DNA of 64,000 nucleotides from Corallococcus sp. EGB (GTDB taxonomy: Bacteria > Myxococcota > Myxococcia > Myxococcales > Myxococcaceae), in NCBI RefSeq assembly GCF_019968905.1, contig NZ_CP079946.1:3720001-3784000 (forward strand), written 5' to 3'. The position numbers and the translations under genes were made by a program. The notes below the pieces were generated by a model. That model worked only from the letters and a program-made list of their open reading frames with translations. It made no database searches and was not told where the DNA came from. This document shows positions 1 to 64,000 of this stretch, piece after piece. The stretch's first letter is position 1; each line of letters starts with the position of its first letter.

Positions 1-2
1 TG

Positions 3-251
3 AACCCGCTGTTCTACAGCGCGCTCATCCCGCTGGTGCTGTCGCTGCCGGCCATCGCGTGGCGGGGCTTCCGTCCGGCGGTGGGCGGCCTGGCGCTGGG
101 CTTCGCGGGCTTCCTTTCCTACGCGGCGTGGGTGGGCGCTCCGGCGCTCGCATGGATGCCCTTCACCTTCCTGGCGAAGCCGTGGCTGGGCTTCAACACG
201 GTGGTGTGCCTCGTCATCGCTCGCGCGATGCTCAAGCGGGAGGACGCATGA
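3..251 (+). CDS. C-terminal part of an unidentified integral membrane protein (5' end outside window)
   Basis: An open frame runs in from the left edge with no start inside the natural gene and ends at TGA 249-251. The visible 82 residues are strongly hydrophobic, with about three membrane segments (roughly residues 3-17, 21-46 and 52-75) and a short charged tail ending KREDA. The family is not recognisable from this fragment. It overlaps the next gene by 4 bp (ATGA), so the two are probably translationally coupled. The GTG at 36 is an internal codon, not the true start. Confidence 0.6.
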   Translation, partial: NPLFYSALIPLVLSLPAIAWRGFRPAVGGLALGFAGFLSYAAWVGAPALAWMPFTFLAKPWLGFNTVVCLVIARAMLKREDA

Positions 252-463
252 AGCTCTCCGGCACGGTGCAGTACCAGGACCTGGAGGGCGGTGTGTGGGT
301 GCTGAAGGCCGACGACGGCCGGACGTACCAACTCGCGGGCGGTGACCGGAAGATCAAGAAGGACGGTCAGCGCATCACGGCCGAAGGCAGCATCCAGCGT
401 GACGCCGTCACCGCCGCCATGGTGGGGCCGGTGTTCCACGTCTCGTCGTACAAGCCGGACTGA
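248..463 (+). CDS. Small conserved hypothetical protein, DUF5818-like
   Basis: This 71-residue protein starts at ATG 248 overlapping the stop of the upstream membrane gene. It is a compact beta-rich sequence with no signal peptide: it opens MKLSGTVQYQDLEGG, has a WVLKADDGRTYQL strand pair and ends in a VFHVSSYKPD strand. The pattern (binding-like small barrel with 'GGVWVL..DDG..YQL') resembles the DUF5818 family of myxobacterial and related bacteria; no function is known. The family assignment is from memory of the pattern and is tentative. Confidence 0.6.
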   Translation: MKLSGTVQYQDLEGGVWVLKADDGRTYQLAGGDRKIKKDGQRITAEGSIQRDAVTAAMVGPVFHVSSYKPD

Positions 464-502
464 AACGGCGTCCGGCTCTGGAGTGAAGGGACGGCCCTGC
501 CC

Positions 503-1675
503 TCAGCGGCGGGGCTTGTCCTTGGCGGGGGCCTGGCCCTCCGACTGCCGGAGCCGCTCTTCTTCGTAGGCCTCCATGGGCACCTCGCCCCGGCGCGCGG
601 CCGCGCGAAGCTGCCGCAGGGCCTTGCGCTCCGCCTGGAGCGCCGGGTCCGCGTCCTTGCCCAGCGGCTCCACCGGGTGCTGGACGTCGTAGACGCTCAG
701 GGACACGCCGCGCCCGTCCACGAGGCCCAGCCCCACCAGCGACAGCGTGGCCGCCACCACCCAGGGCACCAATTGGACGGCGAAGAGGGGCGCGGGCTTC
801 GTGGCGCGCACCTCCTCGGCGCTGGCAGCCCTGCCTCGCCCCCACACGGAGGGGAAGTGCCGGGACGCGGCGCGCAGCCCCAACAGCGCCGACCAGCCGA
901 ACAGCGCCAGCCCCACCACCGCGCGCCAGTCCGTCACGTCGTCCGAGCCCCCTTCGTTCCCGAGGCCCGAGTGCGTGGCGATGAGGAACAGCGCCGACGA
1001 CACGATGTTGTTCGCCGCGTGCGCGGCGATGCCCGGCCACAGCGAGCCGGTGCGCAGGAAGAGCCAGCCGAACAGCAGCCCCAGCTCCGCCCGCGCGAGG
1101 AAGCCCACCGGATCCAGGTGGAAGGCGCTGAACACCACGGACGTGATGATCAGCGCGCGCCAGGGGGAAGCCGGGGCCGGCGGCGTCAGGGCGCGCTGGA
1201 AGAGGCCGCGGAAGAAGAACTCCTCGCACAGCGGCGCGGCCACGGACACGCCGCCCAGGAGCAGCGCCAGCTCCACGGGTGACTGGCCCTCGAAGAGGCG
1301 CGAGGCGTCGAACATCTCCCGCAGCCACTCGGGGGCCACCCGCTGCGCGAGGAACTGCACGGGCACCACCACGGCGATGAAGTTCGCCATGCCCAGCAGG
1401 AAGCCGAACAGGGCGGCAGGCCCCTGGAACGGCGTGAGGCCCGTGTACGCAGCGGGCCGGAACCCGGAGTCGCGCAGGATGATCCACGCGAGGCCGAGGA
1501 AGAGGAACACCTCCGTGAACCACACGCCGAAGGCGGGGTTGAGCAACTGGACGACCGCGCCCAGCGTCACAAAGAGGCCAAAGGCCACGGCCGCGGCGAG
1601 CACGGGGTGGGGCGGCGACAGCGGCCCGGGGGCCTCCGCCGGCCGCGGGTCGCTGGGAGGGGAGGCTTCGTCCAC
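503..1675 (-). CDS. CPBP family intramembrane glutamic endopeptidase
   Basis: A 390-residue polytopic membrane protein of the CPBP (CAAX protease/bacteriocin-processing, Abi) family. The family signature is complete: motif 1 EEFFFRG with E151, E152 and R156, motif 2 with H186 in VFSAFHLDP, and motif 3 HAAN with H219 and N222. The N-terminal 25 residues are Pro/Asp-rich and cytosolic; six to eight hydrophobic segments follow. A charged C-terminal tail of about 60 residues (rich in Arg, Glu and Ala) is an addition to the usual domain. It lies 79 bp downstream of plsB on the same strand and may be cotranscribed. The substrate cannot be deduced. Confidence 0.88.
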   Translation of the reverse strand: MDEASPPSDPRPAEAPGPLSPPHPVLAAAVAFGLFVTLGAVVQLLNPAFGVWFTEVFLFLGLAWIILRDSGFRPAAYTGLTPFQGPAALFGFLLGMANFIAVVVPVQFLAQRVAPEWLREMFDASRLFEGQSPVELALLLGGVSVAAPLCEEFFFRGLFQRALTPPAPASPWRALIITSVVFSAFHLDPVGFLARAELGLLFGWLFLRTGSLWPGIAAHAANNIVSSALFLIATHSGLGNEGGSDDVTDWRAVVGLALFGWSALLGLRAASRHFPSVWGRGRAASAEEVRATKPAPLFAVQLVPWVVAATLSLVGLGLVDGRGVSLSVYDVQHPVEPLGKDADPALQAERKALRQLRAAARRGEVPMEAYEEERLRQSEGQAPAKDKPRR

Positions 1676-1754
1676 CGTGTCGTCTCCTGCCCCCCTTTCC
1701 GTCAGGCGGAAGAGGGGTGGGGTGCCGCGTTCGCTTCGAGGGACGGGCGCTGCT

Positions 1755-4310
1755 TCAGGCCCGGTGGAGGTAGCCGCGGATCTCCTCCGCGAGCGGGTTC
1801 TTCCGGGGCAGCTCCGCCGCCGCGGCCGGGTCTCCCAGCCGCAGCTTCTTGTCCTCCTCCACGAGGATGCGCTGATCCAACAGGTACTCCACCGCGTTCT
1901 CCAGCGTCGTCTTCGCCAGCGACTCGGCGGCGGTGATGCGGCCGGCGTTGTACTCGCCGCGCCCCGTCTCCAGCGCCAGCTTGACGAACGACTTGCGGTC
2001 GGTGGCCACGCCCGCAGCCACGTCCGGCAACGTCATGGCGGCCAGCAGGTAGGCCTCCAGGAAGTCGCGCAAGAGGTCCGCGAGGAACTCCAGGTCCGGC
2101 TGGGCATGGGCCTCCGGCGCGCGCGTGAGCGTGTCGCCCTCGTGGATGACCAGGCCCATGCGCACGAGCCGCTCCACGCACTCGGCGAAGATGGTGTCGA
2201 ACGACGCGCCCACCCGGTAGATGAACTCCACCTTGAAGAGGCGCGACAGGAACAGCGCGCGGGCCTTCACGGTGTCGTACGGCGCGGGCGTGCCCGCCAG
2301 CAGCGCGTTGGCCACCAGGCTGCGCGCGGCCACCAGGTTCATCAGCGTGTTCTTGTAGAAGGACATCTCCGGGCGGCGTGAATCCTCCACCTGGTAGCTG
2401 ACCTCGCCACGCGCCTCCTGCGTGCGCACCATCTCGTCGGAGATGAACTCGCGCATCGCGTCCTGGATGGGGCCCAGTGTCTCCGGGTTGCTCGGCGCGT
2501 TGGCCAGCTCCTTGGACAGCCGCGCGCCGTCCTCGGAGGCGATGCGGCGCAGCAGGCTGATCCGGTCCGTGAGCTCGCGCTGGGTGAGGCCGCGCCGGCG
2601 GTGGGCCAGCAGCGACGCGCTCACCAGCGCGTGCGGCGTGACGGTGGACACCTTGCTGATGCCATACATCACGCGGTTGCCCAGCGCGCGCACCAGGCCC
2701 TTCTTCTGCTCGTCCGTCACCGGCTCCTGCGGCGACAGGCCACGCGCCTTCATGAACTCCACCAGCGACAGCGGCTCGTCGAACGTCAGGTGGATGCGCC
2801 CATAGCGCGCGGCCAGCACCTTGGGCGCGCTCAGGAGCGCCTTCAGGTCCTCCGGCTTCTTCTCCCCGCCGGCCAGCTCCTTCGAGTAGCTGTCGGACTC
2901 CACGACCTTCTCGTAGTCGATGGAGACGGGCACGAAGTAGAGGTCGTTGCGAGCGCCGTCCAGCACCGCCTCCACCTGCCACGTGAGCATGCCCAGCTTG
3001 GGCGTGAGCAGCTTGCCCGTGCGCGAGCGGCCGCCCTCCGGGAAGAACTCCTGGTGGATGCCGTCGTGCACCAGCTTCTTGATGTACGCCTTGAAGGACG
3101 CGGCGTAGACCTTGTCGCCCTTGAACGAGCGGCGCAGGAAGAACGCGCCGCAACGGCGGAACAGCACGCCCAGGGGCCAGAAGGACAGGTTCGCGCCCGC
3201 GGCCACCAGCGGCGCGGTGTAGCCCCGGTTCCAGAGCACCCAGCTCATCACCAGGTAGTCCACGTGGCTCTTGTGGCTGGGGCAGAGCACGACCGGCGCC
3301 TTGCCCGCGGCCTTGAGCGCGCGGTGCAGGCCCGCCTCGTCCACGCCGATGCCGTCGTAGATGCGGTTGAACACCCACTCCAGCACCGGCGCGATGACCG
3401 CCAGGACGGACGGGTTGGGCTTGGCCGCGATGGCCTCCAGGTTGCGCTTCGCCTCGCGGTACACGCTCGAGGACTTGCGGCCCGTGGCGGCGGCGTGCTC
3501 GTCCAGCGCCTTGCGCAGCTGGCGGTCGCGCAGCGTCTCCTCGATGAGCCGGTCCGTGGGCTTCTGCGGCGGACCGAACACCGCGCGCGTCTCCCGCGCG
3601 AGGAACACGTGCAGCGTGCTGCGCACCTTGCGCGCCAGCACCTCGTCGCTGACGCCCGGGTTCTCCTCGATGAAGCGGCGCAGGTCGATGGGCTCACCCA
3701 CGCGGAACTGCGCGCGCTTGTAGTTGCGGAAGAACGCCACCATGGAGTGCACGAAGCCCGGCGCCTCCGGGCTTCCGAACACCACGTCTCGCCAGCCCGG
3801 CTTGAGCTTCGCGGGGCGCTTCTCCCAGACGAACAGCTCCGGCACCAGGAACACCGGCCGCTCGGAGGCTCGCGCCAGCCGCACCAGGGCAGGGAAGGGG
3901 TCCTCGCGCGTCTCCTTGCCGGAGGCGTGCAGGAGCGCCGTGCGGCGCAGGAACACCAGGCCGCTGCCGCCCTGCTCGCGGGCGTAGCGGAAGCGCTCCT
4001 CCACCGCGCCGCCCTGGGCCGTCTGGCGCCAGGGGCGGGTGAACCAGGGGCGCAGGTTCACCACCGCGCGGATGGGGGGCATGGCCCGGCGGACCATGGC
4101 CCACGCGATGTAGAGGAAGTTGATCCACGCGGTGGTGCGCATGACGTGCACCACGAAGCCCCGGGCGCTGAGCACGCGCAGCTCGTTCTCGGCTTCGGGC
4201 GGGAAATGCACCCCGTCGAAGTACCGAGCCCCGAGCACCCGGGACATGGGACCAAATTCCTCCTTCAAGGCCTCTCCTTGCGTCTCGGTCGGCGCCAGCG
4301 CGGTGTCCAT
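1755..4310 (-). CDS. plsB: Glycerol-3-phosphate 1-O-acyltransferase, PlsB type
   Basis: The 851-residue protein matches PlsB (usually about 800 residues), the membrane-associated enzyme that puts the first acyl chain on sn-glycerol 3-phosphate in phospholipid synthesis. The acyltransferase motifs are present: motif I HKSHVD (H346 and D351 of the HX4D pair), motif III EGGRSRTG at about 425-432, and motif IV VPVSIDYEKV near 470. The approx. 340-residue N-terminal part is less conserved, and the C-terminal 300 residues are helical as in PlsB. ATG 4310 lies 14 bp after the argS stop codon, so argS-plsB probably form one transcript. A second, smaller PlsC-type acyltransferase lies at 35161-35955. 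Confidence 0.85.
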   Translation of the reverse strand: MDTALAPTETQGEALKEEFGPMSRVLGARYFDGVHFPPEAENELRVLSARGFVVHVMRTTAWINFLYIAWAMVRRAMPPIRAVVNLRPWFTRPWRQTAQGGAVEERFRYAREQGGSGLVFLRRTALLHASGKETREDPFPALVRLARASERPVFLVPELFVWEKRPAKLKPGWRDVVFGSPEAPGFVHSMVAFFRNYKRAQFRVGEPIDLRRFIEENPGVSDEVLARKVRSTLHVFLARETRAVFGPPQKPTDRLIEETLRDRQLRKALDEHAAATGRKSSSVYREAKRNLEAIAAKPNPSVLAVIAPVLEWVFNRIYDGIGVDEAGLHRALKAAGKAPVVLCPSHKSHVDYLVMSWVLWNRGYTAPLVAAGANLSFWPLGVLFRRCGAFFLRRSFKGDKVYAASFKAYIKKLVHDGIHQEFFPEGGRSRTGKLLTPKLGMLTWQVEAVLDGARNDLYFVPVSIDYEKVVESDSYSKELAGGEKKPEDLKALLSAPKVLAARYGRIHLTFDEPLSLVEFMKARGLSPQEPVTDEQKKGLVRALGNRVMYGISKVSTVTPHALVSASLLAHRRRGLTQRELTDRISLLRRIASEDGARLSKELANAPSNPETLGPIQDAMREFISDEMVRTQEARGEVSYQVEDSRRPEMSFYKNTLMNLVAARSLVANALLAGTPAPYDTVKARALFLSRLFKVEFIYRVGASFDTIFAECVERLVRMGLVIHEGDTLTRAPEAHAQPDLEFLADLLRDFLEAYLLAAMTLPDVAAGVATDRKSFVKLALETGRGEYNAGRITAAESLAKTTLENAVEYLLDQRILVEEDKKLRLGDPAAAAELPRKNPLAEEIRGYLHRA

Positions 4311-4324
4311 CGCAGCCCCCCAGG

Positions 4325-6046
4325 CTACATGTTTTCCGGCGTCGGGATGCCGAGCAAGGTGAGCCCCGCCGCCAGGGTGATGCGCGTCGCGTCCGTGAGT
4401 GCCAGCCGGGCCGCGCGCACCGCGTCATTCCCCTCCACGAGGATGCGCTTGTCCCGGTCCTTGTTGCCGGCCGTGTAGTAGCGGCTGTACGCCGCCGCCA
4501 CGTCCAGGAGCAGCCGCGCCACCAGGCTGGGCTCGTACTGCTCCGCCGCCGCCTTCACGGTGTCCGGCAGCCGCATCAGCTCGCGCACCAGGGCCTGCTC
4601 CTCCGGAAGCGTGAGCAGGGCTGGGTCGTAGGCCGTGGGCACGCCGCCGCCCTTGCGCAGCACGTTCGCGCTCCGGGCGTGCGCGTACTGCAGATAGGGC
4701 CCCGTGTGCCCCTCCAGGCTCGTCACCTCATCCCAGTCAAAGGTGTAGTCGCTGGCGCGGTTGTGCTTCAGGTCGCCGAAGACGATGGCCCCCAGGCCGA
4801 TCTGCTCCGACAGCGCCTCCGCGTCGTTCGTCTCCAGGTTGCCCTCCTGGATGTTCGCCTTCACGCGCTCGAGCACGCGCTCCTTCGCCTCGTCGAGCAC
4901 CTGGTCCAGCTCCACCACCTGGCCCTTGCGCGTGCTCATGCCGTGGATGCGGCCGAACGGCACGTGCACGCACCGGTCCGCCCACGGCTGCCCCATCTCC
5001 CTCAGGGTGCGGAACACCTGCCGGAAGTGCAGCGCCTGGTCCTGCGCGACGACGTAGAGCGACTTGTCGAAGTTGAAGCGCGCGTGGCGGTCCTCGGCGG
5101 CGGCCAGGTCGCGCGTGGCGTAGAGCGTGCTGCCGTCGTTCTTCTTGAGCAGCACGGGCGGCTCGCCGTCCGCGTAGGGCATGTCCACGATGATGGCGCC
5201 CTGGGACTCCTTCACGCCGGGCTTCTTCGCGATCTGATCAATGACCGCGTCCATCTTGCCCTGGTAGCGGCTCTCGCCCTCGATGTGCTCGAAGTCGATG
5301 CCCATCCGGGCGTAGACCTTCTTGAAGCCCTTGAGGCTCGTCTCCCGGAACTGGTTCCAGAGCTTGATCGCCGCCGGCTCGTTGGCCTCCATGCGGCGGA
5401 AGAACTCACGGGCCTTCTCGTCGAAGGCGGGGTCCTCGCCGGCGCGCTTGTTCGCCTGGACGTACACCTGGACCAGGTGCGCCATGTCGTCGATGCGCGC
5501 CGGGTCGCCGTACTCCTGGAAGCCCACGGCCACCAGGCCGAACTGCTTGCCCCAGTCTCCCAGGTAGTTGATGCCCTCCACGCGCCAGCCCAGCGCGCGG
5601 TACAGGTTCGCGATGCAGTGGCCCAGGAACGTGGTGCGGATGTGGTGGAAGCCAATGGGCTTGGCGATGTTGGGTGACGAGTAGTCGATGACCACCGTCT
5701 TGCCCTTGCCGTCCTCCGCGTCGCTGCCGTAGGCGAGCCCCGCCAGGCGCACGCCGTCGATGACCTCGTGGGTGAAGGGGAGGGGCAGGAAGCGCGCGTT
5801 GACGTAGGGGCCCACGGCCTTCACCTCCAGGCCGGGCACCTGGAGCGCCTGCGCGAGCTGCGCGGCGATGGCGGGGGGCGCCTTCTTCTGCGCCTTGGCG
5901 AGGGGGAAGGTGGCGAAGCTCAGGTCGCCGTGCGCGGGGTCCGCGGGCTTGACCTGGGGCTCAATGTCCGCGGCGGGGACACCCAGGGCCCCGGCGAGGG
6001 CCTGGGCGAACGCGGCGCGGTAACGGGAATAGACAGAAGTGCTCAT
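4325..6046 (-). CDS. argS: Arginyl-tRNA synthetase
   Basis: Charges tRNA-Arg with arginine. The 573-residue class I synthetase carries an N-terminal Add1-type tRNA-binding domain, the signature motif as HHIR (residues 133-136, after SSPNIAKPIGF), a KMSKS-equivalent GMSTRKG near residue 360 and a C-terminal helical anticodon domain ending LLGIPTPENM. I chose the ATG at 6046 (MSTSVYSRYR); an in-frame start 13 codons upstream would add residues not typical for the family. It is followed closely by plsB and preceded by a hairpin-bearing spacer after the histidine kinase gene. Confidence 0.95.
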   Translation of the reverse strand: MSTSVYSRYRAAFAQALAGALGVPAADIEPQVKPADPAHGDLSFATFPLAKAQKKAPPAIAAQLAQALQVPGLEVKAVGPYVNARFLPLPFTHEVIDGVRLAGLAYGSDAEDGKGKTVVIDYSSPNIAKPIGFHHIRTTFLGHCIANLYRALGWRVEGINYLGDWGKQFGLVAVGFQEYGDPARIDDMAHLVQVYVQANKRAGEDPAFDEKAREFFRRMEANEPAAIKLWNQFRETSLKGFKKVYARMGIDFEHIEGESRYQGKMDAVIDQIAKKPGVKESQGAIIVDMPYADGEPPVLLKKNDGSTLYATRDLAAAEDRHARFNFDKSLYVVAQDQALHFRQVFRTLREMGQPWADRCVHVPFGRIHGMSTRKGQVVELDQVLDEAKERVLERVKANIQEGNLETNDAEALSEQIGLGAIVFGDLKHNRASDYTFDWDEVTSLEGHTGPYLQYAHARSANVLRKGGGVPTAYDPALLTLPEEQALVRELMRLPDTVKAAAEQYEPSLVARLLLDVAAAYSRYYTAGNKDRDKRILVEGNDAVRAARLALTDATRITLAAGLTLLGIPTPENM

Positions 6047-6074
6047 GGACCGCGCGGATACTACCCAAGGCGGG

Positions 6075-6109
6075 GCGCCTTCCATCCACCTCTTCTGTAG
6101 GGAAGGCGC
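6075..6109 (-). terminator. Candidate hairpin terminator after the hybrid kinase gene
   Basis: Perfect 9-bp inverted repeat GCGCCTTCC / GGAAGGCGC (6075-6083 and 6101-6109) with a 17-nt loop, 11 bp past the kinase stop and upstream of argS. No clear T-tract follows on the minus strand, so it may be Rho-dependent or only attenuating. Confidence 0.4.
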
Positions 6110-6120
6110 TGGAGCGTCTT

Positions 6121-7839
6121 TCAGGGCACGGCGGGGCCGCGGCTCTTGGGACGGACCACCGAGGCCACGGTGTCCAGCAGCTTGGGCAGCTTGAGCGGCT
6201 TTTCGAAGTACCCGTCGATGCGGTCCGGCCCTTCACCCGAGGTGAGGGACGCGACGTCGCTCGCTCCGGAGATGATGTAGACGACCACGTCCGCCAGCGA
6301 CTCCGTGGTGCGGATGTAGTGGAGCACGGACCGGCCATCCTCGCCGGACAGCCGCAGGTCCAGCAGCACCATGGCCGGCCGGATGTGGGACAGCAGGGAG
6401 CGGGCCTCGGCGGCCCCGGAGGTGGCCATCACCCGGTAGCCCTCCTGCTCCAGCACCTGCTCCAGCACCTCGCGGCAGTCCACGTCGTCCTCCACCAGGA
6501 GGATGCCGCCCGCCTTGGGCGCGGCCTGGCTCACGTCCGGGGCGCTCACGGCGCTCGCGAACAGGGGCAGGACCATCTGGAACGTGCTGCCCTCGCCCAG
6601 CACGCTGGTCGCGTCCACGCGGCCGCCGTGCAGCGCGACGATCTTCGCCACCAGCGGCAGGCCCAGGCCCGTGCCCGGCGGCCGGGGCATGCCCGGCTGC
6701 GCGCGGTAGAACGAATCGAACACGTGCTCCAGGGCTTCCGCCGTCATGCCCTGGCCGGAGTCCTTCACGGTGAGGATGCCCAGCCCCTCGCTGGAGGACA
6801 CGCTCACCTCGACGACGTCGTCCGTCTCGCTGTGGTGGATGCCGTTCTCCACGAGGTTGTGGATGGCCTCGGAGATGCGCTCGCGGTCGCCGCGGACGAA
6901 CACCTCCGGGCAGGGCGGAATCACCACGCGCACGCGGCTGTGCTCCGCGACGGCGCCCAGCCCCCGCACCACCTCTTCCGCCACGGCCTTGAGGCCGAAG
7001 GGGCGCTGGTTGAGCTGCATCTTCCCGGAGGACAGCCGGGACATCAGCACCAGGTCGTTCACCTGCTGGAGCAGCCGGTCCGCGTTGCGGTCGCAGATCT
7101 GCACCGCGCGGCGCTGCCCGTCCGTCAGCGCGCCCAGCTTCTCCCGGCCCAGCATGGCCAGGTAGGCCTTGATGGTGGTGAGCGGGTTCTTCAAGTCATG
7201 GGACACGTTGCCGAGCAGCTCCTCGCGGTTCTGCTCCAGGCTCTTGAGGCCCGCGATGGCCGTCTGCAGGTCCTTGTTGCGCCGGGCGCTGTCGTCGCGC
7301 AGCCGGGCCACCTCGTAGGCGGCGGTGAGCTGCGCCGCCAGTGACTGCATCAGCACGTCGGACGCCTTGCGGCGAGCGCCCAGCACCACGAGCACGCCCG
7401 TCACGCCCTGTGGCCCCTCCAGGGGCACGGCGACGGTGTCGTCCTCGCGCAGGAGCACCTTGTCGGTGAAGCACCGGCCCACCACGCCCTCGCCCGGGAC
7501 GGCGGCGGTGACGCGCTCGTCGTAGCGTCCGCGCACGTGCTCCACGTGCAGCTGGTTGCGCGTCGGGAAGTGCCGCGCGACGTAGCAGACCTTCGGCTTG
7601 AGCAACGAGTGCAGTGTCTGCAACTGCGCGCGCAGGGCCTCGGTGGGGCCCGCGTTGTCGGTGAGCTGCCGGCCCATCTCCAGCAGGGCCTGGGCGGCGG
7701 CATCGGTGTCCACCGGGGGCGGCGGTTTCGCCGCGCGCTTCGGTGGGGCCTTCTTCGCGGTGGTGGCGGGGCGCAGCGGGACCACCTCTGCGAGCTGCGG
7801 ACCCTTCTTCTTCGATGGCACGCGTGAATCCTGCTTCAT
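6121..7839 (-). CDS. Hybrid sensor histidine kinase with GAF-like domain and C-terminal receiver
   Basis: A soluble 572-residue hybrid kinase. A Lys/Pro-rich N-terminus (1-42) leads into a GAF-like sensory domain (about 50-185) and a short coiled coil. HisKA follows with phospho-acceptor H214 in NVSHDLKNPL, then HATPase_c with an N box near 327-332, G1 DSGQGM and G2 GTGLGLPL. The C-terminal receiver domain (about 445-565) has acidic residues D451/D452, phospho-acceptor D494 in VLLDLRLSG and a FEKP lysine. No membrane segment is visible, so the signal is probably cytosolic. ATG 7839 (MKQDSRVPSK) is preferred to an upstream GTG at 7863. No cognate regulator gene is adjacent; the output partner is unknown. 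Confidence 0.88.
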   Translation of the reverse strand: MKQDSRVPSKKKGPQLAEVVPLRPATTAKKAPPKRAAKPPPPVDTDAAAQALLEMGRQLTDNAGPTEALRAQLQTLHSLLKPKVCYVARHFPTRNQLHVEHVRGRYDERVTAAVPGEGVVGRCFTDKVLLREDDTVAVPLEGPQGVTGVLVVLGARRKASDVLMQSLAAQLTAAYEVARLRDDSARRNKDLQTAIAGLKSLEQNREELLGNVSHDLKNPLTTIKAYLAMLGREKLGALTDGQRRAVQICDRNADRLLQQVNDLVLMSRLSSGKMQLNQRPFGLKAVAEEVVRGLGAVAEHSRVRVVIPPCPEVFVRGDRERISEAIHNLVENGIHHSETDDVVEVSVSSSEGLGILTVKDSGQGMTAEALEHVFDSFYRAQPGMPRPPGTGLGLPLVAKIVALHGGRVDATSVLGEGSTFQMVLPLFASAVSAPDVSQAAPKAGGILLVEDDVDCREVLEQVLEQEGYRVMATSGAAEARSLLSHIRPAMVLLDLRLSGEDGRSVLHYIRTTESLADVVVYIISGASDVASLTSGEGPDRIDGYFEKPLKLPKLLDTVASVVRPKSRGPAVP

Positions 7840-7947
7840 GTCTCGCGTGGGAGGGAACCGCACCGAAGCCCGGTGCCCTCCACCAACGCCGAGCGTGTCA
7901 GGTGCCCGACAGCCCCCAGCCCCTCCGGCCGGGGCTACCGGGATGCC

Positions 7948-8676
7948 TCAGGCCCGGCGCTGGACGCGGCCATCCTTGTCCAGGCTGTAGGGCTCCACGA
8001 GGGCGGCCTGCACCTTGTCCTGGTAGCCCTGCACGCCAAAGCCGCTCTCCGCCAGGGCCGCCAGCGCCACGGTCTGCACGCGGCGTGCGGTGTCCTCGGA
8101 GGTCAGGAGCTTGAGCAGGGGCTCGCGCGCCGGCTCGTACTTCAGGGGCCCCAGGACGTTGATGGCGGCGATCTTCACGTCATCGGACATGTCCTCCAGG
8201 AAGGGGAGCACGGCCGCGGGCACGCGCGGGTCCTGCTTGCCCTGCACGTGGTGGAGCAGGACGACCTTCTTCTCCGGGTCGCGCGTGTAGCGCTCGGACA
8301 GGTGCTGGAGCGTGTCGGTGATGGCACCCATGAGCGCGTCCTCGGGGAGCAGCTCCTGGAGGATGCGCAGCGCCCAGGACGTGGCCTGATCGCTCGTCTT
8401 GAGGAAGGCCTTCACCGGCTCGACGGCGACGTCGCCGAAGTGCTTGATCAGCTCGAAGGTGTGCTCTTTCTCGTCCGCGTCGGTGGTGAGCGGGTCCACG
8501 GTGATGGTGAACCGGCTGAGCAGCACCGTGACGGCCTCGGGGGACTTCATCTCCCCCAGCTGCTGCAGCGCCTTCTGGCGCGTGGACGGCTCCCCATACT
8601 TCTGGGTCACCTTGGACTTGAGCTTGAGGGCTTTTTCCGGGCCCGAGCCGCCCGAGAGGAAATCGAAGAGACCCAT
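7948..8676 (-). CDS. HEAT-repeat domain protein
   Basis: A 242-residue helical protein made of HEAT-like repeats (for example ALQQLGEMKSPEAVTVLLSRF, AVLPFLEDMSDDVKIAAINVLG and PLLKLLTSEDTARRVQTVALAAL), presumably a protein-protein interaction scaffold. The ATG at 8676 (MGLFDFLSGG) is chosen because the upstream in-frame extension from 8757 overlaps the dnaJ stop and is not repeat-like. The N-terminus MGLFDFL is an amphipathic segment often seen in small membrane-edge proteins. It lies 81 bp downstream of dnaJ on the same strand, so a link to chaperone function is possible but unproven. Confidence 0.75.
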   Translation of the reverse strand: MGLFDFLSGGSGPEKALKLKSKVTQKYGEPSTRQKALQQLGEMKSPEAVTVLLSRFTITVDPLTTDADEKEHTFELIKHFGDVAVEPVKAFLKTSDQATSWALRILQELLPEDALMGAITDTLQHLSERYTRDPEKKVVLLHHVQGKQDPRVPAAVLPFLEDMSDDVKIAAINVLGPLKYEPAREPLLKLLTSEDTARRVQTVALAALAESGFGVQGYQDKVQAALVEPYSLDKDGRVQRRA

Positions 8677-8757
8677 AGGTACGTACCCGCTCCGGATTCG
8701 GAAGAGTGGAGGCGCCATGTAGGACGGTGCGCTCTCCAGGACAAGTGGCAACGACAA

Positions 8758-9936
8758 CTACAACGTCAGCTCCCGGCGCACGTCGCCCCGGTAGGCCCGC
8801 GCAAGGGTCTCCGCGGCGGCCCGGACCTCGTCCGTGGCCTCCTCGGGGACCTTGACCTGGAGCAACAGGTACATGTCTCCCGGAGTACCGCCCCGGAGCG
8901 ACGGGACGCCCCGCCCCTTGAGCCGCATCTTCCGGCCGGACTGGGACCCCGGCGGCACCTTCAGCGTCACCTCCCCCTGGAAGGTGGGCACGCGCACCTC
9001 ACCGCCCAAGAGCGCCTCGGACACCGTCACCGGCAGGTCCAGGTAGAGGTCATCGCCCTCGCGGCGCACCAGCGGGTGCTCGGCGACTTCCGTCTCGATG
9101 TAGAGGTCCCCCGGAGGGCCCCCCTGGATGCCCGCCGCGCCCTGACCGGCCAGCCGCACCTTGGAGCCGGTGACGACGCCCGCCGGAATCTTCACCGTCA
9201 GCCGGGTCGTCTCCTCCTTGATGCCGCTGCCGCCGCACTGGGGGCAGGGCTCCGGGGCCTTCCCGCTGCCGCGGCAGGTGGGGCACACACCGGACCCGCC
9301 GAACATGGCGCCGCCCCGCCGGGCCCGCCCCGTGCCGTTGCAGGTGGGGCACGTCACGAGCTTCCCCGTGTTGCCCTCGCCATGGCACCTGGAGCAGCGC
9401 CCCGGCCGCTGGAGGGTCAGGGTGCGCTCGGTGCCGGTGACCGCCTCCGCGAGGGAGATGTGGACCCGGGTCGTCAGGTCGTCGCCGCGCTCCGCCGCCG
9501 TGGAGCGGCTGCCGCCCCGGCCCCGGCTGAACAGGTCGTTGATGTCGAAGCCGCCACCGCCTCCGCCGCCCGCGCGTCCGAAGATGTCGTTGAAGAGGTC
9601 CCCCAGGTCCACGCCCTCGGTGCTGAAGGGGATGCCTCCGCCGCCGCTGCCCCCGGCCGCCTGGGCGGCGCGGTACTGGCGGTAGGCCGCGGCCTTCTTC
9701 TCGTCGAAGCCGATCTTCTCCGCGTCCTCGCCGAACTCGTCGTACAGCGCGCGCTTCTTCGGGTCGCCCAGCACCTCGAAGGCGGTGTTGATGCGCTTGA
9801 ACTTCTCCTCCGCCGCCTTGTCGCCCGGGTTGACGTCGGGGTGGTGCTGGCGCGCCAGCTTCCGGAAGGCCTTCTTGAGCTCGTCCGCCGAGGCCGTCCG
9901 GGGCACGCCCAGAATCTGGTAGTAGTCGTCAGCCAT
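8758..9936 (-). CDS. dnaJ: DnaJ-type co-chaperone (Hsp40)
   Basis: Type I J-protein of 392 residues that would stimulate DnaK ATPase and deliver substrates. The J domain (1-68) has the HPD motif at 32-34. A Gly-rich linker (95-130) is followed by a zinc-binding region with four CxxCxGxG repeats (181-238) and then the two beta-barrel substrate domains. ATG 9936 ([10 protein letters not shown]) gives a standard J-domain start. No grpE or dnaK is adjacent. It is divergent from the SurA-like gene with a 122-bp spacer. Myxobacteria have many DnaJ paralogues, so this need not be the principal one. Confidence 0.9.
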
Positions 9937-10058
9937 AAGTTCTTAAGGGTGGTGCAGTACCCGACAAGGGAGAACGTAACCAGCGGGGCGGTGAGCGCCA
10001 GCACGGGATGTCCGGACAGGGCCGCGATGGTTACAGTCGCCGCAAGATGAGGAAGGCC

Positions 10059-10799
10059 ATGCCACCACCGCGCGCCCGCCGGAAGGCCCCCCTGTGGCTG
10101 GCGTGGGCGCTGCTTCCCATGAGCCTGGGAGCCGGCCTGGGGCTCGGCCCTGGGGTCGGAGCGACCGCTCACGCCGCTACACCCGCCCCCGCCGTGGAGG
10201 AGGGCAGGGTGGTGGACCGGGTCGTGGCGGTCATCGAGGGCCAGGTCCTCACCCTGAGCGAGCTGGAGATGGAGGCCCGGGTGGCGCTGATCCAGCGGGG
10301 GGCCGTGCAGGCCGCCGCCCAGCCGTTGGATGAGCAGACGCTCCGGAGCGCCCTGGAGCTGTCCATCAACCAGCGCCTCCAGGTGCTGAGCGCGGACCGC
10401 CTGCAGGCCTTCCCGGCGGAGCCGGCGGAGGTGGAGGCCCGGCTGGACGCCTTCCGGGCGCGCGTGGGGGGCGAAGCGGCGCTCCGGCGCTTCCTGGACC
10501 GGCATGGCGTGGACCGGGCCGCGCTGGAGACCGTGCTGGCGCGGGGGCTGCGGGCGGAGCGAATCCTCGACAGTCGCGTCCGGTTGAAGGCGCAGGTGAG
10601 CGAGGCGGAGGTCCGTCACCATTATGACGCCCACCGGGACCTGTACCCCGGTGAGTTCGACCAGGCGGCGCGCACGGCCATCCGCGAGGAGCTGGTGCGG
10701 GCGCGCTACGGAGAGCTGGCGGCCCAGGCCCTGGCTGAAGTACGCAGGTCGGCGCAGGTGCGGCGGGTGGCGCCCTTCGCGCGGGAGGCACGGCGATGA
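10059..10799 (+). CDS. SurA-like periplasmic chaperone domain protein lacking a PPIase domain
   Basis: About 246 residues with a signal peptide (Arg-rich MPPPRARRKAP, hydrophobic core, cleavage near AHA-AT). The mature part starts VVDRVVAVIEGQVLTLSELE, which is the classic N-terminal segment of SurA/PrsA peptidyl-prolyl isomerases, followed by the helical chaperone domain. No parvulin PPIase domain is present; the protein ends after the SurA C-terminal helix-like region. ATG 10059 is preferred because GAGGAAGG lies just upstream; ATG 10047 is an alternative. Its stop overlaps the rimI start (ATGA), indicating translational coupling. Confidence 0.7.
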   Translation: MPPPRARRKAPLWLAWALLPMSLGAGLGLGPGVGATAHAATPAPAVEEGRVVDRVVAVIEGQVLTLSELEMEARVALIQRGAVQAAAQPLDEQTLRSALELSINQRLQVLSADRLQAFPAEPAEVEARLDAFRARVGGEAALRRFLDRHGVDRAALETVLARGLRAERILDSRVRLKAQVSEAEVRHHYDAHRDLYPGEFDQAARTAIREELVRARYGELAAQALAEVRRSAQVRRVAPFAREARR

Positions 10800-11290
10800 G
10801 ACGGCTGAGGGAGGACGGCACGCCCGACAAGGGGAAGGGCTTCCTCATCCGGCAGATGACCGTGGACGACATGCCGGCGGTGATGGCGCTGGAGAAGGCG
10901 TCCTTCAAGAACCCCTGGTCCACGGAGCTGCTCGGGCGAGAGCTCCAGCACGACTGGTCCACCATCCTCCTCGTGGAGGAGCCCCGGCCCGAGGGCGGCG
11001 TGGACCTCTTGGGCCTGGCCATCTTCTGGATCGTCCACGACGAGGTCCACGTCCTCAACGTCGCCACCGCCCCCGTGCACCGCCGCCGCGGCGTCGCGCG
11101 CACCGTGATGGAGGAGGTGCTCCGTCGGGGCGTGGCCCGCCGCTGCTCGCTGGCCACCCTGGAGGTGCGCCGGGGCAACGAGTCCGCCCTCAACCTCTAC
11201 CGCTCGCTGGGCTTCCGTCCGGTCGGCATCCGCCCGAACTACTACGTGGACGAGGGCGAGGATGCGATCGTGATGGTCCTCGACTTCTAG
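10796..11290 (+). CDS. rimI: Ribosomal-protein S18 alanine N-acetyltransferase (GNAT)
   Basis: A 164-residue GNAT acetyltransferase. RimI acetylates the N-terminal alanine of ribosomal protein S18 using acetyl-CoA. Visible features: the early FKNPWS segment typical of RimI, the acetyl-CoA P-loop in HRRRGVARTVMEEVL, the VRRGNESALNLYRSLGF helix and the GFRPVGIRPNYY end. It begins at ATG 10796 within the stop codon of the SurA-like gene. It lies just upstream of the ribosomal protein cluster, but a separate strong promoter at 11400 serves rpsL. Confidence 0.85.
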   Translation: MRRLREDGTPDKGKGFLIRQMTVDDMPAVMALEKASFKNPWSTELLGRELQHDWSTILLVEEPRPEGGVDLLGLAIFWIVHDEVHVLNVATAPVHRRRGVARTVMEEVLRRGVARRCSLATLEVRRGNESALNLYRSLGFRPVGIRPNYYVDEGEDAIVMVLDF

Positions 11291-11399
11291 GGGCGTAAGG
11301 GAGTAGAGCGTCCGGCCGTCGTCGCAGTCCCAGGTTTTTCGCGTGTCGGGGAACGCACCCGGGTCCTCTGGCCGGTTCTGGCCCAGGGGCAAGCCATGC

Positions 11400-11427
11400 T
11401 TGACACCCGGGGGGCCCTCCCTATACT
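11400..11427 (+). promoter_or_regulatory. Strong sigma-70-type promoter for the str operon
   Basis: TTGACA (11400-11405) and TATACT (11422-11427) are separated by 16 bp, a near-consensus housekeeping promoter. Transcription would start near 11434 and give a leader of roughly 75 nt before rpsL. This is the best promoter match in the window and fits a highly expressed operon. Confidence 0.8.
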
Positions 11428-11511
11428 CGCGGGCCTTTTGTGTAGCCTGTAGGTAGATATGCTCCGCTTTCGTGTCTCCGGACGCGGGGTCCCCACGAAG
11501 AAGAGGTTTCA

Positions 11512-11883
11512 GTGCCGACCATCAGCCAGCTCGTCCGCAAGGGCCGCGAGAAGCTCAACATCAAGGGCAAGAGCCCTGCCCTGAAGGAGTGCCCCCAGAA
11601 GCGCGGTGTTTGCACGCGCGTCTACACCACGACCCCGAAGAAGCCGAACTCGGCCCTCCGCAAGGTGGCCCGCGTGCGTCTCACCAACGGCATCGAGGTC
11701 ACCTCCTACATCCCCGGCGTGGGTCACAACCTCCAGGAGCACTCGGTGGTCATGATCCGCGGCGGCCGTGTGAAGGACCTCCCGGGCGTTCGCTACCACA
11801 TCATCCGCGGCACGCTGGACTCCGTGGGCGTTGCCGGTCGCAAGCAGAGCCGCTCCAAGTACGGCGCGAAGCGTCCCAGCTAG
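11512..11883 (+). CDS. rpsL: 30S ribosomal protein S12
   Basis: First gene of the str operon, 123 residues, a decoding-centre protein. It starts with GTG 11512 behind an AGAGG ribosome-binding site. The universal motif [18 protein letters not shown] and the loop [16 protein letters not shown] are intact. Both lysines whose substitution gives streptomycin resistance or dependence in other bacteria (K in TTPKKPNS and in GRVKDLPG) are wild-type. Confidence 0.98.
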
Positions 11884-12051
11884 TCGGTCCCCCGCGCGTC
11901 GTTGGCGCGGAACACCTTCGCGGTCCCTGAAGAAGTGTCGGACGCTGGCCCCACACCCTGGGGAGTGTCCTTGGAAGTTCCCAGCAGTCGTTCTTGAAGC
12001 CCCTGAACAAGGCTTTCCTCCAGGCGAGGAGAGTGGGGCGTAAGGGAAGAG

Positions 12052-12522
12052 ATGCCTCGTCGTCGCGTAGTCGCCAAGCGGAAGATTCTCCCGGATCCGA
12101 AGTTCCAGGACCGGCTCGTCACCAAGTTCGTCAACGACCTGATGCGCAAGGGCAAGAAGTCCATCGCGGAAGGCGTGTGCTACGGCGCCTTTGCCCTCCT
12201 CGAGGAGCGCGCGAAGGAAGACCCCCTCAAGACCTTCAAGAAGGCCTTGGACAACGTGAAGCCCGTCCTCGAGGTGAAGAGCCGCCGCGTCGGTGGCGCC
12301 ACCTACCAGGTGCCCGTGGAGGTCCGTCAGGACCGCCGCGTCGCGCTGGGCATGCGTTGGATCATCACCTACGCCAAGGCGCGCGGTGAGAAGACCATGC
12401 AGGAGAAGCTGGCCGGCGAGATCATGGACGCCGCCAACAACCGCGGCAACGCGGTGAAGAAGCGTGAAGACACGCACAAGATGGCGGAAGCCAACAAGGC
12501 CTTCGCTCACTACCGCTGGTAG
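12052..12522 (+). CDS. rpsG: 30S ribosomal protein S7
   Basis: Primary 16S rRNA-binding protein of the 30S head, 156 residues, standard length. It starts [16 protein letters not shown] at ATG 12052 after a GGGAAGAG site and contains the family stretch [21 protein letters not shown]-like tail (here [17 protein letters not shown]). The 168-bp spacer after rpsL carries a GTTCCCAGCAGTCGTTC element (11977-11993) that recurs upstream of rpsJ. In E. coli S7 autoregulates this operon; no equivalent site was identified here. Confidence 0.98.
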
Positions 12523-12546
12523 GTCCCGTCAGGGGCTTCGCGGTCG

Positions 12547-12585
12547 CCGCCCGGATGCGCTGCCAGCGTCCGGGCGGTTTCGTTT
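12547..12585 (+). terminator. Intrinsic terminator/attenuator between rpsG and fusA
   Basis: Stem CCGCCCGGA / TCCGGGCGG (12547-12555 and 12569-12577) with an inner CGCT/AGCG stem, followed directly by TTTCGTTT. This has all marks of a Rho-independent terminator yet lies inside the str operon, 44 bp before fusA, so it may set the rpsL-rpsG to fusA-tuf ratio. Confidence 0.65.
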
Positions 12586-12629
12586 ATCTGCCCTGGCAGC
12601 ACCTTGAGACGTCCGGAAGGAACCGAGTC

Positions 12630-14711
12630 ATGCCCCGTGAGTTCCCCCTCGAGCGCTACCGCAACATCGGCATCATGGCGCACATCGATGCCGGCAAGAC
12701 GACCACCACCGAGCGGATCCTGTTCTACACAGGCGCCATCCACAAGATGGGCGAGGTGCACGAAGGCACCACCACGACGGACTGGATGGTGCAGGAGCGC
12801 GAGCGCGGCATCACCATCACGTCCGCGGCCATCAGCGCCTTCTGGGAGCGGATGGGCCAGCGCTACCGCGTGAACATCATCGACACGCCGGGACACGTGG
12901 ACTTCACCATCGAGGTGGAGCGCTCGCTGCGCGTGCTCGACGGCGCCATCGCCGTGTTCGACGCGGTCAACGGCGTGGAGCCGCAGTCGGAGACGGTGTG
13001 GCGCCAGGCGGACCGCTACAAGGTCCCGCGCATCTGCTTCATCAACAAGATGGACCGCGTGGGCGCGGACTTCGAGATGTCCGTCGGCACCATCAAGGAG
13101 AAGCTGGGCGCGCGTCCGGTGCGCATGCAGCTGCCCCTGGGCAGCGAGGACAAGCTCAAGGGCGTCATCGACCTCGTCCGCATGAAGGCGCTGGTGTTCC
13201 AGGACGCGGAGCAGGGCAGCCGCTTCGACATCCAGGACATCCCCGCGGAGTACCAGGACGCCGCCGCCGCCGCGCGCGGGGAGCTCCTGGAGGCCGCGGC
13301 CGAGCAGGACGACGCGCTCACGGAGAAGTTCCTCAACGGCGAGGAGCTGACCGAGGACGAGGTGCGCGCCGCCATCCGCAAGGGCTGCGTGGGGCTGAAG
13401 CTGTTCCCGGTGTTCTGCGGCTCGGCGTTCCGCCACAAGGGCGTGCAGCCGCTGCTGGACGCGGTGGTGGACTACCTGCCCAGCCCGCTGGACATCCCGC
13501 CGATCCACGGCAAGACGCCCAAGGGCGAGGACGCCATCCGCGAGACGCGCGACGATGCGCCCTTCAGCGCGCTGGCGTTCAAGATCATGAACGACCCGTC
13601 GTTCTCCTCGCAGACGTTGACCTTCCTGCGCGTCTACTCGGGGAAGCTGGAGGCGGGCACGGCGGCCTGGAACTCCGTGAAGGGCAAGCGCGAGCGCATC
13701 AGCCGGCTCGTGCAGATGCGCGCGGACAAGAAGGACGAGCTGACCGAGTGCTACGCCGGCGACATCTGCGCGGTGGTGGGCCTGAAGCTCGCCACCACGG
13801 GCGACACGCTCTGTGACGACAAGCAGCCCATCATCCTGGAGCGGATGGAGTTCCCCGAGCCGGTCATCGACATCGCCATCGAGCCGAAGTCCACCGCGGA
13901 TCAGGACAAGATCATCCAGGCCCTGCAGCGGCTGGCCATGGAGGACCCGTCCTTCCGCGTGCGCACCAACGAGGAGACGGGGCAGACGCTCATCGCCGGC
14001 ATGGGCGAACTGCACCTCGAAATCATCGTCGACCGCCTCCTGCGCGAGTTCAAGGTGGACGCGAACATCGGCAAGCCGCAGGTGGCCTACCGCGAGACGG
14101 TGACCACGACGAAGGCGGCGGAAGGCAAGTACATCCGCCAGACGGGCGGCAAGGGGCAGTACGGCCACATCCACCTGCGCGTGTCCCCGAACGAGCCGGG
14201 CAAGGGCTTCGAGTTCGTCAGCACCATCACCGGCGGCGCCGTGTCCAAGGAGTTCGTGGACGCCGCGCGCGACGGCGCGAAGGAGGCCATGCAGAATGGC
14301 CCCGTCGCCGGCTACCCCATGGTGGACGTGAAGGTGGAGGCCTACGACGGCTCCATGCACGACGTGGACTCGTCGGAGATGGCGTTCAAGATCGCCGGCT
14401 CCATGGCCTTCAAGGACGCGGTCCGCGCGGCGAACCCCGTCCTCCTGGAGCCCATCATGGCCACCGAGGTCGTCACCCCGGAGGCCGCCATGGGCGACGT
14501 CATCGGTGACCTGAACGGCCGCCGCGGAAAGATTCTCGGCATGACGCCCCGGCCCGGTGGGGTGCAGGCCATCCAGGCGGAGGTGCCCCTGGCCGCCATG
14601 TTCGGGTACTCGACCGACCTGCGCAGCAAGAGCCAGGGAAGGGCGACCTACACGATGCAGTTCAAGCACTACGCACCGGCGCCGAAGTCAGCGCTCAACC
14701 CTGTCTACTGA
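12630..14711 (+). CDS. fusA: Translation elongation factor G
   Basis: GTPase that drives ribosomal translocation, 693 residues. ATG 12630 ([12 protein letters not shown]) follows GGAAGG. The G-domain motifs are AHIDAGKTT (G1), RGITITSAA (switch I), DTPGHVDF (G3) and NKMD (G4); domains II-V follow, ending in the domain V stretch [11 protein letters not shown]. Located in the canonical str operon position between rpsG and tuf, it is likely the principal EF-G. Confidence 0.97.
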
Positions 14712-14850
14712 GCTTCTGCCCGCCAGGGGGGCTGCCGGGCGAATTCTGTTGACGTTCCAGCAGCTTTGAAGCACACGCAGCACCCCTCGGAAGTTCCCCC
14801 GTAGTCCCATACCGCCGGAGTTGCACCGGCGGCGTCGTGAGGAGCGGTTC

Positions 14851-16041
<1,191 letters not shown>

Positions 16042-16107
16042 TGCTCAGGCCACCAGCTCCCCGGTGGGGCCCATGGGGGCCTTGCCAGGGGGCCGGTGGA
16101 AATCCAG

Positions 16108-16136
16108 TTGCAACCCATGGGGTGTGGTGGTACACA
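16108..16136 (+). promoter_or_regulatory. Candidate promoter for the S10 cluster
   Basis: TTGCAA (16108-16113) and TACACA (16131-16136) with a 17-bp spacer in the 195-bp tuf-rpsJ spacer. The -10 match is weak. Position, about 100 nt before rpsJ, is reasonable for an S10 leader. Confidence 0.3.
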
Positions 16137-16236
16137 CCGCGCCCCTTCGTTCCGAAGAAACGGTTCTCTGAAATCCAGGCGTTGACGGGCGTACCGCCTC
16201 ACGGTTCCCAGAGGTCGTTCAAAGAGGTTCTTGCGA

Positions 16237-16545
16237 ATGGCGACACAGAAGATCCGCATCCGGCTGAAGGCGTACGACTCGAAGCTCCTGGATCAGAGTG
16301 CTGGGGAGATCGTCGAGACGGCCAAGCGCACGGGCGCCAAGGTGGCCGGTCCGATCCCCCTGCCGACGCGCATCAACAAGTTCACCGTGTTGCGTTCGCC
16401 GCACGTGGACAAGAAGAGCCGCGAGCAGTTTGAGATCCGCACGCACAAGCGCCTGCTCGATATCCTCGAGCCGACCCAGCAGACGCTGGACGCGCTGATG
16501 AAGCTGGATCTGTCTGCCGGCGTTGACGTCGAGATCAAGTCCTAG
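16237..16545 (+). CDS. rpsJ: 30S ribosomal protein S10 (NusE)
   Basis: A 102-residue S10, also the NusE partner of NusB/NusG in antitermination. ATG 16237 gives [19 protein letters not shown] 16231 in the same frame is less likely. The long loop [23 protein letters not shown] is intact by eye (positions 45-68). The upstream spacer holds GTTCCCAGAGGTCGTTC (16204-16220). It should be followed by rplC, but the next gene is rplD after only 51 bp. Confidence 0.97.
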
Positions 16546-16560
16546 GAAGCGGGATGGCGT

Positions 16561-16578
16561 CGGAGTGGTTTCACTCTG
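16561..16578 (+). other. Small hairpin in the rpsJ-rplD spacer, where rplC is missing
   Basis: CGGAGTG / CACTCTG (one G-T pair) around a GTTT loop in the 51-bp spacer. No L3 coding remnant is visible. It could be a scar, a processing site or chance. Confidence 0.35.
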
Positions 16579-16596
16579 ACCCCCGAGGAAAGTGCC

Positions 16597-17220
16597 ATGG
16601 CGAAGTTTGACGTAGTCGACCTGGATTTGAAGAAGGTGTCGGAGATCGAGCTCTCCGACGAGATCTTCGGCGCCGAGCCGAACACCCACCTGTTCTACGA
16701 GGTGGCGAAGATGCAGCAGATCAACCGGCGCCGCGGCACGGTCGGGGTGAAGAACACCTCGCTCGTCAGCGGCGGCGGCAAGAAGCCCTGGAAGCAGAAG
16801 GGCACCGGTCGCGCCCGTCAGGGCTCGATCCGCGCCTCCCACTGGGTGGGCGGCGGCAAGGCGATGGCCCCCAAGGCCCGTGACTACTTCTACCGGCCGC
16901 CCCGCAAGGTTCGCCGTGGCGCCCTGCGCGCCGCGCTGTCCCTGCGCGCCCGGGAGAAGCAGCTCATCATCCTGGATGGCTTCAAGCTGGACGCCCCGAA
17001 GTCGAAGCAGGCCTTCGAGGTGCTCACGCGGCGCATGAAGCTCCAGAACGCGCTGGTCATCGACGAGCGCGGCAACACCAACCTGCACCGCAGCGTGCGC
17101 AACCTGGCGAAGTTCGACGTGCTGCCGCCCGAGGGTCTCAACCTCGAATCCGTGCTCAAGCACTCGCACATCGTCCTGACTTCCGCCGCCGCCAAGGCGC
17201 TCGAGGGGTCCCTGTCATGA
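16597..17220 (+). CDS. rplD: 50S ribosomal protein L4
   Basis: 23S rRNA-binding protein with a tunnel-lining loop, 207 residues. The loop motif KKPWKQKGTGRARQGSIRA is present and the C-terminal globular domain is complete. ATG 16597 follows GAGGAAAG. It overlaps rplW by 4 bp (ATGA). In E. coli L4 is the autogenous repressor of the S10 operon through its leader; whether this holds here is unknown. Confidence 0.97.
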   Translation: MAKFDVVDLDLKKVSEIELSDEIFGAEPNTHLFYEVAKMQQINRRRGTVGVKNTSLVSGGGKKPWKQKGTGRARQGSIRASHWVGGGKAMAPKARDYFYRPPRKVRRGALRAALSLRAREKQLIILDGFKLDAPKSKQAFEVLTRRMKLQNALVIDERGNTNLHRSVRNLAKFDVLPPEGLNLESVLKHSHIVLTSAAAKALEGSLS

Positions 17221-17510
17221 ACCTGAACGACGTCATCAAGGGCCCGCTCATCACGGAGAAGCTGGACAAGGCCCGGGAGAAGTTCCGCCAGTACTCGTTC
17301 ATCGTGGACCGCAAGGCCACGAAGCACGACGTGTCCCGCGCGGTCACGGCCCTGTTCAAGGTCACGGTGGAGGGTGTTCGCACCAACATCGTGCGTGGCA
17401 AGACGAAGCGGGTGGGCAAGAACATCGGCCAGCGCCCCAACTTCAAGAAGGCGGTCGTCACCCTGAAGGAGGGTGACAAGATCGAACTCTTCGAAGGGGG
17501 AGCGGTCTGA
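17217..17510 (+). CDS. rplW: 50S ribosomal protein L23
   Basis: Tunnel-exit protein that docks trigger factor and SRP, 97 residues, starting MNLNDVIKGPLITEKLDKA at ATG 17217 inside the rplD stop. The conserved VDRKATKHDVSRAV segment and the KRVGKNIGQRPNFKKA extension loop are visible. Standard length. Confidence 0.96.
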   Translation: MNLNDVIKGPLITEKLDKAREKFRQYSFIVDRKATKHDVSRAVTALFKVTVEGVRTNIVRGKTKRVGKNIGQRPNFKKAVVTLKEGDKIELFEGGAV

Positions 17511-17548
17511 CGCCATTGGCGTCCGGATCCGCCTGAGAGGAACACACC

Positions 17549-18394
<846 letters not shown>

Positions 18395-18407
18395 GAGGAT
18401 TTGAAAC

Positions 18408-18695
18408 ATGGCTCGTTCGATCAAGAAGGGTCCGTTCGTCGACGATCACCTCCTCAAGAAGATTGAGGGGATGATCGCGGCGAACAAGAAGGCGGTCGTC
18501 AAGACCTGGTCCCGGCGCTCCACGATTCTCCCTGAGTTCGTGGGTCACACCTTCGCCGTGCACAACGGCAAGAAGTTCATTCCGGTGTTCGTGACGGAGA
18601 ACATGGTGGGCCACAAGCTCGGCGAGTTCGCTCCCACGCGCACCTTCGGCGGGCACTCGGCGGAGAAGAAGGTCGCCAAGGCCCCGGGCAAGTAG
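18408..18695 (+). CDS. rpsS: 30S ribosomal protein S19
   Basis: 30S head protein of 95 residues beginning [15 protein letters not shown], with the family stretch [17 protein letters not shown] and the end [14 protein letters not shown]. It starts 13 bp after rplB. Confidence 0.97.
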
Positions 18696-18730
18696 CCCGC
18701 ACCTACGCCTGAGAGCCTGAGGAGATGACC

Positions 18731-19075
18731 ATGGAGTCGACTGCACATCTGCGTCACCTGCGCATGAGCCCGCGCAAGCTGTCCCTCGTCGCGGCGCTCG
18801 TCCGGGGCAAGCCTGTCGAGGCTGCCCTCAACATCCTGAAGTTCACCCCGCGCGCCGCCGCGCGGCCGGTGGAGAAGCTCATCAAGAGCGCCGTCGCCAA
18901 CGCGACGGACCTGTCCAAGGGTCAGGTCGACGTGGATACCCTCTACGTCAAGACCATCTCCGTGGACCAGGCCGCCACCCAGCGCCGGTTCATGCCGCGC
19001 GCCATGGGGCGCGCGACGCCCATCCAGAAGAAGTCTGCCCACGTCCACGTCGTGCTGGCCGAGGCCAAGAAGTAG
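18731..19075 (+). CDS. rplV: 50S ribosomal protein L22
   Basis: Tunnel-lining protein, 114 residues from ATG 18731 ([16 protein letters not shown]). GAGGAG at 18719-18724 abuts the alternative ATG 18725, so the downstream ATG with 6-nt spacing is preferred. The beta-hairpin [20 protein letters not shown], where macrolide-resistance changes occur, is complete. Confidence 0.95.
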
Positions 19076-19116
19076 GACCCGTCGGGCCCCGCCCGGACGC
19101 ACCAAGGAGATTCAGT

Positions 19117-19779
19117 TTGGGACAGAAAGTACATCCGATCGGGTTCCGGCTCGGCGTCATCAAGACCTGGGACTCCAAGTGGTTCGAGCACAAGAACTAC
19201 GCCCAGTGGCTCCACGAGGACATCCGCATCCGCGAGTTCGTGAAGAAGTCGCTGAACCACGCGGGCGTGTCCAAGGTGGAGATTGAGCGCGCCGCCAACA
19301 AGGTGAAGGTCAACGTCCACACCGCGCGTCCGGGCATCGTCATCGGCAAGCGCGGTGCTGGCATCGAGACCGTCAAGAAGGACCTCCAGCAGTTCACCAA
19401 GAACGAGGTCTTCCTGAACATCGTCGAGGTCCGCAAGGCCGAGACCGACGCGCAGCTCGTGGCGGAGAACATCGCCACGCAGCTCGAGCGCCGCATCGCC
19501 TTCCGCCGCGCCATGAAGAAGGCGCTGCAGACCGCGATGAAGTTCGGGGCCAAGGGCATCCGCGTGGCCTGCTCCGGCCGCCTGGGTGGCGCCGAGATGG
19601 CCCGCTACGAGTGGTACCGCGAGGGCCGCGTGCCCCTGCACACCCTCCGCGCGGACATCGACTTCGGCTTCGCCGAGGCCAAGACGACCTACGGCAAGAT
19701 TGGCTGCAAGGTCTGGATCTGCAAGGGCGAGGTCCTCCCGGGCAAGGCCGGCCAGGCCCCCATGCCCTCCAACCGGTAA
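19117..19779 (+). CDS. rpsC: 30S ribosomal protein S3
   Basis: mRNA-entry helicase-region protein of 220 residues. The start is an unusual TTG at 19117 after AAGGAG; the encoded [13 protein letters not shown] is the invariant S3 start, so the TTG is decisive. The KH domain motif [18 protein letters not shown] and the C-terminal domain are present. Confidence 0.96.
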
Positions 19780-19844
19780 TCCGCCCCCGGCGGGGCGGGC
19801 CCTGAGAAGCCCGCCCTGCACGTGAGGCACGAAGGACATCGACC

Positions 19845-20264
19845 ATGCTTCAGCCTGCTCGAACCAAGTACCGCAAGATGCAGAAGGGCCGCATGTTCGG
19901 CTCGGCCCACCGCGGCAGCGACCTCACCTACGGTGAGTTCGGCCTGGTGAGCCTCCAGCCGGGATGGATCACCTCGCGCCAGATCGAGGCGGCCCGTATC
20001 GCGATGACCCGCCACGTGAAGCGCGGCGGCAAGATCTGGATCCGGATCTTCCCGGACAAGCCCATCACGAAGAAGCCCGCCGAAACCCGTATGGGTACCG
20101 GTAAGGGTGGTGTGGAGTACTACGTCGCGGTGGTGAAGCCGGGACGCGTGCTCTACGAGATGGAGGGCATGACGCAGGAGATCGCCACCGGTGCGCTGAA
20201 GCTGGCGCAGGCGAAGCTGCCGGTGCTCACCAAGATCGTGCGCCGCAGCGAGCTCTCGCTGTAG
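19845..20264 (+). CDS. rplP: 50S ribosomal protein L16
   Basis: A-site region protein, 139 residues. Starts [17 protein letters not shown]; motifs [19 protein letters not shown] and [20 protein letters not shown] are present. The Arg following MGTGKGG-type loop region is the usual hydroxylation site region in gammaproteobacteria, not testable here. Confidence 0.97.
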
Positions 20265-20338
20265 TCACGCACCGCCGGGACGGGCGCTCCACCTGGTGAC
20301 AGGGGAGGGCGCCCGCGTCCCGCGCCGAGGAGACCAAG

Positions 20339-20545
20339 ATGGCGACTGCGAAGGAATTGAAGGAACTGTCGACGGACGACCTGCAGAACCGCGCGAAGGA
20401 ACTGCGCGACACGCTGGTCCAGGATCGGCTCAAGCGTCGGACCGGCTCGCTGGACAGCCCCGCTGAGGGCGTGCAGCACCGCCGTGATCTGGCCCGCATC
20501 CTCACCGTCCTGGGCGAGAAGGCCCGGGCGGCCAAGGCGGGGTAG
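20339..20545 (+). CDS. rpmC: 50S ribosomal protein L29
   Basis: A two-helix 23S protein near the tunnel exit, 68 residues, starting MATAKELKELSTDDLQ after GAGGAG-like GAGGAGACC. Standard length. A large hairpin follows in the spacer to rpsQ. Confidence 0.93.
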   Translation: MATAKELKELSTDDLQNRAKELRDTLVQDRLKRRTGSLDSPAEGVQHRRDLARILTVLGEKARAAKAG

Positions 20546-20556
20546 TCGCAGTGCAT

Positions 20557-20589
20557 CCGCGGGCATCCGGGCTCACCCGGTGTCCGCGG
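20557..20589 (+). other. Hairpin in rpmC-rpsQ spacer
   Basis: Nested stems CCGCGG / CCGCGG (20557-20562, 20584-20589) and CCGGG / CCCGG (20567-20571, 20576-20580) around a CTCA loop. There is no T-tract, so it is more likely a processing or regulatory structure than a terminator. Confidence 0.4.
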
Positions 20590-20636
20590 CCATCCGGGCA
20601 GAGGGCCCGGGTGCATGACAGACAGTGAGAACCAAC

Positions 20637-20951
20637 ATGGCTGAAGCGACCGAAACGCCCGCTGCCGAGACCTCCACCCGGGGTCGTCCCAAGACCCGCG
20701 TGGGCATCGTCACCTCCAACAAGATGCAGAAGACGGTGGTCGTCACCGTCCAGCGTCGCGCTCCCCACCCGAAGTACGGGAAGATCATGAGCCTGCGCGA
20801 GAAGTACAAGGCGCACGTCGAGGACCATGACTACCCGAAGAAGGTCACCATCAACGAGGGTGACCGGGTGCGCATCGCCGAGACCAAGCCCGCTTCGAAG
20901 GACAAGCGCTGGCGCGTGGTCGAGGTCCTGGAGAAGAGCAAGAACGTCTAG
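20637..20951 (+). CDS. rpsQ: 30S ribosomal protein S17
   Basis: 16S-binding protein of 104 residues, slightly longer than usual because of an N-terminal [18 protein letters not shown] extension. Core motifs [22 protein letters not shown] and [14 protein letters not shown] are intact. ATG 20637 is chosen over an upstream GTG at 20625. Confidence 0.95.
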
Positions 20952-21016
20952 GTAGGCCACACCGGGTCCGTGCGCCATGAAGCGCATGGACCGGTTCGAG
21001 CAAGAGGAGACTTCAC

Positions 21017-21385
21017 ATGATTCAGATGCAGAGTGTGCTCGATGTGGCCGACAACTCGGGCGCCAAGAAGGTGTTTTGCATCAAGGTTCTCGGCGGCTCC
21101 AAGCGCAAGTACGCCTCCATCGGCGACGTGATCGTCGTTTCGATCCGCGAGGCGCTTCCCAACTCCAAGGTGAAGAAGGGTGACGTGGCCAAGGCCGTCA
21201 TCGTTCGCACCCGTCGCGAGGTGGGTCGTCCGGACGGCAGCTACATCAAGTTCGACGGCAACTCGGCGGTCCTCATCAACAAGGACCTGGAGCCCATCGG
21301 GACGCGCATCTTTGGGCCGGTCGCCCGTGAGCTGCGTGCCCGTAAGTTCATGAAGATCATCTCGCTGGCGCCCGAGGTCCTCTAA
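21017..21385 (+). CDS. rplN: 50S ribosomal protein L14
   Basis: Inter-subunit bridge protein, 122 residues, standard length. Begins [19 protein letters not shown] after GAGGAG and contains [20 protein letters not shown] and the end [10 protein letters not shown]. Confidence 0.97.
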
Positions 21386-21427
21386 GAGGACGCAGGCCTG
21401 ACGGCGAACAGCCAGAGTGAGGAAGCC

Positions 21428-21757
21428 ATGCAGAAGCTGAAAGTCGGTGACACCATCCAGGTCATCTCCGGTGCCGAACGGTCGGAGAAGACGCCGGCGA
21501 CCAAGCGCGGCAAGGTGCTGAAGGTTGACCGCGAGGCGGGCCGCGTGACGGTCGAGGGGCTGCGCCTGGTCAAGCGCCACATGCGCAAGACGCCGCAGTC
21601 CCCTGAGGGCGGCATCATCGAGAAGCCGGGCACCATCGCGCTCTCGAGCGTCCAGGTGGTCTGCTCCAAGTGCGACAAGCCGACGCGCGTCGGCATCCGC
21701 AAGGAGGGGGAGTCCTCCAAGCGGTTCTGCAAGCAGTGTGACGCCCTGATTGACTAG
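21428..21757 (+). CDS. rplX: 50S ribosomal protein L24
   Basis: Assembly-initiator protein with an N-terminal KOW motif (KLKVGDTIQVISG), 109 residues. The C-terminus holds two CxxC pairs (CSKCDKP and FCKQCD), a zinc-ribbon-like ending found in several bacterial L24 proteins. Followed by a long structured spacer. Confidence 0.95.
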   Translation: MQKLKVGDTIQVISGAERSEKTPATKRGKVLKVDREAGRVTVEGLRLVKRHMRKTPQSPEGGIIEKPGTIALSSVQVVCSKCDKPTRVGIRKEGESSKRFCKQCDALID

Positions 21758-21782
21758 GGGTCGGTGTTCGGGCATGTATGCG

Positions 21783-21819
21783 CGCCCCTTGCCCCACCTG
21801 GTGGTGGGGCAAGCGGGCG
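21783..21819 (+). other. Strong RNA hairpin between rplX and rplE
   Basis: Perfect 11-bp stem CTTGCCCCACC (21788-21798) / GGTGGGGCAAG (21803-21813) with a TGGT loop, extended after one bulged C by CGCCC / GGGCG (21783-21787 and 21815-21819). It lies in a 176-bp spacer; there is no T-tract. Possible processing, attenuation or repressor site. Confidence 0.6.
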
Positions 21820-21933
21820 TGCGCGTCCAGAGGGTTGAAATCGTTGTTCCCTTTGGGTGTTTCCACGTTCTAGACGCAGGACTGATCGGGCGCGCTGGGT
21901 CCATGACGGCGTTCCGAAGCAGAGGACTGAAAG

Positions 21934-22587
21934 ATGGCTGACGAGAAGAAGGCCGACTCGAAGGAAAAGAAGAGCAAGAAGCGCGGCAAGGAAGAAGCCA
22001 AGAAGGTCGGCTTCGCCGCGAACATCGAGGAGGGCCTGAAGGCCCGCTCGGCGCGCCTCAAGGACCGCTTCCGCGCGGAAGGCGTTCCTTCGCTCATGAA
22101 GGAACTGGGGCTCAAGAACCCCATGGAAGTGCCGCGGCTGGAGAAGATCGTCGTCAACATGGGTCTGGGCGAGGCGCTCGCCAACAACAAGATCCTGGAG
22201 TCGGCGGTGGACCAGCTGGCCGCCATCACCGGTCAGAAGCCGGTCGTGACCCGCGCGCGCAAGTCCATCGCGAACTTCAAGCTGCGCCAGGGGCAGGCCA
22301 TCGGTGCCGCCGTCACGCTGCGCGGCGACCGCATGTTCGAGTTCATGGACCGCCTCATCACCGTCGCGCTGCCTCGCGTGCGTGACTTCAAGGGCGTGTC
22401 CCCGAAGGCCTTCGACGGGAAGGGCAACTACACGCTCGGCGTGCGCGAGCAGATCATCTTCCCGGAAATCAACTACGATCAGATCGAAAAGGTGAAGGGG
22501 CTCAACATCAGCTTCGTCACCACCGCCCGGAACGACGAGCAGGGCCTCGCGCTGATGCGTCACTTCGGCATGCCGTTCCGTCAGTAA
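21934..22587 (+). CDS. rplE: 50S ribosomal protein L5 with Lys-rich N-terminal extension
   Basis: 5S rRNA-binding protein and bridge component. At 217 residues it is about 38 longer than E. coli L5 (179). The core aligns from about residue 39 ([20 protein letters not shown]). The extension ([20 protein letters not shown] and on) is Lys/Glu-rich, presumably disordered and rRNA-contacting. ATG 21934 is the only in-frame start with the upstream sequence shown; internal starts would be possible but lack a site. Confidence 0.95.
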
Positions 22588-22611
22588 CCGAGCCCAGGAC
22601 TCCCATCGATC

Positions 22612-22797
22612 ATGGCCAAGCTCTCCAAGATTGCCCAGGCGAAGCGCAAGCTGAAGTTCCCCGTGCGTCAGTACAACCGCTGCGGTCTCTGCGGTCGTCC
22701 TCGCGCCTTCCTGCGCAAGTTCAAGATGTGCCGTATCTGCCTGCGTCACCGTGCCTTGCGCGGTGAGATCACCGGCGTCACCAAGTCGTCCTGGTAG
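22612..22797 (+). CDS. rpsN: 30S ribosomal protein S14, zinc type
   Basis: A short 61-residue S14 of the zinc-binding (C+) class with ligands in CGLCGRP and CRICLRH. Starts [20 protein letters not shown]. Zinc-free paralogues are used by some bacteria under zinc limitation; none is visible here. Followed by a 167-bp spacer with small hairpins (for instance GGTCCCC/GGGGACC near 22926-22940). Confidence 0.97.
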
Positions 22798-22964
22798 GCG
22801 CTGGACCCTGGGCCTGTCCCTGTCCTGAAGAGGGCAGGGCGGTACCAGGCTGAAGTAGAAGGGAAGTGGCGGTCGTCGCGAACCCCCGGGATGGGCCCGG
22901 CAGGCGCGGTGGCTGTGAGCGCGGTGGGTCCCCTGGGGACCGCTGCTTTGCTTGAAGGTGCTTC

Positions 22965-23363
22965 ATGCCGGTCAATGATCCCGTCGGCGACATGCTGACC
23001 CGTCTGCGCAACGCCTCGCGTGCGCGGCACGACAAGGTCGTCATCCCCCACTCGAAGCTCAAGGTGGAGATCATCAAGGTCCTCAAGGACGAGGGCTACA
23101 TCGGGGACTTCACGGTCCACGAGGTCGCGCCGCAGAACGAGATCACCGTCCAGCTGAAGTACGGCCCGGACCGCAGCCCGGCCATCACCGGCATGCGCCG
23201 CGTGTCCAAGCCCGGCCTGCGTCGCTACGTCGGCTCCCGCGACATCCAGCCGGTGCTCGGCGGCATGGGCATCTCCATCCTTTCCACCTCGCGCGGCATC
23301 CTGGTGGACACCGAGGCCCGGAAGCAGAAGGTCGGCGGCGAGCTGCTCTGCACGGTCTACTAG
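22965..23363 (+). CDS. rpsH: 30S ribosomal protein S8
   Basis: 16S helix 21-binding protein, 132 residues. Starts [20 protein letters not shown]; the C-terminal RNA-binding [20 protein letters not shown] is intact. In E. coli S8 represses the spc operon at the rplX-rplE region, which here contains a strong hairpin. Confidence 0.97.
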
Positions 23364-23427
23364 CCAGGAGCCTGGGTGAGGCGCCCCGCGAGGAGCGCGC
23401 CCCGGGCGACGACAGCACGAGGCAATC

Positions 23428-23994
23428 ATGAGTCGGATTGGAAAACTGGCGATCAAGCTTGGCGACAAGACGAAGGTGAACGTCGCCAACCAGCAGGTCA
23501 ACTTCGAAGGCCCCAAGGGCAAGCTGTCCGTCAAGCTCCCCGCCAAGGTGAAGGTGGAGGTGAAGGACGGCCAGGTGACGGTGCAGCGTGAGGATGACTC
23601 GCGCGAGGCCCGCAGCCTGCACGGCCTGACGCGGACCATCCTCGCCAACGCGGCGAAGGGCGTCTCCACGGGCTTCGAGAAGCGCCTGGACATCCGCGGC
23701 GTTGGTTTCCGCGCGGAAGTGAAGGGCAAGGCCATCCACTTCTCGCTCGGTTACTCCCACCCGGTGGTGTTCAACCTCCCGGAGGGCGTGACGGCGGAAG
23801 TCGACAAGACCTCCCGCACCGAGGACAGCCTTCCCACGGTGGGGCTCACGCTCCGCTCGGCGGACAAGGAAGCCCTGGGCGCCACGGCGGTCAACATCCG
23901 CTCGCTGCGTCCGCCGGAGCCCTACAAGGGCAAGGGCATCAAGTACGCCGAGGAGCGCATCCGTCGCAAGGAGGGCAAGACCGGTACGACCTAG
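23428..23994 (+). CDS. rplF: 50S ribosomal protein L6
   Basis: Two-domain 23S protein near the sarcin-ricin loop, 188 residues, starting MSRIGKLAIKLGDKTKVNV. The signature PPEPYKGKGIKYAEERIRRK-type segment near the C-terminus is present. A short KEGKTGTT tail extends the usual end. Confidence 0.97.
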   Translation: MSRIGKLAIKLGDKTKVNVANQQVNFEGPKGKLSVKLPAKVKVEVKDGQVTVQREDDSREARSLHGLTRTILANAAKGVSTGFEKRLDIRGVGFRAEVKGKAIHFSLGYSHPVVFNLPEGVTAEVDKTSRTEDSLPTVGLTLRSADKEALGATAVNIRSLRPPEPYKGKGIKYAEERIRRKEGKTGTT

Positions 23995-24102
23995 TCGTCG
24001 CCGCGTCTTCGCCGAGCATTCAACCCTGCCGGACCCTGAGGTCTGGCGGAATCATCCGGCGGCGGAAGGCCGCATCGCCGCCGGACGGAAAAGGAAGCAG
24101 CC

Positions 24103-24459
24103 ATGTCCAAGACTGTCGATCAGCGCCTCAAGAGGAAGAACCGCATCCGCAAGAAGCTCTCCGGCACCACGGAGCGTCCGCGGCTGTCGGTCTACAAGAG
24201 CCTCAAGCACATCTACGCGCAGGTGGTGGACGACTCCACTGGCCGCACGCTGGCGTTCGCGTCGTCCCTGTCCAAGGAGCTGAAGGGCAAGGACGAGGGC
24301 GACAAGAAGGCCGACGCGAAGCGCGTGGGCTCCCTCATCGCGGAGAAGTGCAAGGCCGCCAACGTCGATGCGGTGGTGTTCGACCGCAACGGCTTCCCTT
24401 ACCATGGGCGCATCGCCGCCGTGGCTGACGCCGCGCGCGAGGCCGGCCTGAAGTTCTAG
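24103..24459 (+). CDS. rplR: 50S ribosomal protein L18
   Basis: 5S rRNA-binding protein of 118 residues. Contains [18 protein letters not shown] and the C-terminal [20 protein letters not shown] stretch. Starts [18 protein letters not shown]; basic N-terminus as expected. Confidence 0.97.
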
Positions 24460-24481
24460 GTACCAGAAAGGAATTCCTCAA

Positions 24482-25003
24482 GTGGCAACTCCGATCAATC
24501 CGAACGATCTGGACCTGACCGACCGCGTGGTGAATATCAACCGCGTGGCCAAGGTGGTGAAGGGTGGCCGCCGTTTCTCGTTCGCCGCGCTCGTCGTGGT
24601 GGGCGATGGCAACGGGCACGTGGGCGTGGGCCTGGGCAAGGCCAACGAAGTCCCCGAGGCCATCCGCAAGGGCGGCGAGAACGCGAAGAAGAACCTGTTC
24701 CGCGTTCCCCGCATGGGCCACACCATCCCGCACGAGATCCTGGGGCACTTCGGTGCCGGCTGGGTGCTCCTGAAGCCGGCCTCCGAAGGTACAGGCGTCA
24801 TCGCCGGTGGCGCGGTGCGCGCGGTGCTGGAGGCGGCGGGCATCCGCAACATCCTGACCAAGAGCCAGGGTTCGCGGAATCCGCACAACGTGCTGAAGGC
24901 CACGGTGGCCGGCCTGAAGCAGCTGCGCAGCGCGGAGCAGGTCGCGCGCCTGCGGGGCAAGGACGTCGAGACCCAGAAGCTCGCGGGCGAGGCGAGGGGC
25001 TAG
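24482..25003 (+). CDS. rpsE: 30S ribosomal protein S5
   Basis: Fidelity and mRNA-entry protein, 173 residues. GTG start at 24482 after AAGGAATTCC. The double-stranded RNA-binding domain motif [20 protein letters not shown] and the C-terminal domain [20 protein letters not shown] are present. The stop is 2 bp before the rpmD start, indicating coupling. Confidence 0.97.
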
Positions 25004-25005
25004 TC

Positions 25006-25275
25006 ATGGCGCTCAAGGTTAAGCTGACGAAGAGCTTCTCGGGTTCTTCCGAGGACATGCTGGCCACCATCAAGGGCCTCGGTCTGAAGAAGTTCGGCGA
25101 CGAGCGGCTGTTGAAGGACACCCCGGCGGTGCGCGGCATGGTGTTCAAGGTGAAGCACCTGGTCTCCCTGGAGACGGTCAGCCAGGAGGCCCCGGCGCCC
25201 AAGCGCCGCAAGCCCCGGAAGATTGTCGCCCGGGACCGCGCCCTGGAGCGCCTGGCCGCCCAGGCCAAGGCCTGA
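25006..25275 (+). CDS. rpmD: 50S ribosomal protein L30 with C-terminal extension
   Basis: The first 60 residues are a normal bacterial L30 (VKLTKSFSGS, LGLKKFGDERLLKDTPAVRG, MVFKVKHLVS). A further 29 residues (about 61-89) form a basic Pro/Lys/Arg and Ala-rich tail not found in E. coli L30 (59 residues). ATG 25006 lies 2 bp after rpsE. Confidence 0.92.
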   Translation: MALKVKLTKSFSGSSEDMLATIKGLGLKKFGDERLLKDTPAVRGMVFKVKHLVSLETVSQEAPAPKRRKPRKIVARDRALERLAAQAKA

Positions 25276-25291
25276 GAACTGAGGATCCAAC

Positions 25292-25819
25292 ATGAGCATC
25301 CTGACCAATCTGAATCGCCCGAAGGGCTCCTGGCACCGCAAGAAGCGCGTGGGCCGTGGCCAGGGTAGCGGCCTGGGCAAGACGGCCGGCCGCGGTGGCA
25401 AGGGCCAGAAGGCCCGCTCCGGCAACATGCGGTTCGAGGGCTTCGAAGGCGGCCAGAGCCCGCTGCAGCGCCGTCTGCCGAAGTTCGGCTTCAACCCGCC
25501 CAACCGCACCGTCTACGCGGTGGTGAACCTGGGCGACCTGGAGCACGTGTTCGACGCGGGCACCACGGTGGACGAGGCCGCGCTGAAGCAGGCGGGCCTG
25601 GTCAAGGGCCGTTACGATGGCGTGAAGGTCCTGGCGCACGGCGAGCTCGCCAAGAAGCTCACCGTGAAGGTGAACAAGGTGTCCGCGGCTGCCCGCGAGA
25701 ACATCGAGAAGGCGGGCGGCTCCGTGGAGGAGCTCCCCCTGATGGCGCACAAGCCGGAGTCGGCCGCCAAGGCCCACGCCGGCAAGGGCGTCAAGGCCCC
25801 TCGCCAGCCCCGGGCGTAG
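25292..25819 (+). CDS. rplO: 50S ribosomal protein L15
   Basis: 175 residues. The Gly/Arg-rich N-terminus (KRVGRGQGSGLGKTAGRGGK) and the FEGGQSPLQRRLPKFGF motif are typical. The C-terminus after ENIEKAGGSVEELP carries an Ala/Lys/Pro tail of about 30 residues beyond the usual end. Followed by a terminator-like hairpin. Confidence 0.96.
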   Translation: MSILTNLNRPKGSWHRKKRVGRGQGSGLGKTAGRGGKGQKARSGNMRFEGFEGGQSPLQRRLPKFGFNPPNRTVYAVVNLGDLEHVFDAGTTVDEAALKQAGLVKGRYDGVKVLAHGELAKKLTVKVNKVSAAARENIEKAGGSVEELPLMAHKPESAAKAHAGKGVKAPRQPRA

Positions 25820-25879
25820 GCGTGACCGGCGCGCATCACGGTGATGTGGTGCGCGCCCCCAGCCTTGTGTAGGCTTCCG

Positions 25880-25917
25880 CGCCCCTTTCCGGAACCGGAG
25901 AGGGGCGTTTGTTGTTG
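25880..25917 (+). terminator. Terminator-like hairpin between rplO and secY
   Basis: A 13-bp stem CGCCCCTTTCCGG / CCGGAGAGGGGCG (25880-25892, 25895-25907; one G-T pair; the innermost pairs must open to form a loop), followed by TTTGTTGTTG. It resembles an intrinsic terminator inside the spc operon and may lower secY expression relative to ribosomal proteins. Confidence 0.65.
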
Positions 25918-25950
25918 CTGGCAGAACCTCTTGAAGAGGATGGCATTACC

Positions 25951-27297
25951 GTGGCCCTGAACGCCCTCGCCAACGTCTTCCGCATCGCGGAGCTGCGCAG
26001 CCGGCTTGCGTACACGCTCGTGCTGTTGTCCGTCTACCGCATCGGCATCTTCATCAACACGCCAGGCGTGGACCGCTCCGCGATGAACGCGTTCATGGAC
26101 GCCCAGAAACAATCGGGCGGCCTGGTCTCGCTGTTCAACCTTTTCTCCGGCGGCGCGCTGGAGCAGATGTCCATCTTCGGTCTGGGCATCATGCCGTACG
26201 TGAGCGCTTCCATCATCATCCAGCTCCTGGCGGTGGTGGTGCCCAGCCTGGAGCGCCTGCAGAAGGAAGGCGCCGCGGGCCGCCAGAAGATCAACCAGTA
26301 CACGCGCTATGGCAGCATCGTGCTGTCCATCGTGCAGGGCGTGGGCATCTCGCGGTGGCTGGCCTCGCTGGGCCGCTCCGACGCGGGGCAGGGCGGGTTC
26401 AACCAGGTCGTGGTGCCCAACGACAACGTCTGGTTCACCTTCATGACGGTGGTGAGCCTCACGGCGGGCACGGCCTTCATCATGTGGCTGGGCGAGCGCA
26501 TCACCGAGCGTGGCATCGGCAACGGCATCTCGCTCATCATCTTCGCCGGCATCGTGGCGCGCGTGCTGCCCGGCGCGAAGACGCTGCTGGACCTGACGAC
26601 GCAGGAAGTGGTGAACGTGGCCGCGGTGCTGGGCCTGCTCTTCTTCATGCTCATCATCATCGGGGTGGTCGTCTACGTGGAGCGGGGCATGCGGCGCGTG
26701 CCCATCCAGTACGCCAAGCGCATGGCGGGCCGTCGCATGTTCGCGGGCCAGGCCACGTACTTCCCCATGAAGGTGAACGCGTCGGGCGTGATTCCCCCCA
26801 TCTTCGCCGGCGCGGTGCTGTCCTTCCCGGCGACGCTGGGCGCGTGGTTCCCCTTCCTCCAGGGCTTCCAGCGCAGCATCGAAGGCAACCTCTGGGTCTA
26901 CAACGGCCTGTTCGTGCTGCTGGTGGTGTTCTTCTCCTACTTCTACACGGCGCTCACGTTCCGGCCGGATGACGTGGCGGACAACATCAAGAAGCAGGGC
27001 GGCTACATCCCGGGCATCCGCCCGGGCCGGCAGACGGCGGAGTTCATCGAGCGCACTCTCAACCGCCTCACGTTCGGTGGCGCCATCTACCTGGCCATCA
27101 TCTGCGTGATTCCGTCCGTCATCAGCAGCGTGCTGGGCGTGCGGTTCACCTTCGGTGGTACGGCGCTCCTCATCGTGGTGGGCGTGGCGCTGGACACGGT
27201 GCAGCAGATCGAGGGGCACCTCATCAGCCGCAACTACGAGGGCTTCGCGGGTCCGCGCGGTCCGCGCATCCGTGGTCGGGTCCGCGTGGCGGCCTGA
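25951..27297 (+). CDS. secY: Protein translocase subunit SecY
   Basis: Core channel of the Sec translocon in the inner membrane, 448 residues, ten membrane helices. GTG 25951 gives MALNALANVFRIAELRSRL, the family-typical start; an in-frame TTG at 25909 overlaps the terminator tail and is rejected. The family signatures GIMPYVSASIIIQLL and ITERGIGNGISLIIF and the cytosolic loop GYIPGIRPGRQTAEFI are present. Confidence 0.96.
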   Translation: MALNALANVFRIAELRSRLAYTLVLLSVYRIGIFINTPGVDRSAMNAFMDAQKQSGGLVSLFNLFSGGALEQMSIFGLGIMPYVSASIIIQLLAVVVPSLERLQKEGAAGRQKINQYTRYGSIVLSIVQGVGISRWLASLGRSDAGQGGFNQVVVPNDNVWFTFMTVVSLTAGTAFIMWLGERITERGIGNGISLIIFAGIVARVLPGAKTLLDLTTQEVVNVAAVLGLLFFMLIIIGVVVYVERGMRRVPIQYAKRMAGRRMFAGQATYFPMKVNASGVIPPIFAGAVLSFPATLGAWFPFLQGFQRSIEGNLWVYNGLFVLLVVFFSYFYTALTFRPDDVADNIKKQGGYIPGIRPGRQTAEFIERTLNRLTFGGAIYLAIICVIPSVISSVLGVRFTFGGTALLIVVGVALDTVQQIEGHLISRNYEGFAGPRGPRIRGRVRVAA

Positions 27298-27317
27298 CGG
27301 CGGTCGGTTGTGTTCTG

Positions 27318-27349
27318 GGCGCCTCTCCCCAATGGTGGGGAGGGGCGCC
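27318..27349 (+). terminator. Terminator-like hairpin between secY and adk
   Basis: A 14-bp stem GGCGCCTCTCCCCA / TGGGGAGGGGCGCC (27318-27331, 27336-27349; one T-G pair) with an ATGG loop and a short TCGTCGTT tail. It is a strong structure lying 38 bp before adk. Confidence 0.55.
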
Positions 27350-27387
27350 TCGTCGTTCAAGGGTGGACGCAGGTACAAGGGAGCGAC

Positions 27388-28038
27388 ATGAACCTCATCC
27401 TTTTGGGGCCGCCGAACGCTGGGAAGGGTACCCAGGCGAAGAAGCTGTTCGCGGACTTCCAGATCCCGCAGATCTCCACCGGGGACATCCTGCGCAAGGC
27501 CGTGAAGGATGGCACGGCGCTGGGCAAGGTGGCCGGGCCGTTGATGGCCGCGGGGCAGTACGTCCCGGACGATGTCGTCATCGGCATCGTGGAGGAGCGC
27601 CTGAAGGAGTCGGACGTGGCCAAGGGCTTCGTGCTCGACGGCTTCCCGCGCACCCCGGGGCAGGCGGACGCGCTGGACCGGATGCTGGAGCGTCTGGGCA
27701 AGCAGCTGAACGCCGTGGTGTCGCTCGAGGTCCCGCACTCGACGCTGGTCGAGCGCGGCTCCGGCCGGCGCGTATGCCCCAACGACGGGTCCGTCTACCA
27801 CGTCACGCAGAGCCCCCCGAAGCGCGCGGGCCTGTGTGACAAGTGCGGCGCGGAGCTCGTGCAGCGGCCGGATGACACGCCGGAGGTCATCGAGAAGCGG
27901 CTGCAGAAGTACGACGCGGAGACGTCCCCGCTGAAGGACTTCTACGCGAAGAAGGGGCTGCTCAAGAGCGTGGACGGCGTCGGATCTCCGGAGGGCATCT
28001 ACGAGGAGATCAAGAAGGCCGCCGGGCGCCCTGCCTGA
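27388..28038 (+). CDS. adk: Adenylate kinase
   Basis: Interconverts ATP + AMP and 2 ADP; 216 residues, long-LID form. P-loop GPPNAGKGTQAKK at 7-19, DGFPRTPGQA near 84, and an LID domain with Cys residues (RRVCPNDG and LCDKCGAEL) that probably binds zinc through three Cys and one Asp. ATG 27388 follows AAGGGAG. Confidence 0.96.
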   Translation: MNLILLGPPNAGKGTQAKKLFADFQIPQISTGDILRKAVKDGTALGKVAGPLMAAGQYVPDDVVIGIVEERLKESDVAKGFVLDGFPRTPGQADALDRMLERLGKQLNAVVSLEVPHSTLVERGSGRRVCPNDGSVYHVTQSPPKRAGLCDKCGAELVQRPDDTPEVIEKRLQKYDAETSPLKDFYAKKGLLKSVDGVGSPEGIYEEIKKAAGRPA

Positions 28039-28140
28039 GCCTGGGGTCCAGGCGGTAGGGCGGGGGCAGGGCCGGTCCGGACTGCCGCCCCACCAATCGC
28101 GGGTTCCCCTCATGCAGCAGCCCGGTAGGGAAAGGGGCGC

Positions 28141-28896
28141 ATGAACCCGGTGGAGATCAAGAGCCCGGATGAGATCGCCCTGATGCGGGAAGCCGGGCGG
28201 ATCGTCTGTGAAATCTTGGATGAGCTGGAGAAGGCAGTGGCTCCCGGAGTTTCTACGTGGGAGCTGGACGCCCTGGCGGAGCAGCTCATCGCCAAGAAGG
28301 GCGCCAGGCCGGCGTTCAAGGGCTACCACGGCTTTCCGGGTGTGCTCTGCGCCTCCGTGAATCAGGAGGTCGTCCATGGCATCCCCAGCAAGAAGCGGCG
28401 GCTCGTGGCCGGCGACCTGATGAAGCTGGACTTCGGGGTGGTCTACCGGGGCTTCTTCGGGGACTCGGCGCGGACGGTGCCGGTGGGGAAGGTGACGCCT
28501 GAGACCCAGGCCCTGGTGGACGCCACCCGGCAGTCCCTGGAGCGGGCCATCCAGGTGATGCGGCCGGGCAACCGGCTCGGGGACATTGGCCACGCGGTGC
28601 AGAGCCACGTGGAGGCGCGGGGGTTCTCCGTGGTCCGGGACTTCACCGGGCATGGGATCGGCCGGAAGCTGCACGAGCCGCCCCAGGTGCCCAACTACGG
28701 ACAGGCAGGGGCGGGGATGAAGCTGCGGCCAGGCATGGTCCTCGCGGTGGAACCGATGGTGAACCAGGGAACGCCCGACGTGGAGGTCCTGGAAGACGAG
28801 TGGACGGCCGTCACCGTGGACGGCAAGTTGTCCGCCCACTTCGAGCACACCATCCTGATCTCGGAGCGGGGGCCGGAGGTCCTCACCCGGCGCTGA
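28141..28896 (+). CDS. map: Methionine aminopeptidase, type I
   Basis: Removes the N-terminal methionine of nascent proteins; 251 residues. The dinuclear metal site ligands are visible: Asp in KLDFGVVYRG and FFGDSART, His in GHGIGRKLHEPP, Glu in VEPMVN and Glu in HFEHTILI. Located between adk and infA, as in many bacteria. Confidence 0.96.
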   Translation: MNPVEIKSPDEIALMREAGRIVCEILDELEKAVAPGVSTWELDALAEQLIAKKGARPAFKGYHGFPGVLCASVNQEVVHGIPSKKRRLVAGDLMKLDFGVVYRGFFGDSARTVPVGKVTPETQALVDATRQSLERAIQVMRPGNRLGDIGHAVQSHVEARGFSVVRDFTGHGIGRKLHEPPQVPNYGQAGAGMKLRPGMVLAVEPMVNQGTPDVEVLEDEWTAVTVDGKLSAHFEHTILISERGPEVLTRR

Positions 28897-28977
28897 GGAG
28901 GGCCCCCTGGACGCCGGGTGAAATAGGACGATGTCAGCTGGTGTTGATAGAGGTCCAGATTTCAGATCGCGCGGCGC

Positions 28978-29005
28978 TTGCTACTTACGGACCAAAGTGT
29001 TATCC
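28978..29005 (+). promoter_or_regulatory. Candidate promoter upstream of infA
   Basis: TTGCTA (28978-28983) and TTATCC (29000-29005) with 16-bp spacing in the 154-bp map-infA spacer, about 45 bp before the infA start. A modest match only. Confidence 0.3.
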
Positions 29006-29050
29006 CGCCGCGCTTCCAGAAGGTTCGTGGTCCGGGAAGAAGGTTGACGC

Positions 29051-29269
29051 TTGCCGAAGGATGATTCCATCGAAGTCGAGGGGACCGTAATGGAGCCCCT
29101 ACCGAACGCGATGTTCCGCGTGGTGCTGGACAACGGCCACAAAGTCCTCGCGCACATCTCGGGCAAGATGCGGATGCACTTCATCCGTATCCTCCCGGGC
29201 GACAAGGTGAAGGTCGAGTTGTCGCCGTATGACCTGACCCGCGGACGGATCACGTACCGGGCCAAGTAA
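29051..29269 (+). CDS. infA: Translation initiation factor IF-1
   Basis: An OB-fold protein of 72 residues that occupies the ribosomal A site during initiation. TTG start at 29051 after GAAGAAGG gives [19 protein letters not shown], the family-typical start; no ATG in frame would preserve it. The core [20 protein letters not shown] and the end [13 protein letters not shown] are standard. Confidence 0.95.
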
Positions 29270-29336
29270 TTCGCGCCGGCCGCCTGTGCGGACCGGCTGT
29301 TGTGCTTTTCTCTGCTGAAGGAAGGAAGTTCGCTCC

Positions 29337-29453
29337 ATGAAGGTTCGGGCGTCCGTCAAGAAGATCTGCGACAAGTGCAAGGTTGTTCGCCGCAAGGGCA
29401 TCGTGCGCATCATCTGCGCCTCCAACCCCCGGCACAAGCAGCGCCAGGGCTAA
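29337..29453 (+). CDS. rpmJ: 50S ribosomal protein L36
   Basis: A 38-residue protein starting [20 protein letters not shown]. It is the zinc-binding form with CDKC, a later Cys in IICASNP and a His in PRHKQRQG. Located between infA and rpsM as expected. Confidence 0.95.
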
Positions 29454-29508
29454 GAGTCCCTCGGGGACTCTTGCCTCAGACCAACTCCACAACGAAGGAA
29501 GACCGAAG

Positions 29509-29892
29509 ATGGCTCGTATCGCCGGCATCGATCTGCCGCCCAACAAGCGCGCGGTGATCTCGCTTCAGTATATCTACGGGATCGGTAACAAGACCGCGCA
29601 CGACATCATCACCGAGGCGGGCATCGATCTCACCACCCGGACCAAGGACCTCACCGAGGACCAGGCTCGAAAGATCCGCGAGATCATCGAGGCCAAGTAC
29701 AAGGTCGAGGGTGACCTCCGGCGTGAAGTGACCATGAACATCAAGCGGCTGATGGACCTGGGGTGCTACCGGGGTCTGCGTCACCGCAAGGGTCTTCCGG
29801 TCCGCGGCCAGCGCACCCACACCAACGCGCGTACCCGCAAGGGCCCCAAGCGCGGCATCGTTCGCGCGAAGCCGGCCGCTCCGGCCCGCTAA
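29509..29892 (+). CDS. rpsM: 30S ribosomal protein S13
   Basis: 30S head protein bridging to the 50S subunit, 127 residues from ATG 29509 ([16 protein letters not shown]). Contains [14 protein letters not shown] and the [17 protein letters not shown] tail. In-frame starts further upstream overlap rpmJ and are rejected. Confidence 0.97.
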
Positions 29893-29967
29893 ACCCTCTG
29901 GCGCCTGCAGCCTCGCCCCAGGTGAGGCGCGGGCGTTGATCACCTACTCCCAGGAGCAGCGATTCAC

Positions 29968-30408
29968 ATGGCTGACGAGATCAATACCGCCGCCGCGCCG
30001 GCCGGTGCCGAGGGTGGCGAGACCCCTGCGGCGAAGAAGAGCAAGCGCAAGGGCAAGAAGAACATCCTCAACGGCGTGGTCCACATCCAGTCCACGTTCA
30101 ACAACACCATCATCACGATCACGGACGTGTCCGGGAACGTGATCTCCTGGTCGTCGGCCGGGGCGCGCGGCTTCAAGGGCAGCCGCAAGTCCACGCCGTT
30201 CGCGGCGCAGGTGGCCGCTGGCGACGCCGCGGCGAAGGCGATGGAGCACGGCCTGAAGAGCGTGACGGTGTTCGTGAAGGGCCCGGGCGCGGGCCGTGAG
30301 TCGGCGCTGCGCGCGCTGGCCGCCGCCGGCCTGAAGATCAGCCTCATCCGCGACGTGACGCCCATCCCGCACAACGGCTGCCGTCAGCCCAAGCGCCGCC
30401 GCGTCTAA
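29968..30408 (+). CDS. rpsK: 30S ribosomal protein S11
   Basis: Platform protein of 146 residues. The first about 25 residues ([20 protein letters not shown] and on) are an acidic/Ala extension relative to the usual 125-130-residue form. The core [18 protein letters not shown] and the [19 protein letters not shown] end are invariant. Confidence 0.97.
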
Positions 30409-30476
30409 TTACCGCTTCGGGCCGGGGACCTGCCTCGCGGCGGGCCCGGCTCCAGACCATCTGCAAGGAGATTTCC

Positions 30477-31103
30477 GTGGCTCGTTATACCGCGAGCGCC
30501 TGCCGTATCTGCCGGCGCGAGAACCTGAAGATGTACCTCAAGGGCGACCGTTGCTATACGGACAAGTGCGCCATCGAGCGCCGCCCCTATCCCCCCGGTC
30601 AGCACGGCCAGGGCCGCGTGAAGTTCTCCGGCTACGGCGTGCAGCTGCGCGAGAAGCAGAAGGTCAAGCGCATGTACGGCCTGCTCGAGAACCAGTTCCG
30701 CGGGTACTACCACCGCGCGTCCGCGGCCAAGGGCAAGACGGGTGAGAACCTGCTGCAGCAGCTGGAGCTCCGCCTGGACAACGTGGTGTTCCGCATGGGC
30801 TTCGCGGACACGCGCAACGAGGCGCGCCAGCTGGTCCGCCACGGTCACTTCCAGGTGAACGGCCGCCGGGTGAACATCCCGTCGTTCGCCGTGAAGCCGG
30901 GCAGCGCCGTGGAAGTCGCCGAGAAGAGCCGCAAGGTGCTCCGCATCTCCGAGGCGCTGGAGACGGTGGACCGCCGTGGCGTGCCGCAGTGGATCGACCT
31001 GGACAAGAAGGCGTTCAAGGGCACGGTCAAGACGGTCCCGAACCGTGAGGACCTGACGATGCCCATCCAGGAGCAGCTCATCGTCGAACTGTACTCGAAG
31101 TAA
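30477..31103 (+). CDS. rpsD: 30S ribosomal protein S4, zinc-binding form
   Basis: Assembly initiator of the 30S subunit, 208 residues. GTG start at 30477 after AAGGAG. A zinc site is suggested by CRICRRE and CYTDKC near the N-terminus; the S4 RNA-binding domain [20 protein letters not shown] follows. In E. coli S4 represses the alpha operon; hairpins follow this gene. Confidence 0.97.
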
Positions 31104-31114
31104 GCAGGGGTGCC

Positions 31115-31175
31115 GGGCCCGCCTCCGGTGGGCCCCTCCCGCGGTGGACGCCCTGGTCGATGAGGCCGGGGCGTC
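31115..31175 (+). other. Two tandem hairpins between rpsD and rpoA
   Basis: Hairpin 1: GGGCCCGCC / GGTGGGCCC (31115-31123, 31127-31135) with a TCC loop. Hairpin 2: GACGCCCTGG / CCGGGGCGTC (31147-31156, 31166-31175). A T-containing stretch (GCTTTGTCG..CGTTT) follows. They lie in a 217-bp spacer and could attenuate or separate rpoA expression. Confidence 0.5.
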
Positions 31176-31320
31176 GTCGCTTTGTCGCCTGTCGTTTCAT
31201 CGCCTGGAGGGCGCGTCCTGCGCGCGCCGGGCGAGCTTGTTACGCAGTCCCCGCGTGCCCGTCCTCCCGTCACCCTGACGGGGAAGTCGGTGATGGCGCA
31301 CGACCAGAGGAGCAGTCCCC

Positions 31321-32343
31321 ATGGCCGACACGTTTGTTGCGAAGAACTGGCGCGACCTCATCAAGCCGCGCCGCATGGAAGTGGACCAGGACTCGCTGAG
31401 CCCCACGTACGGCAAGTTCGTGGCGGAGCCGCTGGAGCGCGGCTTCGGGACGACGCTGGGCAACTCGCTGCGGCGGGTGCTGCTGTCGTCGCTGCAGGGC
31501 GCGGCCATCACCTCCGTGAAGATTGAGGGCGTGGACCACGAGTTCACGACCATCCCCGAGGTGGCCGAGGACGTCACGGACGTCGTGTTGAACCTGAAGG
31601 AGGTCCTCCTCCGGATGCACACGAACGAGACGAAGACGCTTCGCATCGAGGTGGAGGGCCCCAAGGAAGTGAAGGCGGGCGACCTCATCGCGGACCAGGA
31701 TGTCGAAATCCTGAACCCGGGTCACCACATCTGCACCGTGTCCGAGGGTGGCAAGGTGCGCATGGAGCTGACGTGCCGCCGCGGCCGGGGCTACGTGCCG
31801 GCGTCCACCAACAAGGTGGCGGGCGCGCCCATCGGGACCATCCCCATCGACTCGCTCTTCTCGCCCATCCGCAAGGTGAACTACCAGGTCACCAACGCGC
31901 GCGTCGGTCAGGTCACGGACTACGACAAGCTGTCGCTCGAGGTCTGGACGGACGGCTCCGTGGTGCCGCAGGACGCGGTGGCGTACGCGGCGAAGATCAT
32001 CAAGGAGCAGCTCACGGTGTTCGTGAACTTCGACGAGACCGAGGAGCCGGTCGTCGCCGAGGCGCCGAAGGAAGAGGCCAAGCTCAACGAGAACCTGTTC
32101 CGCTCGGTGGACGAGCTGGAGCTGTCGGTGCGCTCGGCCAACTGCCTGCAGCAGGCGAACATCAAGACCATCGGTGACCTGGTTCAGCGCACCGAGGCGG
32201 AGATGCTCAAGACGAAGAACTTCGGCCGCAAGTCCCTGAAGGAGATCAAGGAGATCCTCGCGGAGATGGGCTTGTCGCTGGGCATGAAGCTGGAGAACTG
32301 GCCGCCGAAGAACGCGCCGGCTCCCGCGGCCCCCAAGGCCTGA
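31321..32343 (+). CDS. rpoA: RNA polymerase subunit alpha
   Basis: 340 residues. The N-terminal assembly domain (about 1-235) has [20 protein letters not shown] and VEGVDHEF-type signatures; after a linker the C-terminal domain (about 255-325) contains [20 protein letters not shown] and the [21 protein letters not shown]-element/activator contact helix. A Pro/Ala tail ends the protein. Confidence 0.97.
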
Positions 32344-32414
32344 AGCGTCGTTGTTTCCTGAAGCGCCTGCCTCCGCTCCCCACCGACACGGCTTCACGGT
32401 GGCGCGAAGGCAGG

Positions 32415-32468
32415 GGGCCCTGGTACACAGGGCCCGATTCAACGACGGCCCTTTGTGTCAGGGCCGTC
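32415..32468 (+). other. Two tandem hairpins between rpoA and rplQ
   Basis: GGGCCCTG / CAGGGCCC (32415-32422, 32428-32435) and GACGGCCCT / AGGGCCGTC (32444-32452, 32460-32468), both perfect. The second has a T-rich loop and is followed by CTTCCC, not a T-tract. The 192-bp spacer is long for this pair of genes. Confidence 0.5.
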
Positions 32469-32535
32469 CTTCCCACCCGGTACCTGATACGGCCGGAGTG
32501 GTGGGGTTCTCACGAAGAGGCCCCGGAGCACGCGC

Positions 32536-32955
32536 ATGCGTCATAAGGTCGGACAGAGGAAGCTGCACCGCACCACGAGCCACCGTCTCGCGATGCTGAA
32601 CAACATGGTCACGTCGCTGCTGGAGCACGGGGCCATCCGCACCACCGTTCCCAAGGCGAAGGAAGTCCGGCCGCTGGCGGAGCGCATCATCACGCTCGCC
32701 AAGCGCGGTGGGCTCTCCAACGTGCGCCTTGCCGCCCGCACCGTGAAGGACCGCGCGGTCCTCCAGAAGGTGTTCAGCGAGTACAAGGAGCGTTACGCCT
32801 CCCGTCCGGGTGGCTACACCCGCATCGTGCGCCTGGGCTTCCGCCGGGGCGACGCCGCGGAGATGGCCCTCATCGAGCTGGTGGACCGTCCCGCGAAGGC
32901 TCCGGCCGCCGCCGAGACGACCGAGGCTCCCGCCGAGGCGAAGTCCGAGGGTTGA
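32536..32955 (+). CDS. rplQ: 50S ribosomal protein L17
   Basis: Tunnel-exit protein, 139 residues. Starts [40 protein letters not shown] and [20 protein letters not shown] are present. An Ala/Glu/Pro-rich tail of about 20 residues extends the normal end. Last gene of the cluster. Confidence 0.97.
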
Positions 32956-33014
32956 GCCGTTCCCCGCATCCGGGCTTCACGTGAGTGAGGCCCGGACGGG
33001 CTGAAGAAGCACCC

Positions 33015-33053
33015 AGGGCGCCTTCCTGCTTCAGGAGGGCGCCCTTCGTGTTT
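33015..33053 (+). terminator. Terminator of the ribosomal supercluster
   Basis: A 14-bp stem AGGGCGCCTTCCTG / CAGGAGGGCGCCCT (33015-33028, 33032-33045; one T-G pair) with a CTT loop and a TTCGTGTTT tail, 60 bp after rplQ. It lies between convergent genes and could serve both. Confidence 0.75.
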
Positions 33054-33082
33054 CCAGTGACTGGAAGCGCGCCTCGCGACGG

Positions 33083-33739
33083 CTACTTCTTCGGTTCGAG
33101 GAGGCGCTTCCACTCCTCCTGGAGGGAGGGCGTGAGGTCGGCGCTGTCGTCCGCGCTCTTCATCTTCAGCGCCTGGAATCGGAGGTCCGCCGGCGCGGCG
33201 CCGCCGTTCTTCCCCAGCAGCTGCTTGGGCGTGATGGTGACGAAGTTGCCGGGCTGCACCTCCGCCACCACGGCCTTGTACTCGTTGTTCACGGTGATGA
33301 TGACGTCGCGCCAGACGTCCTTGCTCTCGTTCCAGATGGTGACGGAGGGCCGGTCCAGCTTGTCGCTGAGCACCAGGCGCGCGTCCATGTCACCCGTGTC
33401 CAGCGACCTGCCCGGGCACGCGATGCCGAGGCTGGCGACGGACAGGACGAGCCAGCCCGCGACGATGCCGGCCTTGTACTTGAAGAAGCGGTCACTCGCG
33501 CGGAAGTCCGCGAGCTGCTCCTTGAGGATGGAGAAGGCGTTGAGGAGGACGTTGGACGTCTCCGCGGCCACGCGCTTGCCCAGCGGGCCCTCCGTCTTGG
33601 GCTTCTCCAGCGGGGCCGTGCGCGCGGCGCTCACGGCGCGCATACCGGGGCTGGTGGCGGCTCGGGGCTGGGGGCCGGGGTTGGAGGGCGTCCGGGGCGC
33701 CGGGGGGCTGGGAGGGGCGGGTTTGCGCGCGTCGCTCAT
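33083..33739 (-). CDS. Hypothetical single-pass membrane protein
   Basis: 218 residues with a Pro/Ala-rich cytosolic N-terminus (1-60), a helix rich in ILKEQLADFRASDRFF, one membrane segment (about 91-109, GIVAGWLVLSVASLGIA) and an extracytoplasmic beta-rich domain that contains SVTIWNESKDVWRDVIITVN, compatible with an immunoglobulin-like or FixG-like fold. No known family recognised. Convergent with rplQ and 37 bp downstream of the TPR lipoprotein gene region's end, on the same strand. Confidence 0.65.
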   Translation of the reverse strand: MSDARKPAPPSPPAPRTPSNPGPQPRAATSPGMRAVSAARTAPLEKPKTEGPLGKRVAAETSNVLLNAFSILKEQLADFRASDRFFKYKAGIVAGWLVLSVASLGIACPGRSLDTGDMDARLVLSDKLDRPSVTIWNESKDVWRDVIITVNNEYKAVVAEVQPGNFVTITPKQLLGKNGGAAPADLRFQALKMKSADDSADLTPSLQEEWKRLLEPKK

Positions 33740-33776
33740 CAGGAGGCGGAGTGTAGAAGGCGCGGTGCGCCGGTGG

Positions 33777-35153
33777 CTACTGGCCCTTGAGCACCTGCAG
33801 GGCCTTGCTGGCCACCGCGTTGTCGGGCTGGGTCTCCAGCACCTTCCCCAGCCAGCGCTCTGCCTCGCTCGCGGCCTTCTGGCGGTCCTCGGGGCGGCGG
33901 GCCTTCTGGGCCTCGTCCGTGTAGAGCAGGCCCAGGCGCAGGGCGAACTCGGTGTTCTCCGGGTCCTTGTCCGCCACGACCTTCAGCTCCCGCTGCGCGG
34001 CCGTGTAGTCACCCTCCAACTGGTACACGAGCGACAGCTTGCCGCGGGCGGGCACTGAGTCCGGGGTCAGCGTCACCGCCACCTGGAAGGCCTCCTTCGC
34101 GGTGGCCAGGTCGCGCGCCTCCAGGCGCAGGTCGCCCAGGCGGAACCAGGCCAGGTCGAGCAGCGGGTTGAGCGCCACGGCCTTCTCGAAGGCGGTGCGG
34201 GCCGCGTCCGTGCGCTGGCGCGACAGGTACAGCTCTCCCAGGTAGAGCTGGTTCTTGCCGTCCTGGGGGGCGTGCTCGATGGCCTGCTTGAATTCATCCA
34301 CGGCGCGGCCGGCGTCATCCAGGCGCTGATAGGCCAGCCCCAGGAGCGCGTGCACCACGGCCAGGTCCGGGTAGTCGTGGAGGATCTCCTCGAAGGCGAT
34401 GAGGGCGTGCTGGGGCGCGTCCAGCTCGTGCAGGTAGCGCATGCCCTCCTCGAGCTTCCCCTCCGCCGCCTTGGGGAAGTTCTGGAACGGATCCGCCAGC
34501 TGGTTCATCAGCGCCCGCGCGGTGGCGACCTCCGCGGGGGTGGGGGTGCCTCGCACGACGGTGCCCAGGGCCTCCACCGCGCCCGCGGTGTCCCCCGTGC
34601 GGGCCAGGGCCTTGGCCAGGGGCAGCTTCCAGCCCGCGCGCTCCGGAGCCAGCTCCACGGCCTTGCGCAGCGGTCCCAGCGCGGCGGCGTACTGCTCCGA
34701 CTCCAGGCGCGCGACGCCCAGGCGGTAGTGGAACTCCGCGGTGGGGGGGGACAGCGCGATGGCGCGCTCGAAGGCGGCCACGGTGGGGGCGCCCGCGTCC
34801 CGGGCGCGCGAGAAGAGGGTCAGGCCCAGCATGTACTGGTCCACCGCGCGCTCGTTCTTCGCGATGGCCTGGCGCAGCTCCTCCGCCCAGGCGTCCGCGT
34901 GGCCCGCCTTCACCTGGGCCTCGGTGAGGGCGCGCGCCACGTCCACGTCGTCGGGCGTGCGCGCGTGCAGCTCGCGCAGCAGCTTCACCGCCTCTTCAGG
35001 CTTGTTGCCGTCCAGGTAGGCCCGCGCCTGGGCCTGGGGGGAGGGCGCGGGGCCCTGGGCCTGGCCGTGGCCACAGGCGGTGGTGAACAGCCCCAGCCCC
35101 AGGAGGGCGGCGGGCCAGCGGAGCGTGCGGGAGCGGTGGGAGGTCGAGTGCAC
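33777..35153 (-). CDS. TPR-repeat lipoprotein
   Basis: About 458 residues. The GTG at 35153 gives MHSTSHRSRTLRWPAALLGL with a lipobox ending TTAC (LFTTAC), so the protein is probably an outer- or inner-membrane lipoprotein. The rest is a solenoid of tetratricopeptide repeats, for instance AVDEFKQAIEHAPQDGKNQL and AFEKAVALNPLLDLAWFRLG. TPR lipoproteins act as scaffolds in envelope assembly; the partner is unknown. It starts 7 bp after the plsC stop, suggesting cotranscription. Confidence 0.75.
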   Translation of the reverse strand: MHSTSHRSRTLRWPAALLGLGLFTTACGHGQAQGPAPSPQAQARAYLDGNKPEEAVKLLRELHARTPDDVDVARALTEAQVKAGHADAWAEELRQAIAKNERAVDQYMLGLTLFSRARDAGAPTVAAFERAIALSPPTAEFHYRLGVARLESEQYAAALGPLRKAVELAPERAGWKLPLAKALARTGDTAGAVEALGTVVRGTPTPAEVATARALMNQLADPFQNFPKAAEGKLEEGMRYLHELDAPQHALIAFEEILHDYPDLAVVHALLGLAYQRLDDAGRAVDEFKQAIEHAPQDGKNQLYLGELYLSRQRTDAARTAFEKAVALNPLLDLAWFRLGDLRLEARDLATAKEAFQVAVTLTPDSVPARGKLSLVYQLEGDYTAAQRELKVVADKDPENTEFALRLGLLYTDEAQKARRPEDRQKAASEAERWLGKVLETQPDNAVASKALQVLKGQ

Positions 35154-35160
35154 GGGGAGC

Positions 35161-35955
35161 TCAGGAGGCCTGGGAAGTGGAGGCAAGCTGCGCGACGCCC
35201 TCGCGGTTCGGCGGGGCGACGGCCGTGTCGGGGTCACCGCCCTTGCCGCCCAGCGACAGGCTGTCGGTGATGATCTGCGCGCGCACGGCGCGGGCCAGGC
35301 CCTCGCGGTCGTTGTCCGCGAAGCCGGTGGTGTCGATGGGGCGGCCAATCTTCACGCGCACCACGCCCGGCCGGATGTCCCACGAGTTCTTGGGCATGAT
35401 GTTGTCGGTGCCCTCGATGGTGACGGGGCAGATGGGCACGCGGGCCTTGAGCGCGAGCGCGAAGGGGCCCTTCTTGAACGGCAGCACGCGGCCATCCTGG
35501 GAGCGGGTGCCCTCTGGGTACAGGAAGATGCTGGTGCCGGCGCGGATCTTCCGGGCGGCCTTCTCCAGGGACGCGATGGCGGACGAGCGGTCCCCCCGGT
35601 CGATGAAGATGTGCCCCGCCAGCCACAGGTACCAGCCGATGAGGGGCACGAAGCGCAGCTGCGACTTGGCGACGAAGCGGAAGTCCACCGGCACGGACAC
35701 GAAGTGCGCCGGGATGTCGAGCGTGGACAGGTGGTTGCCCACGTAGATGGTGGGCCGCTTCGGGTCCACGTTCTCCTGGCCGATGACCTCCAGCTTCGCG
35801 CCGCCAGCCCAGAGCAGCACGGGCGACCAGAACTTCCGGACGAACCACACCGAGCGCGACGGGTTGAGCGTCACCAGCATCGTGAGGCAGGCCAGCGGGA
35901 AGCAGACGATGGACCACACCGTGACCACGAGGATGCACCACAGCTTGCGCAGCAT
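35161..35955 (-). CDS. 1-acyl-sn-glycerol-3-phosphate acyltransferase (PlsC family)
   Basis: 264 residues, likely adding the second acyl chain to lysophosphatidate. An N-terminal membrane segment (about 4-28) precedes motif I NHLSTLD (HX4D), motif II near FIDRGDRSSA, motif III PEGTRS and motif IV PICPVTIEG. Family-typical length. The C-terminal about 25 residues are Gly/Pro/Ala-rich. Several PlsC-type genes usually exist in myxobacteria, so the substrate is not certain. Confidence 0.85.
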   Translation of the reverse strand: MLRKLWCILVVTVWSIVCFPLACLTMLVTLNPSRSVWFVRKFWSPVLLWAGGAKLEVIGQENVDPKRPTIYVGNHLSTLDIPAHFVSVPVDFRFVAKSQLRFVPLIGWYLWLAGHIFIDRGDRSSAIASLEKAARKIRAGTSIFLYPEGTRSQDGRVLPFKKGPFALALKARVPICPVTIEGTDNIMPKNSWDIRPGVVRVKIGRPIDTTGFADNDREGLARAVRAQIITDSLSLGGKGGDPDTAVAPPNREGVAQLASTSQAS

Positions 35956-36166
35956 GCGTCGCCTTTCCTTCTACCGCAGGGCCTGAGCGCCGGTAGGACC
36001 CCGGGGGTGCCGCTCACCCGACGTGCAGGCAGGCGGAGCGGCTTGGGCGCCGGCTCGGGCTCCTGGGCGTGCGGAACGGGGCGGGGGCATGCACTTTATC
36101 TACCATGGCTCCTCTCGCCATTGTTTCTGGTGAATGCCGCTCGCCGGGGTTACAAGCAAGGGTGGC

Positions 36167-36781
36167 GTGGCCAGGAAAAAGTTCATCGCCATCGCGGGCA
36201 ACATCGGGGCCGGAAAGACGGAGCTCACGTCCTTCCTGTGCCGGAAGTACGGCCTCACGCCGTCCTTCGAGCCCAATGACCAGAACCCCTACCTCGCGGA
36301 CTTCTACAAGGACATGAAGACGTGGGCGTTCCGCTCGCAGCTCTTCTTCCTGACGCACAAGTTCCGCCTGCACCGGGAGCTGGAGCGTACGCCCGGCACC
36401 GTGCTCCAGGACCGGACGCTCTACGAGGACGCGGAAATCTTCGCCAAGAACCTCCACCGGCAGCGGCTCATCGACAAGCGCGACTGGGGAACGTACTGGG
36501 AGCTGTACCAGACCATCTCCCAGGCGCTCCGGCCGCCGGACCTGATGATCTACCTGCGCTGCCCGGTGGCCACGCTGAAGGAGCGCATCCGGCTGCGCGG
36601 GCGGGCCATGGAGAAGGACATCCCGACCCCCTACCTGAAGCGCCTCAACGCCCTCTACGAGGAATGGTTCGAGGGCTACTCGCTGTCGCCGGTGCTGGTG
36701 CTGGGGACGGACAAGCTGGACTACCTCACCAACCTGGTGGACCGCGTGGACCTCTTCCGACAGATCGAGAAGCACCTGTGA
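36167..36781 (+). CDS. Deoxynucleoside kinase family protein
   Basis: About 204 residues, phosphorylating deoxynucleosides for salvage. P-loop AIAGNIGAGKTEL, the substrate-site motif FEPNDQNPYL and the ERS-like DRTLYEDAEIF, and the LID Arg cluster KERIRLRGRAMEK are visible. I prefer GTG 36167 (MARKKFIAIAGN, family-typical) to ATG 36134, which would add 11 residues; neither has a clear site. It overlaps the downstream gene by 4 bp (GTGA). Confidence 0.82.
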   Translation: MARKKFIAIAGNIGAGKTELTSFLCRKYGLTPSFEPNDQNPYLADFYKDMKTWAFRSQLFFLTHKFRLHRELERTPGTVLQDRTLYEDAEIFAKNLHRQRLIDKRDWGTYWELYQTISQALRPPDLMIYLRCPVATLKERIRLRGRAMEKDIPTPYLKRLNALYEEWFEGYSLSPVLVLGTDKLDYLTNLVDRVDLFRQIEKHL

Positions 36782-37953
36782 AGGAGGTCTACGTCCTGGC
36801 CACCGAGCACCCCGCGCCGCCGGCCCTGGACGCGCTGCGCGCGGCGTTCGCGACGGACGAGGTGGAGTTCGTCCCGCACGAGGGCGACTGGGGCTTCACC
36901 GTGCGGGCGGACGGTTCGGAGGTGAAGGTGGTGCTCAAGCCCCTGAGCGACGGCCGTCCGCGCGTCACCCAGGAGCTGTTCAGCGGCAGCCCGGATGCCT
37001 TCGCGCGCGTGGAGCGTTCCCAGGCCTGCTACGCGTTCCTCCTGGAGCCGGGCGGTCCGCAGCCCACGCTGCCCGTCTTCGAGGCGCTGTGGACCGTGCG
37101 CACGCTCATGGAGCAGGTGCAGGGCGTGCTCGTGGACCTGACGGCGTTCAAGCTGCACGAGCCCGAGGACGTGGTCGAGATCACGGAGCTGGACTTCGAC
37201 ATCCGCGACCACGTGCACCTGCACGCCTTGGAGCTGGCGGAGGGGGACACGCCGCTGTGGGTGCACTCGCACGGGATGGAGAAGTTCGGCGCGCGGGACG
37301 TGGAGATCTTCCACCTGGGGGAGAACGACCTGCTGGCCGCGGAGAGCTTCCTCCACGAGCTGTGCACGGACCTGGCGTTCGCGCAGGGGCCGGCGCTGCG
37401 CTCGGAGGTGGCCACCAGCGAGGGCCAGAGCTTCACCCTGGTGCCGTCGGAGGAGGCCCGCGCGAACCTGCTGGGCGTGCCGCTGGACGCCTTCGAGGGC
37501 CACGAGGGGCTGTTCCTCACGGTGGTGTCGCCGCTGGGCCGGCACAACACGGCGGAGCTCCTGGCGACGTACCGGGAGCGCTTCGCCAAGGAGCCGGCCG
37601 AGCAGACCCAGGCCATGCATGAAGAGGCGCAGGCGCTGTTGCCCGCGTTCTTGGCGCGCTTCCAGCGCAAGGGGTTGATGGAGCCCCTCACGTTCCTGGT
37701 GCGGGCTCCCTTCGAGACGCACCCGGAGGGTGAGGTGGTGGTGGAGAACCTCTGGCTGGAGGCGGTGACCCGGGACGAGGGCTCCGTCGTGGGCCGGCTG
37801 GTGGATGGCGCGGTGCACACCACGGAGTGGCGCAAGGGGGCCCACGTGGAGGTGGAGGAGAAGCAGATCAACGCCCTGGCCATCGCCCGGGAGGGCCGCG
37901 CGCTCAACGAGTCCGAGCTGAGGGCTCTTTTGAACGCCGAACGCCCGATGTAG
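36778..37953 (+). CDS. DUF4026/DUF2314 domain protein
   Basis: 391 residues from GTG 36778, overlapping the kinase stop. The C-terminal about 90 residues (VVVENLWLEAVTRDEGSVVG, then a WRKGAHVEVEEKQINALAI segment) fit DUF2314, and the preceding part resembles DUF4026, both of unknown function. No signal peptide or membrane segment. Overlap with the kinase gene suggests coupled expression, but no biochemical link is known. Confidence 0.65.
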   Translation: MKEVYVLATEHPAPPALDALRAAFATDEVEFVPHEGDWGFTVRADGSEVKVVLKPLSDGRPRVTQELFSGSPDAFARVERSQACYAFLLEPGGPQPTLPVFEALWTVRTLMEQVQGVLVDLTAFKLHEPEDVVEITELDFDIRDHVHLHALELAEGDTPLWVHSHGMEKFGARDVEIFHLGENDLLAAESFLHELCTDLAFAQGPALRSEVATSEGQSFTLVPSEEARANLLGVPLDAFEGHEGLFLTVVSPLGRHNTAELLATYRERFAKEPAEQTQAMHEEAQALLPAFLARFQRKGLMEPLTFLVRAPFETHPEGEVVVENLWLEAVTRDEGSVVGRLVDGAVHTTEWRKGAHVEVEEKQINALAIAREGRALNESELRALLNAERPM

Positions 37954-38019
37954 CGCCGCGCGTCCAACCCGACGCGTCTTGCGGGCGCCCCTCGGGGCAC
38001 TGGTAGGCTCCCCGTCCGC

Positions 38020-39756
38020 ATGCCGGCATTGCTGCTGCTCACGGGCCCCTCGGCGGGGCGCCGGTACGAGGTCGTCTCCCAGCTGACCCTCGGCCGCAGC
38101 CCCTCCTGCGACATCCCGCTGGAAGACGACCAGGTCTCGCGCCGCCACGCGCAGCTGTTCCTGGACACGGTCGCGGGACAGGTGCGGCTGCGCGACCTGG
38201 GCTCCACCAACGGCACGCTGCTCAACGGGCAGCGGTTGGCGCTCCAGGAGGAGGCGGTGCTGCGCCCGGGCGACCGGATGCGCGTGGGCGCCACCATCGC
38301 GGTGTACGAGCCGCCGCCGGTGTCCATCGTGGACGAGCCTTCCGGGGTCGTCGCCCCGGGGCCGGAGCACGTGCCCATCGAGGAGGTGCTGCCGCACGTG
38401 GGCGCGGCCGCGGCGATGTACTCGGCGGGGACGGCGCTGTTGGGGGCCACCAGCGAGGCCATGGTGCTGCGGCGGCTGTCCGAGGAGACGGCGCACGCGC
38501 TCAACGCGGACCGGGCCGCGGCGCTCCTGAGCGGGCCGGAGGGGCTGCGCACGGCCGCGGTGTCCGGCGCGGCGTCCGTGGAGGTGCCTCGCGCGCTGGT
38601 GCAGGCGGCGCTGGAGCGCAAGGAGTTGGGGCGGACGGATACGGCGCTGTGCTCGCCGCTGGTGGCTTCGGGCGGGATGCCCTTTGGCGTGCTCTACGTG
38701 GAGCGCGAGGAGTCGCCGTTCACCGAGGGCGAGGGGCAGTTGCTCGCGTCGCTGGGGCGGCTGGGCGGCGAGGCCTATACGGCGGTGCGCTCGCGCGGTG
38801 AGGCGGAGGCCGCGGAGACGCCGTGGGTGACGCCGCTGGGGACGTCGCGGGTGTTCCGGGGCGTGTTGGAGGAAGCGCGGCGGGCGGCGGGCAGCGCCGC
38901 CCCGGTGGTGCTGTATGGCGAACCCGGTACGGGCAAGGCGTTGCTGGCGCACTTCCTCCACGGCAAGTCACCGCGCGCGCTGGGGCCGTGGGTGACGGTG
39001 GAGTGCCGGCAGCCGCTGGAGGCCGTGGAGGTGGCGCTCTTCGGCCGCGCGGGCTCGCCCGGCCAGCCACCGGTGACGTCCGCGGTGCTGCGAGCGGACG
39101 CGGGCACGCTGCTGTTGCGCCACGTGGAGGCGCTTCCCCGGCAGGCGGCGGAGCGGCTGGCGCGGATGCTGGCCCGGCGCGCGGCTCCGGCCCGGCAGGG
39201 GGGAGAGGAGCCCGTGGACGTGCGCATCGTCGCCACCAGCGCGTCGCCGGTGTCGCGGCTCGCGTCGCGGGGCGAGTTCGACGCGGCGCTGGCCCGGGGG
39301 CTCACGGGGTTCGAGATGGAAGTGCCTCCCCTGCGGGAGCGGCGGGCCGACGTACCGGTGCTGCTGGAGCACTTCGTCCTGCGCGGTGCCCGGCAGGGCG
39401 GGCGGGAGGCGCCGGTGCTGGGACCGGAGGCCCGGCGCCTGTTGGCGGAGTACCCGTGGCCGCAGAACGTGCGCGAACTGGAGTTGGTCGCGGAGCGGCT
39501 GGGGCGCGTGTACGCGGCGGGCCACGTGGGCATTCCGCAGCTGCCGCCCGAGGTGCGCGAGGGCGTGGTGGGGCACGCGCCGCGCACGTTGCAGGAGCAG
39601 GTGGCCCGCCTGGAGCGCGACGCCATCGCGGAGGCCCTTCGCGAGTCCGGCTGGAAGAAGGTCCGCGCGGCGGAGCTGCTGGGCATCAGCCGGCCCACGC
39701 TCGACCGGAAGATGGAGGAGTACGGGCTGACGCTGGAGCGGGGGACCCGCGGTTGA
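38020..39756 (+). CDS. FHA-GAF-AAA regulator with degenerate sigma-54 activator core
   Basis: 578 residues. N-terminal FHA domain (about 20-90, with GRSPSCDI, SRRHA and GSTNGT phosphothreonine-binding motifs), a GAF-like domain (about 130-255), an AAA+ domain (about 270-500) and a C-terminal Fis-type HTH (about 522-570, ending EYGLTLERG). Walker A GEPGTGK (300-306) is present. However the GAFTGA sigma-54 loop is absent (LFGRAGSPGQPPVTS, about 340-354), and the Walker B D-E pair is replaced by R367-H368 in GTLLLRHVE. It therefore probably binds DNA and a phosphopeptide but does not activate sigma-54 polymerase in the usual way. Confidence 0.85.
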   Translation: MPALLLLTGPSAGRRYEVVSQLTLGRSPSCDIPLEDDQVSRRHAQLFLDTVAGQVRLRDLGSTNGTLLNGQRLALQEEAVLRPGDRMRVGATIAVYEPPPVSIVDEPSGVVAPGPEHVPIEEVLPHVGAAAAMYSAGTALLGATSEAMVLRRLSEETAHALNADRAAALLSGPEGLRTAAVSGAASVEVPRALVQAALERKELGRTDTALCSPLVASGGMPFGVLYVEREESPFTEGEGQLLASLGRLGGEAYTAVRSRGEAEAAETPWVTPLGTSRVFRGVLEEARRAAGSAAPVVLYGEPGTGKALLAHFLHGKSPRALGPWVTVECRQPLEAVEVALFGRAGSPGQPPVTSAVLRADAGTLLLRHVEALPRQAAERLARMLARRAAPARQGGEEPVDVRIVATSASPVSRLASRGEFDAALARGLTGFEMEVPPLRERRADVPVLLEHFVLRGARQGGREAPVLGPEARRLLAEYPWPQNVRELELVAERLGRVYAAGHVGIPQLPPEVREGVVGHAPRTLQEQVARLERDAIAEALRESGWKKVRAAELLGISRPTLDRKMEEYGLTLERGTRG

Positions 39757-39760
39757 GCGC

Positions 39761-40687
39761 TCAGGCCTTGGTGATGGCGCCGTCCTTGCGGCGGCTGAGC
39801 AACACCCCCGTGAGGATGAGCGCCGCGCCGAGCATCTGGAGCAGGGTGGGGCGCTCGCCGCGGACGGCCCAGGCGGTGAGGGCGGCGACCACGGGGATGC
39901 CGGTGCCGTAGAGCGTCGTGCGGTTGGTGCCCACCTGCTGCACGCTGCGGAACCACACGAAGTACGCGAGCACCAGCGGCACCAGCGCCGAATACACGAG
40001 CGCCACCCAGCCCGCGGCGCTCACGCGCGACGTGTCCATCTCGATGACCTGGGAGGCGCCGGCCAGCACGACGCCCGGGGCTCCCGTGAGCATGGTGATG
40101 GCGGTGACGCGCAGCGCGGACACGCCGTCGCCCACGGCGCGCGTGCCCACCGTGTAGATGGACCAGCACAGCGAGCTGCCGACAATCAGCGCGTCGCCCA
40201 TCCACGTCGCCGCGCCCAGGTTGGGGCCTCGGGCTCCGACGACGAGCAGCGTGCCCACCACCGCGAGGGAGAGCCCCGCGACGACGGGCCGCCGCAGCCG
40301 TTCGATGCCCAGCGCCGCGCCCAGCGCCGCCGTCACCACCGGGCTCACCGCCGTGAGCATGCCGCTGTTGGCCGCCGTGGTCCTCGACAGCCCCTCGATG
40401 AAGCACAGCTGGTACAGCGTGTTGCCCACGAACCCCAGCGCGGTCAGCCGCAGGAGCGTCTTCCACGGCATCGGCTTGTGGCCCTCCACCGCGAGCAGCA
40501 CGAGCCCCATCGCGAGCGCCGCGAGCCCGAAGCGCAGCGACATGAAGGCCCGCGCCGGCATGCCCTCCAGCGCGTCCTTCACGAGGGTGTAGTTCGTCCC
40601 CCAGACGACCACGACGGCGATCATCGCCAGGTCCGAGGTGGAGAGGAGACGGGCAGGCGCTGCGACCGCGGGCGACGAGGTGCTCAC
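39761..40687 (-). CDS. EamA/DMT family transporter
   Basis: About 308 residues with ten hydrophobic helices arranged as two EamA repeats (first starting IAVVVVWGTNYTLVKDALEG, second near SLCWSIYTVGTRAVGD). Members export metabolites; the substrate is unknown. The GTG at 40687 is preferred; upstream in-frame sequence is not membrane-like. Convergent with the FHA regulator gene, only 4 bp apart. Confidence 0.8.
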   Translation of the reverse strand: MSTSSPAVAAPARLLSTSDLAMIAVVVVWGTNYTLVKDALEGMPARAFMSLRFGLAALAMGLVLLAVEGHKPMPWKTLLRLTALGFVGNTLYQLCFIEGLSRTTAANSGMLTAVSPVVTAALGAALGIERLRRPVVAGLSLAVVGTLLVVGARGPNLGAATWMGDALIVGSSLCWSIYTVGTRAVGDGVSALRVTAITMLTGAPGVVLAGASQVIEMDTSRVSAAGWVALVYSALVPLVLAYFVWFRSVQQVGTNRTTLYGTGIPVVAALTAWAVRGERPTLLQMLGAALILTGVLLSRRKDGAITKA

Positions 40688-40880
40688 GGCGGCGGGGCAT
40701 AGGGCGGCGCGGTTCCGGATGCAACCCACGGAGCCGCAACGAACAGGCGCCTTCCATGCCACACGGCCCGGTCACCGACACGCACGCGCGGTGCTCTCCC
40801 ACCCGCAGTCGACGGCGCGCCGACGTTTCCCCGCGCCCGTGCTTGTCCGGCCGCCCGGGCCATGGCGTAAATGCCCGCCC

Positions 40881-41798
<918 letters not shown>

Positions 41799-41808
41799 AG
41801 CGGCGGTC

Positions 41809-42303
41809 TCAGGCCGCGCGGCGCTGGAACCAGGACATCAGGTCCTCCAGCGCCGCGCGGTCCACTTCGTCGAAGGTGTTCTTGTGCTCGGAGTCGATGT
41901 CGAGCACCGCGAGGAGCTCGCGGTTGCGCCCGTACACCGGCACGACGATCTCCGACGCGGAGCGCCCGTCGCAGGTGATGTGGCCCGGGAACGCGTGCAC
42001 GTCCGGCACCACCACCGTCTCGCCCCTGGCTGCGGACGTGCCGCACACGCCCTTGCCGAAGGCGATCTCCAGGCACCCGAGCGTCCCCTGGTAGGGGCCC
42101 ACGCGCAGCAGCTTCCCGGGCGTCACCACCCGGTAGAAGCCCGTCCACAGGTGGCCGAAGGCGTTGTGCAGCAGGCAGCTCATCGTCGCCATCGCGCAGA
42201 TGTCATCATCCACGCCCTCGAGGATGGCGAGCGCGTGCGCCTTCAGCTCGGCGTATGCCTCGGTCTTGGGCTGACCGCGCAGATCCAGGGTGACTTCGGC
42301 CAT
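41809..42303 (-). CDS. msrC: Free methionine-(R)-sulfoxide reductase (GAF type)
   Basis: 164 residues, a GAF-fold enzyme that reduces free Met-R-sulfoxide. The three conserved cysteines are visible in LGCLEIAFGKGVCG and HITCDGRSASEI. ATG 42303 gives MAEVTLDLRGQPKTEAY; the in-frame upstream extension is compositionally foreign. Divergent from the sirtuin gene with a 73-bp spacer and convergent with psuG. Confidence 0.85.
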   Translation of the reverse strand: MAEVTLDLRGQPKTEAYAELKAHALAILEGVDDDICAMATMSCLLHNAFGHLWTGFYRVVTPGKLLRVGPYQGTLGCLEIAFGKGVCGTSAARGETVVVPDVHAFPGHITCDGRSASEIVVPVYGRNRELLAVLDIDSEHKNTFDEVDRAALEDLMSWFQRRAA

Positions 42304-42376
42304 GATGGAGTCCTCTGTCAGGAGTTCAGTCCCGCCCCTTCTAACAACCCTCGTGCCGGCTGGCACTGGAGGTCGT

Positions 42377-43108
42377 GTGGAACCGCTCGTCCTGGATTCG
42401 AAAACCCGCCTGCTCGTGCTCACCGGTGCCGGAGTCTCCGCGGAGAGCGGAGTGCCCACGTTCCGGGGGATGAACGGCCTGTGGGAGAACCACCCCGTGG
42501 AGGCCGTGGCGTCGCCGCAGGGCTTCGAGGCGAACCCCGCGCTCGTCTGGCGCTTCTACTCGCAGCGTCGCTCGGGGGCGGCGGACGTGAAGCCCAACCC
42601 GGGCCACGACGCGCTGGTCCGCTGGGAGGAGCACCTGGGCGACCGCTTCCTGTTGGCCACGCAGAACGTGGACGGCCTGCACACGAAGGCAGGCAGCCAG
42701 CGCGTGGTGGACATGCACGGCAACCTCTTCCGCACGAAGTGCGCGGACTGCCGGCGTGAGCCCTTCGCCGACACCACGGTGCACGCGTCGGGCACGGTGC
42801 CCCGGTGCGACAGCTGCGGAGGCCGGCTGCGGCCGGACATCGTCTGGTTCGGGGAGATGCTGGACCCGGACCACCTGGCGCGCATTGGCGAGTTCATCAC
42901 GCGCAAGGACGGCACGCGGCTGGTGTTCCTGGCCGCGGGCACGTCTGGCGCGGTGTGGCCGGCGGCGGGCATCGTGGACGAGGTGCGCTCCGTGCGCGGG
43001 GACACGTGGCTCGTGAACTACGAGTCCGCCGCGAACACGGAGCGCTTCCACCACTTCGTCCAGGGCATGAGCGGGCAGGTGCTGCCCACCCTGGCGAAGC
43101 TCGCCTGA
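42377..43108 (+). CDS. cobB: NAD-dependent protein deacylase (sirtuin)
   Basis: 243 residues from GTG 42377 (VEPLVLDSKTR) with GGAGG four nt upstream. NAD site GAGVSAESGVPTFRG, TQNVDGLHTKAG and catalytic His in DMHGNLFRTKC; zinc ligands in CADC and CDSC; FGEMLDP in the Rossmann part. Likely removes acetyl or succinyl groups from lysines. Probably regulated together with divergent msrC, though no operator was found. Confidence 0.9.
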   Translation: MEPLVLDSKTRLLVLTGAGVSAESGVPTFRGMNGLWENHPVEAVASPQGFEANPALVWRFYSQRRSGAADVKPNPGHDALVRWEEHLGDRFLLATQNVDGLHTKAGSQRVVDMHGNLFRTKCADCRREPFADTTVHASGTVPRCDSCGGRLRPDIVWFGEMLDPDHLARIGEFITRKDGTRLVFLAAGTSGAVWPAAGIVDEVRSVRGDTWLVNYESAANTERFHHFVQGMSGQVLPTLAKLA

Positions 43109-43119
43109 GGCCCGGGGGC

Positions 43120-44601
43120 TTACGGTCCGCGGAGGACCGTGAGCCCCTGGTTGGTGAGGACGAGCAGCATGCTCGGCGTCACGGTGGGCTCGTAGACCAT
43201 CTGCAGCACGCGCTGCCCGGAGACCTCGCGGACCGGGGCCAGCGTGGTGCCGTCCGCCTCCAGCCGCCAGAGGCCCGCGCCGTCGGTGCCGATGTAGAGC
43301 GCGCCGTCATCCGTCGCCTTGAGTGACAGGATGCGGTTGGACGGCAGGCCCGCGAGCTTCGACCAGTCGCCCGTGGAGCGGCTCTTCGGCGTCAGCGCCC
43401 AGACGCCGTACTGCTCGCTGCCCAGGTAGTAGCGGCCCGAGCGGACCTGTTCGAAGGCGCGCCAGTAGTCGTCGGTGGCCTGGCCGTTGAGCACCTGGTT
43501 GTAGCTCTTGAAGGTCCAGGGCGTGGGGCCATCCCAGGTCTGCTCGCGGTCCCACTCCTCCAGATTGGGGCTGGGGACGAGCACGCCGACCATCTGCTCA
43601 TTGGCGACGAGGACGTCGCCGTTCAGCCCGATGCCCAGGCCGTACATGTATGGGCACTGGAGCGAGCCCCACTCCGAGCCGTCTTCGAAGAGGTACCAGC
43701 CCGGGTGGCGGTGGCTGTTGTAGGTGAGCCCCTGGATGCGCGTCGCGCCGTGGTTGGTGGTGATGTAGAGGTCGCCGCGGTCGCGGCCGCGCGTCACGCG
43801 GGCGCAGTTGAGGACGGTGCGGTCCTCCTCGTAGTGGAAGTCATTGGTGTTGTGGATGCCCGCCTGGCGGCCCGCGTTCGCCGCGCCGGTGGTGCGCCAG
43901 AGGTGCTCCTCGAGTTTGACGCTGCCGTCGGGCTGGAGGCGGACCGCGTCGAGGTCGCCCTTGCGGTACTCGGCGAAGCGCTCGGCGGAGTAGCCTGCCT
44001 CGCCCTTCCAGGGGATGTACGTGCGTTGGTCGATGCCCTCCGAGCGCTTCATCTCGTCGGCGGCGTAGCCCACGTAGGCGCGTCCGGCCTCGCCGCCGCA
44101 GATGACGGTGGAGCCGGTCGCGAGCGAATCGCGGCTGAACGGTTCGGCCGCCTGCCCGACGTTGGCGGTCCACGTGGGCTGGGTGTCGCCCGGGCGCAGC
44201 ACGCCGATGCGGCGGCCGTCGAGGAGCCAGAGGTTGAGCCCTTCATCGAGCCCGACGCTCTGGGGTTTGTCGACACCGAAGGTGCGCGTGTAGTCGAGCA
44301 CCGCGGCCGTGGGCCAGGGCCCCGCGTCGGGTGTTTCGCCGGTGCCTGCATCGGGCGCTGGCGTCATCCCTGAGTCCGGGGTTCCGCCCGCATCGGGTGT
44401 CCCTCCATCTTCGCCCGGAGGGACCGTGCCGGCGTCTGGAACGGAACCCGGTGGGGGGAGCGAGGGAACTTCGTTTCCATCGGACGGATCCGTGATGGAG
44501 CCGTCCTGCGGATCAACTGTCGAGGAGTCGTCGCTGCAACCCGCCGACAACAAAGCCATGACCACCAGCCCCGTCCCCAACACGCCTGCTCGAATACCCA
44601 T
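43120..44601 (-). CDS. Lipoprotein with Pro/Asp/Gly linker and propeller-like domain
   Basis: 493 residues with a signal peptide and lipobox LSAGC near residue 22. A flexible linker (about 25-95) rich in Asp-Ala-Gly and Pro (PDAGTVPPGEDGGTPDAGG) is typical of myxobacterial surface lipoproteins. The C-terminal 390 residues show repeated LWLLDGRRIGVL / LYIGTDGAGLWRL-type strands, suggesting a two-component-regulator-like or Kelch/PQQ-like beta-propeller. No function can be assigned. Confidence 0.7.
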   Translation of the reverse strand: MGIRAGVLGTGLVVMALLSAGCSDDSSTVDPQDGSITDPSDGNEVPSLPPPGSVPDAGTVPPGEDGGTPDAGGTPDSGMTPAPDAGTGETPDAGPWPTAAVLDYTRTFGVDKPQSVGLDEGLNLWLLDGRRIGVLRPGDTQPTWTANVGQAAEPFSRDSLATGSTVICGGEAGRAYVGYAADEMKRSEGIDQRTYIPWKGEAGYSAERFAEYRKGDLDAVRLQPDGSVKLEEHLWRTTGAANAGRQAGIHNTNDFHYEEDRTVLNCARVTRGRDRGDLYITTNHGATRIQGLTYNSHRHPGWYLFEDGSEWGSLQCPYMYGLGIGLNGDVLVANEQMVGVLVPSPNLEEWDREQTWDGPTPWTFKSYNQVLNGQATDDYWRAFEQVRSGRYYLGSEQYGVWALTPKSRSTGDWSKLAGLPSNRILSLKATDDGALYIGTDGAGLWRLEADGTTLAPVREVSGQRVLQMVYEPTVTPSMLLVLTNQGLTVLRGP

Positions 44602-44963
44602 TCCGTGTCTTCCTCCACGGAGACTTCATGGCAAGACCCGGGCCAGCGGGGTTCGTACTCTCGGGCTTGATGAGAGGCTCCTGCGCGCTCGCGCGCTCGC
44701 GCCCAGGTGGCACGCGGGTCCATTCGTTGACTGCTTTTGCGCCGGAACTGTCGGCGGGCGCGTGTCCCATGGGGGCAATACCGTTCTTGAGCAGGCACGC
44801 CCGGCCCCAGGCATCGCGAAGGACCGCCAGATGAAACGCGTGGGTCGCCGAGCCACCGGGCGCTGGTGTGTGTGTCAGACGGGCCCGAGCCTTCGCGTCA
44901 ACGCGGCTCGTGCGCGGCCGGTGTCTGGCGTGCGTTTGAGTACCCTTCGCCCCGAGCCCCGCC
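44602..44963. other. Non-coding spacer, nothing recognised
   Basis: 362 bp between the divergent lipoprotein and the RNA-repair fusion gene. It includes a short GC repeat (CGCGCTCGCG repeated, about 44686-44703). No convincing promoter or operator was found; a promoter for the plus gene must lie here. Confidence 0.5.
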
Positions 44964-47900
44964 GTGTCTCACGAACGCTTCACGACCAGCCGCGAGGTGT
45001 ACCACCGCATCCGGTGGGACTCGCGGCTCGATGCCCGCGAGTTCGTCATCGGTTACGACGCGCACCGCGGCGCGATGCAGGAGATGCCCCTCGAGGCGTT
45101 TGTCCCCGACGGCGAGATCCCGTGGCACCGCGTCTGGTACTTCAAGCGCGGGACCCTGGTGGTGTGGGACCGCAAGGAACGCATCGACCTCCTCGGCAAT
45201 GCCGGGCCCGCGGAGGAGCCCGCGCAACCTCCGCCTGTCGCGGTGCCGGGCTTCACACCCTTGCCCGCATGGAAATACGACGGGCGCTCGGGTGCGTGGG
45301 CCCAGGCCTCATCTGCGCCGGGCCCCTCGCTCCCCGCGGCGGCCACGCTGACAGTCGTCACCTTCAACGTCCTCTTCGACCTGTACGACGCGGAGTTGCT
45401 GGCGACCGAGCGCAGGACCCCGGCGGCGCTCGCGCTGCTCCGTGAGACGGACGCGGACGTCATCGCGCTCCAGGAGGTCACTCCAGCGTTCCTCCGGGCC
45501 CTGCTCGCCGAACCCTGGGTTCGCGAGCGCTACTGGCTGACGGACGGTCCCAGCGCGCAGACCGTGACTCCCTATGGTCAGGTGCTCCTGTCGCGCGTGC
45601 CGCTCGCATCCGTGTGGCAGCGCGCCTTCTCGCGGGACAAGCGGTTCATCACCGCGGAGCTTCGCCTCTCGGGCGGCACGGCATGGGTGGCCACGCCTCA
45701 CCTGACGAGCAACCGGGACGCGTCTGGAGCCTCGGCGCGTGCGGTGCAGGTCGATGCGCTTCTTGAATGGGCCCGGACACTCGGTTCCACGAATGAGCTT
45801 GATGCTCCGGACCTGGTGGTGGCCGGTGACTTCAACTTCGGTGATGGTGCGCCGGAAGCGGAGTCCTTCGCGCGCGCGGGCTTCGTGGATGTCTGGTCCT
45901 CCCTGCGGCCTTCGGAAGCAGGGGAGACATTCAACCCCCAGTTGAACGCCCTGGCGGCGCTCACCACCGTTTCGGGACGGCTCGCGCGGTTGGACCGGGT
46001 GCTGGTGGCATCTCCCACAGGGCGCTTCGCTCCAGAGTCCGTGGGCCTCTTCGCGGAAGCCCCGCTCGCGGGATCGCCCGCGCCCTCGGGGAAGCCCCTC
46101 TTCGTCTCGGACCATTTCGGGCTGCGCTGTGTCCTGCGCCGGGAATCGGTTTCATCCGCTGCGGACGGCGCCGCGCGGACCTCCACGACGCTCGTCCATC
46201 ACACGGCCCTGGTGCTGATTCCGCCGGAGGAAGTCTGGGGGCCCATCCAGGCGCTGCGCAAGAAGCACGACGCGAAGTTCCAGCGGTGGATGCCCCACAT
46301 CACGCTGCTGTATCCCTTCGTTCCGGAAGAGGACTTCGAGACGGCAGAGGCCATCCTCGTGGATGCCCTCCAGGGCGTCGCACCCTTCGAGGTGACGCTC
46401 TCCGCGTTCGGCCACTTCGAGCACCGCGCCAACGCGACCGCGTGGCTCCGTCCCGATGCTCAGCCCTCCGGTGCGCTGGCGGCCTTGCACGCGAAGCTCG
46501 TGGCGGCCTTGCCCGAATGCGCCACCTCCGCTCATGGTGGCTTCACGCCCCACCTCTCCGTCGGGCAGCTCCCGCTCTCCACGGACATCCCCCGCACGCT
46601 CGCCGAGTGGCAGCGCTCCTGGCGGTCGCTGAAGTTCCACGTGGGCGAGCTGTGCCTCATCCGGAGGAAGGGCGATACACCCTTCGAGATCATCCGGCGC
46701 ATCCCCCTGGCACAGCCATCACGGACAGCGCCGGAGCACGAGGACACGGCACTGCACGAAGTGCTGACGTCCATTGGCGCCACCGGGTCACCCGAGGGGC
46801 ACGCCGCCCGGACCGCGGCGGTGGAGCAACTGCGCGCACACTGCGAACGGATCGGCGCCACGCTGCATCCGTATGGCTCGTATCTCCTGGGCACGGACGG
46901 CGCGGGCAGCGACGTGGACGCTGTCGCCATCGGACCGGCGAACCTGCCCCGTGACGACTTCGCGCGGGCGCTCCTCCAGGAACTGGAACCGGGCACGGCC
47001 CGCTACGTGGCGGACGCCTCCATCCCGCTGGTGAAGTTGTCCCTCGGGGGCGTGAGCTTCGACCTGGCCTACGCGAGCCGTCCCGAGGGCGTGCCTCCGG
47101 AAGAACCCCTGATGCGGATCGAGCAGCATGGTTCGGAGCTCGACCCCGCGGGCCTCCGCGCCGTGCTGGGGTGGGCCGACACGTCGAGCTTGATGGATGC
47201 CATTGCTCGCGACAGCGGACGGACCGAACGGTTCCGGACCCTGCTGCGCGCTGTGAAGGCCTGGGCCCGAGCCCGAGGCATCTACTCCCATGCGTTGGGT
47301 TATCTCGGTGGGTTGTCGTGGACGCTGCTCGCGGCTTGGACCTGCACCCGCGCGACCCCGGAGGCCATGCGGTCCGACGTGGCACTGCTCGCGCACTTCT
47401 TCGGAACCTTTGCTTCCTGGCCGTGGCCCCAGCCGGTGACGCTCACGGCCGAGACGGCGCGCTACCGGCCCGAAGGCAAGCGCGACCTCCTGCCCGTCAT
47501 TGCTCCCGCGCTCCCGGCTCGAAACACCGCGCGCAATGTGTCGCGGTCCACGTTCCGCGTCCTCCGGGACGAACTGCTTCGCGCCCGCGAGCTCGTGGCT
47601 CACGCGTGTGCTGCGGGCACCGCCTCCACATGGTCCGCGCTCTTCCTGCCCCTCGCCGCCAACGAGCTCCCCCCGGTGGCGTTGCGCCTGTCCGCCGAGG
47701 CTTCCTCCGCCGAGGACCGGGAAGTCGTCGCGGGGTGGATCCTCGGGCACGTCACGGCCCTGGTGTATCGGCTGGAAGGAGACCGGCGTCTCTTCGTGCG
47801 TCCGCTCCATCCGCCACAGGCCGGAGGACCGCTGCTCATCGGGTTGGAGGTGCGCGAAGCACGGGACGCCGCGGCGTTGTCATGGCATCCCTCGAGTCCG

Positions 47901-48029
47901 CTGTTCGCGGCCGTGGAGGCGTTCCGCGCGTCCTTCCAGGAGTGGACGCACCGCCCCGCCGGCGCGGTGCTCCAGGTCGAGTGGGTGCGAGGCAATGACA
48001 GCGCACGGAGCGCTACGCCCGCTCCGTAG
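44964..48029 (+). CDS. Multi-domain RNA end-repair enzyme: MJ1316/DUF504 + EEP + 2H + eukaryote-type poly(A) polymerase
   Basis: 1021 residues from GTG 44964. Domain 1 (about 7-80) matches DUF504/MJ1316 (IRWDSRLDAREFVIGYD, IPWHRVWYF, VVWDRKERIDLL), proposed to recognise RNA ends. Domain 2 (about 127-392) is an endonuclease/exonuclease/phosphatase fold: N135, LQE171, H246, AGD289FN291, SD383H384. Domain 3 (about 408-585) is a 2H phosphoesterase with HIT at 445 and HLS at 530, as in 2'-5' RNA ligases. Domain 4 (about 596-900) resembles eukaryotic poly(A) polymerase: GSY at 638, carboxylates D650, D652 and D700, and the central helix VKAWARARGIYSHALGYLGG (764-783). All catalytic motifs look intact. 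The gene is solitary, flanked by lipoprotein genes. Confidence 0.85.
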   Translation: MSHERFTTSREVYHRIRWDSRLDAREFVIGYDAHRGAMQEMPLEAFVPDGEIPWHRVWYFKRGTLVVWDRKERIDLLGNAGPAEEPAQPPPVAVPGFTPLPAWKYDGRSGAWAQASSAPGPSLPAAATLTVVTFNVLFDLYDAELLATERRTPAALALLRETDADVIALQEVTPAFLRALLAEPWVRERYWLTDGPSAQTVTPYGQVLLSRVPLASVWQRAFSRDKRFITAELRLSGGTAWVATPHLTSNRDASGASARAVQVDALLEWARTLGSTNELDAPDLVVAGDFNFGDGAPEAESFARAGFVDVWSSLRPSEAGETFNPQLNALAALTTVSGRLARLDRVLVASPTGRFAPESVGLFAEAPLAGSPAPSGKPLFVSDHFGLRCVLRRESVSSAADGAARTSTTLVHHTALVLIPPEEVWGPIQALRKKHDAKFQRWMPHITLLYPFVPEEDFETAEAILVDALQGVAPFEVTLSAFGHFEHRANATAWLRPDAQPSGALAALHAKLVAALPECATSAHGGFTPHLSVGQLPLSTDIPRTLAEWQRSWRSLKFHVGELCLIRRKGDTPFEIIRRIPLAQPSRTAPEHEDTALHEVLTSIGATGSPEGHAARTAAVEQLRAHCERIGATLHPYGSYLLGTDGAGSDVDAVAIGPANLPRDDFARALLQELEPGTARYVADASIPLVKLSLGGVSFDLAYASRPEGVPPEEPLMRIEQHGSELDPAGLRAVLGWADTSSLMDAIARDSGRTERFRTLLRAVKAWARARGIYSHALGYLGGLSWTLLAAWTCTRATPEAMRSDVALLAHFFGTFASWPWPQPVTLTAETARYRPEGKRDLLPVIAPALPARNTARNVSRSTFRVLRDELLRARELVAHACAAGTASTWSALFLPLAANELPPVALRLSAEASSAEDREVVAGWILGHVTALVYRLEGDRRLFVRPLHPPQAGGPLLIGLEVREARDAAALSWHPSSPLFAAVEAFRASFQEWTHRPAGAVLQVEWVRGNDSARSATPAP

Positions 48030-48052
48030 CACCTGTCAGCCAGACACCCTCG

Positions 48053-49228
48053 TTACTTCGCGCCCTCGAGCCACGAACCCCAGCGCACGATCCGCGTGCC
48101 GCCCTCGGACTCGCGCTTGCCGCCCGTCACCACGCGCTCGGTGCTGTTGGCGAGCGGCTGGAAGCGCGCCTCGTAGGGCAGACCCGCGAGCCCTGGCGCC
48201 CACGGGTCGGCCGCGTAGGTCTGCGTGAAGACGCGCTCGGTGCCCTCGACGTTCTCCTGGCTCAGCTCGGTGAGCGCGGGCACCTCATGGCCCTCCGCGC
48301 TGAACGTGCCCTTCGTGCCAGAGGCCGCCGCGGCGGGCGGCCAGTCTCCCGCGGCCAGCACCTCCCACGGCATCCCCAGCAGCAGCTCCTCCAGGGGCTC
48401 CGGCTCCGCCTGGGAGAAGTCAGAGCAGGGGACGGTGTTGGACTCGACAGGGGCCTCGGCGCGCAGGAGGTACCCGCGCTCCGCGGTGAAGCACACGCGC
48501 CGCACACCGTGCTCAGGGTCCACGTCCACGTTGCGCTCGTAGTACGCGCCCGGGCCCAGGGGCCGCTCCAGCGCGGGCGCCGGGGCGCTGGCCTCCGCCG
48601 CGCCCTCACGGACCTCCAGCAGCGTCAGCTGCACGCCTCCCGGAACGCGGAAGCCGGCCGACTCCGTGGCCGCTTCAATCAGACCGCGCGTGAGATACAG
48701 CGGGCCCGGCGTGTTGGCGTACACGCGCGTGCGCAGCGGGCCGTCGAAGGAACGCTGGTCGGCGACGTAACGCACGGCCTCCCAGCTCCGTCCCGCCTTG
48801 GACGCAACCTCGGCGGTGGCCTTGCCTCCATACGGCACATCGAGCGGGCGCGTCGTGTCCGAGCGCACCGGGATGAGCAGCTCCCGAGCCAACCGCGCCT
48901 GGGCCAGCGGCCCGCCGCGCTCATCGCTGAAGGCCACGCGCACCCACACCCAGGGTTGCTCCACGGCCACCACTTCCAGCGTCAGCTGCCCCTGGAGCGT
49001 GCGCGCGGCGCCACCCGCGCGAGGCTCCGGCCCCTGCGTCGCGCTGAAGGCGTAGTGGACCCCATCACCCACGCGTGCGCGCGCCCAGCCTTCAGCGGCC
49101 TGGACGGACGCGGTGTCCTGGGCCCGCGTGTCGGAAGGAGTCGGGCCGCTCGACTTCGTGCTCTCGCAGCCGGGGAGGAACGACAGGGCCGCGCCCAACA
49201 GCGCGGCGAACGGAAGGGAAGGGCGCAT
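48053..49228 (-). CDS. Hypothetical lipoprotein
   Basis: About 391 residues from ATG 49228 (MRPSLPFAALLGAALSF; ATG 49234 two codons upstream is equally possible). Signal peptide with lipobox LPGC near residue 21. The mature protein is beta-rich and contains repeated acidic/Pro segments; a SDERGGPLAQARLARE stretch and a conserved end SEGGTRIVRWGSWLEG are visible. No family recognised. Convergent with the RNA-repair gene and divergent from the M57 protease gene. Confidence 0.65.
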   Translation of the reverse strand: MRPSLPFAALLGAALSFLPGCESTKSSGPTPSDTRAQDTASVQAAEGWARARVGDGVHYAFSATQGPEPRAGGAARTLQGQLTLEVVAVEQPWVWVRVAFSDERGGPLAQARLARELLIPVRSDTTRPLDVPYGGKATAEVASKAGRSWEAVRYVADQRSFDGPLRTRVYANTPGPLYLTRGLIEAATESAGFRVPGGVQLTLLEVREGAAEASAPAPALERPLGPGAYYERNVDVDPEHGVRRVCFTAERGYLLRAEAPVESNTVPCSDFSQAEPEPLEELLLGMPWEVLAAGDWPPAAAASGTKGTFSAEGHEVPALTELSQENVEGTERVFTQTYAADPWAPGLAGLPYEARFQPLANSTERVVTGGKRESEGGTRIVRWGSWLEGAK

Positions 49229-49262
49229 GAACATGACGACGCGATACCCCGGGAACGGATTC

Positions 49263-49474
49263 ACTCCCAGCTCTCACGAGATATGCATGTATTCCATGGA
49301 TTGTGGGAGTAAATGCGACCCAGGGGTGAGTGACTGATGATTAGACACCCCTGCCCTAAAATCAGTGAGTTCCCGGGTGCCAAATAAAAACCTTGTCACA
49401 ACAGGGACTTGTGACTCTGCCCGTTACGACCCGTTACGCTCGGATTCTTGGAAGCTGGAGTGTGAGCACTCCAG
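49263..49474. promoter_or_regulatory. Palindrome-rich divergent regulatory spacer
   Basis: The spacer of about 380 bp upstream of the M57 gene holds several inverted repeats: ACTCCCA/TGGGAGT (49263-49269, 49304-49310), CAGGGGTG/CACCCCTG (49321-49328, 49346-49353), GTCACAA-N7-TTGTGAC (49395-49415), and CTGGAGTG/CACTCCAG with a TGAG loop (49455-49474). A 10-bp tandem CCCGTTACGA-CCCGTTACGC lies at 49420-49439. These may be transcription factor sites or parts of an untranslated leader. It is more AT-rich than its surroundings. Confidence 0.5.
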
Positions 49475-49607
49475 GCAATTCAACAAAAGCGGGTTATTCC
49501 CTCTGAGGGCCGACTGGCCCGGCAGTTGCTCAGTGGGTGGGCAAGCTGACCGCGGCTGACGGCAAGTCAGGCGGCAGCGGATCTCCCCCGAACCCGAGGA
49601 ACGACTC

Positions 49608-50378
49608 ATGTTCAAGAAGGCGGCAGTCCTCGTCGTGAGCTGTGGTGCGCTGCTGGCTGGCTGCGGTAACGACGTGGAGAGCGAGAACCAGGAAATCGTT
49701 TCGAACCTGATCGAGGCCGGCTTCCCCGCGGACGACATCATGGTCGCGGACGGTCGGGTGTACGTGGGCCGTGACGCGCACGTGACGCTGGAGGCCTCGC
49801 GCGAGATGCTCCAGACCGGCAAGGAGACCCAGGAGCAGTACCGCACGACGAACCTGGTCTCCACGTCCGTGACGAAGATCTGCATCAACCCGACGTCCAC
49901 GTTCAACAGCTACAGCCGTCTGAGCCAGGGCCTGGACCTGGCCATCCAGAACTACAACCAGCTCGGTCTGACCTTCACGCTGGCGCGTGGCCCCACCACG
50001 GGCTGCAGCGCCAACATCACCGCGCAGACCTCCGGTGACACGGGCGGCTCCTCGGGCTTCCCGTCGGGCGGCAAGCCCTACGGCACCATCAACATCGGCA
50101 CCCCGCTGCAGAGCTACAGCGTGGACGTGAACGAGCACGTCATCACGCACGAGATCGGCCACACCATCGGCTTCCGCCACTCGGACTACTACAACCGCTC
50201 CATCAGCTGCGGCGGCTCCGCCACCAACGAGGGCACGGCGGGCGTGGGTGCCATCCTCATCAGCGGCACGCCGAGCACCGCGACGGTGGGCGGCTCCATC
50301 ATGAACTCCTGCTTCCGCTCGACGGAGACGGGCGAGTGGACCAGCTCCGACATCACGGCGCTGAACGCCATCTACTAA
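49608..50378 (+). CDS. M57-type secreted metalloprotease (HEIGH family) lipoprotein
   Basis: 256 residues, starting MFKKAAVLVVSCGALLAGCG, a lipoprotein signal with lipobox LAGC. The zinc site HEIGHTIGFRH has H181, E182, H185 and H191, the signature of the dual-action HEIGH metallopeptidases (M57). GAGGAA lies upstream. Such proteases are abundant in myxobacteria and presumably act on prey proteins or in fruiting-body remodelling; neither is shown here. Only 3 bp separate it from the trypsin-like gene. Confidence 0.82.
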   Translation: MFKKAAVLVVSCGALLAGCGNDVESENQEIVSNLIEAGFPADDIMVADGRVYVGRDAHVTLEASREMLQTGKETQEQYRTTNLVSTSVTKICINPTSTFNSYSRLSQGLDLAIQNYNQLGLTFTLARGPTTGCSANITAQTSGDTGGSSGFPSGGKPYGTINIGTPLQSYSVDVNEHVITHEIGHTIGFRHSDYYNRSISCGGSATNEGTAGVGAILISGTPSTATVGGSIMNSCFRSTETGEWTSSDITALNAIY

Positions 50379-50381
50379 GTC

Positions 50382-51185
50382 ATGCCGTCGCGACCCCTTG
50401 AGTCCTTCATGAGTCCGAGGGGTCGCCTCCTCGCGGGCGCCTTCATCCTCCTGGGCCTTGCGGCCTGTGGAAAGGGGGAGGTGCCCGCGGAGGATTCTCA
50501 TCCGGCGATTTGTGAGGATGCCGCGGCGTCGCGCGTGCGCCCGCCACCGGAGGTGCGCGGCCTGACGCAGTGTGGCCCCACCGCTGACTTCACTCCCATC
50601 AACAGCTACCAGGGCGAGTTCGCGGACGTCGCGCAGACGGTCGAGGACGCGGTCGTCCTGATTGACGGGCGCTGCACCGGCACGCTGATTGAGGCGAGCG
50701 CAGGCCCCGTGGTGATCACGGCGGGCCACTGCGTCGGGCTCGGTGACCGGCCGCTCGTCGTCTTCAACTTCGAAGAGAACGCGGACGGCGACCCGCTCAT
50801 CACCGAGGGCACGGTCATCGAGCAGTCGCTCGAACCCGACTACGCGCTCCTTCAGCTGGACGTGCTGCCCCAGGTGACGCCGGTCCTGCTGACCACCGCG
50901 CCCACCGACCGGCTGGCCATCATCCAGCACCCGCGTGGAAAGCCCAAGGTCATCGCCGAAGGCAAGTACCTGGATGCATGCAACTCGCAGTTCTATTACG
51001 CGGACCTGGACACCCTGGTGGGGAGCTCCGGCGCGGGCGTGCTCAACCGGCAGGGACACCTGCTGGGCGTCCACACGGACGGCGACTGCGACGAGAAGGG
51101 CCACGGCGCCAACCGGGGTTGGACGACGGAAGCCATTGTCGCGGCGTCTCCGTACCTGGTGGACGCGGACATCGTCGCGCGCTGA
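50382..51185 (+). CDS. Trypsin-like serine protease lipoprotein
   Basis: 267 residues with a lipobox LAAC in LLGLAACGKG. Trypsin-fold motifs: catalytic His in ITAGHCVGLG, Asp in DYALLQLDVL, Ser in VGSSGAGVLN (GSSG in place of GDSGG). Start is ATG 50382 or ATG 50409 (MSPRGRLLAG); the second fits a standard lipoprotein signal. It immediately follows the M57 gene and both may be secreted together. Confidence 0.75.
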   Translation: MPSRPLESFMSPRGRLLAGAFILLGLAACGKGEVPAEDSHPAICEDAAASRVRPPPEVRGLTQCGPTADFTPINSYQGEFADVAQTVEDAVVLIDGRCTGTLIEASAGPVVITAGHCVGLGDRPLVVFNFEENADGDPLITEGTVIEQSLEPDYALLQLDVLPQVTPVLLTTAPTDRLAIIQHPRGKPKVIAEGKYLDACNSQFYYADLDTLVGSSGAGVLNRQGHLLGVHTDGDCDEKGHGANRGWTTEAIVAASPYLVDADIVAR

Positions 51186-51209
51186 AGCCGTACCCGAGGG
51201 AAGACGACC

Positions 51210-51400
51210 ATGTGCAAGAGAGCGGCGGTGGTCGCCGTGGGCTGGGGTGCCTTGCTGTCCGGCTGCGGGACCGACCTGGAGGCGGGCGTGCGGGCCCTCC
51301 TCATCCCCGGCAGCCCTCCATGGCCTCCGTGAACGGCTCCATCTTCAATGCCTGTCTCCCGCCGAAGCCGACCGCTGCTGAGGGCTCTCAGTCCGCCGAC
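51210..51400 (+). pseudogene. Remnant of an M57 gene copy, internal deletion plus frameshift
   Basis: ATG 51210 opens MCKRAAVVAVGWGALLSGCG, clearly related to MFKKAAVLVVSCGALLAGCG of the M57 gene at 49608. After about 24 residues the reading jumps to a stretch like the parental C-terminal part (AGVRALLIPGSPP against AGVGAILISGTPS), then hits TGA 51330-51332. In the +1 frame, SVNGSIFNACL (about 51316-51352) matches VGGSIMNSCF. About 186 codons, including HEIGH, are gone. Confidence 0.7.
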
Positions 51401-52020
51401 GCCGCGCGCTTCGGCGTGAGCTGGGCTTCGAGCGTCCGCGCCCAGTGTGCCAGGACCTTGCGGCGTCGCGCCGTGTCGTCATGGAGCAGGTTCGCCAGCG
51501 CCAGGCCGCGCAGCAGGTCCAGCGTCGCGCGCACGGCGTCGCGGACATCCCGGTCGCGCTCATCGAGCCCCAACAGCCCGACGGTGAGCCGGTGCACCTC
51601 CCGGCCCACGTGTGTCTCCAGCGGCATCAGCATGGCCTTCAACTCCTCATCGGCCACGGCCGCGACCCAGAGGTGCGTCGCCGCGGTGAAGAGCGGGCCG
51701 GCGTAGACGTCGTGGAGCAGGTTCAACAGCGGCTCGACGCGTCGCCGGCTCTCCGGCAACCCGTTCGCGCGCCGCACCAGCTCTTCAATCTGCTGGTTGA
51801 AGACGTGCTCCACCGCGGCCGCCACCAGGGCCGCGCGCGTCGGGAAGTGGTGCTGGCAGGCGCCGCGTGACACGCCCGCTCGCTCGGCGATGGCGCCCAT
51901 GGTGGCCCCCGCCCAGCCCTTCTCCACGAGCACCTCGATGGCGGCCGTCATCAGCTTCTGCCGCGTCACCCGGCTGCGCTCCTGCTCCTGCCGTGTCGTT
52001 CCGCCCGCCGTGCCGCTCAT
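51388..52020 (-). CDS. TetR family transcriptional regulator (AtuR-like)
   Basis: 210 residues from ATG 52020. The N-terminal HTH is typical: TRQKLMTAAIEVLVEKGWAG and AGVSRGACQHHFPTRAALVA (about residues 19-65). The C-terminal ligand domain is helical and unassigned. It is divergently transcribed from the acyl-CoA operon; a perfect 20-bp palindrome lies between them. By family and location it probably represses the operon and itself and is released by an acyl-CoA intermediate. Confidence 0.85.
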   Translation of the reverse strand: MSGTAGGTTRQEQERSRVTRQKLMTAAIEVLVEKGWAGATMGAIAERAGVSRGACQHHFPTRAALVAAAVEHVFNQQIEELVRRANGLPESRRRVEPLLNLLHDVYAGPLFTAATHLWVAAVADEELKAMLMPLETHVGREVHRLTVGLLGLDERDRDVRDAVRATLDLLRGLALANLLHDDTARRRKVLAHWARTLEAQLTPKRAASAD

Positions 52021-52048
52021 GGAGCCACACTGGAGCGACGGGAAGAAA

Positions 52049-52068
52049 AAAGCAATCGTGATTGCTTT
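52049..52068. promoter_or_regulatory. Palindromic operator, likely TetR binding site
   Basis: AAAGCAATC-GT-GATTGCTTT, perfect 9-bp arms around a 2-bp centre. It lies 28 bp before the tetR start and 48 bp before the AtuA gene start, in the 96-bp spacer, which fits simultaneous control of both. AT-rich flanks (AAAA / CTTT) add to the symmetry. Confidence 0.7.
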
Positions 52069-52116
52069 CTTTGAGGGTGGGGTACAGACTCGCCGCTCCC
52101 TGGCTGAGGAGGTGCG

Positions 52117-53811
52117 ATGGACGGGCGTTCGCTGCGCATCGGCAATGCATCCGGCTTCTACGGCGACCGCTTCTCCGCGTTCCGGGAGATGCTGGAGGGC
52201 GGTCCGCTGGATGTCCTCACCGGCGACTACCTGGCGGAGCTGACCATGCTCATCCTGGGGCGTGACCGGCTGAAGAACCCGTCGGGCGGCTATGCGCGGA
52301 CGTTCCTGCGCCAACTGGAGGAGACGCTCGGCCTCGCGCTGGAGCGCAAGGTCCGCATCGTCGCGAACGCCGGAGGCCTCAACCCGGAGGGGCTCGCGAA
52401 CGACCTGCGCGCGCTGGCCACGAAGCTCGGGCTGCGCGTGAACGTCGCGCACGTCGAGGGTGATGACCTGGTCGCCCGCGCGGACGAGCTCGGCTTCGGC
52501 GAGCCGCTCACGGCGAACGCGTACCTCGGGGGTTGGGGCATCGCGGCGTGCCTCGACGCGGGGGCGGACATCGTCGTCACCGGACGCGTGACGGACGCGT
52601 CGCTCGTCGTCGGTCCCGCGGCCTCCCACTTCGGCTGGAAGCGCGACGACTGGGACCGCCTCGCGGGCGCCATGGCCGCGGGTCATGTCCTCGAGTGCGG
52701 TGCCCAGGCGACCGGTGGCAACTTCGCGCGCTTCAGCGAAATCAACCTGCGCCGGCCCGGCTTCCCACTCGCGGAGGTCTTCGCGGACGGCTCCAGCATC
52801 ATCACCAAGCATCCGGGCACCGGGGGCGCCGTCACCGTCGACACGGTGAAGGCCCAGCTCGTCTATGAGATTGGTGGCGCCCGGTATGCCGGCCCCGACG
52901 CGACGGCGCGCTTCGACACCATCGTGGTCGAGGACGCGGGCCCCGACCGGGTGCGCCTGTCAGGCGTGCGCGGTGAGCCGCCACCTCCGGACGTGAAGGT
53001 GTGCCTGAACCGGCTCGGCGGCTTCCGCAACGAAGCCCACTTCATGCTCGTCGGCCTGGACATCGAGCAGAAGGCCGCGCTCGTCCGGGCGCAGCTCGAT
53101 GCGACGCTCAAGCCCCGGCCGGCCGAGGTCCTCTACACGCTCTCGCGCACCGACCACGAGGACGCTCCGAGCGAGGAGCAGGCCACGGCGACGCTGCGGG
53201 TCTCCGTGAAGGATGCCGACGCGAAGGCCGTTGGCCGTCCCTTCAGCGGCGCCGTGGTGGAGCTGGCCCTGTCCAGCTACCCCGGCTTCTTCCTGCCGTC
53301 GCTGCCCGGTGACGGCTCGCCCTATGGCGTCTACACCCCAGCGTACGTGGACGCGCGGAAGGTGCCGCATGTCGCGGTGCTCTGGGACGGACGGCGCATC
53401 AACGTGGCTCCCACGGAGCAGACGCAGGCGTTGGAGGCGCTCTCCGCGCCATCACTGCCCGCGCCGCTTCCGGCCGGGCCCACCCGGCGCGTGCCGCTCG
53501 GTCAGGTGGCCCTGGCTCGCAGCGGCGACAAGGGCGGGGACGCGAACATCGGCGTCTGGGTTCGCACCGATGAGGCGTGGCGCTGGCTCGTGCATGCGCT
53601 CACGGAGGAGCAGCTGCGCACGCTGCTTCCGGAGACGCGTGAGCTCAAGATCCAGCGGCACGTCCTTCCGAACCTGCGCGCCCTGAACTTCGTCGTCGAG
53701 GGATTGCTCGGCGAAGGCGTCTCGTCATCCACCCGCTTCGACCCGCAGGCCAAGGCGCTCGGCGAGTGGCTGCGCTCGCGCCACGTCGACGTCCCGGCAT
53801 CCCTTCTCTAG
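52117..53811 (+). CDS. atuA: AtuA-type acyclic terpene utilisation protein (DUF1446)
   Basis: 564 residues, opening LRIGNASGFYGDRFSAFREM after a GAGGAGG site. The DUF1446/AtuA N-terminal domain (about 1-440) contains the conserved RIVANAGGLNPEGLA and TGRVTDASLVVGP segments; a C-terminal ferredoxin-fold domain begins near VALARSGDKGGDANIG (about 466). AtuA is part of the citronellol/geraniol pathway in Pseudomonas; its exact reaction is not well defined. First gene of the operon. Confidence 0.88.
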   Translation: MDGRSLRIGNASGFYGDRFSAFREMLEGGPLDVLTGDYLAELTMLILGRDRLKNPSGGYARTFLRQLEETLGLALERKVRIVANAGGLNPEGLANDLRALATKLGLRVNVAHVEGDDLVARADELGFGEPLTANAYLGGWGIAACLDAGADIVVTGRVTDASLVVGPAASHFGWKRDDWDRLAGAMAAGHVLECGAQATGGNFARFSEINLRRPGFPLAEVFADGSSIITKHPGTGGAVTVDTVKAQLVYEIGGARYAGPDATARFDTIVVEDAGPDRVRLSGVRGEPPPPDVKVCLNRLGGFRNEAHFMLVGLDIEQKAALVRAQLDATLKPRPAEVLYTLSRTDHEDAPSEEQATATLRVSVKDADAKAVGRPFSGAVVELALSSYPGFFLPSLPGDGSPYGVYTPAYVDARKVPHVAVLWDGRRINVAPTEQTQALEALSAPSLPAPLPAGPTRRVPLGQVALARSGDKGGDANIGVWVRTDEAWRWLVHALTEEQLRTLLPETRELKIQRHVLPNLRALNFVVEGLLGEGVSSSTRFDPQAKALGEWLRSRHVDVPASLL

Positions 53812-53835
53812 CGCCTTCGCAAACCGAGGAAGCCC

Positions 53836-55002
53836 ATGCAGCACACCCAGGAACACCGCGCCATCCGCCAGACCGTCCGCAAGTTCGTGGAGCAGGAGCT
53901 GAACCCGCACGTCGACGCGTGGGAGGCCGCGGAGATCTTCCCGGCGCGGGAGGTCTTCAAGAAGCTGGGCGAGCTCGGCCTGCTTGGCATCACCAAGCCC
54001 ACGGAGTTCGGCGGGCTGGGGCTGGACGCGTCGTTCTCCGTCGCCTTCGCTGAGGAGCTGGGCCACTGCACCTGCGGCGCGCTGCCCATGGCCATCGGCG
54101 TCGTGACGGACATGGCGACGCCCGCGCTCGCCCGCTTCGGCAGCGACGAGCTGCGGCGGGAGTTCCTGGCGCCCACGCTCGCGGGCGAGCGCGTCTGCTC
54201 CATCGCGGTGAGTGAGCCCGGCGCCGGCTCGGACGTGGCGAGCGTCACGACCACGGCGCGCCGGGACGGCGACGACTACGTCATCGACGGCAGCAAGATG
54301 TGGATCACCAATGGCATGCAGGCGGATTGGATCTGCCTGCTCGCCAACACGGGTGACGGGCCCGCGCACGCGAACAAGTCGCTCATCATCGTGCCCATGG
54401 ACAGCCCCGGCATCACCCGGTCGAAGATCCGCAAGCTGGGCATGTGGGCGTCCGACACGGCGCAGCTCTTCTTCGACGGCGTGCGCGTCCCCACGCGCTT
54501 CCGCGTCGGTGACGAGGGGCGCGGCTTCGCCATGCAGATGCAGCAGTTCCAGGAGGAGCGGCTGTTCGTGTCGGCGAGCACGCTGGTCACCTTCGACCGG
54601 CTCATCGCGCAGACGGCCGAGTACACGCGGCAGCGCAAGGCCTTCGGCCAGTCCATCCTCGACAACCAGAGCGTGCACTTCCGGCTGGCGGAGCTGCAGA
54701 CGGAGGTGGAGGCGCTCCGGGCGCTCATCTACCGGACCGTTTCCATGTACGTGGAGGACAAGGACGACCCGGAGGTCGTGAAGCTCGCCTCGATGTGCAA
54801 GCTCAAGTCGGGCCGGCTCGCCCGGGAGCTGGTGGACGGCTGCCTCCAGTACTGGGGCGGCATGGGCTTCACCTGGGACAACCCCGCCGCTCGCGCGTAC
54901 CGCGACCTGCGCCTGGGCTCCATCGGGGGCGGCGCCGACGAGGTGATGCTCGGAATCATCAGCAAGGCCATGGGAACGCTGCCCCGCAAGGCGCGCGGCT
55001 GA
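53836..55002 (+). CDS. Acyl-CoA dehydrogenase (AtuD-like, citronellyl-CoA dehydrogenase candidate)
   Basis: 388 residues, FAD enzyme introducing a 2,3 double bond in an acyl-CoA. Signatures: CSIAVSEPGAGSDVASV (flavin and substrate contacts), TNGMQADW, QRKAFGQSILDNQSVHF, and GGGADEVML at the C-terminus, with E369 the likely catalytic base. In the atu pathway AtuD oxidises citronellyl-CoA; this gene takes that position. Other branched-chain acyl-CoA substrates are possible. GAGGA site before ATG 53836. Confidence 0.85.
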   Translation: MQHTQEHRAIRQTVRKFVEQELNPHVDAWEAAEIFPAREVFKKLGELGLLGITKPTEFGGLGLDASFSVAFAEELGHCTCGALPMAIGVVTDMATPALARFGSDELRREFLAPTLAGERVCSIAVSEPGAGSDVASVTTTARRDGDDYVIDGSKMWITNGMQADWICLLANTGDGPAHANKSLIIVPMDSPGITRSKIRKLGMWASDTAQLFFDGVRVPTRFRVGDEGRGFAMQMQQFQEERLFVSASTLVTFDRLIAQTAEYTRQRKAFGQSILDNQSVHFRLAELQTEVEALRALIYRTVSMYVEDKDDPEVVKLASMCKLKSGRLARELVDGCLQYWGGMGFTWDNPAARAYRDLRLGSIGGGADEVMLGIISKAMGTLPRKARG

Positions 55003-55017
55003 GAGGAACACAACGAC

Positions 55018-55896
55018 ATGGGATACCGTTCAGTCTTCGCCAAGGACGCCTTCGCGGGCCGCACCATCATCGTCACCGGCGCCGGGAGCGGCATCGGGCG
55101 GTGCACCGCGCATGAGCTCGCGTCGCTCGGCGCGCACGTCGTCCTCGTCGGCCGCAAGCCGGAGAAGCTCGCGAAGGTCGCCGGGGAGCTGGCCGCGGAG
55201 GGCCATGCGTCCACGCAGCACGCGGTGGACATCCGCGACGAGGCCGGGGTGCGCGACATGGTCGCCGCCGTCGTCCAGGCGCGCGGGCGCATCCATGGGC
55301 TCGTGAACAACGCCGGCGGCCAGTTCCCGTCGCCGCTGTCGCAGATCTCCAAGAAGGGCTTCGAGGCGGTCGTCGCCACGAACCTCACCGGCGGCTTCCT
55401 GGTCGCGCGCGAGGTGTTCAACCAGTCGATGAGCGACCACGGCGGCGCCATCGTGAACATGCTCGCGGATGCGTGGAACGGCATGCCGGGCATGGGGCAC
55501 TCGGGCGCGGCGCGCGCCGGCATGTTCAACCTGACGCAGACGGCAGCCGTCGAGTGGGCCTCCTCCGGCGTCCGCGTGAACGCCGTGGCGCCGGGCTGGG
55601 TCGCCTCCAGCGGCCTGGACACCTACGAGGACCCCTTCGTCCGCGAGATGATCCCCATCCTGCGCAAGCAGGTGCCCCTCCACCGGCTGGCCACCGAGGC
55701 GGAGGTGAGCGGCGCCATCGTGTTCCTGCTCTCTGACGTGGCGGCGTTCATCACCGGCGAGGTCATCCGCATCGACGGGGGGGCGTCCTGCAACACGAAG
55801 GCATTCCCCCTGGACGAGCACTCGAAGTCGAAGCCCTACGACGGGTTCCACCTCGCGGCGCCGCCCGCCATCCTCGACGGCCCGAAGGAGAAGTGA
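55018..55896 (+). CDS. SDR family oxidoreductase (AtuB/AtuG-like)
   Basis: 292 residues with NAD(P) motif TGAGSGIG (near 20) and NNAGG. The usual YxxxK is replaced by a GHSGAARAGM segment, as in peroxisomal trans-2-enoyl-CoA and 2,4-dienoyl-CoA reductases, so the enzyme probably acts on an enoyl- or dienoyl-CoA rather than an alcohol. In Pseudomonas the atu cluster has two such SDRs (AtuB, AtuG) and only one is seen here. A C-terminal 25-residue tail (LDEHSKSKPYDGF) extends the fold. Confidence 0.75.
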   Translation: MGYRSVFAKDAFAGRTIIVTGAGSGIGRCTAHELASLGAHVVLVGRKPEKLAKVAGELAAEGHASTQHAVDIRDEAGVRDMVAAVVQARGRIHGLVNNAGGQFPSPLSQISKKGFEAVVATNLTGGFLVAREVFNQSMSDHGGAIVNMLADAWNGMPGMGHSGAARAGMFNLTQTAAVEWASSGVRVNAVAPGWVASSGLDTYEDPFVREMIPILRKQVPLHRLATEAEVSGAIVFLLSDVAAFITGEVIRIDGGASCNTKAFPLDEHSKSKPYDGFHLAAPPAILDGPKEK

Positions 55897-55897
55897 C

Positions 55898-57514
55898 GTG
55901 CCCACGCTCGTCTCGCAGGTCGAACCGGCCTCCGCCACCTTCACCGCGCAGCGCAAGGAGATGCTCGACCGCGTCGCCGAGCTGCGCGCCATCGAGCAGA
56001 AGTCTCGCGACACCGAGCAGCAGGCCCGCGACAAGTTCAAGCAGCGCGGGCAGCTGCTGCCTCGCGAACGGCTGGCGCTGCTGCTCGACCGGGGCTCGCC
56101 CTTCCTGGAGCTGTCCACGCTCTGCGGCTACAAGCACCACGACGACACCGACGGCTCGCTGGCCGGTGGCAACACCCTCATCGGCATCGGCTTCGTGTCC
56201 GGCGTGCGCTGCCTGGTGTTCGTGAGCAACTCCGCCGTCAAGGGCGGCACCGCGACGCCCTGGGGCGTCCAGAAGGCGCTGCGCTCACAGGAGATTGCGT
56301 TGGAGAACCGGCTGCCCGTGGTGTCGCTCGTGGAGAGCGGCGGCGCGAACCTGCTCTACCAGCAGGAGATCTTCGTCCCGGGCGGGGAGACCTTCTACAA
56401 CCAGGCGAAGCTGTCCGCGGCGGGCATTCCCCAGGTCACCGTCGTCCACGGTTCGAGCACCGCGGGCGGCGCGTACATCCCGGGCCTGTCCGACCACGTG
56501 GTCATGGTGCGCGGCAAGGCGAAGGTGTTCCTCGCGGGCCCTCCGCTGCTGCTCGCGGCCACGGGTGAGGTCGCCACGGACGAGGACCTGGGGGGCGCGG
56601 AGATGCACACCGCCGTGGCCGGCACGTCCGACCACCTGGCCGAGGACGACGCCGACGGCATCCGCATCGCGCGGGAGATCGTCGCGTCGCTCGGGTGGAA
56701 TGACGCCCTGCCGGTGTCCACGCGTCCCAGCTTCGAGCCGCCGCGCTATGCAATGGAAGAGCTGTGCGGCGTGGTTCCCATGGACCACCGCAAGCCCTAC
56801 GACTGCCGCGAGGTGATCGCCCGGATCGTGGACGGCTCGGACTTCTCGCCCTTCAAGGATGACTACGACGCGCTCACCGTCTGCGGCTGGGCGCGCATCG
56901 AGGGCCGGGCGGTGGGGCTCATTGGCAACAACGGGCCCATCACGGCGAAGGGCGCGACGAAGGCGGGGCAGTTCATCCAGCTCTGCTGCCAGGCGCGCAC
57001 GCCCATCATCTACCTGCAGAACACCACCGGCTACATGGTGGGGACCCAGTCGGAGCAGGGCGGCATCGTGAAGCATGGGGCGAAGATGCTGCAGGCGGTG
57101 GCCAACGCGACCGTGCCGCAGCTGACGCTCCTGTTGGGCGGTGCCTTCGGCGCGGGCAACTACGGCATGTGCGGCCGCGCGTTCCACCCGCGCTTCATCT
57201 TCGCCTGGCCCAACGCGCGCACGGCGGTGATGGGCGGCGAGCAGGCGGCGAAGGTGCTGACCATCGTCGCCACGGAGAAGGCCCGGCGCGCGGGGCTTCC
57301 TCCCGACCAGGAGTTCCTGGACGGGATGGCGAAGCCGCTCATCGAGCAGTTCGACCGTGAGTCGGACGCCTTCCACTGCAGCGCGCGGCTGTTCGACGAC
57401 GGCGTCATCGACCCCCGGGACACGCGGCGGGTGCTCGGGTTCCTCCTGGCCACGTGTGACGAGGCTTCGCGCCGCACGCTGGCGCCCAACTCCTTCGGCG
57501 TCGCCCGGCTGTAG
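55898..57514 (+). CDS. Acyl-CoA carboxylase carboxyltransferase subunit (geranyl- or methylcrotonyl-CoA carboxylase beta)
   Basis: 538 residues, GTG start 2 bp past the SDR gene. It transfers carboxyl from biotin to an enoyl-CoA. Crotonase-superfamily carboxyltransferase motifs are visible: VSLVESGGANLLYQQEIFV, VHGSSTAGGAYIPGLSDHV and LGGAFGAGNYGMCGRAF. The choice between geranyl-CoA (AtuC) and methylcrotonyl-CoA (LiuB) depends on the active-site residue at the position reported as Gly in GCC and Phe in MCC. Gene context favours AtuC. Confidence 0.85.
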   Translation: MPTLVSQVEPASATFTAQRKEMLDRVAELRAIEQKSRDTEQQARDKFKQRGQLLPRERLALLLDRGSPFLELSTLCGYKHHDDTDGSLAGGNTLIGIGFVSGVRCLVFVSNSAVKGGTATPWGVQKALRSQEIALENRLPVVSLVESGGANLLYQQEIFVPGGETFYNQAKLSAAGIPQVTVVHGSSTAGGAYIPGLSDHVVMVRGKAKVFLAGPPLLLAATGEVATDEDLGGAEMHTAVAGTSDHLAEDDADGIRIAREIVASLGWNDALPVSTRPSFEPPRYAMEELCGVVPMDHRKPYDCREVIARIVDGSDFSPFKDDYDALTVCGWARIEGRAVGLIGNNGPITAKGATKAGQFIQLCCQARTPIIYLQNTTGYMVGTQSEQGGIVKHGAKMLQAVANATVPQLTLLLGGAFGAGNYGMCGRAFHPRFIFAWPNARTAVMGGEQAAKVLTIVATEKARRAGLPPDQEFLDGMAKPLIEQFDRESDAFHCSARLFDDGVIDPRDTRRVLGFLLATCDEASRRTLAPNSFGVARL

Positions 57515-57524
57515 CGAGGGAATC

Positions 57525-59537
57525 ATGAAACGCATCCACAAGGTGCTGGTGGCGAACCGGGGTGAGATCGCCGTGCGTGTGCTGCGCACGTGCCGCCGGC
57601 TCGGCTTGCGCACGGTCGCGGTCTTCTCCGACGCGGACCGGGAGGCCCCTCACGTGCGACTGGCTGATGAAGCCATGCACCTGGGGCCTCCTCCCGCGAA
57701 GGAGTCCTACCTCTCCATCGAGCGGGTCCTCGCCGCGGCGAAGGCGTCCGGCGCGGATGCCATCCATCCCGGCTACGGCTTCCTGTCGGAGAACGAGGAC
57801 TTCGCTCGCGCGTGCGAGGAAGCGGGCTTCGTGTTCGTCGGGCCGCCAGCGGAAGCCATCGAGCTGATGGGGAACAAGCGGCAGGCGAAGCTGCGCATGC
57901 AGGCCGCGGACGTGCCGTGCATCCCCGGCTATGAAGCCGCCCGTCCCGGTGAGTCGCTCGATGACGAGGCCCTGGTTCGCGAGGGCCAGCGCGTCGGATT
58001 CCCCATCATGGTGAAGGCGGCGGCGGGTGGCGGCGGACGCGGCATGCGGCTGGTCCGCGAGCCAGGGGCGTTGCTCGACGCGATCCGCTCCGCGCGTTCG
58101 GAGGCGACGAACGCGTTCGGCAGCGGCGAGCTCATCCTCGAACGCGCGATTGAGGGCGCGCGTCACGTGGAGGTGCAGGTCTTCGCGGACGCGCACGGAA
58201 ACGCGGTGCACCTGGGCGAGCGCGACTGCTCCGTCCAGCGGCGGCACCAGAAGGTGATTGAAGAGAGTCCGTCCCCGGCCGTGACGCCCGAGCTGCGCGA
58301 GCGCATGGGGGCCGTGGCGGTGCAGGCCATCCGCGCCATCGGGTATCGCGGCGCGGGGACCATCGAGTTCCTCCTGGCGCCCCATGGCGACTTCTTCTTC
58401 ATGGAGATGAACACGCGCCTCCAGGTGGAGCACCCGGTGACGGAGCTCATCACCGGGCTCGACCTGGTGGAGTGGCAGTTGCGCGTCGCCGACGGCGAGC
58501 CGCTTCCGCTGACGCAGCCGGAGATCACCTGGCGCGGGCACGCCATCGAAGCGCGTCTGTGCGCGGAGGATCCGGCCAGGGGGTTCCTCCCGCAGACGGG
58601 CCGGCTCATCGCGTGGGAGCCGCCGGCGGGGGAGGGCATCCGCGTGGACCATGGCGTGCGTGAAGGTCAGGACGTCACGCCGTTCTATGACTCCATGCAG
58701 GCGAAGCTCGTCGCTTACGGACCGGACCGCGAGACGGCGCGTGAACGGCTGGCCGCGGCGCTGCGCGAGCTGACGGTGTTCGGTGTCACGACGAACAGCA
58801 CGTTCATCCAGCACGTCCTCGCCCACGAGGCGTTCCGCTCCGGCCGGTACGACACGGGCTTCGTCGGTGCGCACACGCCACCGGACACGCTTCAGGCGCT
58901 CGGGAGGGCCTCGACGGAGGAGCAGGCCGTCCTGGCCGCGCTGCTCTTCCACGATGATGCGCAGGCGCTCGCGCGGAAGGGCGGCTTCGACGCGGCGCTC
59001 TCTGGCTGGAGCAGCTCCTACGCCCTGCCGGTGCCGGTCAGCCTGCATGACGGGACTTCGGAGTTCCGCGCTTCCGTGCGCCCCGTCGCACCGGAGACCT
59101 ACGAGGTCCGCGTCGGAGACACCCAGGTCGCGATCTCCCTGCGCACTCTTGGCTCCGAGCGAGCGGAGGTCGAGGTGGCGGGACGTCGCCGCGCGGTCCG
59201 CTACCGCCGCGCGGGGGGCACCCTGTGGTGCGCGCTCGACGGCATCACGCGGCAGCTGCGCGATGTCTCCTTCCGGCCGCCCTCCGAACGTGAGCGCGCC
59301 AGCGATGGCCGCCTGCGCGCGCCCATGGATGGCCGCATCATCCGGGTGAGCACCGAGGTCGGCGCGACCGTGAAGCGGGGCGACGTGCTGGTGGTGCTCG
59401 AGGCGATGAAGATGGAGTCCTCCATCATCGCGCCCACGGATGGCGTGGTCACGGCGGTGAATGTCACGGTCGGGGCGCAGGTGCCGGCTCGGCACGTCGT
59501 CGCGGTCGTCTCCCCTGCAGCGAAGGAGGCAGCATGA
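57525..59537 (+). CDS. Acyl-CoA carboxylase biotin carboxylase/biotin carrier subunit
   Basis: 670 residues, ATG 57525. Biotin carboxylase domain (about 3-450; VLVANRGEIAVRVLRTCR, HPGYGFLSENEDFA, GGGGRGMRLV, EMNTRLQVEHPVTE) followed by a linker and a C-terminal biotin carrier domain whose EAMKMESS motif has the biotinyl Lys at about 629. It pairs with the preceding carboxyltransferase subunit (AtuF or LiuD type). The last 4 bp overlap the next gene. Confidence 0.88.
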   Translation: MKRIHKVLVANRGEIAVRVLRTCRRLGLRTVAVFSDADREAPHVRLADEAMHLGPPPAKESYLSIERVLAAAKASGADAIHPGYGFLSENEDFARACEEAGFVFVGPPAEAIELMGNKRQAKLRMQAADVPCIPGYEAARPGESLDDEALVREGQRVGFPIMVKAAAGGGGRGMRLVREPGALLDAIRSARSEATNAFGSGELILERAIEGARHVEVQVFADAHGNAVHLGERDCSVQRRHQKVIEESPSPAVTPELRERMGAVAVQAIRAIGYRGAGTIEFLLAPHGDFFFMEMNTRLQVEHPVTELITGLDLVEWQLRVADGEPLPLTQPEITWRGHAIEARLCAEDPARGFLPQTGRLIAWEPPAGEGIRVDHGVREGQDVTPFYDSMQAKLVAYGPDRETARERLAAALRELTVFGVTTNSTFIQHVLAHEAFRSGRYDTGFVGAHTPPDTLQALGRASTEEQAVLAALLFHDDAQALARKGGFDAALSGWSSSYALPVPVSLHDGTSEFRASVRPVAPETYEVRVGDTQVAISLRTLGSERAEVEVAGRRRAVRYRRAGGTLWCALDGITRQLRDVSFRPPSERERASDGRLRAPMDGRIIRVSTEVGATVKRGDVLVVLEAMKMESSIIAPTDGVVTAVNVTVGAQVPARHVVAVVSPAAKEAA

Positions 59538-60307
59538 GTGAAGCACCGCTCGTCCGGTATGAAGTCTCGCGTGGCGTCGCCACCCTCACGCTCGACTCGC
59601 CCCGCAACCGCAACGCGCTGTCGCGGGCGCTCGTCACGCAGTTGCTGGAGCAGCTGCGCTCCGTGGCGTCCAACCCGGAGGTGCGCGCGGTCGTGCTCGC
59701 GGCCACCGGGCCCGCGTTCTGCGCTGGCGCGGACCTCTCGGAGATGACCGACGGTGGCGCCGCGAAGGCACCCGCCGTGCTGCTCGACGTGCTGCGGGCG
59801 ATCGTGACGTTGCCCCAGCCTGTCGTGGCGAAGGTCGCCGGGCAGGTGCGGGCCGGGGGCATCGGCATCGTGGGCGCGTGCGACGTGGCCGTCGTCGCGG
59901 AGTCCGTGAAGTTCGCCTTCACGGAGGCGCGCATCGGCGTGACGCCCGCGGTCATCTCCCTCACCACGCTGCCGCACCTGACCAGCCGGGCGGCGAGCCG
60001 CTACTTCCTCACCGGTGAGGCCTTCGACGCGGCCGAGGCCGCCCGCATCGGGCTCATCACCTCCGCGGTGCCAGATGCGTCACTGGACGGCGCCGTCGAG
60101 CAGATCCTGGAGACGTTCCGCGTGTCGTCTCCGCAGGGTCTGCGCGAGACGAAGCAGTTGGTGGCCTCGGGCCTTCGCGCGCGCCTGGATGCCGGGGGCG
60201 CTGATATGGTCGCGCTCTCTGGTCGTCTGTTCGCCTCGGAAGAGGCGCAAGAGGGAATGCTCGCCTTCCTGGAGCGCCGGCCTCCTTCGTGGGCCGCTCC
60301 GAAATAG
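59534..60307 (+). CDS. Enoyl-CoA hydratase/isomerase (AtuE/LiuC-like)
   Basis: 257 residues of the crotonase family, starting in the stop of the carrier subunit. The oxyanion-hole segments ALSRALVTQ, FCAGADLSEMTD and VRAGGIGIVGACD are visible; the canonical first Glu of hydratases is not in GIGIVGAC, while one Glu remains in FTEARIGVTP. In the atu pathway AtuE hydrates isohexenyl-glutaconyl-CoA; here the same step is likely. Confidence 0.8.
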   Translation: MSEAPLVRYEVSRGVATLTLDSPRNRNALSRALVTQLLEQLRSVASNPEVRAVVLAATGPAFCAGADLSEMTDGGAAKAPAVLLDVLRAIVTLPQPVVAKVAGQVRAGGIGIVGACDVAVVAESVKFAFTEARIGVTPAVISLTTLPHLTSRAASRYFLTGEAFDAAEAARIGLITSAVPDASLDGAVEQILETFRVSSPQGLRETKQLVASGLRARLDAGGADMVALSGRLFASEEAQEGMLAFLERRPPSWAAPK

Positions 60308-60360
60308 GCGGCGAGGCCCCGGTTCGACCTGACGCCCCGACGGGCGGAATGGAGCACAGG

Positions 60361-61971
60361 ATGTCCGTGACGCAGCAAGCGCAGTCCCCTCGCATCGGCC
60401 GGATCTCCCTGGGAGACATCGTCTACCGGTCGGCGTTGCGATGGCCGGAGCGGACGGCGCTCGTTGATGGGGACCTCGAGCTCTCCTATGCGGAGCTCGA
60501 CCGGCGCTCGAGCGCGTTCGCGCACTACCTGCTCGCGCAGGGGCTGCCCCAGGGCGCGCGCATCGCGATGCTCTGTGGCAACTCGGCGCAGATGGTCACC
60601 GCCTTCGTGGGCATCTACAAGTCGGGGTTCGTCTGGGTGCCCATCAACACCGGCCTCTCGGTGGAGGGCATCCAGTACATCCTCCAGCACGCCGAGGCGA
60701 CCCACGCCGTCATCGACGCCGAACTGCTCGCGAAGCCCGGGCTGCGGCCGATGCTCGACGCGCTGGGCACCCGCGTCATCGTCTGCGTACCGGAAGGACA
60801 GGCGGCGCCGGGGGGAGACACGGTCGCGTTCCTGGACACGCTGAAGGGCCAGCACGGCACGTTGCCGCAGGTGGACATCGCGAGCGGCCAGCTCGCGCAG
60901 ATCATGTACACCAGCGGCACCACGGGTCAGCAGAAGGGCGTCATGCACTCGCACGCGTCGGTGCAGGCGGCGCTGAGCGGGAACCTGTTCGAGCTGGGGA
61001 TGCGTCCGGTGGACTCCACCCTCTGCGTGCTGCCGATGTTCCACTGCGCGCAGCACGCCATCGTGATGACGTTCCTCCTGGCCGGGGCGACCGTCGTCGT
61101 GCGGCGGGTCTTCGACCCGGGCGCGATGCTCGCGACCATCGAGCAGCGCGGCATCACGTTCCTGATGGGCCTGCCGGTGATGTACGGCGCCATGCTGGCG
61201 CATCCGGCGCGGCCTGCCACGAAGCTCTCCAGCTTGCGCCTGTGCCTCTACGTGATGGCGCCCATGGCGCGCACGCTGCTCGTGGATCTCATCGAGCACT
61301 TCTGCCCCGGAGGCTTCGCGCTCGCGTCGGGGCAGACGGAGATGTATCCGGCGACGACCCTGTTCAAGCCGGAGCAGCAGCTCAAGCGCTTCGGCTCGTA
61401 CTGGGGCGACTCGGTCGTGACGAACGAGACGGCCATCATGGATGACGACGGCCGGCTGCTGGGGCGGGGCGAGGTGGGGGAGATCGTCCACCGCGGGCCG
61501 AACGTGATGCTCGGCTACTACAAGGACCCGGAGGCGACGGCGAAGGCGAGCGCCTTCGGCTGGCACCACACCGGCGACCTGGGCATGTTCGACGCGGACG
61601 GCCAGCTCCTCTTCGTGGACCGCAAGAAGGACATGATCAAGACGGGCGGAGAGAACGTCCCGTCCATCAAGGTCGAGGAGGTCCTCCTGCGCCACCCCGC
61701 GGTGCTCCAGGTCGCGGTGGTGGGCCTGCCGCACGCGCGCTGGACGGAGGCCGTGACGGGCTTCGTCGTGCTCAAGCCCGGCGCCTCCGCCACGGAGGCG
61801 GAGATCAACGCCCACTGCCGTCAGCACCTCGGCGGGTTCGAGGTGCCGAAGGCCATTGTCCTGCTCCCGGCCATGCCGCAGACGAGCACCGGCAAGGCGC
61901 AGAAGTTCGTGCTCCGCCAGCAGTACGCGCGGCACTATGAGGACGGGAGTGGTGGGGCGAATGCGCACTGA
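60361..61971 (+). CDS. AMP-dependent acyl-CoA ligase (AtuH-like)
   Basis: 536 residues. Adenylation motifs YTSGTTGQQKGVMHSH, SGQTEMYPAT, HTGDLGMFDADGQLLFVDRK, GGENVPSIKVEEVLLRHPAV and catalytic Lys in TGKAQKF. It would activate the terpenoid or branched-chain acid to its CoA ester, the entry step of the pathway. ATG 60361 has GGAG at 60350-60353; ATG 60349 is an alternative. Confidence 0.85.
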   Translation: MSVTQQAQSPRIGRISLGDIVYRSALRWPERTALVDGDLELSYAELDRRSSAFAHYLLAQGLPQGARIAMLCGNSAQMVTAFVGIYKSGFVWVPINTGLSVEGIQYILQHAEATHAVIDAELLAKPGLRPMLDALGTRVIVCVPEGQAAPGGDTVAFLDTLKGQHGTLPQVDIASGQLAQIMYTSGTTGQQKGVMHSHASVQAALSGNLFELGMRPVDSTLCVLPMFHCAQHAIVMTFLLAGATVVVRRVFDPGAMLATIEQRGITFLMGLPVMYGAMLAHPARPATKLSSLRLCLYVMAPMARTLLVDLIEHFCPGGFALASGQTEMYPATTLFKPEQQLKRFGSYWGDSVVTNETAIMDDDGRLLGRGEVGEIVHRGPNVMLGYYKDPEATAKASAFGWHHTGDLGMFDADGQLLFVDRKKDMIKTGGENVPSIKVEEVLLRHPAVLQVAVVGLPHARWTEAVTGFVVLKPGASATEAEINAHCRQHLGGFEVPKAIVLLPAMPQTSTGKAQKFVLRQQYARHYEDGSGGANAH

Positions 61972-62497
61972 GGGCGTGCTCCTGGCGGTGCTGATGGGGC
62001 TCTGGGGGCTGATCCTCATCATGGCTGGCGTGCTCGTCGTACGCGCACTCACCCGGGCGTCGAGGAGGGGCGAGGTCCGCAAGAACGGGCTGCCTGGCGA
62101 GGCCACGGTGCTGGAGTGCACGCCCACCCGGATGTTCATCAACCACAGACAGGTCGTCGACTTCCTGTTGGACGTCCAGCTCCCCGGCCGGACGCCGTAC
62201 CAGGTCCGGCTGAAGAGCCGATGGCATGACTGGAACGTCCGCGTGCTGGACGTGGGCCTGCGGCTCAACGTCAAGGTCGACCCGGACGACCCCCAGACCC
62301 TCGTCGTCGTGGGGCCGGTCGTCGCGCAGGACCTGGGCAGGTTCCTCCTCCAGGGGATGGAGGCAATGGTGTCAGGTCAGCCAGCGCCACGAGATCCGGT
62401 GAAGGCCCTGGCGGACCTCCAGCGGATGGCCGATGCGGGCCTCGTCACGGACGAGGAGTACGCGCGGAAGAAGGCGGAGATCCTTGGGCGGCTTTGA
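61961..62497 (+). CDS. Membrane protein with C-terminal SHOCT domain
   Basis: 178 residues overlapping the ligase stop by 11 bp. One N-terminal membrane segment (about 5-29, LAVLMGLWGLILIMAGVLVV), a beta-rich middle (GEATVLECTPTRMFINHRQ and so on) and a C-terminal SHOCT domain (KALADLQRMADAGLVTDEEYARKKAEIL), a short helical oligomerisation-type module. It is not part of the atu pathway by known function; the overlap suggests only transcriptional linkage. Confidence 0.7.
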   Translation: MRTEGVLLAVLMGLWGLILIMAGVLVVRALTRASRRGEVRKNGLPGEATVLECTPTRMFINHRQVVDFLLDVQLPGRTPYQVRLKSRWHDWNVRVLDVGLRLNVKVDPDDPQTLVVVGPVVAQDLGRFLLQGMEAMVSGQPAPRDPVKALADLQRMADAGLVTDEEYARKKAEILGRL

Positions 62498-62553
62498 GCG
62501 GGCGCGGCTCATCGGGATGAAGTCTTTCGCCGGGGCGCTCACCTGAGCCCGAT

Positions 62554-62578
62554 GGCCGGGCCCCAACAGGGCCCGGCC
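62554..62578. terminator. Bidirectional terminator hairpin
   Basis: GGCCGGGCCC (62554-62563) / GGGCCCGGCC (62569-62578), a perfect 10-bp all-G/C stem with a CAACA loop between the end of the plus operon and the convergent Cys-rich peptide gene. No T-tract, but the stem is very strong. Confidence 0.6.
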
Positions 62579-62597
62579 GCGGTTCATCTGTTGCGGC

Positions 62598-62798
62598 CTA
62601 CTGGCAGATGGTGAAGTCGGAACACACGCACCGCCCACCGCCGCCCAGTCCACACTGCCGGAAGCACGAGCAGTCCTCGTTCATACAGATGTTGGAGCAG
62701 ATGCCTCCGGCCTCGGAGCTGGCGGGCATCAGCGTCCCGGCGGCGCCACCGGCCACGACGCCCAGCATGAACACCCACTTCGCGATTCCCTTGCGCAT
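62598..62798 (-). CDS. Small secreted cysteine-rich peptide
   Basis: 66 residues with a good signal peptide (MRKGIAKWVFMLGVVAGGAA) and cleavage expected near residue 31 (SSEA-GG). The mature peptide of about 35 residues has eight cysteines (ICSNIC, CSC, QC, RCVC and a final IC), enough for four disulfides. GGGAGG precedes ATG 62798. No known family is recognised; size and Cys pattern resemble secreted toxins, ligands or protease inhibitors only in a general way. Confidence 0.7.
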   Translation of the reverse strand: MRKGIAKWVFMLGVVAGGAAGTLMPASSEAGGICSNICMNEDCSCFRQCGLGGGGRCVCSDFTICQ

Positions 62799-63023
62799 GT
62801 ACGACCTCCCAGGTTGAACGGCCCGTCCATTCTAGGGGCGAGTCCTCCAGTGCACTAGGCTCGATACCGAGGGCCCGGTGCCCGGTGCCTCCGCATCTTG
62901 GATGAAGCCTCTCCGTCTCATCCGAGGGGGGCCTTCCCGACTCCCAACCCATCCTCAAGGTCAGTGGCTCCCGAGGAGCTGTTTCTCGACCTTCTGCGCG
63001 GACCGTTGAGGGAGGTGCATGCA

Positions 63024-63641
63024 ATGAAGGCATTCAAGGCGGTGCTGCTGGGAGCGCTCGCGTCGGCGCTGCTCGTTGGCGCGGGGTGCAAGAGCACGAA
63101 AGCCAATGGCGCGGCGGGGAGCGGCACTGGCGGCTCCGGACTGGTGGACACCGGGGGCGCTGGCGCGGCGAACGTCGGTGGAAGCTCCGGTGAAACGGGG
63201 GGAACCGCGCCTGTCTATGGCGACGGTGGCAGCCCGGGGCCAGGGGCGAGCCAGGGGACGGGGGGCTCGAGCACGGGCGGCAGTGGCGTGGGCGGTGGCT
63301 CCACCACCGACGGTACCTCCAGCGGCGGAGGCACGAGCAGCGGCTCGGGCGGTGGCGGCTACGGTGGCGAAGGAGGCACGAGCACTGGCGGCACGGGCAG
63401 TGGCGGCTACGGAGGCCAAGGTGGCACGAGCACTGGCGGCTCGGGTGGAGGCGGCTACGGTGGCGAAGGAGGCACGAGCACCGGCGGCTCCGGTGGAGGC
63501 GGCTACGGGGGCGAAGGAGGCACGAGCACTGGCGGCTCCGGTGGGAGCGGTTCGAGCAGTGGTGGCTCGGGCTCGGGCGGTGGTGGCTCGGGTGGCTCGG
63601 GCTCGGGTGGTGGCGGAGGCGGCGGCGCCATGAGCCGCTGA
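63024..63641 (+). CDS. Gly/Ser-repeat lipoprotein
   Basis: 205 residues from ATG 63024 with GGGAGG 7 nt upstream. Lipobox VGAGC near residue 22, then an almost wholly Gly, Ser and Thr chain. From about residue 111 to 174 there are four 16-residue tandem repeats of the form GGYGGEGGTSTGGSGG. The low-complexity region suggests an extended surface filament or a flexible linker; no domain is visible. Length may vary between strains. Confidence 0.7.
   Translation: MKAFKAVLLGALASALLVGAGCKSTKANGAAGSGTGGSGLVDTGGAGAANVGGSSGETGGTAPVYGDGGSPGPGASQGTGGSSTGGSGVGGGSTTDGTSSGGGTSSGSGGGGYGGEGGTSTGGTGSGGYGGQGGTSTGGSGGGGYGGEGGTSTGGSGGGGYGGEGGTSTGGSGGSGSSSGGSGSGGGGSGGSGSGGGGGGGAMSR
63354..63545 (+). repeat. Four tandem 48-bp coding repeats
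   Basis: Units start at 63354, 63402, 63450 and 63498; each encodes GGYGG(E/Q)GGTSTGG(S/T)G(G/S). The last two are almost identical, which suggests recent slippage or unequal recombination. Confidence 0.85.
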
Positions 63642-63705
63642 CCCTGACGAGCCGAGGGCGCGTGATTCGCGTCCTCGGCTCTGGCGTGGCTTCTTGCCCG
63701 TGGGC

Positions 63706-64000
63706 TCAGCGCGGCGTGCGCGCCCAGCTCATCAGCCACGCGGCGCCCCGGCCCGCGTCCTTCAGGAGCGCCACGGGGGCTTCGCGCGACAGCAGCGGGG
63801 GTTCCTTCACCGAGCCCTGCGGAGCGTTCTGCGGCATTGGGGTGATGCCGATGCCCTGCTCGTAGACCATCCTCCCGCTGAGCGCCGCCGTGACGAGCGC
63901 GCTGGCGCACGCGGTCAGACCCAGCACTGTCGTCAGGACGGTGGGAGGCCGAGCCTGCCGCCAGGCCATGAGGCCCAGCGCGCCCGCCGTGATGAGGGCA
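63706..64000 (-). CDS. C-terminal part of a membrane protein, possibly DUF2231 family (5' end outside window)
   Basis: A minus-strand frame enters from the right edge and stops at TGA 63708-63706. Two membrane segments are visible (ALITAGALGLMAWRQ and TVLGLTACASALVTAALSG), then SGRMVYEQGIGITP, which resembles the conserved GG.LVY.HG.GV turn of DUF2231 proteins. The tail is soluble and ends SWARTPR. ATG 63969 is internal to a membrane segment and probably not the start. Confidence 0.55.
   Translation of the reverse strand, partial: ALITAGALGLMAWRQARPPTVLTTVLGLTACASALVTAALSGRMVYEQGIGITPMPQNAPQGSVKEPPLLSREAPVALLKDAGRGAAWLMSWARTPR

Follow-up and report, generated by a model that had tools for sequence, protein, structure and literature searches.

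A conserved myxobacterial FHA-GAF protein family with a degenerate enhancer-binding AAA+ domain and a retained Fis-type DNA-binding domain

Introduction

What does a protein built like a sigma54 activator do once the parts of its motor have been lost? This question is raised by a gene of Corallococcus sp. EGB, whose genome of 9.43 Mb is available as a single contig. The gene lies in a stretch of 64,000 nucleotides (contig NZ_CP079946.1, positions 3,720,001 to 3,784,000), the whole of which is referred to here as the window. Its product resembles the enhancer-binding proteins (bEBPs). The GAFTGA motif, the Walker B glutamate with its switch asparagine and the arginine fingers of these proteins are described in the sections consulted of PMC7175178. 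Here we analysed the gene, its orthologues and its intact relatives by sequence comparison.

Results

Domain organisation and losses in the AAA+ domain

The reading frame encodes, in this order, FHA, GAF, bEBP-type AAA+, lid and Fis-type HTH domains. Pfam profiles confirm the FHA, AAA+ and Fis domains that the original prediction had read from the DNA alone (Table 1). With a bEBP-type AAA+ core and a Fis HTH, and no GAFTGA, the protein fits by its features the GAFTGA-less type of bEBP-like proteins. An AlphaFold model, built with 11 close sequences as alignment, reaches a mean pLDDT of only 34.4, too low to be used.

Table 1. Features of the locus in window coordinates
Feature	Position	Strand	Basis or remark
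Deoxynucleoside kinase (dNK), neighbour	36134..36781	+	Pfam 169 bits; synteny
DUF2314 protein, 391 aa, neighbour	36778..37953	+	Pfam 30.7 bits; synteny
Candidate promoter CTTGC ... TAGGCT	37978..38009	+	TAGGCT ends 10 nt before the ATG
Reading frame, 578 aa, ATG start	38020..39756	+	stop codon in addition
FHA domain, residues 23-90	38086..38289	+	Pfam 71.1 bits
GAF domain, residues 149-248	38464..38763	+	Pfam 26.4 bits, barely above the cut-off of 22.4
Degenerate bEBP AAA+ core, residues 274-430	38839..39309	+	Pfam Sigma54_activat (PF00158) 65.2 bits, cut-off 20.2
Walker A GEPGTGK, residues 300-306, kept in the Corallococcus protein	38917..38937	+	sequence comparison
Place of L1 and downstream part, residues 343-366, without GAFTGA	39046..39117	+	alignment
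R367-H368 at the place of Walker B D-E	39118..39123	+	alignment with intact relatives
L2-loop region ARRAAPARQGGEEPVDVR, residues 385-402	39172..39225	+	alignment
Arginine-finger stretch, with D421 and G427 at the places of the two arginines of intact relatives	39280..39300	+	alignment
AAA lid, residues 439-516	39334..39567	+	Pfam AAA_lid_14 61.9 bits
Fis-type HTH, residues 528-568, recognition helix SRPTLDRK	39601..39723	+	Pfam HTH_8 51.6 bits

The orthologue set was derived from 97 loci. One of these (L041, Kocuria) was removed as it gave no hit at 1e-20, while nine intact paralogues, the divergent L083 and the contig-end fragments L056 and L057 were kept apart from the count. Merging nine identical copies among the 84 loci left yields 75 distinct full-length orthologues.

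At the place of loop L1 the Corallococcus protein reads LFGRAGSPGQPPVTSAVLRADAG, in contrast to LFGHxxGAFTGA...GxFExADGG in intact relatives, and a GAFTGA-type motif is found in none of the 75 orthologues. The sigma54 contact loop is thus missing, as had been predicted. The loss of the Walker B D-E, replaced by R-H in the Corallococcus protein, likewise holds throughout the family: Asp at position 367 and Glu at position 368 each occur in 0/75 orthologues (L055 has Glu at 367), and neither fragment shows the D-E pair. The switch asparagine is replaced by E328 and by Asp or Glu in all 75. An arginine is absent from the first finger position (421) in every orthologue and present at the second (427) only in L029. 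The original prediction was therefore correct but understated, as switch asparagine and both finger positions are missing in addition to the Walker B residues. With these parts lost, ATP hydrolysis is very unlikely, in line with what had been proposed. An arginine at position 426, one place off the second finger, is found in 61/75 orthologues and could in principle substitute for the lost residue. Sensor 1 (position 408) was dropped as evidence of loss because the position, variable in the orthologues, varies in the intact paralogues too (His, Asn or Arg). A recent local mutation is ruled out, since the loss is common to all 75 orthologues, including one each from two other families of the order.

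Comparison with intact bEBPs

A census of the source genome with PF00158 returned 56 places. Besides the protein studied here (68.6 bits), 48 score at least 110 bits, and these were inspected; the other seven matches are weak, at 37.6 bits and below. All 48 carry the Walker B D-E and 46 carry a GAFTGA-type L1 (G-A/S-F/Y-T/S). Set against these controls, the presence of either feature in 0/75 orthologues is not a matter of chance. Of the two exceptions for L1, L145 is RtcR-like by our reading. The other, L125 (G000:C1:3184300-3187800), is a second FHA bEBP without GAFTGA (LFGGLRAGENEDKGARG), which keeps the Walker B D-E and the arginine fingers.

The intact FHA-GAF bEBPs of Myxococcaceae (L082, L084-L091) share the FHA and GAF domains, the similarity in the AAA domain and the LGISRPTLDRK helix with the family. 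They differ in that 9/9 keep a GAFTGA-type L1 (GAFTGA in eight, GSFTGA in L087), the D-E pair and the arginine fingers. Mean pairwise identities among these nine paralogues (36 pairs) are 0.72 for the AAA core, 0.61 for FHA, 0.47 for GAF, 0.63 for the lid and 0.76 for the HTH, compared to 0.64, 0.66, 0.67, 0.63 and 0.77, respectively, in the orthologue family (2775 pairs). Pairs matched for similar overall identity show the same direction. Hence the AAA core of the orthologue family is no longer ahead of FHA and GAF in conservation, as it is in the intact paralogues. The HTH is equally kept in both sets.

The nucleotide pocket

The Walker A lysine (K306) is kept in 60/75 orthologues and replaced by arginine in 15. 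This K306R exchange is accompanied by a change of the sensor-2 arginine, R485E in 14 cases and Arg to Ala in one. Lysine and sensor-2 arginine are both present in 57/75 orthologues, lysine without the sensor-2 arginine in 3/75. The nine K306R sequences included in our quick tree all belong to one clade, so that the coupled swap looks like a single event. At a guess, an R306-E485 salt bridge could fill the empty nucleotide pocket.

The retained residues suggest that the protein may still bind ATP and that this binding may be relevant. The AAA pocket could bind ATP or a cyclic dinucleotide without hydrolysis, the bound state setting oligomerisation and DNA binding. In addition to the 57 orthologues with both residues, two precedents speak for such a role: NtrC of Rhodobacter capsulatus requires ATP binding and not hydrolysis, as reported in the part of PMC10274813 consulted, and VpsR, FleQ and EpsI/Nla24 of Myxococcus xanthus bind c-di-GMP according to the part seen of PMC4877007. 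On the other side, the combination of Walker A arginine with sensor-2 Glu or Ala in 15/75 orthologues should spoil binding. Inspection of the orthologue alignment by eye also revealed no LFRS upstream of the AAA core, a sequence which we take to be the c-di-GMP motif of the FleQ type. Overall, we consider nucleotide sensing by this domain unlikely.

Kept, constrained and rewritten parts

The FHA residues R26, S40, R41, H43 and N64, which we take to form the phosphothreonine-binding pocket (GR, SRxH, N), are present in 75/75 orthologues. The same holds for K547, A550, A551, L554, G555, I556, R558, T560, L561, D562 and K564 of the HTH, whose recognition helix is near-invariant. The kept pocket and helix suggest that the protein retains DNA binding and phosphothreonine sensing, in agreement with the proposed DNA-binding phospho-sensor.

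In 120 pairs of 16 sequences of the Corallococcus clade, dN/dS amounts to 0.067 for FHA, 0.047 for GAF, 0.086 for AAA, 0.078 for the lid and 0.163 for the HTH. These values are well under 1 and thus indicate purifying selection in every domain. Together with the one open orthologue per matching genome they rule out a pseudogene. At short range the HTH thus has a higher value than the other four domains; given this and the equal conservation in intact paralogues, it is not specially constrained in this family.

Among the 147 windows of 18 residues in the AAA core, conservation is highest in the L2 region (residues 385-402), and residues 354-366 rank fifth of 152 windows. Walker B and sensor 1 rank near the bottom, and the new L1 tip lies in the middle (93 of 154) with the exception of G348, P350 and P351. 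The family pattern over residues 343-366 is R-x-x-x-P-G-x-P-P-x-x-S-A-x-L-x-A-D-x-G. Compared with intact paralogues, G348, P350, P351, S354, A355 and L357 in this stretch and A389, P390, E396 and E397 in L2 are new and nearly fixed. Other elements are old and common to the intact paralogues, namely A-D-x-G after L1 as well as R392, GG and VDVR in L2. Since new, nearly fixed residues occur in both stretches, the pore loops look partly rewritten and not merely decayed.

Distribution, gene neighbourhood and a short form

Of the 59 Myxococcaceae genomes sampled, 46 each yielded a single orthologue (E <= 1e-60). Using the short form described below as query, 84 of 96 Myxococcaceae genomes gave a match (E <= 1e-22) and 12 gave none. 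Two further families of the order contribute one orthologue each, with 49% and 43% identity. This is an old orthologous family in myxobacteria.

All 82 Myxococcaceae loci that include upstream sequence (two fragments have none) carry the DUF2314 gene ahead of the regulator gene and on its strand, at a distance of about 0.95 kb in L025, L026 and L028. DUF2314 is in turn preceded by the dNK gene in 78/82 loci, the flank being too short in the remaining four. In the two other families dNK is found upstream with no DUF2314 in between. Both genes are tied to the regulator gene by synteny only. In six genomes that were read after a negative search (G006, G015, G022, G030, G038 and G046; about 1.2 kb of downstream view in G022) the regulator gene was not found beside DUF2314, which is kept. 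Five of these have dNK before DUF2314, and in G006 it was not found within the 219 bases read.

Upstream of dNK, a stretch at 36030-36170 (GGGGTTACAAGCA and around) is conserved in Corallococcus as well as in a second genus. Within this stretch the ATG at 36134 is not conserved, so that dNK may start with the GTG at 36167 and the upstream stretch may be a leader. Elsewhere in the window, at 44964-48029 on the forward strand, lies an open reading frame of 1021 amino acids with MJ1316, Exo_endo_phos, 2'-5' RNA ligase and poly(A) polymerase domains.

One genome (G012) harbours a short form of 257 amino acids (L155:1509-2279), in which an in-frame fusion links the FHA domain to lid and HTH, and both GAF and the AAA core are missing. 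The gene follows DUF2314; the 268 bases read ahead of DUF2314 show no dNK. As G012 is a draft of 910 contigs with 93% completeness, the short form could be an assembly error. It is the only full short-form match among the matches listed for the 84 matching genomes; one piece only was matched in G050 (a contig-end fragment), G168 (frame of 311 aa) and G174 (frame of 496 aa).

These observations bear on two further explanations. First, the protein might be a phospho-dependent adaptor, in which FHA docking counts and DNA binding would be a remnant or would do no more than localise the protein. The FHA pocket kept in every orthologue is consistent with this, and the 12 genomes without a match indicate that the gene is dispensable. 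However, the HTH is the best-kept domain across the orthologues (mean identity 0.77) and survives even in the short form, which makes an adaptor role very improbable.

Second, the original prediction had proposed an antagonist of intact activators. Here the dead protein would join intact bEBP rings or occupy their enhancer sites and thereby poison sigma54 activation. In favour of this, the source genome holds the 48 AAA domains of bEBP type noted above, all with the Walker B D-E. In eight of the Myxococcaceae genomes read, the orthologue occurs together with an intact FHA-GAF paralogue that has the LGISRPTLDRK helix as well. Moreover, bEBPs of M. xanthus reportedly form hetero-oligomers, a claim attributed to the title of Volz et al. 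2012. Against this, the exact recognition helix occurs in 0/47 other aligned bEBPs of the source genome, the closest being SRPTLERK in L124. The arginines at the ring interface are lost at both finger positions, and the form without AAA core in one draft genome retains FHA and HTH. The antagonist is therefore not supported, and we regard it as improbable. Repression as such is conceivable.

Candidate promoter

Of 73 distinct upstream stretches of 70 bases, 41 have CTTGC followed by TA[GC][GT]CT before the start, with the second element ending 7-13 bases away. None of 14600 shuffled upstream stretches matches, where the pattern was first read from the same related sequences and the shuffles control base make-up only. 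The spacing of the two elements varies between genera. A scan upstream of the ATG for the E. coli consensus promoter gave no match, and a sequence resembling a ribosome site is present in 12 upstream stretches. A leaderless start is suggested for Corallococcus and its nearer relatives.

Between the promoter elements lies an inverted repeat resembling GCGCCCC-NN-GGGGCGC (37985-38000), kept with small changes across Corallococcus. As an operator it is only a lead, since outside Corallococcus it is not preserved in this form and the region has a high G+C content.

Origin and known relatives

A quick tree was built from 85 AAA-HTH sequences, among them 28 of the 75 orthologues. In it the orthologue family forms one side of a branch (SH-aLRT 98). 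The degenerate L083 is its next neighbour (99), with the intact FHA-GAF paralogues beyond (90). L083, from another family of the order (G119), has lost most of L1 and shows R-E at Walker B and GPGATGR at Walker A.

Among the PDB chains, VpsR of Vibrio cholerae (7v2b, 7v2v, 7v3w, 7v4e) narrowly gives the best sequence match, with 110 bits compared to 108 for the next. VpsR has a similarly shortened L1 (GQQP, GQPP here) and the same losses, with N-D for the Walker B D-E and Asn and Tyr at the finger positions, while Walker A is kept. Its N-terminus is of the receiver type in contrast to FHA-GAF. In a second quick tree, which has many open forks, the 214-residue VpsR fragment sits on a long branch outside that of the orthologue family (SH-aLRT 99); this tree thus leans against a direct relationship. 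As VpsR shares the losses but falls outside the family, the same change seems to have arisen at least twice.

Other relatives lack GAFTGA as well. The NtrC proteins of R. capsulatus and Caulobacter carry a receiver domain where the protein studied here has FHA-GAF. TyrR of E. coli, a bEBP relative without the GAFTGA insertion, partners with sigma70 and senses amino acids through an ACT-PAS module. In the part of PMC6375630 consulted, nine extra residues at the place of this insertion are given only for the A. brasilense and P. aeruginosa forms. According to the part of PMC10274813 consulted, some GAFTGA-less bEBPs work at sigma70 promoters: both NtrC proteins lack GAFTGA and act at sigma70-type promoters, and VpsR (printed VspR) regulates sigma70 promoters without need for ATP. 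Caulobacter NtrC differs in still requiring the Walker B Asp (PMC10274813, same part). FleQ of Pseudomonas aeruginosa and EpsI/Nla24 are NtrC-like and controlled by a nucleotide ligand, EpsI/Nla24 having a receiver domain and no FHA (PMC4877007, in the part seen), whereas FleQ keeps GAFTGA and D-E and also has no FHA. Our literature search, judged mostly at the level of listings, named no FHA bEBP without GAFTGA. A study by Jelsbak from 2005 is said to deal with the FHA bEBPs of M. xanthus.

Discussion

The motor parts of the AAA+ domain are lost while FHA and HTH are almost unchanged, and the protein thus probably controls genes without an ATP motor. We regard as the best explanation, and as reasonably probable, that it is a sigma54-independent, ATPase-dead, phosphothreonine-gated DNA-binding regulator, every biochemical step of which we infer from sequence. 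Counted for this explanation are the losses in 75/75 orthologues (74/75 for the second finger), the single branch in the tree, the FHA pocket, the HTH, the selection on all domains, the lower relative conservation of the AAA core, the conservation of L2, the short form and the parallel with VpsR. Counted against it are the 57 orthologues with both Walker A lysine and sensor-2 arginine, the possible assembly error behind the short form, an HTH no better kept than in intact paralogues and the arginine at position 426.

The ancestor would have been an FHA-GAF enhancer-binding protein and its descendant would work without sigma54. In the proposed mechanism the Fis HTH, judging from its conserved helix, would grip the DNA, while the FHA domain, with its fully kept pocket, would dock a threonine-phosphorylated partner or kinase. 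The GAF domain may either take a small ligand or only pair subunits. For the AAA+ part we strongly infer that it neither hydrolyses ATP nor pushes on sigma54; it may serve as a scaffold for oligomerisation or docking with partly rewritten pore loops. By analogy with VpsR and R. capsulatus NtrC the protein would most likely act at ordinary sigma70-type promoters, where polymerase would be blocked or recruited upon phospho-dependent docking.

A more far-reaching version, which we put forward as tentative and rather unlikely, holds that the pore loops have been rewritten as a conserved interface. The former sigma54 motor would then be a phosphothreonine-gated platform for the sigma70-polymerase or a kinase. 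One clade would have closed its nucleotide pocket by the coupled K306R/R485E swap, and loss of the AAA core in one genus would have produced a minimal FHA-HTH regulator. That part of the conserved loop sequence is common to intact relatives lowers the odds of this version. If true, it would make visible how the control of transcription evolved from an ATP-driven to a phospho-driven mode.

Returning to the phosphothreonine-gated DNA-binding regulator, its possible significance lies in the sensor. To our knowledge, the known regulators without a sigma54 motor carry sensors other than FHA. Myxobacteria are rich in Ser/Thr kinases and DNA-binding proteins, and the FHA sensor would directly connect a Ser/Thr kinase with a protein that binds DNA. 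The natural variants of the family, with Walker A kept, with Walker A changed and, in one draft genome, with the AAA core gone, would allow post-catalytic uses of an AAA+ domain to be tested.
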